Notes under the pieces: model-generated
Told to the model about the DNA's origin: nothing
Database searches by the model: none
What the model saw: the letters and a program-made list of their open reading frames with translations, nothing else
Made by a program: the position numbers and the translations under genes
From: Paraburkholderia agricolaris
Lineage (GTDB): Bacteria; Pseudomonadota; Gammaproteobacteria; Burkholderiales; Burkholderiaceae
Assembly: GCF_009455635.1 (NCBI RefSeq)
Contig: NZ_QPER01000001.1
Coordinates: 3,472,001-3,536,000, forward strand
Reading direction: 5' to 3'
DNA: 64,000 nt
Part shown: positions 1-64,000 of the stretch, one piece after another
How the letters are laid out: each line of letters begins with the position of its first letter
Numbering within the stretch: the first letter of the stretch is position 1

Positions 1-875
1 TCAAGGCCGACGGCCTCGCCGCCGGCAAGGGCGTGGTGGTTGCGCAAACGCTGGAAGAAGCGCACGCCGCGGTCGACATGATGCTGTCGGACAACAAGCT
101 GGGCGATGCCGGCGCGCGTGTCGTGATCGAGGAATTCCTCGCCGGCGAGGAAGCCAGCTTCATCGTGATGGTGGACGGCAAGCATGTGCTGGCACTCGCC
201 TCGAGCCAGGACCACAAGCGTCTGCTCGACGAAGATCAGGGTCCGAACACCGGTGGCATGGGCGCTTATTCGCCCGCGCCGATCGTCACGCCGCAACTGC
301 ATGCCCGCGTGATGCGCGAAATCATCCAGCCGACCGTGCGTGGCATGGAGAAAGAAGGTATTCGCTTCACCGGTTTTCTGTACGCCGGCCTGATGATCGA
401 CGCGCAGGGCAATCCGAAAACGCTCGAGTTCAACTGCCGGATGGGCGACCCGGAAACGCAGCCGATCATGGCGCGGCTGAAAGGCGACTTCTCGAAGGTG
501 GTCGAACAGGCTATCGCCGGCACGCTCGATACGATCGAACTCGAATGGGACCGCCGTACCGCGCTGGGCGTGGTGCTCGCCGCACACAACTATCCGGACA
601 CGCCGCGCAAGGGTGACCGGATCAGCGATATCCCGGCCGAAACCGCGGATTCGGTCACGTTCCACGCCGGCACCACCCTCACGGACGGCAAGCTGACCAC
701 CTCCGGCGGCCGCGTGTTGTGCGTGGTCGGTCTGGCGGATTCGGTGCGCAGCGCGCAATCGGTCGCGTACGAGACGATTAACCAGATCTCGTTCGACGGC
801 ATGCAGTATCGCCGCGACATCGGCTACCGCGCATTGAACCGCAAGCACGACGTCAAGACCGACGGCAAGCACTAA
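1..875 (+). CDS. purD: Phosphoribosylamine-glycine ligase, 5'-truncated by the window edge
   Basis: This is the C-terminal ~290 residues of GAR synthetase, the ATP-grasp enzyme that joins glycine to phosphoribosylamine in purine synthesis in the cytoplasm. The open frame is already running at base 3 (KADGLAAGKG, the ATP-grasp loop). It shows the family's metal-binding stretch LEFNCRMGDPETQP and an intact C-terminal domain ending at TAA 873-875. About 425 residues are usual, so roughly a third lies outside the window. The apparent GTG start at 33 is internal and was not used. It leads a co-directional housekeeping block with hemF and nadD. Recognition is from conserved motifs. Confidence 0.95.
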   Translation, partial: KADGLAAGKGVVVAQTLEEAHAAVDMMLSDNKLGDAGARVVIEEFLAGEEASFIVMVDGKHVLALASSQDHKRLLDEDQGPNTGGMGAYSPAPIVTPQLHARVMREIIQPTVRGMEKEGIRFTGFLYAGLMIDAQGNPKTLEFNCRMGDPETQPIMARLKGDFSKVVEQAIAGTLDTIELEWDRRTALGVVLAAHNYPDTPRKGDRISDIPAETADSVTFHAGTTLTDGKLTTSGGRVLCVVGLADSVRSAQSVAYETINQISFDGMQYRRDIGYRALNRKHDVKTDGKH

Positions 876-1116
876 GCCACAGCCCCACTTGCCCGCGTGC
901 CGCGCCAACGGCGCTACACTGCGGGTTTTCGCGATCGTTGCGGCGCCCACCGTACCCTGTGGGCGCGCGCCGCTTGACCGGCGTGTCACCCGGCGCGAAT
1001 GACCGGAATGACCGTAGCGCCGCGCCTTCGCAGGAAAGTCCTGACGCAGGCCCGGCCCTCGCCCTTCAAGAAGAACCCGCGGCGCGACCAGCGTGCCGCC
1101 CTCAGCACCTGCATTC

Positions 1117-2040
1117 ATGACCGATTCGAGCTACGACGCACAGGCCGTGCGCAGCTGGCTGCAAGGCCTGCAAACGCACATCGCGGACACGCTCGGCGCG
1201 TTCGACGGCCAGCCGTTCGCGACCGACGCATGGCAGCGCGCCCCCGGCGAAAAGCTGCGCGGCGGCGGCTGCACGCGGATTCTGGAAGGCGGCAACTTCT
1301 TCGAGCGGGCCGGCATCGGCTTTTCGGACGTCGCGGGAAACGCGTTGCCGGGTTCGGCGAGCGCTGCGCGCCCGCAACTGGCCGGTCGTGGTTTCGAAGC
1401 CATGGGCGTCTCGCTCGTGCTGCACCCGCACAATCCGCACTGCCCGACCGTGCATATGAACGTGCGTCTGCTGATCGCGACCAAAGCCGGCGAAGAGCCG
1501 GTGTTCTGGTTCGGCGGCGGCATGGATCTGACGCCGTACTACGGCTATGAGGAAGACGCGCAGCATTTCCATCGTGTCTGCCGCGACGCGCTGCAGCCTT
1601 ACGGCGCGGACCTCTACCCGAGCTTCAAGCGCTGGTGCGACGAGTATTTTTTCCTCAAGCACCGCAACGAACCACGCGGCATCGGCGGGATTTTCTTCGA
1701 CGATTTCTCGGCGCCAGGCTTCGATCAGTCGTTCGCGATGCTGAAAAGCGTCGGCGAGGGATTCCTCAAAGCGTATATGCCGATCATCGAAAAGCGCCGC
1801 AACATTCCGTACGGCGAAGCCGAGCGGGACTTCCAGGCATACCGGCGCGGCCGTTACGTCGAGTTCAATCTGGTCTTCGACCGTGGCACACTGTTTGGGC
1901 TGCAGAGCGGCGGACGCACCGAATCGATTCTGATGTCGATGCCGCCTGTGGTGAACTGGCGCTACAACTGGCAGCCCGAACCGGGCACGCCGGAGGCGCG
2001 TCTTTACAGCGATTTTCTCGTGCCGCGCGAGTGGGTGTGA
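1117..2040 (+). CDS. hemF: Oxygen-dependent coproporphyrinogen-III oxidase
   Basis: The aerobic enzyme decarboxylates coproporphyrinogen III to protoporphyrinogen IX in haem synthesis. The 307-residue product is close to the family's ~300. It carries the [15 protein letters not shown] stretch, the [15 protein letters not shown] block with the catalytic and binding histidines, WWFGGG-like [14 protein letters not shown], and the conserved [13 protein letters not shown] segment. The frame stays open to a GTG at 1093. I chose the ATG at 1117 (MTDSSYD) because family members begin close to that point. It lies about 240 bp after purD and 26 bp before nadD, so it is probably in the same transcription block. 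Confidence 0.95.
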
Positions 2041-2066
2041 GGCGTTAGGCCCGCACCGCACTGCAC

Positions 2067-2810
2067 GTGACCACGACAAAGGATCTTCACCTGAAGCCGA
2101 ACGCTCATCCTGTCGCCCTGCCTCGCCGGATTGGATTGCTCGGCGGCACTTTCGACCCGATCCACGACGGCCACCTCGCGCTCGCGCGGCGTTTCGCCGA
2201 AGTGCTGAACCTGACCGAACTGGTGCTGCTGCCCGCCGGCCAGCCGTGGCAAAAAACGGACGTGTCGGCAGCCGTTCACCGGTTGGCCATGACCCGCGCC
2301 GCGGCCGGCGCGTTAGTGCTGCCGGGCGTCACCGTGCGGGTGGCGACCGACGAGATCGAGCACGACGGTCCGACTTACACGATCAACACGCTGCAGTTGT
2401 GGCGTGAACGCGAAGGTCGGGATGCGTCGATTGCGCTGCTGATCGGCGCGGATCAACTGGTACATCTCGACACCTGGCGCGACTGGCGTCATCTGTTCGA
2501 CTTCGCTCATATTTGCGCGGCCACGCGTCCCGGTTTCGACCTTGCGTCGATTCCGCCCGTGGTCGCAAAAGAAATCGACGCGCGCCGTGCCCGCGCCGAC
2601 GTTCTGCAAGCCACGCCCTGCGGCCACTTGCTGATCGATACGACGCTTGCGTTCAACGTCTCGGCCACCGACATTCGCGCGTATCTGCGCGAACAGGTGA
2701 GCCAACGACTCGCCCACGTGGGCGACGAACCGCAAGACCAGGCCGCCGCGAGCCATGTCCCCACCGCGGTGTGGGACTATATTCTTCAACATCATCTGTA
2801 CCACCGGTAA
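2067..2810 (+). CDS. nadD: Nicotinate-nucleotide adenylyltransferase
   Basis: The enzyme adenylylates nicotinate mononucleotide to deamido-NAD in NAD synthesis. The nucleotidyltransferase signature [11 protein letters not shown] is near residue 30 and the second motif, [10 protein letters not shown], is near residue 200, as expected for the HIGH-type adenylyltransferase fold. At 247 residues it is longer than the ~213-residue E. coli enzyme, with an N-terminal extension of about 18 residues before the first strand. The start is GTG at 2067. It is followed 4 bp later by rsfS; the nadD-rsfS-rlmH order is common in bacteria and supports both calls. Confidence 0.95.
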
Positions 2811-2814
2811 CCCC

Positions 2815-3270
2815 ATGGATATTCGCAAACTGCAACGCGTGATCGTCGACGCCCTCGAAGACGTCAAAGCGCAAGACATCAAGGTGTTCAACACCAGCCA
2901 CCTGACCGCGCTGTTCGATCGCGTGATCGTCGCCTCCGGCACCTCGAACCGCCAGACCAAGGCGCTCGCTTCGAGCGTGCGCGAAAGCGTCAAGGAAAAC
3001 GGCGGCGACGTCATCAGCACCGAAGGCGAGGACATCGGCGAATGGGTGCTGGTCGATTGCGGCGACGCAATCGTGCACATCCTGCAACCGGCGCTGCGCC
3101 AGTACTACAACCTCGAAGAAATCTGGGGTGACAAGCCGGTGCGTATCAAGCTGTCCACGCCGGACCCGTTCGGCGGCGCGCGCTCGAGCGAACCCGACGA
3201 CGAGGACGAAGAGGAAGAAGCGCCGGTTGCGAAGAAAAAGCCGGCGCGCAAGACGACCGCACGCAAGTAA
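2815..3270 (+). CDS. rsfS: Ribosomal silencing factor RsfS
   Basis: RsfS binds ribosomal protein uL14 on the 50S subunit and blocks subunit joining when nutrients are scarce. Residues 1-115 match the family: DVKAQDIKVFNT, VIVASGTSNRQ, EGEDIGEWVLVDCGD and YYNLEEIWGD. ATG 2815 was chosen over upstream in-frame starts because it gives the family N-terminus (MDIRKLQ) and sits 4 bp after nadD. The last ~30 residues are an extension with an acidic run (DDEDEEEEA) followed by a lysine/arginine-rich end (KKKPARKTTARK), absent from the short E. coli protein. Confidence 0.95.
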   Translation: MDIRKLQRVIVDALEDVKAQDIKVFNTSHLTALFDRVIVASGTSNRQTKALASSVRESVKENGGDVISTEGEDIGEWVLVDCGDAIVHILQPALRQYYNLEEIWGDKPVRIKLSTPDPFGGARSSEPDDEDEEEEAPVAKKKPARKTTARK

Positions 3271-3303
3271 GCGCGTTGGCTGTCATCAGCAATTGCTTCC
3301 GTC

Positions 3304-3774
3304 ATGAAACTGCACATCCTCGCCGTCGGCCACAAGATGCCGGACTGGATCGCCACCGGCTTCGACGAATACGCGAAACGCATGCCGCCCGAGCTGCGCA
3401 TCGAGCTGCGCGAGATCAAGCCTGAGCAGCGTTCGTCGGGGCGGCCGGCCGAAAGCGTGATGGCGGCGGAGCGGCAGAAAATCGAAGCCGCGTTGCCGAA
3501 GAACGCGCGTATCGTCGCGCTCGATGAACGCGGCAAGGATTGGACCACGATGCAGCTCGCCGGCGCCCTGCCCGGCTGGCAGCAGGACGGTCGCGACGTG
3601 GCGTTTCTGATCGGCGGCGCCGACGGACTCGATCCCGATCTGAAAGCGCGCGCCGATATGCTGCTGCGTGTCTCCAGCCTGACGCTGCCGCATGCCATGG
3701 TCCGCGTGCTGCTCGCCGAGCAGCTTTACCGCGCGTGGACCATCACGCAAAATCACCCCTATCATCGCGTTTGA
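3304..3774 (+). CDS. rlmH: 23S rRNA pseudouridine-1915 N3-methyltransferase
   Basis: This SPOUT-family SAM-dependent enzyme methylates pseudouridine 1915 in helix 69 of 23S rRNA. The 156-residue length is typical. The SAM-binding knot shows as FLIGGADG (near residue 100), then [21 protein letters not shown] and the conserved C-terminal NHPYHR. The start is ATG 3304 ([13 protein letters not shown], standard for the family). It lies 33 bp after rsfS, continuing the nadD-rsfS-rlmH order. Confidence 0.96.
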
Positions 3775-3930
3775 GCGAACGAGGCCGCGAACCGATCGCG
3801 CGCCTGGATCCCGTTTCGGGTCCCGTTTCAGGTGTCGTTATGCGCGTCGATTGGCGCTTGACTAATACGCTGACCCACTCTTCGCGCGCTCTTCGCTCAT
3901 TGACGCAACCCGCCTCATCGAGACCTGTTC

Positions 3931-4560
3931 ATGCCCACGCTCGCCGCTTCGCTGCATCCGTTCGTCTACCTTGCTTCCCAGAGTCCACGCCGTCAGGAGT
4001 TGTTGCAACAGCTCGGCGTGCGTTTTGAATTGCTCCTGCCGCGCCCCGATGAAGATGCCGAGGCGCTCGAACTCGAGCTGCCCGGCGAGCGCGCGCGCGA
4101 CTACGTGCAGCGCGTGTGCATCGCCAAGGCGCACGCCGCGCGCGCGCGTCTCATGGCGGGTGGCCATGCCGTGCGGCCGATTCTGGTTGCCGACACAACG
4201 GTCACAATCGACGACGCGATCCTCGGCAAGCCCGTCGACGCCGACGATGCCGTCGCGATGCTCACGCGTCTCGCGGGTCGCGATCACGAAGTGTTGACGG
4301 CCGTCGCGGTGGTCGACGCAGAAGGCACATTGCTGCCCGCTGCGCTATCGGTCTCGAAGGTGCGTTTTGCTGCACTGCAAGCGGACGCCGTGCGCCGCTA
4401 TGCCGCGAGCGGCGAACCGCTCGGCAAGGCAGGCGCGTATGGTGTGCAGGGACGCGCCGCGGAGTTTATCGAACATATCGACGGGTCCTATTCAGGTATC
4501 ATGGGTTTGCCGCTTTTTGAAACCGCTGCCCTCCTGCGGGCAGCGCGCATCGACTTCTAA
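3931..4560 (+). CDS. Maf-family nucleoside triphosphate pyrophosphatase (YhdE type)
   Basis: Maf proteins hydrolyse non-canonical or excess nucleoside triphosphates; the YhdE branch acts on dTTP and UTP. The substrate loop [10 protein letters not shown] is near residue 14, and VADTTV (catalytic aspartate) is near residue 88. Other family blocks are [41 protein letters not shown] and [11 protein letters not shown]. The position directly upstream of rng (8 bp) matches the yhdE-rng order of many proteobacteria and supports the YhdE branch over YceF; this is inference from context. The 209-residue length is normal. Confidence 0.9.
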
Positions 4561-4568
4561 AATAAACC

Positions 4569-6038
4569 ATGAATGAAGAAATCCTGATCAATGTCACGCC
4601 GCAGGAAACGCGCGTCGCGCTCGTCCAGCAAGGCGCCGTCCAGGAACTTCACGTCGAACGAACGCTGTCGCGAGGACGCGTCGGCAATGTCTATCTCGGC
4701 AAAGTCGTCCGCGTGTTGCCGGGCATGCAATCCGCCTTCATCGACATCGGTCTGGAACGCGCCGCGTTCCTGCACGTAGCGGATATCTGGCATCCGCGCA
4801 TTGCGGGCGAACCGCAACATCAAACGCCGCACCAGCCGATCGAGAAGATCGTTTTCGAAGGTCAGACGCTGATGGTGCAGGTCGTGAAGGATCCGATCGG
4901 CACCAAAGGCGCACGGCTGTCCACGCAGGTGAGCATCGCCGGGCGCACGCTCGTGTATCTGCCGCAGGAGCCGCACATCGGCATCTCGCAGAAGATCGAG
5001 AGCGAAGCCGAACGCGAAGCCGTGCGCGCGCGTTTGACCGCGGTGCTGCCCGCCGATGAAAAAGGCGGCTACATCGTCCGCACCATCGCCGAAGATGCAA
5101 CCAGCGAAGAGTTAGCCTCGGACGTTGCGTATCTGCGCAAGACGTGGGCAACGATCATCTCGCAAGGTCAGCGCATGCCGCCGACCAGCCTGCTGTATCA
5201 GGACCTGAATCTCTCGCAACGTGTGCTGCGCGATTTCGTGAATGACGAGACCTCGCGCATTCAGGTCGACTCGCGCGAGACCTATCAGATGCTTGCCGAC
5301 TTCGCGGCGGAGTTCACGCCGGCGGTCTCGTCGAAACTGCATCACTACACCGGAGAGCGGCCGCTCTTCGATCTGTACAACATCGAGGCGGAGATCCAGC
5401 GCGCCTTGTCGCGCCGGGTCGATCTGAAGTCGGGCGGCTATCTCGTGATCGACCAGACCGAAGCGATGACCACCATCGACGTGAACACCGGCGGCTACGT
5501 CGGCGCACGCAACTTCGACGATACGATCTTCAAGACCAACCTCGAGGCCGCTCATACGATCGCGCGGCAATTGCGGCTGCGTAATCTGGGTGGCGTGATC
5601 ATCATCGACTTCATCGACATGGAGAACGTCGAGCATCGCGATCAGGTGCTCGGTGAGTTGAAGAAGGCGCTCTCGCGCGACCGCACGCGCGTGACCGTGA
5701 ATGGCTTCTCGCAGCTTGGGCTCGTGGAGATGACCCGCAAACGTACGCGTGAGTCGTTAGCGCACGTGCTGTGTGAGCCCTGCCCGGTGTGCCAGGGCAA
5801 GGGACAGGTCAAGACGTCGCGTACGGTCTGCTACGACGTGCTGCGCGAGATTCTGCGCGAGTCGCGGCAGTTCAATCCGCGCGAGTTCCGCGTGGTGGCC
5901 TCGCAGCAGGTAATCGATCTGTTTCTCGAGGAAGAGTCGCAGCATCTGGCCATGCTGATCGATTTCATCGGCAAGCCGGTGTCGTTGCAGGTGGAGTCGA
6001 ATTTGAGCCAGGAGCAATACGATATCGTGCTGATGTAG
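4569..6038 (+). CDS. rng: Ribonuclease G
   Basis: This is an endoribonuclease of the RNase E/G family that matures the 5' end of 16S rRNA and degrades some mRNAs. The 489 residues match RNase G rather than the much longer RNase E. An S1-type RNA-binding domain lies near residues 35-125 (GNVYLGKVVRVLPGMQSAFID). The catalytic DNase I-like core contains TIDVNTGGYVG and IIIDFIDM, which carry the metal-binding aspartates. The zinc-link cysteines appear in CEPCPVCQGKG near residue 405. The start ATG is 8 bp after the maf stop. Confidence 0.96.
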   Translation: MNEEILINVTPQETRVALVQQGAVQELHVERTLSRGRVGNVYLGKVVRVLPGMQSAFIDIGLERAAFLHVADIWHPRIAGEPQHQTPHQPIEKIVFEGQTLMVQVVKDPIGTKGARLSTQVSIAGRTLVYLPQEPHIGISQKIESEAEREAVRARLTAVLPADEKGGYIVRTIAEDATSEELASDVAYLRKTWATIISQGQRMPPTSLLYQDLNLSQRVLRDFVNDETSRIQVDSRETYQMLADFAAEFTPAVSSKLHHYTGERPLFDLYNIEAEIQRALSRRVDLKSGGYLVIDQTEAMTTIDVNTGGYVGARNFDDTIFKTNLEAAHTIARQLRLRNLGGVIIIDFIDMENVEHRDQVLGELKKALSRDRTRVTVNGFSQLGLVEMTRKRTRESLAHVLCEPCPVCQGKGQVKTSRTVCYDVLREILRESRQFNPREFRVVASQQVIDLFLEEESQHLAMLIDFIGKPVSLQVESNLSQEQYDIVLM

Positions 6039-6074
6039 GCTTGCCCGGCGCTCAGCCGGGACCCTCCATTCGGC

Positions 6075-6299
6075 TTAGCTGCGCCAATCGATTTCAGGCG
6101 CGTTCTCGTGCACCTTCTGAAGCAGGCGGCAACGGCACGCCGCCTTGGATGCGAATGGATGCAGCTCAGGGCTGCACACCGGAAACACCTCCTCCTGCAA
6201 AAGCACGACGTCATCCGGGCGTAGCGCGCGCTCAGGTACGTGCACGACTGCGAGGTCGATGGCGTGCCCCGCGAAACCTGGTTCGCCGACAGCTCCCAC
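6075..6299 (-). pseudogene. Remnant of a LysR-family regulator (substrate-binding domain fragment)
   Basis: Reading leftward, this ~74-residue frame contains AIDLAVVHVPERAL, EEVFPVCSPEL and a final ENAPEIDWRS. The order matches part of the substrate-binding domain of GcvA-type LysR regulators (consensus like DLAIRYG, LLDEELFPVCSP, DWRTW). There is no DNA-binding domain, the right side is cut off near the arsR operator, and a stop follows at the WRS position where family members continue. I read it as a decayed fragment left when the arsenic operon or another segment inserted beside rng. A coincidental match is possible but unlikely given several motifs in the right order. Confidence 0.6.
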
Positions 6300-6341
6300 A
6301 GCGCCGTTGCATATAGCGATCGATAAGCTCCCTCATCCATC

Positions 6342-6361
6342 ATTTCAATATTACTTGAAAT
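6342..6361. promoter_or_regulatory. Palindromic ArsR operator upstream of arsR
   Basis: Two perfect 7-bp arms, ATTTCAA (6342-6348) and TTGAAAT (6355-6361), are separated by 6 bp. The repeat sits in an AT-rich stretch 30 bp before the arsR start. ArsR/SmtB repressors typically bind imperfect palindromes overlapping their own promoter, so this is the natural autoregulatory site. The assignment rests on position and symmetry. Confidence 0.6.
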
Positions 6362-6390
6362 ATAAAAACGAACACGCTATCGTTCCGGCC

Positions 6391-6723
6391 ATGGACTCAA
6401 ATCTTGTTGTACGCGCGCTAGGCGCGCTTGCCCATGAATCGCGGCTTGCGATTTTTCGTCTGCTGGTCGTTGCAGGCCCGCAAGGCATGGCCGCCGGAGA
6501 GATCGCGCAGCAGATCGGGATTTCCCCCTCACGCTTGTCGTTCCACCTGAAGGATCTGTCGCACGCAGACCTGGTGAAGCCGCGGCAGGATGGGCGATTC
6601 GTCATTTACTCAGCCAATTTCGACGCGATGAAGGGGCTGATTGGTTTTCTGACGGAAAACTGCTGCGCCGGCACACCGTGTGCCGCGAGCACCCCCGCCG
6701 ATTGCTGCGGAAACGCCTCATGA
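6391..6723 (+). CDS. arsR: ArsR-family arsenic-responsive repressor
   Basis: This is a winged-helix metalloregulator expected to repress the ars operon and release DNA on binding arsenite. The 110 residues contain the SmtB/ArsR core: RALGALAHESRLAIFRLLV, the recognition helix region ISPSRLSFHLKDLSHADLV, and wing RQDGRFVIYSAN. It lacks the classic ELCVCDL motif. It has a cysteine-rich tail instead (ENCCAG, CAAS, DCCGNAS), so the arsenite ligands are probably C-terminal, as in several proteobacterial ArsR variants. ATG 6391 was chosen over upstream in-frame starts because it gives the family N-terminus after the operator. The stop overlaps the acr3 start (ATGA). Confidence 0.92.
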   Translation: MDSNLVVRALGALAHESRLAIFRLLVVAGPQGMAAGEIAQQIGISPSRLSFHLKDLSHADLVKPRQDGRFVIYSANFDAMKGLIGFLTENCCAGTPCAASTPADCCGNAS

Positions 6724-7802
6724 GCAGCATGGATACGGCCCGCAGCGCAGCTCCGGCGATTGGTTTTTTCGAGCGTTACCTGACGGTCTGGGTAGCCCTG
6801 TGCATCGTGAGCGGCATCCTGCTCGGGCAGGTGCTTCCACAACTCTTTCAGACGATCAGTCGCATGCAGGTGGCACAGGTCAATCTTCCTGTCGGCGTAC
6901 TGATCTGGGTAATGATTATCCCAATGCTGGTCAAGATCGATTTCGCCGCCATGACGCAGGTGAAAAGCCAGTGGCGTGGCATCGGCGTGACGCTCTTCGT
7001 CAACTGGGTCGTCAAGCCGTTCTCGATGGCGCTGCTCGGCTGGATTTTCATCCGTCATGTGTTTGCGCCGTGGCTGCCTGCCGACCAACTTGACAGCTAC
7101 GTTGCCGGCTTGATCCTGCTCGCCGCCGCACCGTGTACAGCGATGGTGTTTGTCTGGTCTCAACTGTGCAAAGGCGATCCGTACTTCACACTGTCACAGG
7201 TCGCGCTTAACGATTCGATCATGATCGTGGCGTTTGCACCGCTCGTTGCGCTTCTGCTGGGCCTGTCCGCCATCACCGTACCGTGGAACACGCTGATTAT
7301 CTCCGTCGGCCTGTACATCGTCGTTCCCGTCATGCTTGCGCAATTGCTGCGCAAGCGCCTGCTGGCCAGGGGCGAACAATATTTCCATCGGACTGTCGCG
7401 TATCTCAGCCCGTATTCGATCTGTGCGCTTCTCGCGGCACTGGTCTTACTGTTCGCGTTTCAAGGTCAAGCCATCGTCAGGGAACCGCTTGTTATTGCCA
7501 TGCTGGCGGTCCCGATCCTGATTCAGGTGTTTTTCAATTCCGGGCTCGCTTATCTGCTCAATCGACGGTTGGGTGTCGCGCATTGCGTTGCCGGACCATC
7601 CAGCCTGATAGGCGCAAGCAACTTCTTCGAACTCGCCGTAGCGACCGCCACCAGTTTGTTCGGGTTTGAGTCAGGGGCTGCACTCGCGACCGTGGTTGGC
7701 GTGCTGATCGAAGTGCCCGTCATGTTGCTGGTTGTCGGAATTGTTAACCGGTCGCAATCCTGGTACGAAGCAAGCAACCGCATCAAAGGACAAAAGGCAT
7801 GA
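6720..7802 (+). CDS. ACR3-family arsenite efflux permease
   Basis: This inner-membrane transporter exports arsenite. It has about ten hydrophobic segments over 360 residues. The hallmark APCTAMVFVWS in the fourth segment carries the cysteine essential in characterised Acr3 proteins, and SNFFELAVATA carries the conserved transmembrane glutamate. It belongs to the BASS-like ACR3 family, not the ArsB family. ATG 6720 overlaps the arsR stop in an ATGA, and its own end overlaps arsC in another ATGA, so translation is coupled along the operon. The family is sometimes labelled arsB in annotations. Confidence 0.93.
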   Translation: MSSMDTARSAAPAIGFFERYLTVWVALCIVSGILLGQVLPQLFQTISRMQVAQVNLPVGVLIWVMIIPMLVKIDFAAMTQVKSQWRGIGVTLFVNWVVKPFSMALLGWIFIRHVFAPWLPADQLDSYVAGLILLAAAPCTAMVFVWSQLCKGDPYFTLSQVALNDSIMIVAFAPLVALLLGLSAITVPWNTLIISVGLYIVVPVMLAQLLRKRLLARGEQYFHRTVAYLSPYSICALLAALVLLFAFQGQAIVREPLVIAMLAVPILIQVFFNSGLAYLLNRRLGVAHCVAGPSSLIGASNFFELAVATATSLFGFESGAALATVVGVLIEVPVMLLVVGIVNRSQSWYEASNRIKGQKA

Positions 7803-8224
7803 GCGTCTCGATCTATCACAATCCGGATTGCGCAACATCACGGAATACGCTGGCAATGATCCGCAACGCGGGCATTGAACCTCGGATCATCGAGTATCTG
7901 AAAACGCCGCCAGACCGTGAAACCTTGAAGACGATAATCGCGCAAGCAGGCCTCAGCGTACGCGCCGCGCTGCGTGAGAAAGACACACCGTACGCGGACC
8001 TGGGACTCGGTGACACGTCGCTGAGCGACGAGCATTTGCTTGACGCGATGCTGGCGCAGCCGATCCTTATCAATCGTCCGTTCGTTGTCACGTTGCATGG
8101 CGTGCGCCTGTGCCGTCCCTCCGAACTCGTTCTCGATATCCTGCCTGAGGCACGGAACAAGCCCTTCACGAAGGAAGATGGTGAAGTGGTCATCGACAGC
8201 GAAGGCCGGAGAGTCGGAAAGTGA
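7799..8224 (+). CDS. arsC: Glutaredoxin-coupled arsenate reductase
   Basis: The enzyme reduces arsenate to arsenite with glutathione and glutaredoxin, feeding the efflux pump. The 141 residues match plasmid R773-type ArsC. The catalytic cysteine is in [12 protein letters not shown] (residue 11), and the conserved arginines follow, including the INRPFVVT segment and the RPSE block. It starts in a 4-bp overlap with acr3 and ends in a GTGA overlap with arsH. Confidence 0.94.
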
Positions 8225-8985
8225 TTGAACACCTGCCAAACATCAGCCGCTCCCATCTCGATACGCCTGACCTGCAAAAGCTCACGCCACGCGTCGTGTC
8301 GCAGCATGCGCCGCGGATTCTCCTACTCTACGGATCGCTGCGGGCTGCGTCTTTCAGCCGTCAACTGACACTCGAAGCTGAACGTATCCTGCGTCACTTC
8401 GGCGCTGACACGCGAGTGTTCGACCCGCATGATCTTCCCATCGTGGATAGCGTCCCCGCGGATCATCCCAAGGTAGTGGAACTGCGCAAATTGTCGGAAT
8501 GGTCGGAGGGACAAGTCTGGTGCAGTCCAGAGCGTCACGGCACGCTCACCGCTGTGTTCAAGAACCAGATCGACTGGCTGCCGCTCGAGAGTGGCGGCGT
8601 CCGCCCGACTCAGGGGCGCACCCTCGCAGTCATGCAGGTATGCGGCGGGTCGCAGTCATTTAACGCGGTGAATGCGTTGCGCGTGCTCGGCCGCTGGATG
8701 CGGATGGTGACCATTCCCAATCAGTCGTCAGTGGCGAAGGCATGGCAGGAATTCGATGCGGATGGCCGGATGAAGCCATCCGCATACTACGATCGGGTGG
8801 TTGATGTAATGGAGGAGTTGTACAAGTTCACGCTGATGGTCCGCGATCGTTCGGACTACCTGACAGATCGCTACAGCGAGCGAAAGGAAGCGCACCCGGA
8901 ACTTGCGGAGAAGCTGGCCGCTGCGGCGATGGATCATGAAGCCGGCGATGCCAATGCCGATGCCGACGAAGGCGAAACGGAGTGA
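8221..8985 (+). CDS. arsH: ArsH, NADPH-dependent FMN reductase / organoarsenical oxidase
   Basis: ArsH is a flavodoxin-fold enzyme that in characterised bacteria oxidises trivalent methyl and aromatic arsenicals, using NADPH and FMN. The flavin phosphate loop is [14 protein letters not shown] near residue 36. The ArsH-specific stretches [21 protein letters not shown] and [23 protein letters not shown] are intact. The length is 254 residues, and it starts with GTG at 8221 inside the arsC stop. The C-terminus ends in an acidic tail ([11 protein letters not shown]). It is the last gene of the coupled ars operon. Confidence 0.94.
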
Positions 8986-9173
8986 CAGCGGCGGCGGTCG
9001 AGCTAATGCGTAAGTTGGGTGCTCGCAGTCACGTAGCGCCTGCCGATCCCCTACCCCTCTGCGGTCGAGCTGCCGGTATCGAACCGATTTTCGCCAATCG
9101 CCCCCCCAGAGTCTGCCGTTCACACAACGCCGGATTGCTGCTTCCAATTCTCTACCGGCCCTCAATTTCCCCA

Positions 9174-9203
9174 TTGACGTCGTCCGGACCAACCGCGTAT
9201 AAC
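9174..9203 (+). promoter_or_regulatory. Sigma-70-type promoter for the ribbon-helix-helix gene
   Basis: A TTGACG -35 element (9174-9179) and a TATAAC -10 element (9198-9203) are separated by 18 bp. They lie 63 bp before the ATG at 9266. Both hexamers are close to consensus. Confidence 0.6.
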
Positions 9204-9239
9204 CATCCCACTGGATGTTATTTGGATGGCGTACGGATG
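9204..9239 (+). promoter_or_regulatory. Phased GGATG operator array just after the -10 element
   Basis: CATCC at 9204-9208 is followed by GGATG at 9213-9217, 9224-9228 and 9235-9239. The three GGATG copies recur every 11 bp, about one helical turn, and the first forms an inverted pair with CATCC. Ribbon-helix-helix regulators commonly bind short repeats spaced by a helical turn. The adjacent gene encodes one, so autoregulation is the likely role. Confidence 0.5.
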
Positions 9240-9265
9240 CCATGCGACCGTCAAGCGGAAAAGAA

Positions 9266-9691
9266 ATGCCTAACCTCAAACTCATCGACACCTCCCGCCC
9301 CAAAGGCGGCGAGACCGAAAAAATCACCATCAACCTCGGCCCAGTGGACCTGGGCCAGATCGACTTGCTCGTCGAAGAGGGTTTTTACTCGAACCGTACC
9401 GACCTGATCCGCACGGCGATCCGCAACCAGCTCGCCGTGCACGCGCAGGTCGTCACGGAAACAGTGACCCGGCGCGCGCTAGTGCTCGGCTTGCAACACT
9501 TCTCGAAGCAGGACCTGGAAGCCGCACGAGCCGCAAACGAACGACTGGACATTCACGTGCTCGGCCTCGCCAGTATCGCCGCGGATGTGTCGCCGGAACT
9601 TGCGACGGCCACGATCGCATCGGTGGTGGTGCTCGGCGCATTTCACGCGTCGCCCGCAGTCAAGGCGGCGCTCGCCGGCCGCATCGGGTAG
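9266..9691 (+). CDS. Ribbon-helix-helix (CopG-type) transcriptional regulator
   Basis: The 141-residue protein begins with a beta strand and two helices typical of ribbon-helix-helix DNA-binding proteins: EKITINLGPVDLGQIDLLVEEG, then YSNRTDLIRTAIRNQL near residues 20-62. The C-terminal half, rich in alanine, is of unknown role. ATG 9266 was chosen because a purine-rich stretch precedes it and the RHH strand follows at normal distance; an in-frame start at 9215 lies within the operator-like repeats. It precedes an esterase gene of the PHB-depolymerase type in the same direction, suggesting control of that gene. Confidence 0.82.
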   Translation: MPNLKLIDTSRPKGGETEKITINLGPVDLGQIDLLVEEGFYSNRTDLIRTAIRNQLAVHAQVVTETVTRRALVLGLQHFSKQDLEAARAANERLDIHVLGLASIAADVSPELATATIASVVVLGAFHASPAVKAALAGRIG

Positions 9692-9791
9692 CCGCGCCTC
9701 GCACAGTTCGTTGCCAAATCATGCCGAAGCCGGGACGCGCATCGTCCGACCCGGCCACGCCCAAAGCAGGTCAACGTAGTCGTCTACGAAC

Positions 9792-10883
9792 ATGAAAATG
9801 AATGAAGATTTCCTGAAGTCGATGAAAGAAGCCTTCGACCTGCTGCGCACGAAGGGCCCGAAGGAAGCAACCGCCGCGGTTCAGCGCGCACTCGCAAAAG
9901 GCACGGCCGAAGGAGGTCATGCGCAAGCTCCGCACATGCCGCAGAGTGTCGACCAATGGAAGCAGGCGTGGCAGCAGGCGCCAACACCCACCGCGCCCCA
10001 CGCCCCCGCCGAACGCACTTTCGACGCCGACACACCGGGCACCTTCAGCACTCACACGTTCAGCAATGGCGCGGGCCAACGTCGATACAAGCTATACGTA
10101 CCGGCCGTCTACAACAACGAACCGTTGCCGCTCATCGTGATGCTGCACGGCTGCACACAAAACGCCGACGACTTCGCGGCCGGCACGCGCATGAACGAAA
10201 TGGCCGAGCGTCACGGCTTCATCGTCGTGTACCCGAATCAGTCGCAGGCGGCCAATCATTCGTCGTGCTGGAACTGGTTCAAGCCGGGTGATCAGCAGCG
10301 CGATCAGGGCGAGCCATCGTTAATCGCGGGCATCACACGTGAGGTAATCGCGCGCTATCGCGTCGATCCGGCACGCGTGTACGTGGCGGGTCTGTCTGCC
10401 GGCGGCGCAATGGCGGATGTCATGCTGAAGACCTCGCCCGACCTGTATGCGGCAGCCTGTGTGCATTCCGGCCTCGCCTACCGATGCGCGAAGGACCTGC
10501 CCTCCGCACTCGCCGCGATGAAAGGCGGCAACGCGCTTCGCAACCGCGCATGCGTCGAACCGCAGCGGCCACTCATCGTATTTCATGGCGACGCGGATAC
10601 GACCGTGCATCCGTCGAACGCCACTGCGCTCGTAGCGGCCTTCGACGCCGGCGTCACGACAGTCAGCACGCCCTCGCCTGCCGCGGGCACGGCGAGCGGC
10701 CTGCGCGGTTGCACGGTGCAGCGGCTGGTCGCAGCGAATGGCGTCGACGCGGAGTACTGGTCGATTCACGGCGCGGGCCATGCATGGGCAGGCGGCAGCC
10801 AGCGCGGCTCGTACACGGACCCGGCCGGTCCCGATGCCGCAGCCGAGATGCTGCGTTTCTTTTTCGCTCATCCGCTTGCATGA
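9792..10883 (+). CDS. PHB depolymerase-family esterase (LpqC type)
   Basis: This alpha/beta hydrolase of the extracellular PHB-depolymerase-like family acts on short-chain polyester or ester substrates. The 363 residues include LHGCTQNADDFAAGTRMNEMAE (oxyanion region, near residue 118), the nucleophile elbow GLSAGGAM (near residue 200), HGDADTTVHP with the catalytic aspartate, and GAGHAWAGGS with the histidine. No clear signal peptide is seen; the first ~75 residues are polar and alanine/proline-rich, so an intracellular role is plausible. Together with the downstream phasin it points to polyhydroxybutyrate metabolism, but the substrate is inferred. Confidence 0.85.
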   Translation: MKMNEDFLKSMKEAFDLLRTKGPKEATAAVQRALAKGTAEGGHAQAPHMPQSVDQWKQAWQQAPTPTAPHAPAERTFDADTPGTFSTHTFSNGAGQRRYKLYVPAVYNNEPLPLIVMLHGCTQNADDFAAGTRMNEMAERHGFIVVYPNQSQAANHSSCWNWFKPGDQQRDQGEPSLIAGITREVIARYRVDPARVYVAGLSAGGAMADVMLKTSPDLYAAACVHSGLAYRCAKDLPSALAAMKGGNALRNRACVEPQRPLIVFHGDADTTVHPSNATALVAAFDAGVTTVSTPSPAAGTASGLRGCTVQRLVAANGVDAEYWSIHGAGHAWAGGSQRGSYTDPAGPDAAAEMLRFFFAHPLA

Positions 10884-11076
10884 GACACAAACTGAGCGCC
10901 TTTCGACTGATGAATCATCTTGACGAAAACGCTGTACATCCTGCCGCAAAGGTATAGAGTGGCTCATGTTGCAGCGCAGCAAAACACTGCGCCGCGTCGA
11001 CCTGCCGTCTCGTGTGAGACCTGGCCTCCGAAATCCTTTGGGCGCCTGCCCCGGGTCACTTTGGAGATCACCCACT

Positions 11077-11577
11077 ATGAACAGCCCCGCGATCGAACAT
11101 AGCGCCGCCTTTGGCCAACGCACGTTCAACATCTTCACCGCTTTGCAACTCGACGGGCTGGCCTGTCTGCAAAAACTCGGCGAACTCAATCTCGCGGCGA
11201 TGAAAGCAACGGTCACCGAAGGCAGCCACGCATTGTCGGCCGGCCAATTCAACGCTGCGCCACTAGCCGGCGCATCCGATCTGCAACAGCAACTGGTTCA
11301 GCGCACCCTGTCGTACGCGCAACACGTCAAGGAAATCGACGCGCAATTCACCGCAGCGTTGACGAAGGCCGGCGAAGCACTGCGCGAAGAGTTTGGCGCC
11401 AGCGTGGCACAGTTCGGTTCGGGTTTCGGCCAGACCACGTCACTCAGCCCGGATAGCGCATTTAGCGCAATGCAATCTGTCATGGCCTCGATGATTCATT
11501 CCGGCAACGTGATACAGGACAGCATCAAGCGTGCATCGAGCACGGCGGTCACTGTCGCAGGCGACGCTGCACACTGA
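11077..11577 (+). CDS. Phasin family protein (PHB granule-associated)
   Basis: Phasins coat polyhydroxybutyrate granules in the cytoplasm. The 166-residue protein is largely helical and amphipathic and follows the phasin pattern: FNIFTALQLDGLACLQKLGELNLAAMKA, then LVQRTLSYAQHVKEID and a serine/alanine-rich C-terminus. ATG 11077 follows a good ribosome site (GGAGA, 6 bp). The in-frame upstream start at 10966 would add a basic stretch unlike the family. It is followed by a strong hairpin terminator. Confidence 0.83.
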   Translation: MNSPAIEHSAAFGQRTFNIFTALQLDGLACLQKLGELNLAAMKATVTEGSHALSAGQFNAAPLAGASDLQQQLVQRTLSYAQHVKEIDAQFTAALTKAGEALREEFGASVAQFGSGFGQTTSLSPDSAFSAMQSVMASMIHSGNVIQDSIKRASSTAVTVAGDAAH

Positions 11578-11620
11578 ATTCACTGAATTGCGCGTACGTA
11601 CGTAGTAACGCGACCCAACG

Positions 11621-11644
11621 AAAAGGGGCCAATCGGCCCCTTTT
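11621..11644. terminator. Bidirectional intrinsic terminator between the phasin and mscS genes
   Basis: A perfect 10-bp stem, AAAAGGGGCC (11621-11630) with GGCCCCTTTT (11635-11644), has a 4-nt loop. The A-run before it and T-run after it allow termination in both directions, fitting the convergent genes on either side. Confidence 0.85.
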
Positions 11645-11661
11645 CTATTATTTTCGCGCAG

Positions 11662-12471
11662 CTAGGCGGCTACCGGACAGCCGGCCTGTTCAAGCGCGGC
11701 CTGAGCATGATCGTGCAGGTCGTCGGTGGTGAGCGACACGTCCGGCGAACGCACCCAAGCGGCGATGCGAAGCGTTGCGCCGCCACGTTCGGGATAGTCC
11801 GCCACGGTGATAACCGGTGCAAGCGTCGTACCGCTCAAGACGCGCGGTTCGTCGGCAACCACTTTTTTCAACTCGCCGATCGCCGCATCCACATCCGTAC
11901 GCTGCGCGAGTCCGACTTCGACCTCGATGCGTTGCGTGCCGCCACTGCTGTAGTTGATCACCGGATTGCTCCAGATCTGGCTATTCGGCACGAACACCGC
12001 GTTGCCGTCACCGCGTTCAATGCGTGTCGTGAACAGGCCCACTTCGCGCACGATGCCCGCGGCGGCCCCGCTTCCCTCGATCACGTCACCGACGCGAAAC
12101 GGACGCAACATCAGCAGCATCATGCCGGCGGCAATATTCTGCAGCGTACCTTGCAAAGCGAGGCCGATTGCGAGACCGGCCGCGCCGAGCACCGCCAGCA
12201 CACTCGCCGTGGCAATGCCGACCTCACTAAGGGCCGCGACGAAAACAAGCACGCGCACCGCCCAGGTGCCCATTGCGGCCAGCATCGGTGCGAGGGTCGG
12301 ATCCGCACGCGTGCGGGCGAGCGCTCTCGCGAACACCGCGCCTACGCGGTTCGATAACCACCAGCCGACAATCAGAATCAGCGCGGCCAGTACGATCTGA
12401 AGGACGTCGTGCGTCAATGTGACAAGCAGCGACGGCTGAAAATGCCAAATACGGGTAAGGAGATCGTTCAT
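11662..12471 (-). CDS. Small-conductance mechanosensitive channel, MscS family
   Basis: This inner-membrane channel releases solutes on osmotic downshock. The 269 residues show an N-terminal membrane segment (VLQIVLAALILIVGWWLSN) and two further ones. The third includes the pore helix pattern GAAGLAIGLALQGTLQNIAAGMMLL near residue 95-120, followed by the beta domain RPFRVGDVIEGSG and the C-terminal alpha/beta cage. It is slightly shorter than E. coli MscS (286). The start at 12471 (MNDLLTRI) was preferred to an in-frame start at 12546, which would add a polar leader before the membrane domain. Confidence 0.9.
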   Translation of the reverse strand: MNDLLTRIWHFQPSLLVTLTHDVLQIVLAALILIVGWWLSNRVGAVFARALARTRADPTLAPMLAAMGTWAVRVLVFVAALSEVGIATASVLAVLGAAGLAIGLALQGTLQNIAAGMMLLMLRPFRVGDVIEGSGAAAGIVREVGLFTTRIERGDGNAVFVPNSQIWSNPVINYSSGGTQRIEVEVGLAQRTDVDAAIGELKKVVADEPRVLSGTTLAPVITVADYPERGGATLRIAAWVRSPDVSLTTDDLHDHAQAALEQAGCPVAA

Positions 12472-12606
12472 CGTTTGCCTGCCTTCCGTTGCGTATATGT
12501 TCTCTTGACGCAAGGAAGCAGGATACGTTCCCACGGTTTTCACCACGGCAAGCGAGGCACATGGTTTGCTAAAACCAGAGTCAGGCGCCCTCTTCCGACT
12601 GCGGCG

Positions 12607-14316
12607 TCACGTGGTGCCCAACGGCTTCAGCAAATTACGCAACGCCGCAATAGTGATGGGCCGCGAAAACCAGAAGCCTTGCGCTTCGTCGCAGCCTAGT
12701 GCTTCCAGTTGCATGGCCTGCTCGGCTGTTTCCACGCCCTCGGCCGTCACCCGCAGCTTCAATGCGTGCGCCATAGCAATAATCGCGCCGACCAGCGCCG
12801 CGCATTGCGGATCGGTACTCATGCGCATCACAAACGAGCGATCGATTTTCAGCCGATTCAGCGGAAAACGCGTAAGGTAGGCGAGACTCGAATAGCCGGT
12901 GCCGAAGTCGTCTACCGCAACTTCAACGCCCAATTCTCGCAACGCATGCAGTGTCTGCAGAGCCTGCTCTGTGTCGCCGAGCAGCACGCCTTCGGTGATC
13001 TCCACTTCGAGATATGAAGGGTCGAGTGCGGCGTCTTCGAGCGCTCCGCGAATCGTCTCGAACAGATTGTGCCGCTGGAATTGCTGCGGCGACACGTTCA
13101 CCGCGACCCGTGGCAACGTGCCGGTAAGCCGCAGCAATTTGCCGGCATCGCGGCACGCGGTACGGATCACCCACTCGCCGATCTGCTCGATCAGCCCCGC
13201 CTCCTCCGCCACCGGCACGAATTCGACCGGGCTGATCAAGCCACGCTGCGGATGATTCCAGCGCAGCAGCGTCTCCACTTGCGCGATGCGTCCGTTGGCG
13301 AGCGTCACCTGCGGTTGATACACGAGATGCAGTTGCTGACGTTCGAGCGCTTCGCGCAGCATTCCCTCAAGTTCGAAACGGCGCGCCGCCTGGCCTTCGA
13401 GCGCGGTGGAAAAACGCCGCACCGCATTGCCGCTGATCGCCGAAGCCGCCGACAACGCCACGCCCGCGCGGCGCATCAGCGTCGGCGCATCGGCACCGTC
13501 GGCGGGATAGGCAACGATGCCGATACTCGCCGTGATATTCAGCGCGGTGCCCGCGTAGTCGATCGATTCGGCGATGCGGCCCAGCGCTTCGGCCGCGAAA
13601 GCATCGGCCGCCGCGCCGGTTTCGTTGATCAGCAGCGCGAATTGTGTGCCGCCAATCGAGGCGATCGTACCGTCGTTGGGAAAGAGACCGCGCAGCCGCT
13701 CGCCGACGATCTGCAGCACCAGTTCGGCCGCATGCAAACCAAGTGCGTCGCGCAGCTTGCGCAAATGATCGAGCTCGGCGATCAGCACGGTAAAGCCGCT
13801 GCCGCTGCGCTGACAGCGCGCGATCGTGAGTTCGAGGCGTTCGGTGAAAAGCGTCTGATTCGGCAGCCGGGTCACACCGTCATGGTGCGCGACGTACCAC
13901 AGGCGCGCCTCGGACTGCGCGTAACGCGTCATGTCGATCGCAATGCCGACATAGCGAGCAGGTCCCGTCACTACCCCAGCGGAATGCGCCGGCCCGGCGA
14001 CGAGCGGCGCCAGTGCGAACACCACGCGAATGGGGTTGCCGTTGCGCCGCACGTAGGTCCATTCGCCTTCATAGCGCGAACCTACCGCGGACAGCGGCGG
14101 CAATTCGGAGCGCCGCTTCGCAAGTTCGGCCGGGTCGTGCAAGGACTCAAAAGTGCGCCGGCCGATCAATTCTTCGGCGGTAAAACCGGTCAACTTTTCG
14201 AAAGCGGCGTTGACCGAGTCGAACGTGCCGTCGGCCGTGCAGATGAACATGCCGTATGGCGCCGCAGCAAGCGCGGCATCGGGCATGCGCGCGTCGGCGT
14301 AGTAGGGGTCTTGCAT
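12607..14316 (-). CDS. PAS-GGDEF-EAL protein, probable cyclic-di-GMP phosphodiesterase
   Basis: The 569-residue signalling protein has an N-terminal PAS sensor (residues ~10-135), a GGDEF domain (~150-300) and an EAL domain (~315-565). The GGDEF active-site motif reads SIGGTQFALL, so it has lost the acidic residues needed for synthesis. The EAL domain keeps the substrate and metal residues in VETLLRWNHP, AVNVSPQQF, EITEGVLL, VDDFGTGYSSL, LKIDRSFV and AEGVETAEQ, so hydrolysis of cyclic-di-GMP is expected. No membrane segment is seen. The input sensed by the PAS domain is unknown. Confidence 0.92.
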   Translation of the reverse strand: MQDPYYADARMPDAALAAAPYGMFICTADGTFDSVNAAFEKLTGFTAEELIGRRTFESLHDPAELAKRRSELPPLSAVGSRYEGEWTYVRRNGNPIRVVFALAPLVAGPAHSAGVVTGPARYVGIAIDMTRYAQSEARLWYVAHHDGVTRLPNQTLFTERLELTIARCQRSGSGFTVLIAELDHLRKLRDALGLHAAELVLQIVGERLRGLFPNDGTIASIGGTQFALLINETGAAADAFAAEALGRIAESIDYAGTALNITASIGIVAYPADGADAPTLMRRAGVALSAASAISGNAVRRFSTALEGQAARRFELEGMLREALERQQLHLVYQPQVTLANGRIAQVETLLRWNHPQRGLISPVEFVPVAEEAGLIEQIGEWVIRTACRDAGKLLRLTGTLPRVAVNVSPQQFQRHNLFETIRGALEDAALDPSYLEVEITEGVLLGDTEQALQTLHALRELGVEVAVDDFGTGYSSLAYLTRFPLNRLKIDRSFVMRMSTDPQCAALVGAIIAMAHALKLRVTAEGVETAEQAMQLEALGCDEAQGFWFSRPITIAALRNLLKPLGTT

Positions 14317-14635
14317 CGCGCCGGCCTTTGAATTTCCTGAATATTGAAAGCGAGTGAGCGTTTTTCTTGATGCTTACGGCGCAGCCGGCAAAGCCGGCGA
14401 ATTCGGTCCAATCCGCCGGGTAATCGTCACCATGATAGCGGCTTTCCTGGCCGGAACCGTCACGCCAGCCACGCATTCCCGGCGGCAATCGTTTCCCTTG
14501 GTGTATTCCCCAACCCCGGCGCCAGCACGCGCGTTATCGCACACATCATAAAGCGTTCGCTATTGCCGGGATACTCCACACCTCATGACTCAACGCACAT
14601 CGGCCTTCGACACGTTAGCACCGGGCTTCGACGGA

Positions 14636-14664
14636 TTGACGACCGTTATATCCGCCGATATATT
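14636..14664 (+). promoter_or_regulatory. Sigma-70 promoter for the LysR-family gene
   Basis: A TTGACG -35 element (14636-14641) and a TATATT -10 element (14659-14664) have the ideal 17-bp spacing. They lie 72 bp before the LysR start in the 420-bp gap between divergent genes. The rest of that gap shows no further gene. Confidence 0.65.
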
Positions 14665-14736
14665 TTGCTCGCGATCCTTCAATAGAAAACCGCCGCCCCA
14701 CTGCATGGATCCGCACGAAACAGAGTCCCACTTCTC

Positions 14737-15657
14737 ATGTCCAAGGAAATCATCGATTCGCACCTTCTCAAGGTGCTGCACACGCTTCTAACCGAATCGA
14801 GCGTGTCGCGCACGGCAAGCTTGCTCGGACAATCGCAGCCGACCATCAGCGTGGCGCTGCGCAAACTGCGTGACATGACCGGCGATCCGCTGCTGGTGCG
14901 CAGCGGCAGCCGGATGGTTCTCACCGCGCACGCACTCACGCTAATCGAACCCGCTGCGCAAGCGCTGAACAGTATCGCGGCCATTCTGCATCCCACCACG
15001 TCGTTCAATCCGGCCACCACCAGCCAGACCTTTCGGATCGGCTCGCCGGATTATCTCGACGCATTCTTCGTCCCCGCCGTGGTCGATGCGTTTCATCGCG
15101 AAGCGCCCAGTGCGAAGCTCGAATTCCGACACCTGATGATGGTGGACGGCGGTTACGAACATGGTCTTGAAAGCGGCTTTCTCGATCTGGTGATCGGCAA
15201 CTGGCGCACGCCGCCGGAGCATCTGCATCTGCAACCGCTGTGCAAGGACGAACTGGTGTGCCTGATGCGCAACGGCCACCCGATCAAGCCGGGACGGCTG
15301 AGCAAGCCTGTCTACGAAGAAGCGGAGCACCTGGCCGTGATGACCTACAACACGACGTCGTGGGGCACCGTCGATGTCGAACTCGCCCGCAACGGCCTGT
15401 CGCGCACAGTAACCACGACGCTGCCCTACTTCGGCATGGCTCCTTATGTATTGGCGCGCTCCAATCTGCTGTTCACCACCACCCGCGCGCTTGCCACGCA
15501 CTACACCAAATTGCTGCCGCTGCGCATCGAACCGATTCCCGGTGAGCCGCAAGCGCTGACCTACTATCAACTGTGGCACGACCGCACACATCGCAGTGTC
15601 GCGGCGATCTGGCTGCGCAGGTTGATCGCCAACGTCGCCAAAGATCTGGCTTCCTAA
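14737..15657 (+). CDS. LysR-family transcriptional regulator
   Basis: The 306-residue protein has an N-terminal winged helix-turn-helix (LLKVLHTLLTESSVSRTASLLGQSQPTISVALRKLRDMTGDPLLVR, read in parts near residues 8-55) and a C-terminal periplasmic-binding-like effector domain. The DNA-binding pattern and the FRIGSPDYLDAFFVPAVVDAF segment resemble the NodD/NahR-type branch that controls aromatic catabolism. It converges on the rubredoxin reductase/rubredoxin/Rieske oxygenase group and is the likely regulator of that group. The effector is unknown. Confidence 0.9.
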   Translation: MSKEIIDSHLLKVLHTLLTESSVSRTASLLGQSQPTISVALRKLRDMTGDPLLVRSGSRMVLTAHALTLIEPAAQALNSIAAILHPTTSFNPATTSQTFRIGSPDYLDAFFVPAVVDAFHREAPSAKLEFRHLMMVDGGYEHGLESGFLDLVIGNWRTPPEHLHLQPLCKDELVCLMRNGHPIKPGRLSKPVYEEAEHLAVMTYNTTSWGTVDVELARNGLSRTVTTTLPYFGMAPYVLARSNLLFTTTRALATHYTKLLPLRIEPIPGEPQALTYYQLWHDRTHRSVAAIWLRRLIANVAKDLAS

Positions 15658-15713
15658 GTATCTGGCAGCAGCAGGTACGTCCTTAAGGCAACTCTCCCGG
15701 GCAATTCGCAGAT

Positions 15714-15745
15714 AAAAAAAACGCCGCAAGCAAAAGCTTGCGGCG
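15714..15745 (-). terminator. Intrinsic terminator for the rubredoxin reductase operon
   Basis: A perfect 10-bp stem, CGCCGCAAGC (15722-15731) with GCTTGCGGCG (15736-15745), has an AAAA loop. Read leftward it is followed by an 8-nt U-run (15721-15714). It lies between the LysR stop and the reductase stop and works for the minus-strand operon. Confidence 0.85.
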
Positions 15746-15839
15746 CGAATGCGATCATCGGATGTGTTGCAGGTGACAGGCCCTTTAAAACACCGAGCGA
15801 TCACAAAGTGAGGTCGGTCAGACGGAAGATTGTTATGGG

Positions 15840-17030
15840 TCAGCTAGCCGCCAATGGCCCCTCGGTCATGGCCTTGAGCAACGCGGCCTTGCCTTCGATC
15901 GCCGTGCCCAGCAAGGCGAAGCCCAACGGCCGCTCGGTGGCGGCGTGCCGGCACACGGCGCGCGCGGCGTGTTTCGCGGCATCGCCGGCGGTTTCGATCG
16001 ACCACGCGCCCTCGCTTTCCGGCGTCACGACGACGGCGGGACTCGCCGGCGTCTTCACGGTAATCGGCATCACCGGAAACGCGACGCGTGTCAGCTGCCC
16101 GGCCAGGGTGCGTGCAAGCGCGCGGGCGGCGTGCATGATCGGCAAGACATAAGGCTGCACCTTGCCGTCGATCGCGGCGCAGTCGCCGAGTGCGTAGATA
16201 TCCGGCGCACTGGTTCGGCACCATGCATCGGTTCGAATACCCTGATCGATTTCAAGACCCGCCGCGGCGGCAAGCGCCGTGCGCGGCGCAAGGCCGACCG
16301 CCGACACGACCAGATCCGCGTCGATCGGCTCGCCTTCGGCGAACCTCAGGCGATAGCCGTCCGACAAGCGGTCGATACGATCCACACTGCGACCGGCATG
16401 AAAACGGATGCCGCCGTCGTCCAACGCGCGAGCGAAAATCTCACCCACGTCTCGCGGCAGCAGGCGAGCCAGCGGTGTCGATGCAGGATCGATCAGACTG
16501 ACCGCATAACCGGCAGCCGCCAGATCGTTGGCGAACTCGCAGCCGATCAGACCCGCGCCCAGAATCGCCACTGAGCGGCACCGCGTGAGCGCCAACCTGA
16601 AGCGCGTGTAATCGCCGAGATCATTGATCGACATCACGTCGGCCGCGCCGTCGCCCGCTATTTTCAGGCGACGGGGGTCCGCGCCCGTGGCCAGCACCAG
16701 CTTGCTGTAGCCAAGCAACGCGTTATCGACAATCAGCGTGTGCTCCGCCGGCAAAATGCGCTCGACATGCTGATGCACGCGAATCCACGCGCCCAGTTGC
16801 GCGGCCATCGCGATGGCGTCGAAGCTTGCCAGCGTTTGCGGCTCTTTCTTCATCGCCAGTGCATTCGACAACATCGGCTTCGAATAGAAACTGCCGTCGT
16901 CGCGGCTGATCATCACGATCGGCACCGTGCTATCGAGCTTGCGCAATTCGCGCGCGACCGTATAGCCCGCCATGCCGGTGCCGACGATCACCACCGGCTG
17001 TCCCCTGTCCTCGTGCTGGGCGGCCGTCAT
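15840..17030 (-). CDS. FAD-dependent rubredoxin-NAD(+) reductase-like oxidoreductase
   Basis: The protein is a 396-residue pyridine-nucleotide-disulfide-type flavoprotein. It has an FAD loop [17 protein letters not shown] near residue 13, a NAD(P)H loop [18 protein letters not shown] near residue 150, and the second FAD motif [11 protein letters not shown] near residue 280. The C-terminal ~100 residues form the extra domain typical of rubredoxin reductases. The reaction would pass electrons from NADH to the rubredoxin encoded immediately upstream; the two genes overlap by 4 bp (ATGA), which strongly supports that pairing. The final acceptor is probably the neighbouring Rieske oxygenase, which is inference. 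Confidence 0.88.
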
Positions 17031-17194
17031 GCGATCACCTGCATTTCAAAGTCGTGTTTGCCGGTCGCGCAGTCCGGGCACAACCAGTCGTCCGGCACGT
17101 CTTCCCAGCGCGTGCCCGGTGCAATACCCGCTTCCGGCAGACCCAGCGCTTCGTCATAGCGAAAGCCGCAGATCACGCATTCCCATACTTTCAT
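17027..17194 (-). CDS. Rubredoxin
   Basis: This is a 55-residue one-iron electron carrier. It shows both cysteine knuckles, [10 protein letters not shown] near residue 6 and [12 protein letters not shown] near residue 39, plus the aromatic and glycine pattern [17 protein letters not shown]. The ATG at 17194 is preceded by a GGAGAG-type ribosome site, and the TGA overlaps the reductase start. It should shuttle electrons between the downstream-encoded flavoprotein reductase and an oxygenase or hydroxylase. Confidence 0.95.
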
Positions 17195-17230
17195 GGCTTC
17201 TCTCCCGAATCACCCGTCACGCACCGCGAA

Positions 17231-18298
17231 CTAGCGCACATAGTTCTGACCGAGACCGATCTCGGCCAGCGCCCGACGGTAGGCACCCGATGAACGGTCA
17301 GCAAGAATCGGCGCTTCCGCCGCGCGGTCGATCGGCAAATCTTCCGGGCATTGCAGCTCGACAATCGCGCGATCTTCTTCGAACACCTGACGATTGAATG
17401 CGTAGACATCCTCGAGCGGCAAATCCTTATCGAAGTTGCGCACGATCGGCACGAACAGACGCGTCTTGCGCGCGGACACCGGGCTCGCGGCATTCAGGAT
17501 CGACAGACGGCCGTTTTCAGGGAAATGTACGGTCAGGCACGCAAAGAACGGCACATCCACGTCGAAGAAACGGCGCCACAGATAGCCCTCCGGCGCACGA
17601 TGCTGCATCGACTTCGGGAAGTTGCTGACCGTGCTCACGTACTCCGCGTGCATGCCGCGTTCGCGCCGCTCGACCGAGTACTGCGGCACCACCGGGTTGT
17701 GCCGGTCGGCGAAACTATCGTGATGAATCCACGCGAAATGCGCGACGTCGATAAAACCTTCGGTCTGGCGTCCCGCCGAGGCGTTGATATCGATCGAGGG
17801 CGGCAGGATCTGTTGGAAGTCGGGGTCGTCCCAGCTGGGAAACGCGGGCAAGGCTTCGGTGCCGCCGCCCAGCGAGACCCACACGAGACCGTAGGCTTCC
17901 TGCGTCGCATACGTGACGAGCTTCAGGCGATCGGGAATCGGGCCGTCCGTTTGCGACGGAATGTGCTTGCACTTGCCGTCGCTACCGTACGAGAGGCCGT
18001 GATACGGGCACACGATGTTGCCGTTGTCGACCCATCCCTGGCTGAGCGGCGCGCCGCGATGCGGACAGACGTCGCGTGCGCTCACCAGTTGGCCGTTCGA
18101 GCGGAACACGACCAGCGGCTCGTCGAGCAGCGTCACGCTGATGGGTTTGTCGGCCACCTCGGCGGCGAACGCCACCGGATGCCAGTAGCGGCTGAGAATT
18201 TCCCAGTCGCGGCTATCGAAGGTGCAATTGCGGGGTAAAGCGGGGGACCGTTGGAAGGTCAGCGGCGTAGTGGCAGCAACAGCGGTGGCGGAACTCAT
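17231..18298 (-). CDS. Rieske non-haem iron oxygenase, alpha-subunit type
   Basis: This is a cytoplasmic oxygenase of the aromatic ring-hydroxylating/demethylating family. The Rieske [2Fe-2S] ligands are CPHRG (near residue 78) and CPYHG (near residue 97). The mononuclear iron site DVAHFAWIHHD near residue 185 matches D-x2-H-x4-H. The 355 residues are typical of monooxygenase or O-demethylase members rather than two-subunit dioxygenases. ATG 18298 follows a GGAGA ribosome site; an upstream TTG at 18310 is less likely. It is 36 bp upstream of the rubredoxin gene, so that carrier may replace the usual ferredoxin reductase. The substrate is not recognisable. Confidence 0.88.
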   Translation of the reverse strand: MSSATAVAATTPLTFQRSPALPRNCTFDSRDWEILSRYWHPVAFAAEVADKPISVTLLDEPLVVFRSNGQLVSARDVCPHRGAPLSQGWVDNGNIVCPYHGLSYGSDGKCKHIPSQTDGPIPDRLKLVTYATQEAYGLVWVSLGGGTEALPAFPSWDDPDFQQILPPSIDINASAGRQTEGFIDVAHFAWIHHDSFADRHNPVVPQYSVERRERGMHAEYVSTVSNFPKSMQHRAPEGYLWRRFFDVDVPFFACLTVHFPENGRLSILNAASPVSARKTRLFVPIVRNFDKDLPLEDVYAFNRQVFEEDRAIVELQCPEDLPIDRAAEAPILADRSSGAYRRALAEIGLGQNYVR

Positions 18299-18409
18299 AC
18301 GTGTCTCCAAAACCTGTGGGGTTCGTCGCGCTCATGTGGTGTCCTGAGCGCGTGGAGAGAACGATAGCGGGATGAGGTCCGCCGACCCATCCCCTGAAGT
18401 GCATCTAGT

Positions 18410-18429
18410 CTATGTACGAAAATGCATAG
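18410..18429. promoter_or_regulatory. Candidate LysR-type operator upstream of the Rieske oxygenase gene
   Basis: CTATG (18410-18414) and CATAG (18425-18429) form an interrupted palindrome containing a T-N11-A core. It lies about 110 bp before the oxygenase start. LysR regulators bind such sites, and one is encoded at the end of this group. Symmetry is only 5 bp per arm. Confidence 0.35.
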
Positions 18430-18468
18430 GGTGCCGCCGCACCGCCGGATCCGCGCCCGCTGAAACGC

Positions 18469-18969
18469 TTATGACGCGCGCGGCAATGCGGCTTCGATAA
18501 ACACGGCGCACAGCGCTTCCATGCCCTTCGCGTCTTCAGCGTCGAAGCGCGCGACAACCGGGCTGTCGACATCCCATACGCCGATCAGCGTGCCGTCCGG
18601 CGCGACCAGCGGCACGACGATTTCCGATTGCGATGCCGAATCGCAGGCGATATGGCCGGGGAATTCATGCACGTCGCGCACCACTTGCGTCTGACGGGTT
18701 TGCGCCGCCGTGCCGCACACGCCCTTGCCGAGCGCGATGCGTACGCAAGCGGGCTTGCCCTGGAACGGCCCGACCACCAGTTCGCGGCCGTCATGGAAAT
18801 AAAAGCCGGCCCAGTTCAGATCGCTGAGGGAATGGAACACGAACGCGGAGAAATTCGCGGCGTTGGCGATCCAGTCGGTTTCGCCGGCGAGCAGCGCGCG
18901 CGCCTGGGCAACCAGTTCTTCGTATTGCGCGGCTTTGGGCAGATGCGAGGCGGAGGAGATTTCGAACAT
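18469..18969 (-). CDS. msrC: Free methionine-(R)-sulfoxide reductase, GAF domain
   Basis: The enzyme reduces free methionine-R-sulfoxide in the cytoplasm. The 166-residue protein is a single GAF domain with the three family cysteines in PACVRIALGKGVCG and GHIACDSASQSEIV, matching the E. coli enzyme's arrangement. NWAGFYFHDG and GVWDVDSP are also diagnostic. ATG 18969 (MFEISSASH) was chosen over the in-frame start at 19062 because the longer version adds a non-homologous leader. Confidence 0.92.
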   Translation of the reverse strand: MFEISSASHLPKAAQYEELVAQARALLAGETDWIANAANFSAFVFHSLSDLNWAGFYFHDGRELVVGPFQGKPACVRIALGKGVCGTAAQTRQTQVVRDVHEFPGHIACDSASQSEIVVPLVAPDGTLIGVWDVDSPVVARFDAEDAKGMEALCAVFIEAALPRAS

Positions 18970-19146
18970 GACGGCGTCCGTGATGAGAGCGGAAAGAGAA
19001 ACGGCAAGGCGTGCAGTGTAAAGCAAGCCGCCGTTTCCTTCACGGCGCGCCGTGCCCGGCATGCCGCCCTCTTTCCGTCCGCACTACGTGCGCGCTGATG
19101 GCGCTATCCGGACGTTAGCGCCGTAGACAACGTCAAACGTGAAGCC

Positions 19147-19569
19147 TTATTCGACGCCGATGATCACGCTCGACGCCTTGAAGATCGCCGTCGCTGCTTT
19201 GCCGCTTGCGAGGCCGAGACGATCGACGCTTTCATTGGTGATGATCGCGGCGATCTGCGCGCCGCCGGCGTTAATGGTCACTTCCGAATTCACGGCGCCT
19301 TTGGTGACAGCCGACACGGTACCGGCGATGCAGTTGCGGGCCGACACCTGGCTCTTCGTCACGTCGACCATTACGATCACCGACGATGCCTTAACGAGTG
19401 CGAACGCTTTCTTGCCGGCGGCAAGGCCGAGCGAGGTTGCGCTGCCGTGCGTGATGATCGCGACGATCTCGAGGCCGCCCTGGGTGCGCAGCGTGACCTC
19501 ATCGTTTACCGCGCCGTGTTTGACTTCGGCGACTTCGCCGGCGAATTGATTGCGTGCGCTGGTTTGCAT
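19147..19569 (-). CDS. Tandem molybdate-binding Mop-domain protein (molbindin type)
   Basis: The 140-residue protein consists of two TOBE/Mop repeats (residues ~1-70 and ~72-140). Each begins SARNQFAG or SARNCIAG, contains GAVN(D/S)EVT, and ends KASSVI(V/I). Such proteins form cytoplasmic oligomers that bind molybdate and buffer its level for cofactor synthesis. A good AGGAG ribosome site precedes the ATG. It stands alone, with no transporter genes beside it. Confidence 0.9.
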   Translation of the reverse strand: MQTSARNQFAGEVAEVKHGAVNDEVTLRTQGGLEIVAIITHGSATSLGLAAGKKAFALVKASSVIVMVDVTKSQVSARNCIAGTVSAVTKGAVNSEVTINAGGAQIAAIITNESVDRLGLASGKAATAIFKASSVIIGVE

Positions 19570-19838
19570 ATTGTTCTCCTGGTTGAGGTGCCTCGGGAAA
19601 AGACGCTCCGAGGCAAAATGGATCGAATGTAACGAAACGCTCTGCCTGAATGACGGCTAGTGCTTGATATGCGGTATTACACAGCCGTGATGGACGATTC
19701 TGACGATTCGAACCTCAATGAAACCACATAACCGTTGTGTAAATACACTCACAACGCTGCAACGGCGCCGGCATTCACCGCCCGGCCCGGCGTGCGACAC
19801 CGTATCATCGTGCCCTCGGACCCATATCGTCGAACCCT

Positions 19839-21497
19839 ATGCCCGTCGTCGTCCTGCCCCGCTTTGCCGCACGCTTTGCACAACGCTTTAGCGAACGCCT
19901 CGCCACCCGGTTCCGGTTGCCGCAGCCCCGCCGCGCCGCCACGTTATGCGTTGCTCTTGCAGCCGCCGCCAGCTTCGCCGCCTGCAGCAATCCGTCGCCA
20001 ACGCGCGACGCCCACGCGAACGTCGACACGATCACGCTGTTCCCGATCGCCAACTACGACCAGAACGTCGACCACTGGCTGGAGCCGGACAGCCCCGGCT
20101 ACGACCGGCCGTTCCTGAGCCCCGCGGATCAGCAGGCGCACTTCAGTGCGCTCTACGCGCGCTATTTCGGCACCGGCACGAGCGCAGCGTCGCCGTGGAA
20201 TTCCGCCTATGTGGCGATGCGCGTCTACCGTCAGCAAGGCGCGGATATTGTCGCGCTGCAGCAGCGCCGCATCGGCAAGTTCGACAACACTGGCAAAAGC
20301 GGCGCGGCGCTCGGCTACGGCGAGAATTTCCGGCCGCATGACAAGGCGTGGATCGACGCCATCGCGCAAAACATGGCCGTCGACCAGTTCACCCAGCAGG
20401 CCGCTTACACGCCCGAACGCCGCGCGATCGCCACCGGCAACCTGCTGGTGCGCGAACTGCCGACCATGGACCCGTCGTTCTACGACCGCCACCTGGCCGG
20501 CGAAGGCTATCCGTTCGACAACCTGCAGATCTCGGCAGTACGCCCCGGCACGCCGCTGTACGTGCTGGGCACCAGCGCAGATGGCGCGTGGCGCTACGTG
20601 CAGACGCCCGACGTGCAAGGCTGGGTGCGCAGCGACGGCGTCGCCCTGACCGACGATCGCTTCGTCGATACATGGCGCGCCGCCACCGCTAAGTCGCTGG
20701 GGGCGGTCACGGTCGCCTCGGCAGCGGTGCGCGACAGCCGCGGCGTGTTCCGCTTCGACGCACCCGCCGGCACGCTGCTGCCGCTCGTGTCGGATAGCAC
20801 CGCACGACCGGCAACCCAGGCAAGTGAAACGGCCGACGCAGCCGCCGACGCTACCGCCTCCGTCAAACTCCTGGTTCCGGTCCGCGATGCGGACGGTCAG
20901 GCGATCATTCGCACCGCTCAACTGAGCGACGCGCAGATCGCCCCCATGCCGCTCGCCGCCACTCCGCGACATCTGGCGATGCTGATGAAAACGCTGATCG
21001 GGCGACCGTACGGCTGGGGCAATAGCGGCTTCTACAACGACTGTTCGTCGGAACTGCAAAGTATCTTCGCGACGTTCGGGGTGTGGCTGCCGCGTCATTC
21101 GTCAACCCAAATGAGCGCGGGACGCATGATCGATCTGTCCGCGTCGACGCCGGCGCAACGGCTCGATTACCTCGCCCAGCATGGCGAACCGTTGCGCACG
21201 CTGATCTACATCGGCGGCCATGTGATGCTGTATATCGGCAATACGACCCGCAACGGCATCGCGGTGCCGGTGGTCTACCAGGACGTATGGGGCTTGCGTC
21301 CGGCCGACAACAGCCGGCGCGCGGTGATCGGCGGCTCGGTGATCCTGCCGCTGCTCGAACACATCCCGGAAGACGCGACGTTGCAGTCGCTCGCGGCAAC
21401 CCCGACGTTCCAGATTACGATTCTCGGCGCGCCCGGCGGTGCAACGTCGACACCATCGGCACCAGCAACTCCGGACGACGACAACCCGGCCGGTTGA
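19839..21497 (+). CDS. SH3-domain NlpC/P60 family lipoprotein, probable peptidoglycan hydrolase
   Basis: The 552-residue envelope protein has a long basic N-terminus, a hydrophobic stretch and a lipobox ending SFAAC (cysteine 49). An N-terminal domain (~60-230) is followed by an SH3b region (~230-290; GTPLYVLGTSADGAWRYVQTPDVQGWVRSDGV read in parts). The NlpC/P60 peptidase domain (~370-520) has its catalytic cysteine at residue 402 in FYNDCSSELQ and histidine at 461 in IGGHVMLY. The expected action is cleavage of peptide stems in the cell wall. The region 19570-19838 before it holds only the divergent promoter area. Confidence 0.87.
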   Translation: MPVVVLPRFAARFAQRFSERLATRFRLPQPRRAATLCVALAAAASFAACSNPSPTRDAHANVDTITLFPIANYDQNVDHWLEPDSPGYDRPFLSPADQQAHFSALYARYFGTGTSAASPWNSAYVAMRVYRQQGADIVALQQRRIGKFDNTGKSGAALGYGENFRPHDKAWIDAIAQNMAVDQFTQQAAYTPERRAIATGNLLVRELPTMDPSFYDRHLAGEGYPFDNLQISAVRPGTPLYVLGTSADGAWRYVQTPDVQGWVRSDGVALTDDRFVDTWRAATAKSLGAVTVASAAVRDSRGVFRFDAPAGTLLPLVSDSTARPATQASETADAAADATASVKLLVPVRDADGQAIIRTAQLSDAQIAPMPLAATPRHLAMLMKTLIGRPYGWGNSGFYNDCSSELQSIFATFGVWLPRHSSTQMSAGRMIDLSASTPAQRLDYLAQHGEPLRTLIYIGGHVMLYIGNTTRNGIAVPVVYQDVWGLRPADNSRRAVIGGSVILPLLEHIPEDATLQSLAATPTFQITILGAPGGATSTPSAPATPDDDNPAG

Positions 21498-21735
21498 AAT
21501 AACACCGGAAAAGGACGGCGCGGCCGATTGAACCTGCATGGCACTCACGCGCCGCATGGCGACGCGCATAGCCGCATCGCACCATGCCCCGCCCCGCGCC
21601 GCCGCACGGGCGTGCTTAAAAATATTTTTTCCGGGGTGTCGATTCAAAGGCCATGCACTCGTCGTAACGTTGAAGGCCTCGCTCACGCAGCCTGTCTTTC
21701 AACTCACGAACCTGTTACTTCAAGGAGTCGCCGTC

Positions 21736-22218
21736 ATGTCCAGTGCCGCTGTCAAACCGATCCCGGACGGGATGCATTCGCTGACCCCGTATCTGATTTG
21801 CGCCAACGCCGCAGACGCCATCAAGTTCTACGCCAAGGCTTTCAACGCCGTCGAGCAATTCTCGATGCCCGGACCGGGCGGCAAAGTGATGCACGCCTGC
21901 CTGAAGATCGGCGACTCCATGCTGATGCTGACCGACGAATGGCCCGACCACAACGCGCTCGGCCCGAACTCGCTGAAAGGCACGCCGGTCACGATTCATC
22001 ACTACGTCGAAGATGTCGACGCCAGTTTCAAGCAGGCTGTCGACGCCGGCGCGACCGTCGTCATGCCGGTAGCCGACATGTTCTGGGGCGACCGCTACGG
22101 TCAGTTGAAGGACCCGTTCGGCCACAGCTGGTCGCTCGCCACGCACAAGCGCGATCTGAGCCCGGAAGAGATTCAGAAGAATATGCAGGCGATGGGATCG
22201 GAATGCGGCCCGCAATAA
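21736..22218 (+). CDS. VOC-superfamily (glyoxalase/PhnB-like) protein
   Basis: The 160-residue protein shows paired beta-alpha-beta modules of the VOC fold: SLTPYLICANAADAIKFYAKAF near residue 15 and a second module around VEDVDASFKQAVDAGATVVMPVADMFWGDR. The end DPFGHSWSLATH is diagnostic of the PhnB-like branch. The specific substrate is unknown. ATG 21736 follows an AAGGAG ribosome site 9 bp upstream; longer in-frame starts lack one. Confidence 0.87.
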   Translation: MSSAAVKPIPDGMHSLTPYLICANAADAIKFYAKAFNAVEQFSMPGPGGKVMHACLKIGDSMLMLTDEWPDHNALGPNSLKGTPVTIHHYVEDVDASFKQAVDAGATVVMPVADMFWGDRYGQLKDPFGHSWSLATHKRDLSPEEIQKNMQAMGSECGPQ

Positions 22219-22328
22219 GCCGGGTCCCGTCCACCAGCGACATTGCGCTGGTCGCACAGGCGTGTCGGGGCGGCCAGCGCAATCTTTGATAGGATCGGTC
22301 TCGACCTCCAAACGGCGAGACATGAACG

Positions 22329-23537
22329 GTGCGCGTCAACCATCAGGCTTTCTTCTGCTCGCTGTTTGTCGCGCGTCTCGCCGATCAGGTGCTGCTGTTT
22401 CTCGTCCCGCTCGTCGTGTTTCAGACGACGCACCAGGTATCGTGGTCAGGTCTCGCGTTCTTTATCGAAACGCTGCCACGCTACCTGGTCTTTCCCTTCT
22501 TCGGCGCGTTATGCGACCGCATCTCGCCTCTGCGGCTGATGCGGATCAGTCAGACCGTGCGGGCCTTCGTGTGTTTTGGCGGCGTGCTGGCCTACGTGCT
22601 GTTTGGCGGCATCGGCTGGCTGATCGCGTTGTCCGCGTTGTGCGGCGTGCTCACGAGCCAGGGGCTGGTCGCACGCGAAGTGATGTTGCCGCAAATTTTC
22701 AGCACGCAGCAATTCCAGCGCGTGCTTGCCTACTCGCAATTGGCCGACCAGTTGGGTTTTGTGCTCGGCCCGATGCTGGCCGCGCTGCTGCTTGGCTTGT
22801 GGCGCTGGGAATGGGTGGTTGGCGCAACCGGCGTGCTGTTTCTGCTGGCCGACGCGGCGCTGCTGCTGTGGGCGCGCGCCAGCGGTTTCCGCGCAGGCGT
22901 TCCGCCGCCCGCTGAACCGGGTCATTGGACGATGCCACTGCGCATCGCGTTGCGCCATGTACTGCTGCGCCCCGGCCTGAAGAAAGTCGTGCTGCTCGCC
23001 GCCGCCGAGAATCTGGTGATCGGCGTGACCCTCGCGACCTCCGCCGCGATGGTGACCGGCATCCACGCACAATCGAACCGGTACTATGCGGGCCTGCAAA
23101 CGGCCGGCGCCGTGGCCACCGTGCTGATTCTGTTGACGATCGCGCGTAACGCCTGGCCGGCGCGAACACTCGGCCTGATCGCCTTCATTTCAATCTGTGC
23201 CGGCGGGGTGATCGCGGGCGCCAGTGCGGCGCCTTGGGGGTATGCAGTCGGCTTTCTGTTGATCGTCGGCTTCGACAAGATGTTCAATGTCTACATCCGC
23301 AGTGCGCGGCAGAAAATCATTCCACCCGAGGACTACGGCAAGACGACTGGCGTGGTGATCCTGTTGAACAACATGACACAACCGCTCGCCGGTTTGCTGG
23401 TCGGCGTATTTTCGGCACGGGCACAAACGGGCCTGCTGATCGTGGCGCTCTCGGTAGCGATGGGCTGCATCGGCGCGACGGTGTCGATCGGCTCCGCGCT
23501 GTCGCGACGCAGGCGCGCGCTGGCGCTTGGGGAATAA
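22329..23537 (+). CDS. Major facilitator superfamily transporter
   Basis: The 402-residue inner-membrane protein has about twelve hydrophobic segments. The conserved first-loop motif appears as GALCDRISPLRLM near residue 60. The closest general resemblance is to the multidrug/enterobactin-exporter-like (MFS_3-type) branch. The start is GTG at 22329. It stands alone 110 bp after the VOC gene. Substrate is unknown. Confidence 0.85.
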   Translation: MRVNHQAFFCSLFVARLADQVLLFLVPLVVFQTTHQVSWSGLAFFIETLPRYLVFPFFGALCDRISPLRLMRISQTVRAFVCFGGVLAYVLFGGIGWLIALSALCGVLTSQGLVAREVMLPQIFSTQQFQRVLAYSQLADQLGFVLGPMLAALLLGLWRWEWVVGATGVLFLLADAALLLWARASGFRAGVPPPAEPGHWTMPLRIALRHVLLRPGLKKVVLLAAAENLVIGVTLATSAAMVTGIHAQSNRYYAGLQTAGAVATVLILLTIARNAWPARTLGLIAFISICAGGVIAGASAAPWGYAVGFLLIVGFDKMFNVYIRSARQKIIPPEDYGKTTGVVILLNNMTQPLAGLLVGVFSARAQTGLLIVALSVAMGCIGATVSIGSALSRRRRALALGE

Positions 23538-23725
23538 CGCAGCGCACTCCGCGCCCGAAGGCCGTCACTAATCCTGCGTCTTCGCAGCACCCCTATCGGC
23601 CGGAGATTTAATCGGCGCGAGTTTCAAACGAGTCAATTCGCATTGGACAATCACTCGCCCCGCATAACCAAGCACAATTCATGCATCAATAAAAATAAAA
23701 AATATTCAAATTTATTAGAAAAAAC

Positions 23726-23740
23726 TACCTGAATTAGGTA
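23726..23740. promoter_or_regulatory. Palindrome in the Csu-type fimbrial operon's upstream region
   Basis: TACCT (23726-23730) and AGGTA (23736-23740) flank GAATT. It lies in an AT-rich 480-bp gap (23538-24019), about 280 bp before the fimbrial subunit gene and 175 bp before a candidate promoter. LuxR/NarL-type response regulators bind similar short inverted repeats. A second repeat, AAGGCC/GGCCTT, lies at 23803-23821. The gap holds no gene. Confidence 0.35.
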
Positions 23741-23901
23741 TTTCCCCGAATCCATGCGCAGAAACATTTTCCCAATTCGCTCACTTACCCGCCTCACCCA
23801 ACAAGGCCTATACGCGGCCTTCCAAATTAATCATCCAATGCAATAATTTGTATTACCGATAAAGTCTGGTGTAGACTAAATTTCATCAAATACGACAATC
23901 C

Positions 23902-23930
23902 TTGCATAAGGTAATACAGCGCTCTGTAAT
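23902..23930 (+). promoter_or_regulatory. Candidate promoter of the fimbrial operon
   Basis: TTGCAT (23902-23907) and TGTAAT (23925-23930) are spaced 17 bp apart, leaving a leader of about 80 nt before the subunit gene. The match to consensus is moderate. Confidence 0.4.
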
Positions 23931-24019
23931 GTCCATTGAATTGATCCACTATCCGGCCGGTGCGCTTTCAAACTGCCCATGCAATTGAAAATCAGCGTCC
24001 CGCTGGCTTGCGAGGTCTC

Positions 24020-24547
24020 ATGATGAAACAAAAACTGCTGTCGTCCAGCCTCATCGTTGCCTTGATATTCGGCTTGCCTCTACAGCTTGCACGCGCCGCC
24101 ACCTATTCGAACGGCACCGCTGTCACCACTTTTAATGTCACGCTGACTTTGAACGCCAACTGCTCGATCAGCGCCAATCCGTTGAACTTCGGCAGCAACG
24201 GTGTGCTCGGCACTGCGATCAACCAGCAAACCACGGTCGCTGTAACCTGCACCAACACCACGCCTTACAACGTCGGGCTCGACGCCGGCACCGTCACCGG
24301 CTCCACCGTGACGAGCCGCTTAATGGCCGGCACGGCCACCGGCAATACCGCCACCACAGTCGGCTTCCAGCTGTATCAGGATGCCGGCCACACGACCCTA
24401 TGGGGCAACACGCAGGGCACCAACACAGCCAGCGGCACCGGTACCGGCTCGGCGCAATCGATTGTCGTGTACGGCCAGGTGCCGGCGCAGACCACCCCAA
24501 AACCTGACACCTATCAGACCACCATTACCGCGACGGTCTACTTTTGA
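24020..24547 (+). CDS. Spore-coat-U-domain fimbrial major subunit (CsuA/B type)
   Basis: This is a secreted pilin of the archaic chaperone-usher class. The 175-residue precursor has a signal peptide ending near LARAA. A single SCPU domain follows: FNVTLTLNANCSISANPLNFG, VTCTNTTPYNVGLDAG, GFQLYQDAGHTTLWGN, and the C-terminal donor-like strand TITATVYF. The two cysteines are placed as in other SCPU pilins. ATG 24020 was chosen because the signal peptide begins there. The frame ends in a TTGA overlap with the chaperone gene. Confidence 0.9.
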   Translation: MMKQKLLSSSLIVALIFGLPLQLARAATYSNGTAVTTFNVTLTLNANCSISANPLNFGSNGVLGTAINQQTTVAVTCTNTTPYNVGLDAGTVTGSTVTSRLMAGTATGNTATTVGFQLYQDAGHTTLWGNTQGTNTASGTGTGSAQSIVVYGQVPAQTTPKPDTYQTTITATVYF

Positions 24548-25320
24548 GACGATCGGTAAGGACGTGCCTGGTGAGCCCATGCGTCGCAAGCGCCATGGGC
24601 GCGCCTCTACGGCTCCTGACAGCAGGTGCATTCGCGTGGTGTCTGACGGCGCCCCTTGCGCAAGCCGCGACGCTGCAAATTTCGCCGGTGATGGTCGATA
24701 TGTCCGCTGACGCCAACGCCACGGGTATCACGCTGAAGAACCCCGGTGAGAAACCGCTGTTCGGCCAGGTGCGCGTATTCCGCTGGGATCAGGCAAGCGG
24801 CGAAGACACGCTCACGCCCACTCAGGATCTGGTGGCAAGCCCACCGCTGATCCAAATCGCCGCGCATGCCGATCAACTGGTGCGGCTAGTGCGTACCCGT
24901 GCGCAGCCGTCGGCCGCCGAGCAGGGCTATCGCGTGCTGATCGACGAGTTACCCGAACCCGATGCCGCGCCCACCAGCGGCGTAACGATCCGCCTGCGCT
25001 ACTCGGTTCCGGTGTTCGTCGAACCGTCCGTCGATATCGGTCAACCGAAACTGTCCTGGCATCTGTCGCGTGACGCGCAAGGCTGGATGCTGCGGGTCGA
25101 CAACACAGGCAAAAAGCGCGCGCAGATCGCCGCCGTGCAATTGATCGACAACACAGGCAACGTCTACGTCATCAACAAAGGACTGCTTGGCTACGCGTTG
25201 GCCGGTCGCGAACGGCACTGGCCAGTCACCTTGCCGGACAACGCCGCTCAGAACGCTCCGCTGAAGGTGCACGCCGCGGTCAACTCGCTGCCGGCCGAAG
25301 CGACGGTGAACGTCGAGTAA
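24544..25320 (+). CDS. Periplasmic fimbrial chaperone (CsuC/PapD-like)
   Basis: The chaperone folds pilin subunits and delivers them to the usher. The 258-residue precursor has a signal peptide ending near PLAQAA, then two immunoglobulin-like domains: LQISPVMVDMSADANATGITLKN and the conserved YRVLIDELP segment in the first, and LSWHLSRDAQGWMLRVDNTGKKRAQI in the second. The start is TTG at 24544, overlapping the subunit stop by 4 bp, so translation is probably coupled. Confidence 0.9.
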   Translation: MRRSVRTCLVSPCVASAMGAPLRLLTAGAFAWCLTAPLAQAATLQISPVMVDMSADANATGITLKNPGEKPLFGQVRVFRWDQASGEDTLTPTQDLVASPPLIQIAAHADQLVRLVRTRAQPSAAEQGYRVLIDELPEPDAAPTSGVTIRLRYSVPVFVEPSVDIGQPKLSWHLSRDAQGWMLRVDNTGKKRAQIAAVQLIDNTGNVYVINKGLLGYALAGRERHWPVTLPDNAAQNAPLKVHAAVNSLPAEATVNVE

Positions 25321-25429
25321 GCCCGCGCGGACACAAGGGCCGACACGGATGCAGACCTTGGGCACGCGCGACTGGCCATGATCGTATCCGGGTCGATGGG
25401 AACGGACACGCTGCCCCGCCACGCAATCG

Positions 25430-27955
25430 ATGAGAATGACACGACGGCGAAAACGTCATGGATGGAGACTGCAGATCATTTTGCTTGCAGCAACGCTGAC
25501 CATGCTGAGCCCAACTCAGGCCGGTGCGCAGGTGCCGCGGCGGGTCGCCAGAACGGGCGTCGATGCGTCGGGCGTCGATACGTCGGGCGGCGCGGGCGTC
25601 AGTCCCGTCGTCAACATGGGCGCCGATCCGGGCACGGCTACAGGCTCGAACGCCACGTCGGCGTCCGGCCAGGCCACCACCGCCCAACCCGCGGCGACGA
25701 AGTCTGCGCGGGACGTCACCGCGGGCCGTGATCTGTATCTGGAAGTCATGCTCAACGGCCAGCGTACCGGGTTGATCGCGCACTTTCGCGAAGTCGGCGG
25801 CCGGCTCAGTGCAACGGGCAAAGACTTGAGCGAAATCGGCGTCGCCACCGACAAGCTCGGCGCCGCCGATACCGCCTCGCTCGAACTCGACCGGATCCCG
25901 GGTCTGCACTACGAGTACGACGCCGCGCGCCAGACCATCGACCTCAAGGTGCCCGACGCGATCCGCAAGCCGTACACGTTCGACACGCGCGAGTTGACGC
26001 AAACGCCTAACGCCGCCGCGTCGCGCGGCTTTCTGCTCAACTACGACGCGTTTGCACAAACCAACACCAATGCGCAGCTCGCACTGTGGAGCGAAGAACG
26101 CTACTTCGACCCGACCGGCGTGTTGAGCAGTACCGGCATTGCGTATCTGTACCGCGACCTCCATCGCTATGTGCGCTACGACACGTCGTGGAGCACCTCG
26201 AATCCCACTTCGCTCAGCACCACGCAGATCGGCGACACCATTTCATCATCGCTCGACTGGAGCCGTTCGATCCGTATCGGCGGTTTTCAGTGGCGCAGCA
26301 ACTTCGCGCTGCGGCCCGACCTCGTGACGTTTCCGGTGCCGGCATTGTCAGGCACCGCGGTCGTGCCCTCCGCCGTGGATCTGTATATCAACAACGTGCG
26401 GCAATACAGCGGCAACGTACCGAGCGGGCCGTTCATCGTCAACAACGTGCCCGGCATCACCGGTGCGGGCGAAGCCACCGTCATTACGCACGACGCGCTT
26501 GGCCGCACGATTTCGACTTCGCTGCCGCTCTACGTCGATACACGCATGCTGGCCGCGGGTCTGTCGAGCTATTCGTTCGAAGCCGGCTTCCTGCGCCGCG
26601 CCTATGGCATCGATTCGTTTTCCTACGACCCTCGCCCGGCGCTCAGCGCCACCGCGCGACGCGGCATGAGCGACACGCTGACACTCGAAGGCCATGCGGA
26701 AGCCACCGGCGGCCTCGTCAACGCGGGAGCCGGTGCGCTGGTACGGATGGGCATGGCCGGCGTGATCAACGGCTCATTGTCCGCGAGCGCCGGCAAGCTG
26801 AACGGTACCCAGGTCGGTCTCGGCTATCAGTTGATCGAACCGCACTTCTCGATCGATGCGCAGACGCTGCGCGCCTACGGCAACTACGGCGACCTGGCCG
26901 CGCGCGACGGCACGCCGGTGCCGACCGCCACCGACCGCGTGACGCTGGCGCTCCCTTTCTTCAGCCGCCAGACGGTATCGCTCAGCTACATCGGCTATCG
27001 CTTTCCTGGCATTCCCGCCTCGCGGATCGGCTCTCTGTCGTACACATTGAATTTCGGCAGTCTGGCCTCGCTCACGCTCAGCACGTACAAGGACTTCTTG
27101 CAGCACAACGCGCAAGGCGTGTTTCTGACCATGAGCTTCGGTCTCGGCAACAACACTGCGATCAACGCGAGTGTCGGCCGCCAGAACGGCCAGTCGACCT
27201 ACAACCTCAATGCGCAGCGGCCACCCGACTACGCCGGCGGCTGGGGTTGGGGTGTTCAGGCAGGCGGCTCGGGCGCGGTGCCGTACCGCCAGGCGCAGGT
27301 GCAGTATCTCGGCAACTACGGCGAAGTGACCGCGCTTGCGCAGGACATCGACCAGCACGCGAACGCCTCGCTCGACCTGACCGGCGCAATCGTGCTGATG
27401 GACCACAGCGTCCAGCCGGCTCGGCGGATCGACGACGGCTTCGCGCTGGTATCCACCGACGGTATCCCGGGTGTGCCGGTGCTGCATGAAAACCGCGTGA
27501 TCGGCGCGACCGACCGCAACGGCCATCTGCTGATACCGGACCTGAACGCGTACCAGCACAACCAGGTCGCGATCGACAGCATGAATTTGCCCGCCGACGC
27601 GCGCATCGCCACGACTTCGATGGATCTAGTGCCGGAATCGCGCGCAGGCGTGCTCGCGAACTTCCGCGTGTCGCGCTACAGCGCCGCCTCGCTGATTCTG
27701 CGGAGTGCCGACGGCAAGCTGCTGCCACCTGGTACGCACGTGCATCACGTCGAAAGTGGGGGCGATACAATCGTCGGCTACGACGGTCTGACCTTCGTCG
27801 AGAATCTGCAGCGCGACAACCATCTCGACGTCGACACCGGCGCCATGCGTTGCCGCGTCGAATTCACGTACCAGCGCCCGGCGGACGGCTCGTTGCCGAC
27901 GCTTGGCCCACTGACCTGCCGCGGCACCGCAGCGGGCACGGCGGCGGCGCAATGA
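25430..27955 (+). CDS. Outer-membrane fimbrial usher (CsuD-like)
   Basis: The 841-residue usher forms the outer-membrane pore and assembly platform. It has a signal peptide (LLAATLTMLSPTQAGA) and then an unusual linker rich in glycine, alanine, threonine and serine (residues ~35-95). Next come the N-terminal chaperone-binding domain (DLYLEVMLNGQRTGLIAHF), a long beta-barrel with plug (GDTISSSLDWSRS, LYINNVRQYSGNVPSGPF) and C-terminal domains ending near GPLTCRG. The stop overlaps the tip-subunit start (ATGA). Confidence 0.92.
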   Translation: MRMTRRRKRHGWRLQIILLAATLTMLSPTQAGAQVPRRVARTGVDASGVDTSGGAGVSPVVNMGADPGTATGSNATSASGQATTAQPAATKSARDVTAGRDLYLEVMLNGQRTGLIAHFREVGGRLSATGKDLSEIGVATDKLGAADTASLELDRIPGLHYEYDAARQTIDLKVPDAIRKPYTFDTRELTQTPNAAASRGFLLNYDAFAQTNTNAQLALWSEERYFDPTGVLSSTGIAYLYRDLHRYVRYDTSWSTSNPTSLSTTQIGDTISSSLDWSRSIRIGGFQWRSNFALRPDLVTFPVPALSGTAVVPSAVDLYINNVRQYSGNVPSGPFIVNNVPGITGAGEATVITHDALGRTISTSLPLYVDTRMLAAGLSSYSFEAGFLRRAYGIDSFSYDPRPALSATARRGMSDTLTLEGHAEATGGLVNAGAGALVRMGMAGVINGSLSASAGKLNGTQVGLGYQLIEPHFSIDAQTLRAYGNYGDLAARDGTPVPTATDRVTLALPFFSRQTVSLSYIGYRFPGIPASRIGSLSYTLNFGSLASLTLSTYKDFLQHNAQGVFLTMSFGLGNNTAINASVGRQNGQSTYNLNAQRPPDYAGGWGWGVQAGGSGAVPYRQAQVQYLGNYGEVTALAQDIDQHANASLDLTGAIVLMDHSVQPARRIDDGFALVSTDGIPGVPVLHENRVIGATDRNGHLLIPDLNAYQHNQVAIDSMNLPADARIATTSMDLVPESRAGVLANFRVSRYSAASLILRSADGKLLPPGTHVHHVESGGDTIVGYDGLTFVENLQRDNHLDVDTGAMRCRVEFTYQRPADGSLPTLGPLTCRGTAAGTAAAQ

Positions 27956-28914
27956 AGCGGCCCCTGGCGCTCCTGCTTGTGGTGTTGTGCATGCTGCTCG
28001 GCGCGCTGCCGCAGCGTGCGAGTGCGCAGACCTGTACGGCGAGCGCCTCGGCGCTCAGCTTCGGCAACATCAGTCCGATCGCATTGAGCGCCGTGTCCGC
28101 GACCGGCACCGCCACCGTTTCGTGCACCTGGCCGGTGATTACGCTAACCCCGAGCGTGCAGGTGTGCCTGAATCAGGGCGGCGCGACGCCGCGCTATCTG
28201 GGGAGCGGCAGTAGCCAGTTGCTCTATGGGCTCTATCAGGACGCGGCACATTCGATCCCGTGGGGATCCACGGTACTCGGCACGACCCCCATTTCGATGA
28301 TCCTCAATAAACCGTTGGTCGGCAATACCGCGACGGCGTCGGTGAATTTTTACGGACAGGTCACCGCCAATCAGGCGACGGTGCCGACCATCGGCAACGC
28401 CAGCACCGTCTATTCGCAGACCTTAAGCCAGACTTCACTGACGTATGGATTCTTTTTGCTTGTCGCGCCGGGTTGCGCCGCGCTGACCACGAACGGCGGG
28501 AGCTTCGGTTTTACGGCCAACGCAACGGTGGTGAACGACTGCCAGATCAGCGCGACGAATATCGCCTTCACCGCAAGCGGCGTCTTGAGTTCGGCATTGA
28601 ACGCGACCGGCTCGATCACCGCGCGCTGCACCAATGGCGACGCTTTCCGGATTGCGCTGAACGGCGGTTCGAGCGGAAATGTAGCGGCGCGCCAGATGCA
28701 GCGCGCGGGCGGCGGAGGTACCGTGAACTACCAGCTATATACCGATGCCGGCCACGCGAGTGCATGGGGAGACGGCACGGCGGGCACCACGATGCCCACG
28801 GGTACCGGCACCGGCAATGCGGTATCGATCACCGTGTACGGCATCGTACCGGCCCAGGCGACGCCGATACCGGGCAACTACAGCGACACGATTACCGCGA
28901 CGATCAGCTTCTGA
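27952..28914 (+). CDS. Two-domain SCPU tip adhesin (CsuE-like)
   Basis: The 320-residue precursor has a signal peptide (LALLLVVLCMLLGALPQRASA) and two SCPU domains. The first (~25-165) opens QTCTASASALSFGNIS. The second (~180-320) opens ANATVVNDCQISATNIAF and ends DTITATISF. The two-domain layout and last place in the operon match CsuE, the tip subunit that adheres to hydrophobic surfaces in archaic pili. No separate CsuA or CsuB gene is present, so the pilus probably has one major subunit and this tip. Confidence 0.88.
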   Translation: MKRPLALLLVVLCMLLGALPQRASAQTCTASASALSFGNISPIALSAVSATGTATVSCTWPVITLTPSVQVCLNQGGATPRYLGSGSSQLLYGLYQDAAHSIPWGSTVLGTTPISMILNKPLVGNTATASVNFYGQVTANQATVPTIGNASTVYSQTLSQTSLTYGFFLLVAPGCAALTTNGGSFGFTANATVVNDCQISATNIAFTASGVLSSALNATGSITARCTNGDAFRIALNGGSSGNVAARQMQRAGGGGTVNYQLYTDAGHASAWGDGTAGTTMPTGTGTGNAVSITVYGIVPAQATPIPGNYSDTITATISF

Positions 28915-28982
28915 TTTTTTGCCTTGATACGTGCCGGCCGGGCAATCGCGCGGGCGAGGGACGAATCGATCAGGAACGAATT

Positions 28983-29300
28983 CTAGAAATTGATCATCCA
29001 GACCGTTCGCTGGGCGTCGTGGGTGGCGACAAATTCCACCGGCCGCGCCTGATCCCGCCCGGTTTCGCCCGGCGCCGCAGGATCCAATGCGGCTTGGGAT
29101 ATCTGGAACGGTGCCCCGTGCAGACAGGCAACCGCCGGTTGATTGGCAACGGTAATCGCCGCATCCACCGACTGGATGACGCAGGTTTCCTGCACGGTCA
29201 GGCTCACCGGAATCGAGGCAAGCCCCGATGGCCATGCTGTTGAGGCTGGCGAAAGCAGCAGGATTGCCACTGACGTGGCGGCTATGTTGCGGGGCATCAT
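28983..29300 (-). CDS. Small secreted SCPU-like protein, convergent with the fimbrial operon
   Basis: The 105-residue frame has a signal peptide (AATSVAILLLSPASTAW). It is followed by IPVSLTVQETCVIQSVDAAI and VACLHGAPFQIS, which follow the order of SCPU pilin strands, and it ends in a terminal strand VWMINF. It is much shorter than a full SCPU domain (~140 residues) and lacks the middle strands. Two ATG codons are possible (29300 or 29297), neither with a strong ribosome site. It could be a degenerate or regulatory pilin; function is unknown. Confidence 0.6.
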   Translation of the reverse strand: MMPRNIAATSVAILLLSPASTAWPSGLASIPVSLTVQETCVIQSVDAAITVANQPAVACLHGAPFQISQAALDPAAPGETGRDQARPVEFVATHDAQRTVWMINF

Positions 29301-29391
29301 GATGGTCCGGGATCGGCTCGCGGTGCGAGTAGGGATACCGATCTTTTCGGCACTTCATGAGGGAAACTTTAAGACTTTCCTGGCAAAAAAC

Positions 29392-30195
29392 CTATATCGC
29401 CTCGCAGACGACATCGAACTTCAATAGCTCCGTAGGTCCGAACGCATTGCTGATAGCGACATCCGCCGCATCTCTGCCCCGCGCCATCAGAACCCGCCCC
29501 GTACGGGGCACATTGTTCCGCGGATCGAAGGTCTGCCAGCACCCGCCGACATACGCCTCGAACCACGCCGCGAAGTCCATCGTCGCATACGGCGGTGGCG
29601 TGCCGACATCGCTGATATACCCGGTGCAATACCGCGCCGGTATGTTCATCGCCCGGCACAGCGTCACGGCCAGATGCGCGAAATCCCGGCATACGCCCTT
29701 GCGCTCCTGCCACGCCTGCCAGGCGGTCTTGGTCGGCCGCGCGAAATCGTAGCCGAACACAATGTGCTCGTGCACATAGTTGCAAATCGCATCCACCCGC
29801 CCGCGACCGAGCGGCAGTTTGCCGAATGTCTGCCAGGCAAATTCGGATAGCAAATCAGTTTCGCAATAACGGCTGCCCAGCAGAAACACCAGCGAATCAT
29901 CAGGCAGCGCCTCCACCGCGTGCTGCTCGGTCAACGACGGCCGCAGCTCCGGTTCCGACGACACCTCGAGCACCGCACTCGTCGACAACGCAAGCCGTCC
30001 CTGCGGGGCGACGATCCTGCTGCACAAATTGCCAAAGCCGTCGCGATACTGGCTGATCGGCACCGGTGGATCGACCGCCAGCAGATCCGCGCTCAACACG
30101 TCTTTCGCATGGGAATAGTGCGTGTTCAACATCAACATCATCGGCGTCGGTTGCACGCACTCATAGACCAGCTCGTAGCCAACGCGCAATTTCAT
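29392..30195 (-). CDS. Transglutaminase-like domain protein
   Basis: The 267-residue protein has a beta-rich N-terminal half (~1-125) and a transglutaminase/protease core. The catalytic triad pattern is RKGVCRDFAHLAVTLCRAMNIPARYCTGY (cysteine near 172; read in parts), ATMDFAAWFEAYVG, where DF replaces the usual DxHAW histidine region, and WQTFDPRNN. The replacement of the expected histidine segment is notable, so activity is uncertain. No signal peptide is seen. The neighbour at 30294 is a related protein in the same direction. Confidence 0.82.
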   Translation of the reverse strand: MKLRVGYELVYECVQPTPMMLMLNTHYSHAKDVLSADLLAVDPPVPISQYRDGFGNLCSRIVAPQGRLALSTSAVLEVSSEPELRPSLTEQHAVEALPDDSLVFLLGSRYCETDLLSEFAWQTFGKLPLGRGRVDAICNYVHEHIVFGYDFARPTKTAWQAWQERKGVCRDFAHLAVTLCRAMNIPARYCTGYISDVGTPPPYATMDFAAWFEAYVGGCWQTFDPRNNVPRTGRVLMARGRDAADVAISNAFGPTELLKFDVVCEAI

Positions 30196-30293
30196 TACGG
30201 CGCCCTCTTCCAGTTGATACGTTCAATGGACGCGTCCGGTGAGCAACCTGAGTTGACACTCCCTGCTAACACGCTCGATTTGTACAAATCCCT

Positions 30294-31208
30294 TCACCCG
30301 GTTCGCCCCTCGCTCGCCTTCGTCACGCTCACGTCGACCTGCAACCCGCGAAACGAATGCGATGCGCCGTGCCAGGTGCCCCACAAAGGCAATGCCTGGT
30401 AGTAATTCCACGCCACCGCCACCCGGATCAGATGGCGATTGCCGACTATGCTATTGGTCGGATCGAAATCGACCCAGCCGGCGCCCGGCAAATAGATCTG
30501 CAGCCAGGCATGCGTCGCACCGCCGCCCTGCGTGGCATCCTGCTCGGGCACGAACAGATAACCGCTGACAAAGCGTGCCGCAAGACCGAGTGAGCGCACC
30601 GCGTCCATCATCAGCACCGCGAAATCGCGGCAACTGCCGCTGCGGTTGCGCAAGGTGTCGCCGGGACGGTTCACCCCCTTCTCCGTGCGGCGCACATAGC
30701 AAAACGTGCTTTTTATCTCGAGCGTCATTGCGCGCAATAGCGCCATCGTGCTGCCCGTGCCGTTCGTACCGCTGATACCGCGGGCACCCTGCACAGGAAC
30801 GAAACGGCGTGCCCATTCGTTCACGTCGCTGTCCGGATACTGGCGGCTGCGCGCGTTCACGAGATCGGAGGCTTCTTCGTTGGTGTACGCGAACGGCCAG
30901 TTCACGGCGTACGGCTCAAGCGCGTAGTCGGGCATGGGCGTTTCGAAGTGTTCGAGCGTCGCTTCGCTATCGAAGCGCAATTCGCTCGCCTTCCCCGTGA
31001 AACTCGCGACTGCCACCGAGTTGTCGAACACATCGTGCAGCCAGTGCAGCCGGGACGGTGTCGGTGTAATCAGCAACTGGTTCGTGACGAGGCGCAAGTC
31101 GTGGCTGGCGCGCGGACGGAACATCATTCGGTGTTCGCCGAACCGGACGGGTTCCGAGTAGCGGTAGACGCTGACATGACGTACCGTGAAACGCTGTGGC
31201 TCAGTCAT
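30294..31208 (-). CDS. Transglutaminase family protein
   Basis: The protein is ~304 residues. The N-terminal bacterial transglutaminase-associated region begins FTVRHVSVYRYSEPVRFGEHRMMFRPR (read in parts). The core keeps the full triad: SGSCRDFAVLMMDAVRSLG (Cys), GATHAWLQIYLPGAGW (His) and FDPTN (Asp). Such proteins are probably cysteine proteases or amide hydrolases; the substrate is unknown. The start is uncertain between 31208 (MTEPQRF) and 31229. It is co-directional with the second transglutaminase-like gene, 98 bp apart. Confidence 0.85.
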   Translation of the reverse strand: MTEPQRFTVRHVSVYRYSEPVRFGEHRMMFRPRASHDLRLVTNQLLITPTPSRLHWLHDVFDNSVAVASFTGKASELRFDSEATLEHFETPMPDYALEPYAVNWPFAYTNEEASDLVNARSRQYPDSDVNEWARRFVPVQGARGISGTNGTGSTMALLRAMTLEIKSTFCYVRRTEKGVNRPGDTLRNRSGSCRDFAVLMMDAVRSLGLAARFVSGYLFVPEQDATQGGGATHAWLQIYLPGAGWVDFDPTNSIVGNRHLIRVAVAWNYYQALPLWGTWHGASHSFRGLQVDVSVTKASEGRTG

Positions 31209-31574
31209 CTGACAGGCCGATGGATGCAACTGGATTCGTCCTGAGCATCACGTTCACGCTGGTAAAACCTGCTGCCGCGGCAGGTGCTGAGCGCCCGGCG
31301 CGGTTTGATCCTAAATGAGCCACAGCCGTGGTTTGGCGCGGTGGGACGCTGTCATCGACAAGCTTTCGACTTCAGCATACACCCGCCATATTGGTTGAAA
31401 TCACTCATTTGTGCTCAGATGCCGCTGGGTGCGGAAGCTACCAGCAGGATCTGTTCGCGAATCTGGGCGAAAACCGTTCCCCAACAGAAGAACTGATCTA
31501 CGTAATTGAGATAGTTTGATGCGGGCTGCCGATAGATATAATCCGCCGCTCGACCAATCCGACAAACAGCCTTC
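31209..31574. other. Intergenic gap before the frameshifted glycosyltransferase
   Basis: No gene is supported in this gap. A 12-bp palindrome centred on CCGCGG lies near 31275. A weak promoter-like pair TTGATG (31516-31521) and TATAAT (31537-31542) has only a 15-bp spacer. Confidence 0.4.
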
Positions 31575-32292
31575 ATGCGAGTCGCCGTCATTAGCGCCTA
31601 CTATAAAGAGCCGCGTTACGTCTTACGAAGATGTCACGAAAGCGTTCTTGCGCAAGCGGGTAATGTGACCCACGTTATGGTCGCCGACGGATTCCCTGCC
31701 TCCGACATTGATAGCTGGAAAGGTGTGATCCACATCAAGATTCCCAATCACGCGGACTATGGGGACACGCCTCGGCGTGGGTGCTGCTTACGCATCTGCG
31801 AATGGCTTCGATGCGATCTGTTTTCTGGACACCGACAACTGGTATGCGCCGAACCATGTCGAAACGATGCGCATCATAGTCGAGGAAACGGGCGCACAGG
31901 TAGTCACGGCGACTCGAACGATTTTCACTGCCGACGGCCGGATGCTCGGCATTTGCAAAGAATCCAACGGCGTCGATTTCAACGACACCAACTGTTATTT
32001 CCTTACGCGTGCCGCCTTTCCCGCGTGCGCGGCGTGGTTATTCAAGGACCCGCGCGAAAGCATCCGCGGTGACAAGATATTCTGGAATGCCGTGCGAACC
32101 GGTGGCTACCTACATTTCCACTCGATTGTGCCAACCGTCAATTACGTGAGCACGTTCGCATTTCACTACGAGATGTTCGGCGAAGTTCCGCCCGACGACT
32201 CGAAGGTCATTGCGAAACTGCCGGGCCGCCAGAATTTTCAGATGGTTAGTTACGCGGAATATAAGGCGATGGGGGGAGCGGGCAGCAGGTAG
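31575..32292 (+). pseudogene. Frameshifted glycosyltransferase-like gene
   Basis: Two overlapping frames together make one GT-A-type glycosyltransferase-like protein. The first (31575 to ~31770) opens MRVAVISAYYKEPRYVLRRC and reaches ADYGDTPR. The second continues GVGAAYASANGFDAICFLDTDNWYAP, with the DxD-like LDTD motif, to the stop at 32292. The switch is near 31765-31775 and needs the loss or gain of one base. Either the gene is inactivated or there is an assembly error. About 238 residues would result. It sits at the edge of the lower-GC island. Confidence 0.75.
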
Positions 32293-32362
32293 GGGGCGTT
32301 GTATGCAAACAAAATCATGATGGCAGCGCGCGCACCGCGGCCGTCCGCTTCGCCTTGGCGCC

Positions 32363-32427
32363 ATGACCAAACATCGGTCGGCCATGGAACTCAGCTCTCC
32401 GGCCAATTATTCTTCTGACGGCCTGTC
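32363..32427. repeat. Duplicated 65-bp 3' block (copy 1; copy 2 at 34352-34416)
   Basis: This block matches 34352-34416 with few differences at an offset of 1989 bp. It covers the stop region of the small gene on each side, with the shared core CCAATTATTCTTCTGACGG. It shows that the last and first genes of the array share a 3' flank. Confidence 0.85.
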
Positions 32428-32682
32428 AATTGGGTGCTGTGTAAGCGCCAGGCAATGTTTGATGTCAGGCCGGCCTGCCGCAATCACATTGAGCGCGGCA
32501 ACCCCCAGTTGCAGCGCCAATTCGTCGTCAAACTTAAATTCGTCGCCGTCTAGAAAAAACGGCACTTCCATAATTCCCGAGAGGACCGGAGCCAGTCTGG
32601 CTGAATCTACAGCCTGCATGACCAATTGCTGAGGATCTTCGGTGTAGGTCAAAACTAAGGAATACGGCAGATGATTGGCCAT
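32407..32682 (-). CDS. RHS-linked small paralog, copy 6
   Basis: A 91-residue soluble acidic protein belonging to a local family of at least six copies. The pattern is a strand YSLVLTYTEDPQQLVMQAVD, then LAPVL, PFFLDGDEFKFDDELALQLG, ALNVIAAGRPDIKH and a proline-rich end HPIDRPSEE. No signal peptide or membrane segment is present. The ATG at 32682 follows a GGAGGG ribosome site. It is the most divergent intact copy and the farthest from the RHS gene. Its role is unknown; immunity to an RHS-linked toxin is the leading inference. Confidence 0.75.
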   Translation of the reverse strand: MANHLPYSLVLTYTEDPQQLVMQAVDSARLAPVLSGIMEVPFFLDGDEFKFDDELALQLGVAALNVIAAGRPDIKHCLALTQHPIDRPSEE

Positions 32683-32743
32683 GGATACCCTCCACAGTCT
32701 TGATAGATTTTGAACGCTCTCTGTCTATGCAGCACGGCGGCCT
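32683..32743. repeat. Duplicated 61-bp 5' block (copy 1; copy 2 at 34209-34269)
   Basis: The segment upstream of small-gene copy 6, including its ribosome site, matches the segment upstream of copy 2 at an offset of 1526 bp. The shared core contains ATAGATTTTGAA and CTCTCTGT. Confidence 0.8.
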
Positions 32744-32768
32744 GCACGCCGCTCATGTCGAAAGCCAT

Positions 32769-33042
32769 CGCATTGCACATGTCGATTTGAGCTTCATACT
32801 GTGCGAAGCATTCGTTTTAGAAATATCCGGCGGCGCCGCCCGCGCCGCTGGACCGTCGCGCTGACAGGACCGTTCACGCTTTCCTACGGCCTTCATCAGG
32901 CTCACTGCTGTCCTGTCGGCGCCATGGCCAGCCTCCAGTCAGACGGTTCTTAAACTCCGGCTGTCATTTTTCTGGCGGCTTCTCGATTGGGTGTTGGGTG
33001 ACCGTCATATATTGCTTGATCTCCGGTTGACCCAGTGCGATC
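32769..33042. repeat. Duplicated ~274-bp block (copy 1; copy 2 at 33741-34014)
   Basis: This block matches 33741-34014 at a constant offset of 972 bp with scattered substitutions. It covers intergenic DNA and the 3' third of a small gene (copies 5 and 2). Shared landmarks include GTCGATTTGAGCTTCATACT and GGCGCCATGGCCAGCCTCC. Confidence 0.9.
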
Positions 33043-33242
33043 AGATTGAGCACTCCCCCTCCAAACCGGCGCGCGAATTCGTCGTCAAGCTTGAAATCGA
33101 ATTCGTCTAAAAGGATCGGTGCTTTAAGCGTTCGAGCCAGGAACGGCGCCAGCTTTGCAGGGTCAACTAACTGCAAGATCAACTGTTGACTATCTTCGTC
33201 GTAGGTTACGACCACGGACCGTGGGGGATAATTAGCCATCAA
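32964..33242 (-). CDS. RHS-linked small paralog, copy 5
   Basis: A 92-residue member of the local family, with SVVVTYDEDSQQLILQLVD, LAPFL, PILLDEFDFKLDDEFARRFG, VLNLIALGQPEIKQYMTVTQ and the end HPIEKPPEK. It starts at one of two adjacent ATGs (33242 or 33239). It is intact, and its C-terminal third is nearly identical to copy 2 because both lie in the 274-bp duplicated block. Function is unknown, as for the other copies. Confidence 0.8.
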   Translation of the reverse strand: MMANYPPRSVVVTYDEDSQQLILQLVDPAKLAPFLARTLKAPILLDEFDFKLDDEFARRFGGGVLNLIALGQPEIKQYMTVTQHPIEKPPEK

Positions 33243-33315
33243 TGATCTCTACACTTTTAAAAGATTCGAGGCAACAACAAAACGCTAGTCGGTAACGCCA
33301 CTCAACTTGTGCTTG

Positions 33316-33595
33316 CTACTCATCCGAGAGCCTATTGATTGGGTCCGGCGTAACAGTCATGTATTGCTTGATTTCAGGCTGACCCAGCGCGATCGCATTG
33401 AGCACTGCAACTCCAAGCCGACGCGCGAATTCGTCGTCAAGCCTGAAATCGAAATCGTCTAACAGGATCGGCACTGTGAATTTTCCAGCCAGAAGCGGGG
33501 CCAGTTTGGCTAGGCTCAACTAACTGCACGTTCAACCGCTGACTGTCTTGGTCGTAGTTCAGAACTACGGAGCGGGGCGGATCAATAGCCATCAT
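33316..33595 (-). pseudogene. RHS-linked small paralog, copy 4 (frameshifted)
   Basis: From ATG 33595 the frame reads MMAIDPPRSVVLNYDQDSQR and reaches LVEP, then goes out of frame. The continuation LAKLAPLLAGKFTVPILLDD to the stop at 33316 is in a second frame. The switch is near 33515-33520 and requires one extra base. The rest (FDFRLDDEFARRLGVAVLNAIALGQ, read in parts) is well preserved, so inactivation is recent or the base is an error. Confidence 0.8.
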
Positions 33596-33610
33596 TACCC
33601 TCTGCAAACA

Positions 33611-33742
33611 TTATTCATCGATATCCTCCGTATCCGACTGCCGTGGCAACTCGTCGATTGGCTGCTGGGTAACATTCATGTATCTCTCGATGTTAGGCTG
33701 GCCCAGCGCAATCAAATTGAGCATTGCAACCCCAAGCCGTCG
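33611..33742 (-). pseudogene. RHS-linked small paralog, copy 3 (3' remnant)
   Basis: This frame of 43 residues keeps only the C-terminal half of the family: RRLGVAMLNLIALGQPNIER, YMNVTQQPID, and a tail ELPRQSDTEDIDE. Its left-hand coding part is gone exactly where the 274-bp duplicated block begins (33741), so block insertion or recombination truncated it. Confidence 0.8.
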
Positions 33743-34014
33743 CATCGCACTTGTCGATTTGAGCTTCATACTGCGCTACGCATTCGTTTCAGACATCCGC
33801 CGGCGCGCGGCCCACGCCGCTGGACCGTCGCGATGACAGGACAGTTCACGTTTTCCTACGGCCTTCTTCAGGCTCGCGGCTGTCCTGCCGGCGCCATGGC
33901 CAGCCTCCAGTCAGACGGTTCTTGAACTCCGGCTGTCATTTTTCTGGCGGCTTCCCGATTGGGTGTTGGGTGACCGTCATATATTGCTTGATCTCCGGTT
34001 GACCCAGTGCGATC
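33741..34014. repeat. Duplicated ~274-bp block (copy 2; copy 1 at 32769-33042)
   Basis: Second copy of the block at 32769-33042. Its left boundary coincides with the broken end of small-gene copy 3, and its right end lies inside copy 2. Confidence 0.9.
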
Positions 34015-34208
34015 GTATTAAGCATTCCAATCCCAAGCTGTCGCGCAAATTCATCGTCCAGTTTGAAGTCTTTTTCATCAGCCATGACAACGCCCATTCG
34101 TCCTGCAACGAGTGGGGCAAGGCTGTTTGGATCAACAGTGTGAACGATTAACTGTTGCATATCTTTGTTGTAAGTCAGAACCACGGAATACGATGGATGA
34201 TTAGCCAT
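33936..34208 (-). CDS. RHS-linked small paralog, copy 2
   Basis: A 90-residue intact member. The N-terminal half is distinctive (YSVVLTYNKDMQQLIVHTVD, LAPLVAGRMGVVMADEKDFK) while the C-terminal third, from GQPEIKQYMTVTQ, is almost the same as copy 5. The protein is thus a mosaic. ATG 34208 was chosen over an in-frame start at 34379 because it has a GGAGGG ribosome site and matches the other copies' N-terminus. Confidence 0.8.
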   Translation of the reverse strand: MANHPSYSVVLTYNKDMQQLIVHTVDPNSLAPLVAGRMGVVMADEKDFKLDDEFARQLGIGMLNTIALGQPEIKQYMTVTQHPIGKPPEK

Positions 34209-34269
34209 CGATACCCTCCACATTCTTAATAGATTTTGAATGCTCTCTGTCGATGCAGCTCGGCGGCCT
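34209..34269. repeat. Duplicated 61-bp 5' block (copy 2; copy 1 at 32683-32743)
   Basis: Upstream flank of small-gene copy 2, matching the flank of copy 6. Confidence 0.8.
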
Positions 34270-34351
34270 AGGCGCCGGACGGTGGTGATAGGAGGACGGT
34301 CAGCACCTCTCCCACAGGCCTCATCAGGCCCGCTCCACTGTCCTTGATGGG

Positions 34352-34416
34352 ATGGCCAAACATCGGTCGACCATGGCACTCAACTCTCTGGCCAATTATT
34401 CTTCTGACGGTCTGTC
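34352..34416. repeat. Duplicated 65-bp 3' block (copy 2; copy 1 at 32363-32427)
   Basis: End and 3' flank of small-gene copy 1, matching the end and flank of copy 6. Confidence 0.85.
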
Positions 34417-34671
34417 GGTTGGTGCCTCTGTAAAAGTTATGTACTGTTTGAGATCGGGTTGACCCAGCGCGATCAGACTGAGCACGCCAGCACCAAATCG
34501 ACGCGCAAATTCGTCGTCAAGTTTGAACTCGAATTCATCCAGTAAGACGGGCATTTCAATTGCCCCTTTCAACGCCGTGGCAATCCTTGCTCGCTCGACT
34601 GACTGCAAGATCAACTGTTGGCGATCCTGGTCGTAAGTTACCAGCACGGAACATGGTGGAAATCTCATCAT
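34396..34671 (-). CDS. RHS-linked small paralog, copy 1 (translationally coupled to the RHS gene)
   Basis: A 91-residue member with CSVLVTYDQDRQQLILQSVE, PVLLDEFEFKLDDEFARRFG, LSLIALGQPDLKQY and the end APTDRPSEE. Its ATG (34671-34669) shares one base with the RHS stop in a TGATG junction, so ribosomes finishing the RHS gene can restart here. That coupling ties this family to the RHS protein. In polymorphic toxin systems the gene directly after the toxin is usually its immunity protein. This is inference here, because no toxin domain was recognised in the RHS tail. Confidence 0.82.
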   Translation of the reverse strand: MMRFPPCSVLVTYDQDRQQLILQSVERARIATALKGAIEMPVLLDEFEFKLDDEFARRFGAGVLSLIALGQPDLKQYITFTEAPTDRPSEE

Positions 34672-37076
34672 CAGCGCCCCCTGCACTCCTGATAGTCATC
34701 AAATGCATTCTTCTTGCAAAGCGCGAGGCCCGCCAAACCACCCATATATTTGGCAAGCGAGTTACACCTGAACATCTCGGACTCGTACTTCGCATGACAG
34801 TCCGCCTCACGCCACTCATTATCCCCGCTGCTCCCACACTTGACCATTCCACCGTTGCCGCTCGCGGCTCCGAAGAATGCGCTGTAAAGCACCATCCTCT
34901 TCGCAGATCCAGTCAGATCCGGCACAAGAACAGGATACGGAACCTGCGACTGATCGCTCAGCATCAGCTCCGTTGTCTCACCCCACTTCGGCAGTGTATC
35001 GCTCAGCTCGCTACCAAACAGCTTCCCTGTGAACTTCGCCTTCCACGCCACATAACATTCAACGCACATGTCGGGAACGAAGGTTCCTGCATCAGCCTTG
35101 ATTCCCGTGAGCATAGGCGGTGGCGCAACCGGGTCATTACCTAACTCCCAGTTGGTTAGCCAGACGCCTAGCTCAGCGTCGTTGATCGGCTGCCACCACG
35201 CGCCGTTAGTTGATACCTTCGCCGAACGCGACGACACCATGCCATTCGCACCGTACTGATAGTCGACTGCCAGTACGCGGGAAATTCCGCCGTTTATCGA
35301 ACTTGCCGGCTCTTTGTACTGAAAAGACTTTACACGGCCCCGTTCATCGTAAGCGATGCTCGCCTGGCCACTGTTACCCGCTATCTGCGTTGCACGGTTC
35401 GCGGCGTTTCGCTCGAGCGTTCGCATCGTCCATCCCGACACGGCGTCCTTGGTCGTCGCTATGTTGCCCTTTGCGTCGTAGGTATAAGTCCAGTCCTCGA
35501 GCTTCACGCCGTCCTGGATGACAGTGGCTGACACAAGGCGGCCTGCATCGTCGTAGCGTGCGCCGACTGTCATCTGATTGCCCGTCCCGAGCGCCTGCAG
35601 TCCCTGCTCGCCCGTCAGGTCAGTCGTTGCGCGCTCCGCATAACCCGTGACATTGCCTCGCGAGTCATAGACGAATGCGCGAACTTTGCCCGGCGTGGCG
35701 ACCAGATGCGGACGCAGTGAACTGTCATCGGTGTACTCAACCGTCGTTACTGTCTTTTTCCCCGCACCTGTCGCAACCGCCTTCGTTGGCCGGTTGATGC
35801 TGTCCCACGTGTACTGGATATTTCCATCAGGAGTCTCTCTCTGTTTCAGATTCCCTGCTGCATCCCACGTGCGCGAGACTGTGCCGCCTGGTGTGGCAAT
35901 TGAACGAGGGCGCCGCGTCTCCAGGACATCAAAGGTGTACGTGCTCCTGCCGGCCATGTCGCTGAGCGTCGTAAAGCCGGGACCGTAACTGAGCGACACG
36001 TTACGCGTCGTGTCAGGATGGCTGACTGAGCTTGCGCGTCCGTTCGAATCGTAGGTCCACGTTGCGATCCGCGAGCCGGATTCGTCCTTTACACCGGTCA
36101 ATGCGTTGGGAAAGCGAGCGTCCTCGTATAAGTACTGACGAACGTAGCCATCTGGTGGGGTTAGCGAAGCGAGATTACCTTTCGCATCGTACGCATAGTG
36201 CGTGGAATCGCCAGAGGGCGTCACCATGCTCAGCATGCGACCGTCCTTGTCGTATTTGAGCGTAATTGTCGTTCGCGATGCGGGCAGTCCTACGCGATCG
36301 ACAGGCCACTGGGCGATCGCCACAACCAGACGTCCGTTGTATGTGACCTCCCGAAACATGCCCGTGCGAGTTGTCTCGGACTGGAACAAACCCGTACTGC
36401 CCGAATACGCTTCCGTCGTACCAAGAAGTTCATCCTTCAGGTAGAAATACCCGTCGCCCGCTTTCGTCAGCTTGAGCCAGCGATTTGCCGGCACAACCCA
36501 CGCGCCGCCAATCCATTTGAACACCAGCGCTTGCTGGTCACCCCGGTAAGCAACGATGTGCGGCACGCTCGCTTTGACCCCAAGCAGATCGAGCCTACGC
36601 TGCCAGTTGTTGACCCAGTTGCGACCCATCGCTGTCTGCGCAGTGTCATAGGGTGTCGAGAGATACGTGCGCTTAAAGACGAGTGGAAGCGTGTCGCCAC
36701 TCGCAAAGTCAGCCTCAGAGAGCATGACAATGCCTTTCGCCGGCAACACCGGGTCCGCTACCGGACAGGAGTCGTCGGACTGAGGCGGAACCTGGACGCC
36801 GCCGCAATAGTCCGCAATCCAATCCGAGGCATTCGGACAGTTGTAGTAATTCATTGCGTTATAGGGATCGTCCGGGCCCGTCGACAAAGGCGAAGTGCCC
36901 GCGACCTGAATAGCGCAGATCGGGGTGCCGGGAATCCCGAGGGACTTCTGGTACGTCTGCATGCATTGCATGTAATCGGCCGCGTCGGCGCCAAACGTGA
37001 CCAGTAGCAGCATGAATGCGGTGAACAGGCGCGCGGCCGCGCCTGTTAGATTCTCCGTAGATCTTTTGTTTTTCAT
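34671..37076 (-). CDS. Sec-exported RHS/YD-repeat protein with cysteine-rich C-terminus
   Basis: The 801-residue protein has a signal peptide (LFTAFMLLLVTFGADAA). A cysteine-containing region (~30-100) precedes a DUF6531-like entry domain (SGDTLPLVFKRTYLSTPYDT). Roughly ten YD-type repeats follow, such as YDKDGRMLSMVTPSG, YDAKGNLASLTPPDG, YDSRGNVTGYAE and YDDAGRLVSATV. The last ~180 residues (from ~620) are unrelated to the repeats and carry several cysteines (CVECY, CGSSGDNE, ADCHAKYESEMFRC, ALCKKNAFDDYQEC). There is no DPxG motif, which normally ends an RHS core, and it is short for a T6SS RHS effector. ATG 37076 follows an AAGGA ribosome site. Confidence 0.85.
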   Translation of the reverse strand: MKNKRSTENLTGAAARLFTAFMLLLVTFGADAADYMQCMQTYQKSLGIPGTPICAIQVAGTSPLSTGPDDPYNAMNYYNCPNASDWIADYCGGVQVPPQSDDSCPVADPVLPAKGIVMLSEADFASGDTLPLVFKRTYLSTPYDTAQTAMGRNWVNNWQRRLDLLGVKASVPHIVAYRGDQQALVFKWIGGAWVVPANRWLKLTKAGDGYFYLKDELLGTTEAYSGSTGLFQSETTRTGMFREVTYNGRLVVAIAQWPVDRVGLPASRTTITLKYDKDGRMLSMVTPSGDSTHYAYDAKGNLASLTPPDGYVRQYLYEDARFPNALTGVKDESGSRIATWTYDSNGRASSVSHPDTTRNVSLSYGPGFTTLSDMAGRSTYTFDVLETRRPRSIATPGGTVSRTWDAAGNLKQRETPDGNIQYTWDSINRPTKAVATGAGKKTVTTVEYTDDSSLRPHLVATPGKVRAFVYDSRGNVTGYAERATTDLTGEQGLQALGTGNQMTVGARYDDAGRLVSATVIQDGVKLEDWTYTYDAKGNIATTKDAVSGWTMRTLERNAANRATQIAGNSGQASIAYDERGRVKSFQYKEPASSINGGISRVLAVDYQYGANGMVSSRSAKVSTNGAWWQPINDAELGVWLTNWELGNDPVAPPPMLTGIKADAGTFVPDMCVECYVAWKAKFTGKLFGSELSDTLPKWGETTELMLSDQSQVPYPVLVPDLTGSAKRMVLYSAFFGAASGNGGMVKCGSSGDNEWREADCHAKYESEMFRCNSLAKYMGGLAGLALCKKNAFDDYQECRGR

Positions 37077-37716
37077 AGTCATCCTTATTGGTTTACTTGG
37101 TTGACACCCAAGCACCCTATAAGGAGGCTTCCACCCTCTGCTATCCGACAATTCCTAAAACAAGGCCTCTTTTATTCCCGTACAAACGTCGCCCTCAAAC
37201 CTCCTACGCAATCCGTAGGGATCTATGCAAGAGACCGTTAGTCGCCACCGCGTCGCAGAGAAAAAACCAGAAGGTCGGACGTGGAAAATCCGCCGTTCAC
37301 AGTGAAGTGATGAGTCGCCGACACTAAACCCGGGCGACCGGAAGCGCAGAGACAGCACGCGGAGCGCGCGCCCATAAGGGACATAGCTAGCGCAGGAAAG
37401 CGCTGAGAAATTGATCGCCGTACAAACTACGATTCAAGAAATTAGAGCCGCGAGAAACGGGCTAAACCTCACCCGAGTGCCATCCGAACGGCAACCTCAA
37501 AGTTATCCCCAGTTTTAGTTCATAAATCTGTGCATAACTATCCGGCAAGATCGGCAAGCTCTTGATACGCCGGCTATTTTTGCCGCTACGCCGAAGTTGG
37601 GCAGACGAGGCGCATAGCCGTGTCGTGCGCCGGTTGTAGCGGAGTTTCGCCTCAATCGCAGTTGAGAGCCCATCTCGCCGTCGAGTCCCCCGCGCCGCAC
37701 GCCGGCGTCACACGCA
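37077..37716. other. 640-bp gap upstream of the RHS gene
   Basis: No gene is supported. A 67-residue open frame (37155-37358, minus) lacks a ribosome site and any recognisable pattern. A near DnaA box TTATCCCCA (37503-37511) and a consensus one on the other strand (37529-37537) are present but isolated. The gap has lower GC than the flanks. Confidence 0.5.
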
Positions 37717-39138
37717 TCAATCCCGCACCGCGCCCGCGGCATCCTCGCGCCCGCTTTCCGGCGCAGCCGGCGCACTACGCTCCTCGTCGCGCCATTCCTG
37801 CCTCGACCGCACCATTCTGCGCACAGCAAGACGCGCCATCTTCACCCAGCCAGACGGACGTGGATCGGCGAGCATGCTGAGCGCACGCGCATAATCGAGC
37901 GTCAGACCCGGCGTCCACGCCATCGTCGCGGCGCGTTTGCGCAGTTGCGCGGCCACCCACAATTCCGGCGTCGTAATCACGCGCAAGAACGGCCGCCAAC
38001 CGCCGAGATCGCCCCACACGCGCGCCGACGCGCCTTCGATCGCCGCTTCCAGCGCGTGCGATACGGTACTCGAACAATTGCGATGCGTCAGGTTGTAGGT
38101 CGTGTCCTGACGATAGGTGTCCCAGAAACGGCGCAGCCGCGCCGGATCGTAATTGCGTATGCGCACCTGAACCGTCGACGGACACCATGCTTTCGATTCA
38201 GTCGGATAGTCAGGCTGAAATAAACCGGGCACGTCGTTCTCGCTGGTCGCGCGCAGAAGCCGCGCGAAATCGTCGGGTGAGCGATCGATCTCGACGCCGG
38301 GATACAGGCTGATATAGATACCCTCAGGCGATTCGAGCGCGGCATGCCCGGTAGATATCACACCGTTGCGATCCACCGCGGCAATATAGCGGTCGACAAT
38401 CAATTGCCGCCGTGCCTCGCTCCTGGACGATCCCACTGGCGTCCACACATGCACAGTGAGCGCCTCTTCATCGGCGGCGGGTGGGCCGTCCCATTCGACG
38501 ACACCCAGCCGACCGGGCGCGATCGCACTCGCCGCGGAATTAGCGGCATCAGCCGTTGCGTCATCCGAAGCGACCGCGAGATTCGACGCGAGACGCCGCA
38601 CCCGCGTGCTCAGCAAAATCATGTTCCAGCCGCCGAATATCAGGCCGAGACCGAGGCAGTACGGCACGGTGCCTACATAGTGCGTCGGATATGGCTGATA
38701 GAAGAAAATCGCCAGCGCGATTTCAATCGCGCCGCCGATCATCGCGAGGCGCCAGGTACGATATCGAACGACCTTTGCGGAGACGATCTGCAGCAGACCG
38801 TCGGCCAGAAAGAGCGTGCCGAAGATCATCGACAGAATGAAGTTGCCGTGGTGATGGCCGACGAGAATCAGCGCCGCCGCGAAGCAGAATGCGAAGCCCT
38901 TCACGTAGCGCAGCGTGCGTTGGCCGCCCATGCCGGTCCAGGCGACGGCCAGCGTGGCGAGTCCTTCGAGCAGCAGCAATACGGCGAACGGTGTGATCGG
39001 GAAATAGAGCGCGCTATCGAGTGCGTCGATGAACACCACCACGCCAAGCGCGAGGCTCATCCAGCCGATCAACTGCAATGAACGCCAACGCGTACGCAAA
39101 TAATCGACACCCAGCAGGATCATAACCAGCCGAACCAT
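37717..39138 (-). CDS. HdeD/DUF308-type membrane protein fused to a permuted papain-like domain
   Basis: The 473-residue protein has six or more membrane segments in residues 1-190, in the HdeD/DUF308 style (LALGVVVFIDALDSALYFPI, FGTLFLADGLLQIV, LGLIFGGWNMILL). A polar linker precedes a soluble domain (~225-420). That domain has STGHAALESPEGIYISLYPG (histidine near 265) before YNLTHRNCSSTVSHALEAA (cysteine near 354). The His-before-Cys order matches circularly permuted NlpC/P60-like folds and the DUF4105 group, some members of which act on lipoprotein lipids. The fusion suggests an enzyme held at the inner membrane. Exact activity is unknown. Confidence 0.7.
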   Translation of the reverse strand: MVRLVMILLGVDYLRTRWRSLQLIGWMSLALGVVVFIDALDSALYFPITPFAVLLLLEGLATLAVAWTGMGGQRTLRYVKGFAFCFAAALILVGHHHGNFILSMIFGTLFLADGLLQIVSAKVVRYRTWRLAMIGGAIEIALAIFFYQPYPTHYVGTVPYCLGLGLIFGGWNMILLSTRVRRLASNLAVASDDATADAANSAASAIAPGRLGVVEWDGPPAADEEALTVHVWTPVGSSRSEARRQLIVDRYIAAVDRNGVISTGHAALESPEGIYISLYPGVEIDRSPDDFARLLRATSENDVPGLFQPDYPTESKAWCPSTVQVRIRNYDPARLRRFWDTYRQDTTYNLTHRNCSSTVSHALEAAIEGASARVWGDLGGWRPFLRVITTPELWVAAQLRKRAATMAWTPGLTLDYARALSMLADPRPSGWVKMARLAVRRMVRSRQEWRDEERSAPAAPESGREDAAGAVRD

Positions 39139-39306
39139 CGCAAACCCTCCGTGATCGATGCGCCTTTCTGGTCGTAATCTTAACCATATTCATGGTAGCG
39201 GCGTAACCGGCCCCCTATAGCGATGATCCACGCGCGGCGAAGCTGACATCCAGCGCCGCCCCACCTATGCATCGCGCATCGGCATCATATGATCGCAACG
39301 GAATTC

Positions 39307-39582
39307 TCAAACGTATTTGTGACGCTCATGCCGATGCGCCTTCGCCGGACGTACGCCGCGTTTGCCCACGCTCCTGGCCGCGTGCGGTTCGTCAGCACGC
39401 GGCGCGGCCGATGAAGTGGCTGCTGCGGGCAACGGTCCCGTTGCGGCATCGATGAGCTTCTGCAATTCGTCTTGCGCGTAAGCAGGCAGCGGTGCGGGCG
39501 GATACGTCGCAGCGGCAGCCATGACCGTGGAGGAAGCCGCACAAGCGAGGCCGAGAGCGATGATTAAGCAAGCGATTTTCAT
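39307..39582 (-). CDS. Small secreted hypothetical protein
   Basis: The 91-residue precursor has a clear signal peptide (MKIACLIIALGLACAASSTVMA). It is followed by a proline/alanine-rich stretch and a basic tail rich in arginine, lysine and histidine (KAHRHERHKYV). ATG 39582 follows an AGGA ribosome site. I do not recognise a family. It may be a short periplasmic protein. Confidence 0.6.
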   Translation of the reverse strand: MKIACLIIALGLACAASSTVMAAAATYPPAPLPAYAQDELQKLIDAATGPLPAAATSSAAPRADEPHAARSVGKRGVRPAKAHRHERHKYV

Positions 39583-39712
39583 GTCGAGTCCTGGTCGGGA
39601 TGACGCGGCCCGCATGATTGGAAAACTGGCGCGCGTCGATGAATCGGAAGATTCCTGACGGCTCGCACCGTCAGCACAAGCAGTGTGACGGCAGGGACAT
39701 GATGGGTAAATT

Positions 39713-39753
39713 TTATTAAGCCAGATTCAGATATGGCTAATCTGGCTTAATAA
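39713..39753. repeat. 15-bp perfect inverted repeat downstream of rdgC
   Basis: TTATTAAGCCAGATT (39713-39727) is exactly repeated in reverse complement at 39739-39753, with an 11-bp centre. It starts 70 bp beyond the rdgC stop. There is no T-run directly after either arm, so it is not a standard intrinsic terminator; it could be a weak terminator or a protein-binding or recombination site. Confidence 0.75.
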
Positions 39754-39823
39754 GTGACGAATAAGCGCCGGCGTGGGAGATTCTCGACACGCCGGCGCGC
39801 TGCGTGACTCAGCGCAACGCTAC

Positions 39824-40747
39824 TCAGGCCGCCGCGGCTTGCGGCATCGCCTCGCCCTGCTCGCCGCCCAATGCGTCGAGCAGATCGCATAGCATACGGT
39901 CGAGTTCGGCGGTCATCAGTGTCACGTCGGAATCGAAGCGTTCGTCGTCGTTCTGCGCGGTGGGGTCGCTCGCTTCCTTGAGAACGTCGAGCGGCGCGAT
40001 GCGCTTGATCGTCAACGAAGGCGTCAGCACGAACGACACGCGGTCGTTCCACGTCATCGCGAGACGCATGCATTGTTTGCCGGCCTCGATATGGCGGCGC
40101 ATGTCTTCGGCGTCCAGGGTATGTCCAACGTAGCGCACCGTTGCATTGCCTTCCGCCGGCGAGCGCAACTCGGTGTCCTGGTCGAGCGTGAAGCCTGCGG
40201 GACCTTCGCCTGAGAGAAGCCATCCGGTCATCGCCGCAACCGGCGATTGCGTGACACGCACGGTACCGAGCGGCAGTTGATCGATCGACTTCACCAGCAG
40301 GCCGCGCACTTCGTCGGCGACGGCTTGCGAGCCCGCATCGATCACGAGCCAGCCGTTGCGGGTATCGATCCACACGCGCGTGTCGCGGCGAATGCTGAAG
40401 GCGCGCGGCAGCAGTTCGTCGGTCACCTGCTCCTTGAGTTCGCGCATCTGCTTGCGGCCGGGTTTGAAGCCTTGCTGTTCTTCGAGTTCGAGCGCACGCG
40501 CCTTGGTCACCTGGGTGACGACAGAGGCCGGCAACAATTTCTTTTCGGCGCGAAACACCAGCAGCATCTGGCCATTGAGCGCATACACCAGCGAGTCGTT
40601 GTCGCGTGGCGACGCCCAGCCATGGCTTTGCATCTCGACGCTGTTGCCGGGCGCGAACGCGTGCGGCGCAAGCCATTTCTCGATTTGTTCAGGGGTAACG
40701 GACCACGGAGCGGGAAGACGGTGCAACTGAAGGTTTTTGAACCACAT
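39824..40747 (-). CDS. rdgC: Recombination-associated protein RdgC
   Basis: RdgC is a ring-shaped, non-specific DNA-binding protein that limits RecA function. The 307-residue product starts [12 protein letters not shown], as family members do. It contains the conserved blocks [43 protein letters not shown] (read in parts) and [15 protein letters not shown]. It is a single gene, divergent from 40923. Confidence 0.95.
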
Positions 40748-40922
40748 GGGCGGGGTCTTGTTCGGGCAAAGCGCGTCATTCTATCCGACGCGGCAAGGAT
40801 GGCGCGCTCGGGCGCGTACCTGCCGCTCTGTGCCGGGGCGCCGTCCCCACAAGCGTAATTTTCGCTTTGGGTTCAAATCACCTAGACTTTTCAGGAGGCA
40901 CGCGACTTGGACGGAGGCGGCC

Positions 40923-41243
40923 ATGGCCGATGAAACCGCACCCTGGCGGATGGTGGAGTACGAGGGTTTCGAAATTCACGTGGCGCCGTTTCTGAAAAAT
41001 CCGCCCGATGAGGCGAAGCCGTCAGCCGTGCCTGATAACCGTTACACGTATGTCGGCCATGTGTGCCATCCTGGCGCCAATCCGGCCATCCCGGGGCATG
41101 CGGTGCCGTTTCATGCGGACGGCGAAGAAAGCTTCGCCGGCATGGAAGAGGCGCTCTACGAAGGCATACATGTGGGGCGCAGCATCGTCGACGGCACGCA
41201 CCCGGATTTGACGGTGCTGCCACTGGTAACGGGCGGCGTGTAA
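40923..41243 (+). CDS. Conserved-looking hypothetical protein
   Basis: The 106-residue soluble protein begins MADETAPWRMVEYEGFEIHV and contains YTYVGHVCHPGANPAIPGHAVPFHADGEESF (read in parts) and a C-terminal helix EEALYEGIHVGRSIVDG. An AGGAGG ribosome site lies further upstream and a GGAGGC is closer. No signal or membrane segment is seen. I do not recognise its function. Confidence 0.65.
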   Translation: MADETAPWRMVEYEGFEIHVAPFLKNPPDEAKPSAVPDNRYTYVGHVCHPGANPAIPGHAVPFHADGEESFAGMEEALYEGIHVGRSIVDGTHPDLTVLPLVTGGV

Positions 41244-41263
41244 CGCACTAACGCGCGCCGGCG

Positions 41264-42109
41264 TTAGCTGAACGCACGTTTGATGCGCGACTTGAGCAGC
41301 GCCCGCCGCAAGCGGCCGGTCTGCTCGGGTTCGCCGACCGCCTGAGCGCCTTCCACCGCGGTGCCGCGGCGCAGAAAATAACGATCGAAGGTGGCTTGCG
41401 TCATGCCCCATTTGTTCAGGAACTGTCGGCGACCGTCGTTCTTGACGACCTTGCCGGTGCTCTTCTGCTGAAAGTGATACACCAGACTGTCGCCGACGCC
41501 GAGGAACACCCGGCAACCGGCGTCCCACAGCTTCATTGAAAAGTCGTTGTCGCTGCTCATGCCAGGGCTCAATTCGCTGCTATAGCCGCCGAGCTTGTAC
41601 CACCAGTCGCGATGCACGAGCGTGGGCGGCCACGTGGCGCCGCGCCAGTCGGCGCGCACGAGTTTCGGCGTGGCGGCCACCAGCTCGTCGGCACGGAAAT
41701 TTTCCACGTCGCGGCCAAAGTTCTGCACGACGACGCACGGATTGCCGGAGTCGACCGGCTCGACCATCGTGCCGGACAACATGAACAGATTGTCGGCCGG
41801 CATCTGCGCGAGACGCCTGACGAGCGCGTCGTCCCAACCGGGGCAGCAGTACATATCGTCGTTCATGTAGACGATGTAGTCCTGGGTGGCGCGCGCCGCC
41901 GCGATATTGACCGCGTGGCAGATGCCGATGTTGCCGGGCGAAGCCGTGTGTTCGATGCCTTCTTCGCGCACCCATGCCAGCGTGCCGTCGGAGCCGTCGT
42001 TCACGTGCACGATGATCTGATGCGTATGCGTGGAATGGCGCCGCAGGCTTTCGATCACGAGCCGCAGATAAGGCAGGTTGTTCCAGGTCGGGATGATGAT
42101 TGAGAACAT
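41264..42109 (-). CDS. Family 2 glycosyltransferase, lipopolysaccharide cluster (paralog A)
   Basis: The 281-residue GT-A enzyme begins MFSIIIPTWNNLPYLRLVIE. It has the nucleotide-binding NDGSDGT and the DxD-like NDDMYCCPGW, and ends with basic residues that may attach it to the membrane. It is a paralog of the gene at 42149, which is 39 bp upstream in the same operon. Together with the O-antigen-ligase-type gene it probably adds sugars to the lipopolysaccharide core or O-unit; the sugar is unknown. Confidence 0.87.
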   Translation of the reverse strand: MFSIIIPTWNNLPYLRLVIESLRRHSTHTHQIIVHVNDGSDGTLAWVREEGIEHTASPGNIGICHAVNIAAARATQDYIVYMNDDMYCCPGWDDALVRRLAQMPADNLFMLSGTMVEPVDSGNPCVVVQNFGRDVENFRADELVAATPKLVRADWRGATWPPTLVHRDWWYKLGGYSSELSPGMSSDNDFSMKLWDAGCRVFLGVGDSLVYHFQQKSTGKVVKNDGRRQFLNKWGMTQATFDRYFLRRGTAVEGAQAVGEPEQTGRLRRALLKSRIKRAFS

Positions 42110-42148
42110 CGAATGCGTTTTTCCGTGGTGGTTGTCCGCGCGCGCGGA

Positions 42149-43084
42149 TCAGTGGCCGTCGACCTTGTCGCCCGCCGGCTTGCCGAATGGCTTCATGAAC
42201 GTCAGCTTCGCGGGAAGGTCGGGTTCCCAGCCTTCGAGATCCTCGAATGGATAACGGCCAAGCGCATACAACACTCGCTTCACGCGGCTTTTGAACGGTG
42301 CGCGCGGAACATTGGGCAGAGAACCCGCCTCGGCGGAAGCCGTCTGCCGAATGTAGTCGCGGTTGAAGTCGCGCTGCGAAATGCCCCACTTCATCAGGAA
42401 CTCACGGCCGCCGCGGTTGCGGCGGATCCGGCCGGTCGATTTGCAGCCGAAGTGATAGATGCGGCTTGCACCGACCGAGCGGAACACCCGGCAGCCGACG
42501 AGCCACAGCTTCATCAAAAAGTCGTCGTCGCTGCTCATGCCCGGGCCGAACTCGATGCTGTAGCCACCCACCGCATGCCACAACTGGCGGCTGATCAGCA
42601 TCGGCTGCAAAGCGATGCCGTCGCGATCGGCCGACTTCATTCCGGCGCTGTATGCGAGCAGGCCCGCTTCGTCGAAATTCTCAGGACCGGTGCCGTAGTT
42701 GGCCGCGGTCACATTCACATTGCCGGTATCGGTCGGCTCGATCAGCGTCGAGGACAGATACGCGCACGAATGGCCTAGCTCGCGCAAGCTCGCATCGAAG
42801 GCGCGATCCCAGCCCGGCGTGCAAAACATATCGTCGTTCAGGAACAGGATCCAGTCGCGCGTGGCGAGCCGCGCCACGTCGTTCAATGCGAGGCAGACGC
42901 CGACGTTGCCCGTGCTCCACGTGTGCCGGATCCCTTCCGAGCGGACCCATTCGAGCGTGCCGTCGCTGCCGTCGTTCACATGCACGATGATCTCGTGATC
43001 GAACGCCGAATGACGGCGGATACTGTCGATGCACAGCTTCAGGTACGGCAGGTTGTTCCAGCTCGGAATCAGGATACTGAACAT
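42149..43084 (-). CDS. Family 2 glycosyltransferase, lipopolysaccharide cluster (paralog B)
   Basis: The 311-residue GT-A enzyme begins MFSILIPSWNNLPYLKLCID and shares NDGSDGTLEWVR, LNDDMFCTPGWD and GPGMSSDDDFLMKLW with its neighbour, so the pair arose by tandem duplication. It has a longer, basic C-terminus (RVKRVLYALGRYPFEDLEGW). ATG 43084 was chosen as the family start; an in-frame start at 43222 would overlap the upstream gene widely. Confidence 0.87.
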   Translation of the reverse strand: MFSILIPSWNNLPYLKLCIDSIRRHSAFDHEIIVHVNDGSDGTLEWVRSEGIRHTWSTGNVGVCLALNDVARLATRDWILFLNDDMFCTPGWDRAFDASLRELGHSCAYLSSTLIEPTDTGNVNVTAANYGTGPENFDEAGLLAYSAGMKSADRDGIALQPMLISRQLWHAVGGYSIEFGPGMSSDDDFLMKLWLVGCRVFRSVGASRIYHFGCKSTGRIRRNRGGREFLMKWGISQRDFNRDYIRQTASAEAGSLPNVPRAPFKSRVKRVLYALGRYPFEDLEGWEPDLPAKLTFMKPFGKPAGDKVDGH

Positions 43085-43103
43085 GAGGTGGTGACGATTC
43101 TCA

Positions 43104-44435
43104 TTAAGTGGGAGTGCGCGGCGCACGCACGACAGCACGGTCCGCCTGCCCGCCGGAGCGGACGACGCCATTTCTGTCCGCATACGCGGAGGCCGCCGCC
43201 AGGATCGCGATGATGGTGGCATAGAAAGATACGGTCATCTTCAAATCGAACGTTTCGACCGTCAGACCGAAAATCCAGAACGCCACGATAAACGTCAGCC
43301 CCATCAGCGCGGCCCGCCGAGCCGGCTCGGTGCGCGCGGCAAGCCGGCGCCAGAAAAGCACCCCTGGCACGACGTAGATGGCCAGCCCGGCAAGCCCGCC
43401 GATGATGCCGTAATCGGTCATGTAAGCCAGCATCTGGTTATGGGCTTCGCCTCTGCCCAATTGCGCCGCGGCAGGTGTGAGCAGCCCCGAATTGGCAAAC
43501 GACTGCATACTGTTGCGAAAACCGTCGCCGCCGAGCCCGAGCAGCGGGTGGCTCGCTACGATGCGCACCGCCGCCTCGTAAAGTTGCAGACGGATGCCCA
43601 GCGACGTGTCCTTGTTGCCATGCGTGTATTGCACCACGTCCGACGAAAGATCGCCGACGCGGTCACGCGCCGTCGGCGAAAACACGTAGACGCCGGCAAG
43701 AATCGCGACGATCGCAAGCGGCAGCAGCACCTTCCACTTACGTGACTTACCGCGGCTGCGCAAGTAGAGCGCCATCGCGGCGACTACCGGGATTGCCACC
43801 CAGCCGCCGCGCGAGCCGGTGATCAGCGACGCGGACAATCCCGCAAAAAGACCCGCCACCTTGATGATGCGTACAACCAGCCGGTCCTTGCGCCACCAGT
43901 TCAGCGAAAGGACGGACAGCACCCCCATCACCAGCGCGATATCGCCGAAGTGAATCGGATTCAGGAACTTGCTGCTAAGCCGGCCGAGCCCCCAGTCGCG
44001 TGGCGCAATCAGCAGAATGCCAAGCGACGCGAGTCCGGCAAGCGCAAACGACAGATCGGCCCATGCAAGGGTGCGCGGCAAAGCACGCCGCAACACGAGA
44101 AATAACGGCACGGTGGCAAAGAAGCGGGACGGCGAATCGAACTCGTTGGGCACGATCGCGCCGTGCCATACGCCGCCGAGCAGCACGACAAGCACCGGGC
44201 TCACCATGGCGGCACACAGCGCAAAATCGGTGCGGTCCCACTGAAGCGGCAGCAGGCCCGCCCAGGCTTTCGGCGAGGCCAGCAAGGCAAGCGAAATAAC
44301 CACGGCCGCGATCGACAACGCACTGCCGGCACCGTGTATCAGCAGGGTGGCCGACGGATACGTGAGCAGAAATAACGCTGGTAGCAAGCTTCGTGGGTGG
44401 ACGCTCATGAAAGATTTTTTTGCGGGCGTCGACAT
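43104..44435 (-). CDS. O-antigen ligase-family membrane protein (WaaL-like)
   Basis: The protein is ~443 residues with about eleven membrane segments and a periplasmic loop near residues 270-350. It contains the ligase-family pattern GSRGGWVAIPVVAA and a loop with HPLLGLGGDGFRNSM and EAHNQMLAYMTDYGIIGG, where the histidine is typical of WaaL ligases. These enzymes join O-antigen to lipid A-core in the periplasm. The start is uncertain: ATG at 44435, or 44408, neither with a clear ribosome site. Confidence 0.83.
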   Translation of the reverse strand: MSTPAKKSFMSVHPRSLLPALFLLTYPSATLLIHGAGSALSIAAVVISLALLASPKAWAGLLPLQWDRTDFALCAAMVSPVLVVLLGGVWHGAIVPNEFDSPSRFFATVPLFLVLRRALPRTLAWADLSFALAGLASLGILLIAPRDWGLGRLSSKFLNPIHFGDIALVMGVLSVLSLNWWRKDRLVVRIIKVAGLFAGLSASLITGSRGGWVAIPVVAAMALYLRSRGKSRKWKVLLPLAIVAILAGVYVFSPTARDRVGDLSSDVVQYTHGNKDTSLGIRLQLYEAAVRIVASHPLLGLGGDGFRNSMQSFANSGLLTPAAAQLGRGEAHNQMLAYMTDYGIIGGLAGLAIYVVPGVLFWRRLAARTEPARRAALMGLTFIVAFWIFGLTVETFDLKMTVSFYATIIAILAAASAYADRNGVVRSGGQADRAVVRAPRTPT

Positions 44436-44744
44436 GTCTGATGAATTTAACCGGCCGCCGCGGCAGCTGACGCGCATGGCCGGATATGGAGGCTGCGCTA
44501 TTGTACCGGGTTCCCGCCCTTATCCGATTAATGCAATGGCGCCGGGCGCGCCTGCCGTGGACGATCCCGGCTGCCTCGAAGCACTGACGCTCGCGTAGGA
44601 AAGTACGCTAGAGCGTGTAAGGCATGTAAGCGGGTGCTGCTACCATACGGGCCACGCGCTCCGCCGTGGCGACTGGCCGCCCTTGATGCGCCGCAACACT
44701 CCCGCCAGCAGAGAGACCCCCGAATTTCCCCCAGCACCTGAGCA
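44436..44744. other. Divergent intergenic gap in the lipopolysaccharide cluster
   Basis: This gap lies between the ligase gene (minus) and the heptosyltransferase-type gene (plus). No gene, strong promoter pair or repeat was recognised by eye. Confidence 0.4.
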
Positions 44745-45908
44745 ATGAAACGACTAATGCGCGCGCTCTATCGCAACGCACCCGCCGCCGTGAAACGAGC
44801 CGTGGACAAGGCCGTCAGCCGCTCCACCCGCATTCCCTATGCGGGCGTCGCGCACAAGCCCGACGTGTTTCTGCGCAAGACTTCGCGGGCAAGTATCGTC
44901 AAAAAGTATTTACACAAGTATCTGCTGCTCAAATGGCACGGGCAGACACGCCTGCAGCTCAAAAGCGCGACCGGGGTCAAGCGCTGGCTGTGGATTTACA
45001 CCGGCAAGCGCAATTTCGGCGACGCGACGATGGACATGTCCGGGCGGGCGCTACTGAAAGGTACGGACGTCGAAATCGACCTTTTCACCTTGCCGAACCT
45101 GCACAAGCTGTTCGAGGAGGACGACGTCTTCAGGAACGTTTTTTCCGACTTACAGGATCTTTCCAACCGTCACTACGATGCGATTCTGATGTCGGAGTAC
45201 AACCTGCCGTCGATCAGGCTGAAGACGAAGCATTTCAAAACGTTGCCTTATACGTGCCTGTTCCAGTATTTCTACGGTCCGGACCGCAATCAGACCAGCT
45301 TCAGCCATGCCGCAATCAACCACGTCTTCGCGCTGGGCTACAGCGACGCCGACGTCGTTTCGAAAAGCAAGCCGTATCTGGCGACGAAGCCGCAGACTCA
45401 GGAGTCGGTTCACCCGTTCCTGCCGCACGAGCGGTTTCTGGCACTCGCGGTCGGCGGGCTCGATGCAAACCGCACTTACCGGCATTGGGGCGCGGTGCTC
45501 GAACTCATTGATCGCGCGAACGACCCGAATCTGCCGAAGCAGGTGGTTGTGCTCGGCTCGGACAATGGGCTCGCGATGGCGGATGAATTGTTAAACCGGG
45601 CATTCCGCACGCTGAAGATCACTTCATGCGTCGGCAAGCTGACGTTGCTGCAGTCGCGCGAAATGGTCGCGAAGGCAAGTCTCTTTGTGGGTGCGGACGG
45701 GGGCTTGATGCATGTCGCGCACTCCACGCCCACGCCGAGTGTCTCCCTGTTTTCCGACCGTGAACCGCCCTATCTGCGTCTGACCGAACAATGCCACTCG
45801 ATCGGCATTCAGAGCAGCGGCGACGTGGACGAAATCGCAGCAACCGACATCATGAACGCCATCGAAACGCAGTTGGCCAAGGCAGCCACGCGGACTTTCA
45901 CCGCTTAG
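44745..45908 (+). CDS. Family 9 (heptosyltransferase-type) glycosyltransferase
   Basis: The 387-residue GT-B-type protein has an N-terminal half with KRNFGDATMDMSGRALLKG (acceptor-side glycine-rich start). The C-terminal half contains KQVVVLGSDNG and LLQSREMVAKASLFVGADGGLMHVAHSTPTPSVSLFS (read in parts), typical of ADP-heptose-LPS heptosyltransferases. It differs from WaaC and WaaF in having a ~70-residue basic leader. Its location between waaL-like and msbA genes supports core assembly. The exact sugar is not assigned. Confidence 0.8.
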   Translation: MKRLMRALYRNAPAAVKRAVDKAVSRSTRIPYAGVAHKPDVFLRKTSRASIVKKYLHKYLLLKWHGQTRLQLKSATGVKRWLWIYTGKRNFGDATMDMSGRALLKGTDVEIDLFTLPNLHKLFEEDDVFRNVFSDLQDLSNRHYDAILMSEYNLPSIRLKTKHFKTLPYTCLFQYFYGPDRNQTSFSHAAINHVFALGYSDADVVSKSKPYLATKPQTQESVHPFLPHERFLALAVGGLDANRTYRHWGAVLELIDRANDPNLPKQVVVLGSDNGLAMADELLNRAFRTLKITSCVGKLTLLQSREMVAKASLFVGADGGLMHVAHSTPTPSVSLFSDREPPYLRLTEQCHSIGIQSSGDVDEIAATDIMNAIETQLAKAATRTFTA

Positions 45909-45924
45909 CAGGTGAAGGCGGTGA

Positions 45925-45958
45925 ACGGCGTCGCAGACGGATGGTCTGCGACCGCCGT
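45925..45958. terminator. Hairpin between convergent glycosyltransferase and msbA genes
   Basis: ACGGCGTCGCAGAC (45925-45938) pairs with 45944-45958 around a 5-nt loop, with one bulged C. There is no T-run, but its place between two convergent stops suggests a bidirectional transcript end. Confidence 0.5.
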
Positions 45959-45972
45959 ATTCCTGTCACGAC

Positions 45973-47766
45973 TCAGGCGGCGTCCTGCTGGAACTGGATG
46001 CGATGCAGATGCGCGTACAGGCCACCTTGGGTCAGCAGTTCCCGATGGCTGCCGCGCTCGACAATACGTCCGGCTTCCATTACCAGAATCCGGTCGGCGC
46101 GTTCGATGGTCGACAAACGATGCGCGATCACCAGCGTGGTGCGGCCCTTCATCAAGGTTTCCAGCGCCGCCTGCACGTGGCGTTCGGACTCGGAATCGAG
46201 CGCCGAGGTGGCCTCGTCGAGAATCAGGATCGGCGCGTCCTTATAAATCGCGCGCGCGATCGCCAGACGCTGGCGTTGACCGCCCGAGAGCATCATGCCG
46301 TTGTCGCCGACCAGGGTGTCGATACCTTTGGGCATCGCCTCGACGGTATCCCACAGGTTCGCCGCGCGCAGCGCCGCCTTGACCTTGTCCGGATCCGCCG
46401 TCTGCCCATAGGCGACGTTGTTGGCCACCGTGTCGTTGAACAGCACGACGTCCTGGCTCACCATCGCGATCTGGCTGCGCAGTGCGTGCAGACCGTAATC
46501 CGGCAGTGCGACGCCGTCGACCAGAATCTCGCCGCCGGTGGGATCGAAGAAGCGCGGCAGCAAATTCACCAGCGTGGTCTTGCCGCTGCCCGACGGGCCC
46601 GCCAGGGCGACCATTTCGCCCGGCGCCACCTTGAAGGACACCTCCGTGAGCGTGTGGCGGTTATGCGTGGCATTGCTGCCGTAGCTGAACGAGACGTCGC
46701 GGAACTCCACTTCGCCGCGGGCGCGCTCGAGCGGCTTGCCGCCGCCCGCCGGTTCCGACGGCTCGTCAATCAGGCCGAAGATCAGTTCGCACGCCGTCAT
46801 GCCGCGTTGCAGCGGCTGGTTCACGTCCATCAGGTGCTTCAGCGGCGAAATGATCAGCAGCATCGACGTGACAAACGCCACAAAGCCGCCGACCGTGGTC
46901 TGGTCCGACGACGATTGCACCACCGCGATCGTAATCACCACGGCGAGCGCGATCGACGCAAGAAACTGGGTCAACGGTTGTGCCAGACCGCCTGAGACGG
47001 TCATGCGCATCGCGTAACCGCGCAGACGCTTGCTCATTGCCGTGAAGCGGTCCATCTCGTACTGCTCGCCGTTGTGCACCTTGACGACCTTGTAGCCGCC
47101 CACGGTTTCTTCGACGATGTACGACAGCTCGTTGGTCAGCAGTTGATGCTCTCGGTTCAGACGCCGCAAACGACGGTTGATCTTGCCGACCAGCCAGCCG
47201 ATCCCCGGCAGCAGCACCGCGACGATCAGCGTCAGCCGCCAGTTCAGGTAGAACAGATAGCCGAGCAGGAAGACGACCGTCAGTGAGTCACGCACCAGTG
47301 TGACCATCACGCTCAACAGCACGTTGAGAATCTGGTTCACCTCGAACACGATCGCGTTGATCACCGTGCTCGCGGTTTCGCGCTGGAAGAACGCCACGCC
47401 CGTATGGATCATGCGGTCGAACATCTTCAGGCGAAGTTCGAGCAGGATCTTGTTCGACACATAAGCGAGCAGATAACCGGACGCATACTGCGACACACCG
47501 CGCACCAGCGCGAGGCCGATCACCGCCGCCGGCACGAACCATTTGGCGTTGTCGCTGGCATGCGCGCCGAAGCCCTTGTCCAGCAATGGCTTGAGCAATG
47601 CGGGAATCGCCGCGTCAGTACTGGCGCTCACGGCCATCGCGATGATCGCGCCGACCACCACCCACATTAGCGGTTTGATATAAGGCCACAAGCGTCGGAA
47701 GACGACGGCAGGCGACGAGGCCTCTCCTGAACCGATGGGTTTGCTTAACGTTGGCTTCGCGCTCAA
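45973..47766 (-). CDS. msbA: Lipid A export ATP-binding/permease protein
   Basis: This inner-membrane ABC exporter flips lipid A-core to the periplasmic face. The half-transporter of ~597 residues has six membrane segments (~20-320) and one nucleotide-binding domain with Walker [10 protein letters not shown], signature LSGGQRQR and Walker [13 protein letters not shown]. An in-frame ATG at 47802 exists. I prefer TTG 47766 (SAKPTLSKP) because AGAGGA stands 5-6 bp before it and the longer version adds an atypical leader. Confidence 0.92.
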
Positions 47767-47955
47767 GGAATCCTCTGAGAATGCGGGAAAGCATCCGCGC
47801 AACGGGCAGAATGCCTGGCACGCGAAATATCAAAAACAGCATTGTAAACGGTTGAAGATCATAGCCGGCGGTTGCGGATCGGCCGGGTTAGGTGGCCGGG
47901 CTGTATACTTTGCGCGACTCATTCCGCCACCCGGCACTTTCCACGCAATTCAGGT

Positions 47956-48717
47956 ATGCAAGAAACCACCCTCGGCGTCGCCATCATCACCAAAAACGCG
48001 GCGGCGCGACTGGCCGAATGCCTGCAGGCCGTGGCCTTCGCCGATCAGATCGTCGTGATCGACGGCGGCAGCACCGACGGTACCGCTGAAATCGCCCGGG
48101 CACACGGCGCGCACGTACTCGAGCACACCGACTGGCCGGGCTTCGGCCCGCAGAAAAACCGTGCCGTGGATGCGCTCACCACCAGCTGGATTCTCTCGCT
48201 CGACGCCGACGAGATCGTCTCGCCGGAACTGGCGGCGGCGATTCGCGCGGCGCTGGCCGCCCCTACCGCCGACGTCTACGCGGTGGACAGGTTGTCGAGC
48301 TTCTGCGGCCACTGGATTCACCACAGCGGCTGGTATCCAGACTGGATTCCGCGCCTGTTCAAACGTGGCGCCGCGCGTTTCTCAGACGACCTTGTGCATG
48401 AGCGCCTGGTATTCGACACGCCCTCGCAGCGCCTGACCGGCAAACTGATGCACTACTCCTACGAGGACTTCGAAGGCGTGTTGCGCAAGCTCGACGCGTA
48501 TTCGACAGCAGGTGCGCAGCAACGTCATGCAGCAGGCAAGCGCGGCAGTTTCGGCAAGGCGCTCAGGCGCGGCGCCTGGGCCTTCGTGCGGACCTATCTG
48601 CTGCGGCGTGGATTTCTCGACGGCCGCGCGGGTTTCATGATCGCGGTATTCAATGCGGAAACGGTGTACTACCGGTTTCTGAAACTGGCGCGGCTCGGGG
48701 AAAAGACGCAGCGCTAG
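47956..48717 (+). CDS. Family 2 glycosyltransferase, WaaE/KdtX-like
   Basis: The 253-residue transferase begins TTLGVAIITKNAAARLAECL and contains VVIDGGSTDGTAEIA, WPGFGPQKNRAVD and LDADEIVSPEL. This is the pattern of lipopolysaccharide core beta-1,4-glucosyltransferases of the WaaE type. ATG 47956 follows a short AGG ribosome site. It is divergent from msbA, consistent with a lipopolysaccharide role. Confidence 0.88.
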   Translation: MQETTLGVAIITKNAAARLAECLQAVAFADQIVVIDGGSTDGTAEIARAHGAHVLEHTDWPGFGPQKNRAVDALTTSWILSLDADEIVSPELAAAIRAALAAPTADVYAVDRLSSFCGHWIHHSGWYPDWIPRLFKRGAARFSDDLVHERLVFDTPSQRLTGKLMHYSYEDFEGVLRKLDAYSTAGAQQRHAAGKRGSFGKALRRGAWAFVRTYLLRRGFLDGRAGFMIAVFNAETVYYRFLKLARLGEKTQR

Positions 48718-48735
48718 TGGGCAGACCCGCCGCCA

Positions 48736-51700
48736 TCAATAAACAATCTCGATCGAGCTGCCTGCAAACTCGCCACGCAAGGCCGCGAGCAGTTCGTCGG
48801 TTGGTTTCACGCGCCATGCGTCGCCCAGACGCATTTCACCTTGCGCATTCTCGCTGCGATAAACCACTTGCACCGCAAGCCCATTCGGGATCTGCACGGC
48901 CTGGCGTTGGCCACCGCCGCCATAGCCTCCGCCGTTGCGCCCGCCACCGCCTCCGCCACCGTTGCCGCCACGCGATGAGGCCGCCGGTGCCGGCGCAGCT
49001 TGCGGCTCGTCCTTACCCGCGCTATGCGCTTCGAGCACGCGCCGTAATGCCGACGCGTCTGCATTGCCGTTCATCTGCACCTTCACGGCTTCCGCATAAC
49101 GGCAACGGGCGCGGCCGAGGTCCATCACCGTATCGACCGTGAAGCGGATGCCGCCCGTGAACGCGTCGTTACGCGCCGAGCCTTGCACCACCAGCAGCTC
49201 GTCTTCCTTGAAGAACGGCTTGTTCGCCTCGAAAGTCTCATTGAAGACGGTCACTTCGCATTGGCCCGTGCCGTCGTCGAGCAACGCGATCAACATCTTG
49301 CCGCGCTGGGTCATTTGCGTGCGCAGCGACGCAATCACACCGGCAACCAGCTTGTCGCGCCCTTCCTTCAGTTCGCCGATCTTCTGACGCACGAAACGGC
49401 GCACTTCGTCCTTGTACGCATCGAACAGGTGGCCCGACAGGTAGAAGCCGAGCGCGGCCTTCTCTTCCTGCAGCTTCTTCTTTTCCGGCCATTCCGGCTC
49501 GTCGATCAGTTCATGCCCTTGCGACGGCGCATCGCCCATGTCGAACAGGCCCGCCTGCATGGCGTTGGCGCTTGCCTGTTCGGCCGCCTCCATGGCCAGC
49601 GAGACCGACGCGATCAGCTGCGCACGGTTGGCGTGCAGCGTGTCGAACGCACCGGCGCGGATCAAGGCTTCTACCGTCCGGCGATTGACGATCCGGCGGT
49701 CGACCCGGTTGCAGAAGTCGAAGATGTCGATAAACGGACCTTCTTCGCGTGCGCGCAGGATTTCCTCGATCGCGTTCTGGCCGCTGCCCTTGATCGCGCC
49801 GAGACCGTAGCGGATCGTTTTCGAGCGCTTGCCGTCCGCTTCCGCGACCGGCTCGAAACGATACGCCGACAGGTTGACGTCCGGCGGCAGCACAGCCATC
49901 TTGTTCGTTAGGCAATCTTCGAACAGGATTTTGACCTTGTCCGTGTCGTCCATGGCGAGCGACATATTCGCCGCCATGAATTCGGCCGGATGGTGCGCCT
50001 TCAGCCAGGCCGTGTAGTACGCCAGCAGCGCATACGCCGCCGCGTGCGACTTGTTGAAGCCGTAGCCCGCGAACTTCTCCATCAAGTCGAAGATTTCGTC
50101 GGCTTTCTCGCCGGCCAAGCCGTTCTTCGCGGCGCCCTGGCGGAACAGTTCGCGATGCTCGGCCATTTCCTCGGCCTTCTTCTTACCCATCGCGCGGCGC
50201 AGCAAGTCGGCGCCGCCGAGCGAGTAACCGCCGATGATCTGCGCCATCTGCATCACCTGCTCCTGGTAGACCATGATGCCGTAGGTCTCTTTCAGAACAG
50301 ATTCGACGCGCGGATCCGGATACTCCACCACTTCGCGGCCGTGCTTACGCGCACAGAAGCTCGGGATCAGGTCCATCGGGCCCGGACGGTACAACGCGAC
50401 CAGCGCGATGATGTCCTCGAAGCGGTCAGGTTGCGCGTCTTTCAGCATGCCCTGCATGCCGCGGCTTTCCAGCTGGAACACAGCGACCGTGTTCGCTTTC
50501 TTCAGGATCGAGAACGACGCCGCGTCGTCGAGCGGCACCTGCGCGAGCGACCAGTCTTTCTTCGAAGGATCGAGACGGCGGATATAGCGCTCGGCCCAAT
50601 CGAGAATGGTCAGCGTGGTGAGGCCCAAAAAATCGAACTTCACGAGGCCGACGGCTTCGACGTCGTCCTTGTCGTACTGGCTCACGACGCCGCTTTCGTC
50701 GCCCTGCGTATAGAGCGGACAGAAATCGGTCAGCTTGCCGGGCGCAATCAGCACGCCGCCGGCGTGCATACCGACGTTACGCGTAAGGCCTTCCACGCGC
50801 TGCGCGAGTTCGAGCAACTGATGCACTTCGTCTTCGTTGTCGAAGCGCTCCTGCAGCAGCGGCTCTTCCTTCATCGCATCCGCGATGGTGACGTGTTTGC
50901 CCGGCTTGAACGGAATCAGCTTGGCGATGCCGTCCGTGAACATATAACCGAGATCGAGCACGCGGCCGATATCCCGCACCGCGGCCTTCGCCGCCATCGT
51001 GCCGAAAGTGGCGATCTGCGATACGGCGTCCGCGCCGTATTTGTCTTTCACGTACTGAATCACACGGTCGCGGCCGTGCTGACAGAAGTCGATGTCGAAG
51101 TCGGGCATCGAAACCCGTTCCGGATTCAGGAAACGTTCGAACAGCAGGTTGTAGCGCAGCGGATCGAGGTCGGTCACGCCGAGCGCGTACGCAACCAGCG
51201 AACCTGCGCCCGAACCCCGGCCCGGTCCGACCGGCACGCCGTTGTTCTTGGCCCAGTTGATAAAGTCCGCAACGATCAGGAAGTAGCCCGGAAAACCCAT
51301 CTTGATGATCGTGCCGCACTCGAATTCGAGGCGCTGGTAATACGTTTCGCGCTGCGCTTCGCGCTCGGCCGTATCCGGGTACAACTGTTCGAGACGCTTT
51401 TCGAGGCCCTCTTTTGACAACTGCACGAGGTAGTCGTCAAGCGACATGCCGTCGGGCGTCGGGAAGAGCGGCAGCTTCGGCTTGCCGAGTTCGAGCGTCA
51501 GGTTGCAGCGCTTGGCGATTTCCACACTATTGGCGAGCGCCGACGGAATATCCGCGAACAGCTTCGCCATCTCTTCCTGCGTATGGAAATACTGTTCGGA
51601 CGTAAAGCGCTTCGAGCGGCGCGGATTCGCCAGAATGTCGCCTTCGGAAATACACACGCGCGCTTCGTGCGCGGTGAAATCGTCCGGCGTCATGAACTGC

Positions 51701-52317
51701 ATGGGGTGGGTGGCCACCACCGGCAATTTCAGCGACGCCGCGAGCGCCACCGCCTGCTGCACGTATTGCTCGCCGCCGGGCTGACCACACCGCTGCAGTT
51801 CGATATAGAAGCCGCCCGGAAACACCTTCGCCCAATGCAACGCGTTGCGTTTGGCCGCTTCTTCGTTGCCGGCCGCGAGCGCGAGGCCAATGTCGCCCTG
51901 TTGAGCACCCGACAGCGCCAGCAGACCTTCACCCAGACCGGATTCGAGCCAGCCGGCCTCGACTTCCGCACGGCCGCGATACTGGTTGGTGAGCGATGCC
52001 TTGCTGAGCAGTTCGCACAGATTCAGATAGCCGCGCCGATTCTTGACCAGCAGCAGCAAACGCGAAGGCTTGTCGCGGTCGTCCGGATTGGTGATCCAGA
52101 CGTCGCAGCCGGCAATGGGTTTGACCCCTTTGCCACGGGCTTCCTTGTAAAAACGGACGAGGCCGAACGCGTTGCCGAGGTCGGTAAGGGCGAGCGCACC
52201 CTGACCGTCTTTGGCGGCAGCCTTGACGATGTCGTCAAGACGCACGATGCCGTCGGCAATCGAGAATTCGGAGTGGACGCGGAGATGAACGAAGCGGGGA
52301 TCTGACATGGGCGACAT
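48736..52317 (-). CDS. dnaE: DNA polymerase III alpha subunit
   Basis: This is the replicative polymerase catalytic subunit. The 1193 residues start with a PHP domain (FVHLRVHSEFSIADGIVRLDD). The C-family palm has GPGRGSGAGSLVAYALG and PDFDIDFCQHGRDRVI, which carries the catalytic aspartates. Helix-hairpin-helix and OB domains follow, then a C-terminal tau-binding region. A glycine-rich linker (residues ~1120-1145, largely GGGG and GGYGGGG) separates the OB region from the last ~60 residues. ATG 52317 follows GGAG by 6 bp; an in-frame ATG at 52308 is less well placed. Confidence 0.96.
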   Translation of the reverse strand: MSPMSDPRFVHLRVHSEFSIADGIVRLDDIVKAAAKDGQGALALTDLGNAFGLVRFYKEARGKGVKPIAGCDVWITNPDDRDKPSRLLLLVKNRRGYLNLCELLSKASLTNQYRGRAEVEAGWLESGLGEGLLALSGAQQGDIGLALAAGNEEAAKRNALHWAKVFPGGFYIELQRCGQPGGEQYVQQAVALAASLKLPVVATHPMQFMTPDDFTAHEARVCISEGDILANPRRSKRFTSEQYFHTQEEMAKLFADIPSALANSVEIAKRCNLTLELGKPKLPLFPTPDGMSLDDYLVQLSKEGLEKRLEQLYPDTAEREAQRETYYQRLEFECGTIIKMGFPGYFLIVADFINWAKNNGVPVGPGRGSGAGSLVAYALGVTDLDPLRYNLLFERFLNPERVSMPDFDIDFCQHGRDRVIQYVKDKYGADAVSQIATFGTMAAKAAVRDIGRVLDLGYMFTDGIAKLIPFKPGKHVTIADAMKEEPLLQERFDNEDEVHQLLELAQRVEGLTRNVGMHAGGVLIAPGKLTDFCPLYTQGDESGVVSQYDKDDVEAVGLVKFDFLGLTTLTILDWAERYIRRLDPSKKDWSLAQVPLDDAASFSILKKANTVAVFQLESRGMQGMLKDAQPDRFEDIIALVALYRPGPMDLIPSFCARKHGREVVEYPDPRVESVLKETYGIMVYQEQVMQMAQIIGGYSLGGADLLRRAMGKKKAEEMAEHRELFRQGAAKNGLAGEKADEIFDLMEKFAGYGFNKSHAAAYALLAYYTAWLKAHHPAEFMAANMSLAMDDTDKVKILFEDCLTNKMAVLPPDVNLSAYRFEPVAEADGKRSKTIRYGLGAIKGSGQNAIEEILRAREEGPFIDIFDFCNRVDRRIVNRRTVEALIRAGAFDTLHANRAQLIASVSLAMEAAEQASANAMQAGLFDMGDAPSQGHELIDEPEWPEKKKLQEEKAALGFYLSGHLFDAYKDEVRRFVRQKIGELKEGRDKLVAGVIASLRTQMTQRGKMLIALLDDGTGQCEVTVFNETFEANKPFFKEDELLVVQGSARNDAFTGGIRFTVDTVMDLGRARCRYAEAVKVQMNGNADASALRRVLEAHSAGKDEPQAAPAPAASSRGGNGGGGGGGRNGGGYGGGGQRQAVQIPNGLAVQVVYRSENAQGEMRLGDAWRVKPTDELLAALRGEFAGSSIEIVY

Positions 52318-52620
52318 TGTAACTCCACACTTCGGGAGTTTTCAGGCCAAAACCACGCGTTAGCCGTTCGGCTTAGGACAGAAACGCGAGCATGCCGTAC
52401 ACCGGCGTTGTGCGGGCATGGGGTAAGCGCCGCACAAGTTTGCGAGCGGTTTGCGCTGCCGCAACGGGCTGGCCATTCGGCCGAGTCGGACGAATAGCCA
52501 GCTTGAGGGATAATACGGGTTTCGCCTATTCGACGTGGCCCGCCACAGGGAGGCTGAATGCGGGCATCCCAATGCGCCCCATTTTCCGCGCCGCCGGGCA
52601 CTTCTTACCGCTGGACAAAC

Positions 52621-53484
52621 ATGAGTATCGTCAATCTCGCCGCGTATCATTTCGCGACTATCGAAGACACCGCCGCATGGCGCCCGCACGTCACCGAGCG
52701 CTGCAATACGCTCGGCTTGCGCGGCACCGTGCTGCTGGCGCCGGAAGGCATCAACCTGTTCGTCGCCGGCACTCGCGAAGCCACAGACGCGTTCATCGAC
52801 TACATCCGTCACGACGCGCTATTCGGAGGCAAGTTCGTCAATCTGCAGTTCAAGGAAAGCCTGTCTGACAAGCAGCCGTTCACCCGCATGCTGGTCAAGC
52901 TCAAGCGCGAAATCATCACGATGAAAAAGCCGGCAATCCGGCCGGAACTGGGCCGCGCGCCGTTCGTCGACGCGCCCACGCTGAAAAGCTGGCTCGACCG
53001 TGGCCATGACGACGAGGGCCGCCCCGTCGTCATGCTCGACACACGCAACGCATTCGAAGTGGACGTCGGCACCTTTGACGACGCGCTCGACTACCGCATT
53101 ACGAAATTCAGCGAATTTCCGGAAGTGATCGAGCAAAACCGCGCCGATCTGGAAGGCAAGACGGTGGTGTCGTTCTGCACGGGCGGGATTCGCTGTGAGA
53201 AGGCTGCGATCCACATGAAGGAAGTCGGCATCGAGAACGTGTACCAACTCGAAGGCGGCATCCTGAAGTATTTCGAGGAAGTCGGCGGCGCGCACTATCA
53301 CGGCGACTGCTTTGTTTTCGACTACCGCACCGCGCTCAATCCGCAACTGGAGCCGACCGCGACCGCGCAATGCTTCGGCTGCCGCGCGGTGGTAACGCCC
53401 GAAGCGCAAAAATCGCCAATGTACGTGGCAGGCAAGACATGTCCGGAATGCCATCCGGACAGCAAGGCGGCACGCGTCGCGTGA
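52621..53484 (+). CDS. trhO: tRNA uridine-34 hydroxylase, rhodanese family
   Basis: The enzyme hydroxylates uridine 34 of certain tRNAs as the first step to cmo5U-type wobble modification. The 287 residues start [16 protein letters not shown]. They contain the N-terminal acylphosphatase-like domain ([16 protein letters not shown]) and a rhodanese domain with active-site cysteine [17 protein letters not shown]-terminal pair of cysteine knuckles ([12 protein letters not shown]) follows. ATG 52621 gives the family start; longer in-frame starts do not. Confidence 0.94.
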
Positions 53485-53530
53485 TAAGCGCGAGCGCCTT
53501 CGCGCGATCGCGGCGAGGCCCATCCAACCC

Positions 53531-54418
53531 ATGACCTATCGTGGACGCTTCGCGCCGTCGCCTACCGGACCTCTGCACTTCGGCTCCCTGGTGAGCGCGC
53601 TTGCAAGCTGGCTGGACGCGCGCGCGCATGGCGGTGCGTGGCTTGTGCGGATCGAAGACATTGACGGACCTCGCACTGTCCCAGGCGCGGCCGAGGACAT
53701 TCTGTCGACCCTCGAACGTTTCGGCATGCGCGCCGACGAGCCGCCTGTCTGGCAAAGCCATCGTATTGCGCGCTATCAGGAGGCGCTCGAGCAATTGCAG
53801 GCTGCCGGCCTCGTCTATCCCTGCGGCTGTACGCGCAAAGAAATCGCGGATTCGCTGCTGCATGCGCACGCGCGCAACACCACGCTCGCCTACCCCGGCA
53901 CCTGCCGCAGCGGCCTGCACGGCAAACCGGCACGCGCATGGCGCCTGCGCGTACCTGACGGCGACGCGGCGGTGATTACATTCGAAGATCGCTGGCAGGG
54001 CAAGCAGACACAGAATCTGGCTACCGAGGTCGGCGATTTCGTCCTGAAGCGCGCCGACGACCAGTGGGCGTACCAACTGGCGGTGGTGGTCGACGATACG
54101 GACGCGGGTATGACGCACATCGTGCGAGGCGCGGACCTGATGGACTCAACGGCCCGCCAGATTTACCTGCAGCACTGCCTTGGCGTACCGACGCCATCGT
54201 ATTTGCACGTCCCTGTGGTCACGAACGATCAGGGCGAAAAGCTCAGCAAGCAGAACGGCGCAACCGCGCTGGGGAATGAGAGGCCGCTCGACACGCTGAT
54301 TGCCGCAGCAAAACACCTAGGCCTGGAATTGGACTGCGCGGAGCCCTCTTCGCTGGAGAATTTCCATGCTGCTGCAACGGCAGCATGGGCGCACCGCATG
54401 AGTCGCAAAGACATGTGA
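53531..54418 (+). CDS. gluQ: Glutamyl-Q tRNA(Asp) synthetase
   Basis: The enzyme activates glutamate and attaches it to queuosine 34 of tRNA-Asp. The 295 residues resemble the catalytic half of glutamyl-tRNA synthetase and lack the anticodon domain. The HIGH-type motif is [10 protein letters not shown], the KMSKS-type motif is EKLSKQNG, and a zinc site has CGC near residue 98 followed by a cysteine in PGTCRSG. ATG 53531 fits the family start. It lies 46 bp after trhO. Confidence 0.94.
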
Positions 54419-54717
54419 TGAACATCGCAAAGCGCTCAGCCCGTCCCCAACTGCGAGCCGACCTGTCACGTTGGCGCCGGAGGCAGCCCCAGCGCTACAC
54501 GCAATCATGCCCGCAATGCAATCGCGGGCAGTCGAGGCACTCGCTTCAAGCGCGGGTGACATATCGCATGCGCGAGCGGTCTGCCTACGCGTTGATGGCG
54601 ACTATCGCCCACGCAATTTTCAGAGCTCTCTGATTTCGAGGTCCTTTCCCGTCGCCCTACGCTCGGTGTTGCGACAACAATATCGCCAACACACTGATTA
54701 GGCATCCTTCACAAACT

Positions 54718-55176
54718 ATGACCAATCGACGTGCTTTCCTGCGCAGCGGTGCATTTTCCATATTTGTTACCGGCATCGGGGCCGCGACCTTCACCCAGGC
54801 TGCGCCCGTGACACCTCCCGCAACACTCACCCAACTCCACGGCTATCGACTCACAAATGGTGCGACCGCACTTAAGCGCGAGGACGGCGCTTGGGTTTTC
54901 TGGGTGCGAATCATCAATCTCGATGACCGGAAAAGCGACATCTCTGCAAGCGTCCAGATAGCGACAGACCGCGCCTTCAGCCAGATAGTGGACGTTTTAC
55001 CGGTCACTCTAACCGAAAACAATTCGTTCATCGCACAACCCGCCTATAAACCCCGCAATACCAACACCCAACCCTATTATCGGTATCTGATCCGAAATGA
55101 CCCAAGAACTTCCCCTTCCGTCAGTGACGTCGTGAATATTATCGTGCCGTGGGACAACGCATCGAGGGTAGAGTAA
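54718..55176 (+). CDS. Tat-exported beta-rich protein of unknown function
   Basis: The 152-residue precursor begins MTNRRAFLRSGAFSIFVTG, a clear twin-arginine signal (NRRAFLR), with cleavage likely near TQAA. The mature part is beta-rich with fibronectin-III-like traits (VFWVRIINLDDRKSDISASV, YYRYLI) that recall the N-terminal domain of PhoD-type phosphatases, but no catalytic domain follows. GC is lower than in the flanking genes. It ends 2 bp before the next gene's start, so the pair is co-transcribed. Function is unknown. Confidence 0.65.
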   Translation: MTNRRAFLRSGAFSIFVTGIGAATFTQAAPVTPPATLTQLHGYRLTNGATALKREDGAWVFWVRIINLDDRKSDISASVQIATDRAFSQIVDVLPVTLTENNSFIAQPAYKPRNTNTQPYYRYLIRNDPRTSPSVSDVVNIIVPWDNASRVE

Positions 55177-55178
55177 AA

Positions 55179-55925
55179 ATGGCGAATACAGAAATAGTGG
55201 TCCAGATAGTTGAAAATGGTTCGAATGTGATGAGCACATATCAAGCCATACTCTCAGCGCTGCAAACCCCGTCGGACTCGCTGTCATTAATATTAAATGG
55301 CTCGACATTAATTGTGGCCGTATCAAACGTCACAAAAATATTGCAACCGATCCGGATAGAGACAAATCTCCTTGTTGCAACGTCAGCACTTGTAAAGATC
55401 ACGATGGACTGGAAGGATCCCAACAAGAAAGTTCAAGTAGGTGACGTGCTAACGTTGGTCAGCGCCTCAACAACGGTAGCTTTGAATGTACTAGTACTCA
55501 CGGAGATCGGCCCTGCAGCGGCCATCGGCCTATCGGCACTGGTACTTTCCGCTGACTTGCAAGCGATCTTCACGCCGTACGTCAAATCGCTCACTACCTG
55601 GATGCGTATCGTCCCGCTGAACCTGGCCCCTCCCGTTTCAACAGCGAGTTCGTCCCTCTATTGGTCCACTTTCATTGATGGGACTGGGTACCGCCTGGCA
55701 ACGTACGATGAAGTAATCATCAACAAAGGACTCTTTATATGCATGAGCAACAAACAGGTCGTAGGAGGCGCCGGGGTTAGCCCGTACGGATCTCCAGTAC
55801 CCGGAAGCCTCACCCCGGTAAACGAAGCAGAATATAAAAAGAACTACTGCAAATATCTTGGAGACATGCAACAGGTGAGTGACTGGACCAGCTGGATGGA
55901 CTATTGTGAAAACACAAAGTTCTAG
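55179..55925 (+). CDS. Unrecognised protein with a central hydrophobic hairpin
   Basis: The 248-residue protein has no signal peptide. A polar N-terminal region (MANTEIVVQIVENGSNVMST) is followed by a mostly hydrophobic stretch (~80-130; LTLVSASTTVALNVLVLTEI, then GPAAAIGLSALVLSADL) that could form a membrane-inserting hairpin. The C-terminal region contains tyrosines, glycines and three cysteines. ATG 55179 follows a GAGGG ribosome site. The layout recalls pore-forming effectors, but no homology is claimed. It is directly followed by a multi-pass membrane protein. Confidence 0.6.
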   Translation: MANTEIVVQIVENGSNVMSTYQAILSALQTPSDSLSLILNGSTLIVAVSNVTKILQPIRIETNLLVATSALVKITMDWKDPNKKVQVGDVLTLVSASTTVALNVLVLTEIGPAAAIGLSALVLSADLQAIFTPYVKSLTTWMRIVPLNLAPPVSTASSSLYWSTFIDGTGYRLATYDEVIINKGLFICMSNKQVVGGAGVSPYGSPVPGSLTPVNEAEYKKNYCKYLGDMQQVSDWTSWMDYCENTKF

Positions 55926-56526
55926 TGTGCCGTTTGTGAAAACACCAATCTCGATAAAAGCGGCGCTCGTCAGCTTTTCACTCGCGTTCCTGTGCGAAAC
56001 ATACGTGGAGTGGCTGAAACTGCTCGACCCTAAAACTACGATAATTGGCTACACCGCGATATGCGTTAGCGTGATTGCAAATCTACTCGCCGTCTATTTT
56101 TGTCATTCGGGGCGACGTTGGGCACGTGATCTACTTATTCTTATAGCTGCGACCACTCTTGTCTGGACAAAGGTGAATCTCGAATGGCTAAAGGCGGCAG
56201 GGCCACTTCCGGCAGCGCTCATTACGCTTACCGCGTTTCTCCGTTTCGGCGCGGTGATCGCCCTTCGGCGACCGGCATCCAATCAATGGTTCGATGCGAA
56301 TGGCAGCGGATCGAGGCTTTGGGGCTTCCGCCCAGTTGATAAACCAATAGACACACGTCGGGTCATGGCGCTCAAGGCGGGTGGCGGCATCACGCTGGCC
56401 ATCGCACTGCTATCTTTCGTGCCAGGCACCCCCTTATCCGGCATGTATTGGTTAGGCTCTTTCGCATTGGTAGCCTGCATCGCTTTTAATGTCCTGGCAT
56501 TCCGGCCTACGCGAAAGAACTCATAG
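55906..56526 (+). CDS. Multi-pass membrane protein in the three-gene cassette
   Basis: The ~206-residue protein has about six hydrophobic segments (AALVSFSLAFLCETYVEW, YTAICVSVIANLLAVYFC, LLILIAATTLVW, GGGITLAIALLSFVPG, WLGSFALVACIAFNVLAF and one more). The start is uncertain: GTG 55906 overlaps the upstream gene's end by 20 bp; 55927 and 55936 are alternatives. The overlap argues for co-expression. It could protect the inner membrane from the neighbouring hydrophobic protein, as immunity proteins of pore-formers do; this is inference only. Confidence 0.6.
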   Translation: MKTQSSSVPFVKTPISIKAALVSFSLAFLCETYVEWLKLLDPKTTIIGYTAICVSVIANLLAVYFCHSGRRWARDLLILIAATTLVWTKVNLEWLKAAGPLPAALITLTAFLRFGAVIALRRPASNQWFDANGSGSRLWGFRPVDKPIDTRRVMALKAGGGITLAIALLSFVPGTPLSGMYWLGSFALVACIAFNVLAFRPTRKNS

Positions 56527-56528
56527 GC

Positions 56529-56554
56529 ACGAAAGGCTCTTACGAGCCTTTCGT
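56529..56554. terminator. Hairpin between convergent genes (cassette and rhlE)
   Basis: ACGAAAGGCTC (56529-56539) and GAGCCTTTCGT (56544-56554) form a perfect 11-bp stem with a TTAC loop directly after the upstream stop. No long T-run follows. A bidirectional transcript end is likely. Confidence 0.65.
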
Positions 56555-56618
56555 CCGTAGGCCACAACATCAAAAACAAGGCACATTCTTGACGACGGAT
56601 CCTGTACAGCATAGCGAT

Positions 56619-58109
56619 TTACGACGAAGACGTGCTCTTCCTCGGCATCCCAAACCCACCCAGCAACGCAGCCAACGGCTGTTTAGAAGAAGACTTCTGC
56701 GGAGCAGCAGCAGATGCAGAAGCCGCAGCCTCCTCCCCCTTCCTCACAGAAGCCGCCGAAGGCTCATAAGGCTTGAGGAAAAAATCATCCACAGGCTGCG
56801 CCCGATGATGATGCGGCCGGTCGAACGAACCCGAAGACGAAGCGCCCGGACGTCGGCGACCACCCCGCTCCTCGCGGCCCTCTGCACGGCCATCGACGCG
56901 TTCACGCCGCGGCGCACGCTCTTCATGGTGATGCCGCACCGGCGCATCCACGACCAAACGTTGCACATCCAAAGGCCGCTTGATCAGCTTCTCGATATCG
57001 GCAAGCTGCTTGCGCTCATTCGGGCTACACAACGACAAAGCATCACCCGAAGCCCCAGCACGCCCCGTGCGCCCAATCCGGTGCACATAATCTTCCGCAT
57101 TAAACGGCAGATCGAAATTAATAACAGCAGGCAGTTCGGCAATATCCAACCCACGCGCAGCAACATCCGTCGCCACCAAAGCCTCGATCTCGCCACGCTT
57201 GAACGCATCCAGGGCCTGCATCCGCTCATTCTGCGAACGGTCACCGTGAATCGCCGTGGCAACCACACCGTCGCGCTCCAGACTCCGCGCGAGGCGGCTC
57301 GCGCCGATCTTGCTGTTACAGAACACGATCACCTGCTTGAGGCCGCGGTCGCGAATCAGCTTAACGACAGCAGCAGTCTTGTCGCCTTCGGCAACCTCAT
57401 AAACGATCTGCGTCACATTGGTCGCGGTCGAATTGCTACGCGCGACTTCGATCGTTTGCGGGTCGCGCAGATAGGTAGCGGCAAGCTTCTTGATTTCGCC
57501 CGAGAACGTGGCCGAAAACAGCAGCGTCTGACGTTCCTTCGGCAGCAGGTTCAGGATGCGCTGCAAATCCGGCAGGAAGCCCATATCGAGCATCCGGTCG
57601 GCTTCGTCGAGCACGAGGATCTGCACCTGGCCGAGATTGGCGGTTTTCTGTTGCACGTGGTCGAGCAGACGGCCCGGCGTGGCGATCAGAATTTCGACAC
57701 CACGGCGCAACTGCTCGGATTGAGGATTCATGTCGACCCCGCCGAACACCACGGCGCTGCGCAGCGCCGTGTGCTTCGCGTACGACTGCACGTTCGCCGC
57801 CACCTGGTCGGCCAGTTCGCGAGTCGGCGTAAGGATCAGCGCGCGCACCGGATGGCGGGCGGGCGATGCGCTCGTGCTGGCCTGCGGCAGCAAGCGCTGG
57901 ATGATCGGCAGCGAGAAGCTGGCCGTTTTGCCCGTGCCGGTTTGGGCGGCGCCCATGACGTCACGGCCGGCCAGCACGACAGGAATCGCCTGCGCCTGGA
58001 TCGGCGTAGGAATGGTGTAGCCCGATTCCTTGACGGCTTTCAGAATGTCGGGCGCGAGACCGAATTGATCAAAAGTCGCAGTGCTGGGCGTGACGGCTGT
58101 GTCGGACAT
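56619..58109 (-). CDS. rhlE: DEAD-box RNA helicase RhlE
   Basis: This is an ATP-dependent RNA helicase in ribosome maturation and mRNA turnover. The 496 residues have the motifs in order: Q motif FDQFGLAPDILKAV, AQTGTGKT, PTRELADQV, TPGRLLDHV, DEADRMLDMGF, SAT and HRIGRTGRAG. The C-terminal ~110 residues are a basic, low-complexity tail (RREERAPRRER-like stretches, GRRRPGASSSGSF) that binds RNA in the family. ATG 58109 (MSDTAV) was chosen over an in-frame start at 58175. Confidence 0.93.
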   Translation of the reverse strand: MSDTAVTPSTATFDQFGLAPDILKAVKESGYTIPTPIQAQAIPVVLAGRDVMGAAQTGTGKTASFSLPIIQRLLPQASTSASPARHPVRALILTPTRELADQVAANVQSYAKHTALRSAVVFGGVDMNPQSEQLRRGVEILIATPGRLLDHVQQKTANLGQVQILVLDEADRMLDMGFLPDLQRILNLLPKERQTLLFSATFSGEIKKLAATYLRDPQTIEVARSNSTATNVTQIVYEVAEGDKTAAVVKLIRDRGLKQVIVFCNSKIGASRLARSLERDGVVATAIHGDRSQNERMQALDAFKRGEIEALVATDVAARGLDIAELPAVINFDLPFNAEDYVHRIGRTGRAGASGDALSLCSPNERKQLADIEKLIKRPLDVQRLVVDAPVRHHHEERAPRRERVDGRAEGREERGGRRRPGASSSGSFDRPHHHRAQPVDDFFLKPYEPSAASVRKGEEAAASASAAAPQKSSSKQPLAALLGGFGMPRKSTSSS

Positions 58110-58228
58110 GGTGGCTTTCGCTAAAAATGCGCTTGGCGCGGTGCGCGCGGCAGCGGCCGGAACCGCAGAGGGCATCAGGATGAAGGCGGAGCCACGGCGT
58201 TCCGCACGGGACCCGTCGGTGTTACGGG

Positions 58229-58268
58229 AAAAATGCGGCCGGCTCCGGCCGGCGGAAACACCCGCCGG
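58229..58268 (-). promoter_or_regulatory. Possible attenuator in the rhlE leader
   Basis: In transcript order (leftward), a 7-bp stem CCGGCGG/CCGCCGG (58262-58268 with 58249-58255) is followed by a 6-bp stem CGGCCG/CGGCCG (58246-58251 with 58236-58241) and a U5 run (58233-58229). The two stems share bases 58249-58251 and exclude each other. The arrangement resembles an antiterminator/terminator pair about 120 nt before the rhlE start. Confidence 0.4.
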
Positions 58269-58278
58269 AAAGGCCGGT

Positions 58279-58284
58279 ATTGTA
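58279..58284 (-). promoter_or_regulatory. Extended -10 promoter element for rhlE
   Basis: Read leftward, TGC precedes TACAAT, giving an extended -10. No good -35 is present. Transcription would start near 58272 and give a leader of about 160 nt. The rest of 58110-58475 holds no gene. Confidence 0.4.
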
Positions 58285-58475
58285 GCACTTCAGCAAAAAC
58301 ACTCATGGCGCATCTGCCGGCTTTCTGCTTACGGCGGCGAAAGCCGGCCGACTGCGGTCCGGCGCGGGCGGCAGCGTCACGTCCTGAAACGCACCTGACA
58401 TCTCGGCGCGCCCGCGCGCCTCGCTGGCAGCGTAGTTCGCCTACGCGACAGTTGCGTGACAGCGAACGCACCCCA

Positions 58476-59912
58476 TTACCACGTCTCGCGCATTACCATC
58501 AGGCGCATCTCGGTCATGTCCTCGATCGCGTAGCGCACCCCCTCGCGCCCGAGTCCGGAGTCTTTGACGCCGCCATACGGCATGTTGTCGACCCGGAACG
58601 ACGGCACGTCGTTGATCACCACGCCGCCCACGTCGAGCAGATCCCACGCGCGATGCGCGTGGGCGAGCGAATCGGTGAACACGCCCGCCTGCAGACCGAA
58701 GTCGCTGTCGTTGACGGTGGCCAGCGCGGCATCGAAATCGTCGAAACGCTCCAGAATCGCCACCGGGCCGAAGGCTTCCTTGCGATAAAGATCGCTATCG
58801 CGCTTCACGTCTTCGAGCAGCGTGGCCTCGAACATCGCACCGTCCACCTTGCCGCCGGCGACAATCTTCGCGCCCGCCTGCACCGCGCTTTCCATCCAGC
58901 CGGCAAGCCGGTTGGACTCCGATTCGGAGATCATCGGCCCGACAAAGGTCTTTTCGTCCTTCGGATCGCCCATGACAAGCGATTTGGTCTTCGCGATCAG
59001 TTTCTCGCGCAGCGCGTCGTAAATCTTCGCGTGCACCAGAATCCGCTGCACGCCGATACAACTCTGCCCCGACTGATAGAACGCGCCGAACGCCAGCCGG
59101 TCGACCACGTAGTCGAGCTTGCCGCCCTGATCGCCGTCGACGATCGCCGCCGCGTTGCCGCCCAGTTCCAGAATCACCTTTTTCTTGCCAGCCTTTTTCT
59201 TCAGCTCCCAACCCACCGCGGGCGAGCCGGTGAAGGACAGCAGCTTGAAACGCTCGTCGGTGGTGAACAGATCTGCACCGTCGCGATGCGCCGGAAGAAT
59301 CGAGAACGCGCCTTTCGGCAGGTCTGTCTCGGCCAGAATCTCGCCCATGATGAGCGCACCGACCGGCGTGCGGCTCGCCGGCTTCAACACGAACGGCACG
59401 CCCGCCGCGATCGCCGGCGCGACCTTGTGCGCGGTCAAGTTCAGCGGAAAATTGAACGGCGAGATAAACGAGCACGGACCGATCGGCACCCGCTTCACAT
59501 AGCCGTGATACCCCTTCGCGCGCGGCGAAATCTCCAGATTGATGATCTCGCCATCAATGCGCACCGATTCTTCAGCCGCCACCTTGAACGTATCGATCAG
59601 ACGCGTGACCTCGCCTTTCGAGTCGTTGATCGGCTTGCCCGCTTCGATACACAGCGCGAGCGCCAATTCGTCGTAACGCTCGCGGAACCGCTTCACACAA
59701 TGTTCGAGCACGGCCTGGCGCTTGAACGGCGGAAACGCACGCAGCGCCGGCATCGCGTCGACGGCATAGCCGATTGCTTTGTCGATCGCCGCCGCGTCCG
59801 CCATCGCCACACGGGTCGCCACTTCGCCGCTGAATTTATCCGTGACTTCGAGATCGGTGTTGGCGGCCACCGCAACGTTAGCGAGGTAGTACGGGTAAGT
59901 CTTGTTCAACAT
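58476..59912 (-). CDS. NAD(P)-dependent aldehyde dehydrogenase
   Basis: The 478-residue oxidoreductase is of the ALDH superfamily, with traits of the GAPN/phosphonoacetaldehyde dehydrogenase-like branch. It shows PFNFPLNLTAHKVAPAIAAG, KPASRTPV, FTGSPAVGWELKKKAG, the general base in ILELGGNAAAIV (near residue 250) and the catalytic cysteine in QSGQSCIGVQR (near residue 285). The C-terminal PYGGVKDSGLGREG is intact. It lies 99 bp downstream of a TPP-dependent enzyme gene, so the two probably act in one pathway on a small aldehyde; the substrate is unknown. Confidence 0.88.
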   Translation of the reverse strand: MLNKTYPYYLANVAVAANTDLEVTDKFSGEVATRVAMADAAAIDKAIGYAVDAMPALRAFPPFKRQAVLEHCVKRFRERYDELALALCIEAGKPINDSKGEVTRLIDTFKVAAEESVRIDGEIINLEISPRAKGYHGYVKRVPIGPCSFISPFNFPLNLTAHKVAPAIAAGVPFVLKPASRTPVGALIMGEILAETDLPKGAFSILPAHRDGADLFTTDERFKLLSFTGSPAVGWELKKKAGKKKVILELGGNAAAIVDGDQGGKLDYVVDRLAFGAFYQSGQSCIGVQRILVHAKIYDALREKLIAKTKSLVMGDPKDEKTFVGPMISESESNRLAGWMESAVQAGAKIVAGGKVDGAMFEATLLEDVKRDSDLYRKEAFGPVAILERFDDFDAALATVNDSDFGLQAGVFTDSLAHAHRAWDLLDVGGVVINDVPSFRVDNMPYGGVKDSGLGREGVRYAIEDMTEMRLMVMRETW

Positions 59913-60011
59913 GACGCGCTCTCCTTGATTCGATGCCTGACATCAGCCATGCAGCCAGCAAGGGCTATGCCCCGTTGCCGCCCATGGCCGCTCCGCCCAT
60001 CGCTGTTCCGC

Positions 60012-61664
60012 TCACAGTTGCGCGGAAAGCCGCTTGATCTCGCGATTCAGCACACGCTCGTTGTCCGAGTAGTCAATCGGCAGATCGATCACATGCACAC
60101 CCGGGGTCGCGAAACACTCGCGCAGCAGCGGCGCGAATTCCGCAGCCGACTCAATGCGATGCCCCTTCGCGCCGTAACTCTCCGCATACGCAACGAAATC
60201 GGGGTTGCTCAGCGTCATGCCGTAGTCCGGGAAGTTCATGTTTTCCTGCTTCCAGCGGATCATGCCGAACGCGTCGTCGCGCAAAATCAGGATCACCAGA
60301 TCGAGCCGCAGACGCACGGCCGTTTCCAGTTCCTGCGAATTCATCATGAAACCGCCATCGCCACACACCGCCATGACCTTGCGGTCCGGGTGCACGATCT
60401 TGGTTGCGATCGCCGAGGGCAAGCCGGCGCCCATCGACGCCAGCGCGTTATCGAGCAGCAGCGAATTCGGTTCGTGCGCACGGTAGTAGCGCGCGAACCA
60501 GATCTTGTACATCCCGTTGTCCAGACACACGATGCCGTCTACCGGCGTGGTTTCGTAGACGTCGTTGACGATTCGCACCGGGTACATCGGGAACCGGTCG
60601 TCGAGCTGGCCTTTGACCAGATGCGCTTCGAAATGCTGCTTGATCTCCTTGAAGCGCGTGAAGTCCCAATGCTCCTGCCGCTCCTTGAGACTTTCCTTGA
60701 GTTGCCACACGGCGTTGGCGATGTCGCCCACCACTTCGATCTGCGGAAAATACACCGTATCGACTTCCGCGCCGAGAAAGTTGACGTGAATCACCGTCTT
60801 CTCGCCCGCTTCGCCGCTGCGCATGAAGAATGGCGGCTTTTCGATCACATCGTGACCGACATTGATGATGCAATCCGCGTGGTCGATCGCGCGGTGTACG
60901 AAGTCGCCGTCGGACAAGGTCGCGTTGCCGAGCCACATCGGATGTGATTCGTCGATCACGCCCTTGCCCATCTGCGTCGTAAAGAACGGAATGCCGATCT
61001 GGTCGACGAATTCCCGCAACATCTTGGTGGTGGTCTTGCGGTTGCCACCCGCGCCGATCATCAGCAAGGGATGCTTCGCCTTCGTGATCGCCTCCACCGC
61101 GCGCGCCACGGCCTTTTCTTCGGCGACGGGACGGCGGCTGAAGCTCTTCGGAATCGGATGGCCGTCGCCCTCTTCGTGCGCGACGTCTTCCGGCAATTCG
61201 AGGTGCGTGGCGCCGGGCCGTTCTTCTTCTGCCTGACGAACCGCCTCGCGCACCGCGGCCGGAATGTTGCCGATCGATACGATCTGCCGCGTGTACTTGG
61301 TGAGCGGCTCCATCATCCGCACCACGTCGACGATCTGAAAATGCCCCTGCTTGCTCGACTTGATTGGCTTTTGCCCGGTCACCATCAGCATCGGCATACC
61401 GCCTAACTGCGCGTACGCGGCGGCGGTCACGAAGTTGGTCGCGCCCGGCCCCAGGGTGGCCAGACACACGCCGGTGCGTCCGGTGAGGCGTCCATACGTG
61501 GCGGCCATGAAACCGGCCGCCTGTTCGTGACGCGTAAGAATCAGACGAATTTTCGAGCGGCGCAGCGATTCGAGCAGATCGAGATTTTCTTCACCGGGAA
61601 TGCCGAACACGTACTCGACACCTTCGGCTTCCAGCGATTTGACGAACAGGTCCGATGCTTTCAT
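60012..61664 (-). CDS. Acetolactate synthase-like TPP-dependent enzyme
   Basis: The 550-residue enzyme has the three domains of the pyruvate-oxidase/acetolactate synthase family. The catalytic glutamate is in LTRHEQAAGFMAATYGRLTG (near residue 48). The central domain has LMIGAGGNRK, and the TPP site is GDGGFMMNSQELET with a terminal DDAFG in place of the usual NN. No regulatory subunit gene is nearby, so it is more likely catabolic than biosynthetic. It is transcribed with the aldehyde dehydrogenase. ATG 61664 (MKASDLFVKSLE) is the family start; the frame stays open to 61856. Confidence 0.88.
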   Translation of the reverse strand: MKASDLFVKSLEAEGVEYVFGIPGEENLDLLESLRRSKIRLILTRHEQAAGFMAATYGRLTGRTGVCLATLGPGATNFVTAAAYAQLGGMPMLMVTGQKPIKSSKQGHFQIVDVVRMMEPLTKYTRQIVSIGNIPAAVREAVRQAEEERPGATHLELPEDVAHEEGDGHPIPKSFSRRPVAEEKAVARAVEAITKAKHPLLMIGAGGNRKTTTKMLREFVDQIGIPFFTTQMGKGVIDESHPMWLGNATLSDGDFVHRAIDHADCIINVGHDVIEKPPFFMRSGEAGEKTVIHVNFLGAEVDTVYFPQIEVVGDIANAVWQLKESLKERQEHWDFTRFKEIKQHFEAHLVKGQLDDRFPMYPVRIVNDVYETTPVDGIVCLDNGMYKIWFARYYRAHEPNSLLLDNALASMGAGLPSAIATKIVHPDRKVMAVCGDGGFMMNSQELETAVRLRLDLVILILRDDAFGMIRWKQENMNFPDYGMTLSNPDFVAYAESYGAKGHRIESAAEFAPLLRECFATPGVHVIDLPIDYSDNERVLNREIKRLSAQL

Positions 61665-61916
61665 GGAGGGTCTCGCTTGATGAAACGGACGCGGGCTCTG
61701 AGCCCGCCCGTTGGGGTCCGGTATCGGACGATCGAAGACGACGACAGCCGGCGCGACGCGAGCGGCACGCGGCATGGCAGGCCGGCACAGCGGATGCCAC
61801 GCCGGACAGCTTACTACTCGAACGGAAAGGATGCGCGCAGGCGGGCAGCGCCGCAAGGCGGAGACAAACGTCAGGCAAGGCAGGCGGCGTGGTTGAAGAG
61901 AGCCGCCGCATCATGC

Positions 61917-62291
61917 TCAGCGATTGAGATTGGTGGTGATGCAGTCGGACAGCATCGGCGGAGCGTTTTCGCCGTCCGTCGCGTCGTACAGGTCGGCGCG
62001 CGGGCCCTTGGTCCACCAGGTGTAGCTGCCGGCCTGGTACTTCGCGCCGGAGGCCGAGATTGTATTGACGAACAGCAGCTGCTGACCTTTCACAGGCACG
62101 AGCGCGAAGCTCTGGCCGTTCGCCGTGTTCCAGTAGGTCACCTGCAGAATCTTGCCGGTCGCGCAGGTGTATTTGTGCGTCTGGCGGCTCTTGGCCTGAA
62201 TCTCGGAGAGATGCAATGGCACGGCCCATGCATTACCGTACAACGCCGCAAGACCCGCTGCCGTAGCAACTGCAACAAGCCATTTCTTCAT
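61917..62291 (-). CDS. MliC-type lysozyme inhibitor-like periplasmic protein
   Basis: The 124-residue precursor has a signal peptide (WLVAVATAAGLAALYGNAWA) without a lipobox cysteine. The mature domain follows the MliC/PliC pattern: YTCATGKILQVTYWNT, SFALVPVKGQQLLFV, ASGAKYQAGSYTWWTKGPRADLYD. Such proteins inhibit C-type lysozyme in the periplasm. ATG 62291 begins the signal peptide. The pattern match is good; inhibition itself is inferred. Confidence 0.78.
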   Translation of the reverse strand: MKKWLVAVATAAGLAALYGNAWAVPLHLSEIQAKSRQTHKYTCATGKILQVTYWNTANGQSFALVPVKGQQLLFVNTISASGAKYQAGSYTWWTKGPRADLYDATDGENAPPMLSDCITTNLNR

Positions 62292-62417
62292 GAGATGCCT
62301 CGATCGTTGTTGCACATCGAGCACGAGCGGCGTGCCCTGGTTTGCATCCGCTGTTGCAGTTGGGCTGCGCCACCGGATGATCGCTCGCGAAGCTATCGTG
62401 AAACCGCTGCGAACCGC

Positions 62418-62630
62418 TTAGGGATCGATCACACCGGCGCAGGCATCGGTCGGCGCGGCGGCGACGTGTCCAACCAGCGGCACGATCTTCAACCCAGCCG
62501 ACGCCACCCGGCACGGCGCAGCGGCAAGGCCGCACCCCGTCACGCCGGCACAGAGCGCGAGTATCACACCCAGTGCGCCGAGACGGCCGAGCGCTCCAGA
62601 CCGCATGTTCTTGCGGGACTCCAGGGCCAT
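62418..62630 (-). CDS. Small lipoprotein
   Basis: The ~70-residue precursor has a hydrophobic segment and lipobox (LGVILALCAGVTGC). The mature part GLAAAPCRVASAGLKIVPLVGH is short, with a further cysteine pair. It resembles a small Burkholderiales lipoprotein family (DUF6726-like, from memory). The start is uncertain between 62630 and 62606. It lies upstream of, and in the same direction as, the MliC-type gene, so both may be envelope proteins of one unit. Confidence 0.65.
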   Translation of the reverse strand: MALESRKNMRSGALGRLGALGVILALCAGVTGCGLAAAPCRVASAGLKIVPLVGHVAAAPTDACAGVIDP

Positions 62631-62789
62631 ACGTACCTCTACTTCAACGAACTTCGATGAATCAGGCTGCGCGCGCGGCAAGTCTTGTCCGGCGCGCGCA
62701 GTACTTCACAGCACTTCACGGTACTTCACTTCATTTGCACGGCACCTCGATACGTTGCAACTCAGACCCGCAACGCGCTTCGACGCCCC

Positions 62790-64000
62790 TTACTTCGTGG
62801 AAACGGGCCGCACCGCCGCCGCAGCCTGTTTCGCCCGCGCGCGGGCTTCGTCGACCGTTTCGCCAGTGGCGAGCGCCACACCCATCCGGCGCTTGACGAA
62901 ACTCTCCGGTTTGCCGAACAGACGCAGATCCGCATTCGGTACAGCCAATGCCGCGGCAACACCTTCGAAAGCGATCGCCGTTTCGTCCAGACCGCCGTAA
63001 ATCACCGCCGACGCGCCCGGTGCCCGCAGCGACGTATCCACCGGCAAGCCGAGAATCGCGCGCGCATGCAGTTCGAACTCCGAGAAGCGTTGCGAGCACA
63101 GCGTGACCAGACCGGTATCGTGCGGACGCGGACTGACTTCCGAAAACCATACGTCATCGCCGCGCACGAAAAGTTCCACGCCGAACAGGCCCCTGCCGCC
63201 CAATGCCGCAGTCACCTTGTGCGCCACTTCGCGCGAACGTTCCAGCGCAAGCGGGCTCATCGACTGGGGCTGCCACGATTCGACGTAGTCGCCCGCCACC
63301 TGCACGTGACCGATCGGATCGCAGAAATACGTGCTGACTGCGCCGCTCGCCGGATCGATCGCGCGCACGGTCAGTTGCGTGATTTCGTATTCGAAGTCGA
63401 TAAAGCCCTCGACGATCACCCGGCCGTGATTCACGCGGCCACCCGCCATCGCATATTGCCAGGCGGGTTCGACATCCGCGTCGCTCTTCAGCACCGACTG
63501 GCCCTTGCCGGACGACGACATCACCGGCTTCACGACGCACGGATAGCCGACCTTGGCAATGCCCGCGCGCAGTTCCTCAAGCGAATCGGCGAACGCGTAC
63601 GGCGAGGTCGGCAGGCCGAGTTCCTCAGCAGCCAGACGGCGGATGCCTTCACGGTTCATGGTGAGTTGCGTGGCGCGCGCGGTCGGAATCACTTCGGCGA
63701 GGCCGTCGGTTTCGATGGCGGCGAGTGCGTCCGTTGCGATCGCCTCGATCTCGGGGACGATCAGGTGCGGGCGCTCCTGCTCCACCAGCGCGCGCAACGC
63801 GGCGCGGTCGGTCATGTCGATCATGTGCGAGCGATGCGCGACCTGATGACCCGGCGCATTCGGATAACGGTCGACGGCGATCACTTCGACGCCCAGCCGT
63901 TGCAGCGCGATGATCACTTCCTTGCCGAGTTCGCCGGCGCCGAGCAGCATGACGCGCGTGGCGGATTCAGAAAGAGGTGTGCCGATCCGTTGGCCGATCT
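62790..64000 (-). CDS. purT: Formate-dependent GAR transformylase, 5'-truncated by the window edge
   Basis: This ATP-grasp enzyme makes formyl-GAR from formate, ATP and GAR in purine synthesis. The visible 403 residues include [36 protein letters not shown] (ATP loop), [22 protein letters not shown] and [13 protein letters not shown]. The frame continues upstream of ATG 63950 to the window edge ([14 protein letters not shown]), matching the family's N-terminus, so the true start lies beyond 64000. The product is the substrate-side partner of PurD in the same pathway. Confidence 0.94.

Follow-up and report, generated by a model that had tools for sequence, protein, structure and literature searches.

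A candidate polymorphic toxin-immunity module with an array of partner copies behind an RHS gene of Paraburkholderia agricolaris

Downstream of an RHS/YD-repeat gene of Paraburkholderia agricolaris lies a run of small homologous genes, and the question raised by this locus is whether they encode immunity proteins against a toxin carried by the RHS protein and, if so, what the additional copies are for. The locus is part of a 64,000-nucleotide stretch of contig NZ_QPER01000001.1, the whole of which is called the window here (Table 1).

Table 1. Features of the RHS locus, in positions of the window
Feature	Positions	Strand	Details
RHS/YD-repeat frame, carrier of the C-terminal module	34671-37151	(-)	826 codons from TTG
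RHS C-terminal tail module, proposed toxin domain	34674..34868	(-)	four cysteines, predicted hairpin
Copy 1 (c1), proposed cognate immunity protein	34396-34671	(-)	91 aa, TGATG-coupled
Tail relic before copy 2	34229..34264	(-)	LHRQRAFKIY*ECGGY, internal stop, 17.5 bits
Copy 2 (c2), intact	33936-34208	(-)	90 aa, tail relic upstream
Tail relic fused to copy 3 remnant	33735-33788	(-)	18 residues, tail positions 11-28 of 53
Copy 3 (c3), 3' remnant	33611..33769	(-)	profile positions 52-77 of 77 at 33668-33745
Copy 4 (c4), frameshifted	33316-33595	(-)	profile positions 1-29 and 24-77, two frames
Copy 5 (c5), intact	32964-33239	(-)	91 aa
Orphan tail before copy 6	32688..32816	(-)	tail positions 11-53 of 53, 60.9 bits
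Copy 6 (c6), intact	32407-32682	(-)	91 aa

The RHS gene and the array behind it

From the ATG at 37076, the RHS protein has 801 amino acids and begins with MKNKRSTENLTGAAARLFTAFMLLLVTFGADAA, a start that resembles a signal peptide both by eye and by hydropathy; a sequence-only reading had taken the protein to be exported, and export is indeed probable. Pfam assigned it RHS_repeat (3.4e-26) and DUF6531 (4e-11), the RHS/YD repeats corresponding to PF05593 in Pfam and TIGR01643 in NCBIfam. The DPxGL motif that precedes the variable C terminus of canonical Rhs proteins is missing here and in every one of the 55 RHS frames checked, a set that includes the window's own and partial frames. Within the genus, the RHS core was matched in 51 of 144 genomes at an E value of ≤1e-60.

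The RHS gene and copy 1 overlap by one base in the TGATG at 34671, where the stop codon (TGA) runs into the start codon (ATG), and six tandem homologues follow on the minus strand, four intact, one frameshifted, and one reduced to a 3' remnant; junction and array are both as the sequence-only reading had described them. The other five copies are 44 to 62% identical to copy 1, all six contain a 100-base DNA repeat, and searches of the same genome found the family confined to this locus (six matches in one search and seven in another). The partner protein is predicted to be a small compact domain. Its family, which had been presented as unfamiliar, gave no match above the cutoff in Pfam, and for the members scanned none above the cutoff in NCBIfam and none in PADLOC; the PDB yielded nothing significant by sequence or by fold, and Rfam gave zero matches on positions 31000 to 39500.

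Several copies are preceded by remains of the C-terminal tail of the RHS protein. The orphan tail before copy 6 has no RHS core ahead of it and has lost its own stop codon and last two cysteines. Weak tail homology lies upstream of copy 4 (11.8 bits), with a short scar (CRG, TAA) read by eye, and the region before copy 5 contains no significant relic (-1.2 bits), a few residues being similar by eye only. Across the loci collected, 68 of 135 copies whose upstream DNA is distinct and complete follow a complete tail, and the other 67 were therefore counted apart. Among these, upstream tail homology of ≥5 bits was detected in 33, whereas the reverse complements gave none and a single shuffle of each sequence likewise gave none; the relic was not significant in the remaining 34, which include copy 5 of the window.

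The downstream copies might be neutral duplicates heading for loss that protect against nothing, a reading compatible with a toxin-immunity role for copy 1. One copy is frameshifted and another truncated, as would be expected, and the number of family hits per locus ranges from 1 to 7, with a single hit in 47 of 77 loci (hits are counted as frames, so that a frameshifted copy may count twice). However, four copies are intact, with dN/dS values of 0.10 to 0.17, although these pairwise values also cover any period in which the gene served as a cognate partner in the other lineage and the dS of copy 2 (1.23) is near saturation. Moreover, copies 2, 5, and 6 resemble the first partner genes behind RHS genes of other genomes: copy 2 is 79% identical to the partner of an RHS gene in another genome, copy 5 is 90% identical to the RHS partner at L049, and copy 6 is 87% identical to one of the copies at RHS locus L258 and 79% identical to the RHS partner at L068. 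On this evidence we consider neutral duplication unlikely. Copy 1 itself shares 93% identity with the copy at RHS locus L242.

Linkage of tail and partner across carriers

For the survey of other genomes, the best 80 of 85 matches were kept, giving 76 loci, and 60 further regions were chosen by hand from the listed matches, mostly higher-scoring ones; absences in this survey are soft because 15 candidates were scored per genome. From 201 domain hits, 131 distinct tails were retained that start no later than position 20, reach the end of the profile, and have a stop codon (36 of them in frames of <190 residues, including orphan or broken tails). A family member follows every one of these 131 tails, including the 64, two of them supplied by the window, that come from loci fetched by the tail alone. 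By pattern, the stop codon of the tail touches or overlaps a possible start codon in 109 of the 131 (54 TGATG, 21 TAATG, and 34 NTGA). At L203, tail and partner form a natural fusion. A weak tail match was also seen in another family (L143), with no family member in the 3.1 kb examined.

The same tail closes RHS proteins, PAAR proteins (five above the Pfam cutoff), and proteins with other N termini, and three additional database proteins with the tail have precomputed PAAR domains. Of the loci fetched with the partner family, 29 have a tail-bearing frame of 190 to 399 residues and 11, the window aside, a tail-bearing RHS frame of ≥600 residues. The partner family tracks the tail and not the RHS protein, and the true unit is the pair of tail and 91-residue protein, not the RHS gene with its array. 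The tie between array and RHS gene that had been proposed thus describes the window, where the two adjoin, but not the family, which follows the tail on many non-RHS carriers. That homologues lie mostly away from RHS genes does not speak against a toxin-immunity role, because they adjoin the same tail on those other carriers.

The pair varies and is exchanged as a unit. In 21 RHS loci (frames of ≥780 amino acids with tail and partner), the tail-partner correlation was 0.66 (P = 2e-4), the core-tail correlation was 0.05 (P = 0.24), and the partial correlation was 0.66; the tail-partner values can be inflated by shared ancestry, for which the RHS core is the sole control. Variation in the tail is matched by variation in the partner but not by that in the RHS core. 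Among 31 frames that share one N terminus (A4), the tail closes 11, and 15 have other C-terminal domains, of at least four kinds by eye, which follow a similar linker. None of 21 RHS paralogues with other C termini (20 of them regions chosen by hand from the list of RHS core matches) had a family member in the flanking DNA examined. One such paralogue carries a Colicin_E5 RNase domain (3e-27) in the slot of the tail.

These replacements bear on a different role for the small protein, that of a dedicated chaperone or adaptor which binds the constant tail and loads the carriers, the tail being a sorting signal and not a toxin. Such a role would suit a single tail shared by many N termini, tightly coupled genes, and a partner predicted to be small and compact. 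It is nonetheless improbable: other C-terminal domains, in one RHS paralogue the colicin E5 RNase, take the place of the tail, partners stay conserved once their tails have decayed, and one chaperone would hardly serve both signal-peptide-type and PAAR carriers. Least credible is a mainly intracellular addiction module resembling a toxin-antitoxin system, by which neighbors are not attacked, since, even if Salmonella RHS elements are reported to act as toxin-antitoxin modules in the available part of PMC7043789, the PAAR domains or signal-like N terminus of the carriers point to export and tail-less partners are retained.

The invariable linkage, the shared tail, the swapping, the covariation, the relics, and the copies matching RHS partners elsewhere support the polymorphic toxin-immunity reading originally put forward. 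We regard it as very likely that the locus is such a module with a homogeneous polyimmunity array, with toxicity and immunity deduced from sequence.

Proposed mechanism and the nature of the tail

The RHS protein, probably exported, would act as the carrier, its last ca. 55 residues as an exchangeable effector module, and the overlapping 91-residue gene would encode the cognate immunity protein, probably cytosolic; we infer toxicity, neutralization by binding, and the delivery route of the RHS form from sequence. New tail-partner modules would have displaced the tail on the carrier, the old tails decaying while the old partner genes were partly retained, so that the downstream copies would stem from earlier modules. 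The resulting homogeneous polyimmunity array probably protects against relatives that still use the old tails. A single locus would then record repeated tail replacement, and, with intact partners in the array that are similar to those of RHS genes in relatives, cross-protection is directly testable.

How the tail would act is the least certain part of this explanation. It contains the spacing C-x10-C twice and is predicted to fold as a two-helix hairpin in which two cysteine pairs face each other. The tail region had no match above the cutoff in Pfam, and for the members scanned none above the cutoff in NCBIfam and none in PADLOC; against solved structures there was no significant fold match, and catalytic residues are not evident. 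Its size seems insufficient for an enzyme, and its probable mode of action is target binding, perhaps in the form of a disulfide-stapled hairpin. A cytosolic partner is a poor match for a toxin dependent on disulfides, unless the bonds arise after export or the cysteines have another function. Net charge averages -1.6 for the tail and -3.3 for the partner (r = -0.25; 122 of the 131 pairs), with no clear complementarity. CHCH (twin CX9C) proteins consist of two helices with two cysteines each, the pairs facing each other in a hairpin, and the cysteine pairs of the tail would, by their spacing, face each other likewise; an assignment to the CHCH domain was rejected, given two C-x10-C instead of C-x9-C spacings and no significant PDB match by sequence or fold.

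The tail might represent an interbacterial toxin of a new class, a proposal that we make tentatively: a non-enzymatic disulfide-stapled helical hairpin of ca. 55 residues that would kill or arrest cells through target binding, passed among signal-peptide-type RHS, PAAR, and other carriers across the Burkholderiaceae and paired with a cytosolic immunity family of its own. Such a warhead, should the hairpin be the toxin, would be unusually small. RHS paralogues also end in different cysteine-rich tails, accompanied by another small partner family (ca. 80 amino acids), and stapled hairpins may for this reason be a general type of warhead. Kinship between the 91-residue family and the ca. 80-residue partners was unsupported (hhalign probability of 0.8%).

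Comparison with known systems

The layout matches a type of toxin-immunity locus already known in bacteria, and the tail and partner families appear to be undescribed. In the portions of the published literature available, chiefly open-access articles, there was no recognizable description of the tail-partner pair, and it was not found in the accessible parts of two articles on Burkholderiales RHS or type VI loci (PMC11481896 and PMC10434147). The locus extends the polymorphic toxin repertoire known from the Burkholderiaceae by an apparently undescribed candidate toxin-immunity pair. With type VI PAAR effectors it shares the tail, which ends PAAR proteins of related bacteria, whereas the RHS protein of the window gave no Pfam match to a PAAR domain.

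The Rhs-CT/RhsI systems, as far as the available text of PMC3150448 goes, combine an RHS carrier, an exchangeable C terminus, a small downstream gene, and orphan rhs-CT/rhsI modules, and the window shares with them displaced C-terminal fragments followed by partner genes. It differs in the absence of DPxGL, a short RHS protein, a signal-like N terminus, and other tail and partner families, and it is known from sequence. The tandem arrangement of paralogues from a single immunity-type family, adjoining a toxin-type gene in the window, recalls the homogeneous polyimmunity loci of PMC3482391 (in the part available), the array of the window being dominated by one family whose immunity nature is putative. 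This family would be none of the Imm families covered there, because it has no Pfam match, and, in contrast to those loci, several units of the window keep relics of toxin tails. By description, the array also resembles the type VII strings of EsaG and TipC (PMC9484751, in its accessible portion), with non-identical immunity paralogues and recombination between them, but these belong to other hosts and another secretion system, and in the window some copies alternate with tail relics.

Linkage of the tail and its small partner

We searched for the ~91-residue family in one genome per species (84,980 species) and fetched 76 loci from the best 80 of 85 matches. With the window included, the tail (~55 residues at the C terminus of the RHS protein) was found in 66 of the 77 loci drawn from these best matches, on RHS proteins, on other proteins or as loose fragments within arrays. 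The sequence-only reading had tied the copies to RHS genes; however, the family goes with the tail, also where PAAR or other proteins carry it, and the unit is the tail plus its partner.

Searching with the tail alone gave matches in 71 of 398 genomes of the taxonomic family, and a class-level search of 369 genomes returned only the own match and a weak one (L143), without a family member in the DNA examined. Sixty further regions were picked from the list of tail matches before distinct tails were counted. Excluding L143, a family member comes next after all 131 distinct tails that extend to the C-terminal end (64 from loci fetched by the tail, of which two belong to the window; 36 in frames of <190 residues, including orphan, broken, and contig-edge tails), and the tail stop touches or overlaps a possible start in 109. 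Four cysteines, mostly spaced C-x10-C, x15, C-x10-C, were invariant in the first 29-row alignment, and two of them were only nearly invariant in a 48-row alignment. One RHS locus with tail and family (L055) lies on a 10-kb contig labeled as a Rudaea sp. MAG; Rudaea is gammaproteobacterial, and this placement is possibly a binning error.

Across 21 RHS loci, with the RHS core as control for shared ancestry, which can inflate such correlations, tail and partner identities were correlated (r = 0.66, P = 2e-4; still 0.66 with the core controlled for), core and tail were uncorrelated (r = 0.05, P = 0.24) and core and partner weakly correlated (r = 0.18, P = 0.017). The window and L242 share 69% identity in the core, 96% in the tail, and 95% in the partner (over the profile region). 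For 122 pairs r was 0.46, above all 1,000 permutations, and for frames of 190 to 399 residues alone, 0.54. Tail and partner thus move together.

Coordinates of features in the window and at other loci (L-numbers)
Feature	Locus	Positions	Strand	Observation
RHS gene end/start of copy 1	Window	34671	-	TGATG
Direct repeat	Window	32762-33061, 33734-34033		300 bases, 89% identical; covers c5 and c2 in their 3' parts plus sequence beyond
Two overlapping frames	Window	31575-32292	+	Adjoin array end; by eye, together look like one glycosyltransferase-type gene split by frameshift
RHS paralogue	L275	1519-3981	-	C-terminal slot with Colicin E5 RNase domain (PF12106, 3e-27)
RHS paralogue	L270 (own genome)	G000:C2:1115000-1119200		Different cysteine-rich tail, then 81-aa protein of another family
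Natural fusion	L203	1599-2183	+	Tail (without first cysteine) and family member in one frame

Carriers and the C-terminal slot

Carriers in which 90 or more residues precede the tail numbered 103 and fell into a loose cluster (74), an RHS cluster (15), another cluster (8), PAAR proteins (5, all passing the Pfam cutoff), and a single protein. One non-RHS N terminus, A4, was sought in 299 genomes of the taxonomic family, giving 30 loci with 31 frames. The tail closes 11 of these frames and other domains close 15; the remaining 5 are truncated or fragments. These other domains, of at least four kinds by eye, stand behind a similar linker (LGDAQPFEY and variants). Short domains other than the tail on this module were seen at L208, L210 to L212, L214 to L217, L225 to L229, L231, and L232; they are possibly further toxins, and Pfam named none in the nine A4-type proteins scanned.

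RHS paralogues (core 39 to 50% identical) likewise bear other C termini, with no family member beside them in the DNA fetched at 21 loci; that of L276 is nearly identical to that of L275. The tail stands in a toxin slot, which in L275 holds a colicin E5 RNase domain. In ten paralogues, other cysteine-rich tails precede an ~80-residue protein of a different family, at -7 to +17 bases from the tail stop in eight, 51 bases on in L277, and 88 in L272; its relationship to the 91-residue family was not supported by profile comparison. Similar small frames are repeated downstream in L266 and L267, so this family may also form arrays. Three RHS relatives (L247, L248, and L256) have no recognized tail, yet family members adjoin; the ends of their frames differ, and the frames may be broken.

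History of the array

Within the 8.7-Mb, two-contig genome, our searches found no family member beyond this locus; among close hits from other genomes, most of those with a name are from Paraburkholderia. The layout first read from the sequence was borne out: the RHS gene runs directly into the first of six minus-strand copies, four intact (c1, c2, c5, and c6), one frameshifted (c4), and one a 3' remnant (c3). Neither the small proteins nor the tail region had a Pfam or NCBIfam match above cutoff or a PADLOC family. The direct repeat across c5 and c2 suggests that array units were duplicated or that gene conversion has acted between them.

Upstream DNA was complete for 135 copies, and 68 of these lie behind a complete tail. 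Tail homology at ≥5 bits is present upstream of 33 of the remaining 67 (versus none of the reverse complements and none in one shuffle each) but not of the other 34; overall, 101 of the 135 have it, versus two reverse complements and one shuffle. In the window this applies to c1, c6, c2, and, weakly, c4; c3 is joined to a tail piece, and the homology upstream of c5 is below significance. Among partners of RHS-length carriers elsewhere, the best matches were at L072 for c2 (79%), L049 for c5 (90%), and L068 for c6 (79%), all with RHS frames of 798 to 829 residues, and at L061 for the intact part of c4 (85%), where the RHS frame is broken (415 residues). Some copies behind short or broken tails match window copies closer still. 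With dN/dS of 0.10 to 0.17 for the four intact copies (against chosen relatives) and old tails that bear stops or have lost residues, old partners appear conserved and old tails not. We read the array as a record of modules that were displaced. Arrays occur more often at RHS loci, with at least two family hits in 8 of 11 versus 5 of 29 loci with a 190- to 399-residue carrier.

Predicted structures and known systems

AlphaFold2 modeled the small protein with helices and a beta hairpin (pLDDT 85); for the 65-residue tail it gave two helices, 16 to 37 and 45 to 63 (pLDDT 78 overall, rising to about 90 in the hairpin). Neither model had a significant match in the PDB. Since 24 + 62 = 35 + 51, an antiparallel hairpin would set the cysteines (24, 35, 51, and 62) face to face, and they may form disulfides. 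DsbA is reported to play a part in T6SS competition (PMC5792426), which makes disulfide-bearing effectors plausible.

An exchangeable effector-type C terminus with a specific partner is well supported. The partner is likely to be an immunity protein that works in the cytosol; it lacks a signal-like stretch, judged by hydropathy for two copies and by eye for the rest. The downstream copies likely protect against related tails or form a reservoir. Type VI delivery is indicated by the related PAAR forms, and for those carriers alone.

As far as the consulted parts of these sources go, orphan rhs-CT/rhsI modules are established and an orphan immunity protein of a CDI system was shown to be produced (PMC3150448), homogeneous polyimmunity loci are already defined (PMC3482391), and strings of immunity genes that recombine have been described for EsaG (PMC9484751). 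We found no account of this tail-partner pair in the literature searched, and we regard it as a new pair, a proposed toxin with its immunity protein, within a known kind of system.
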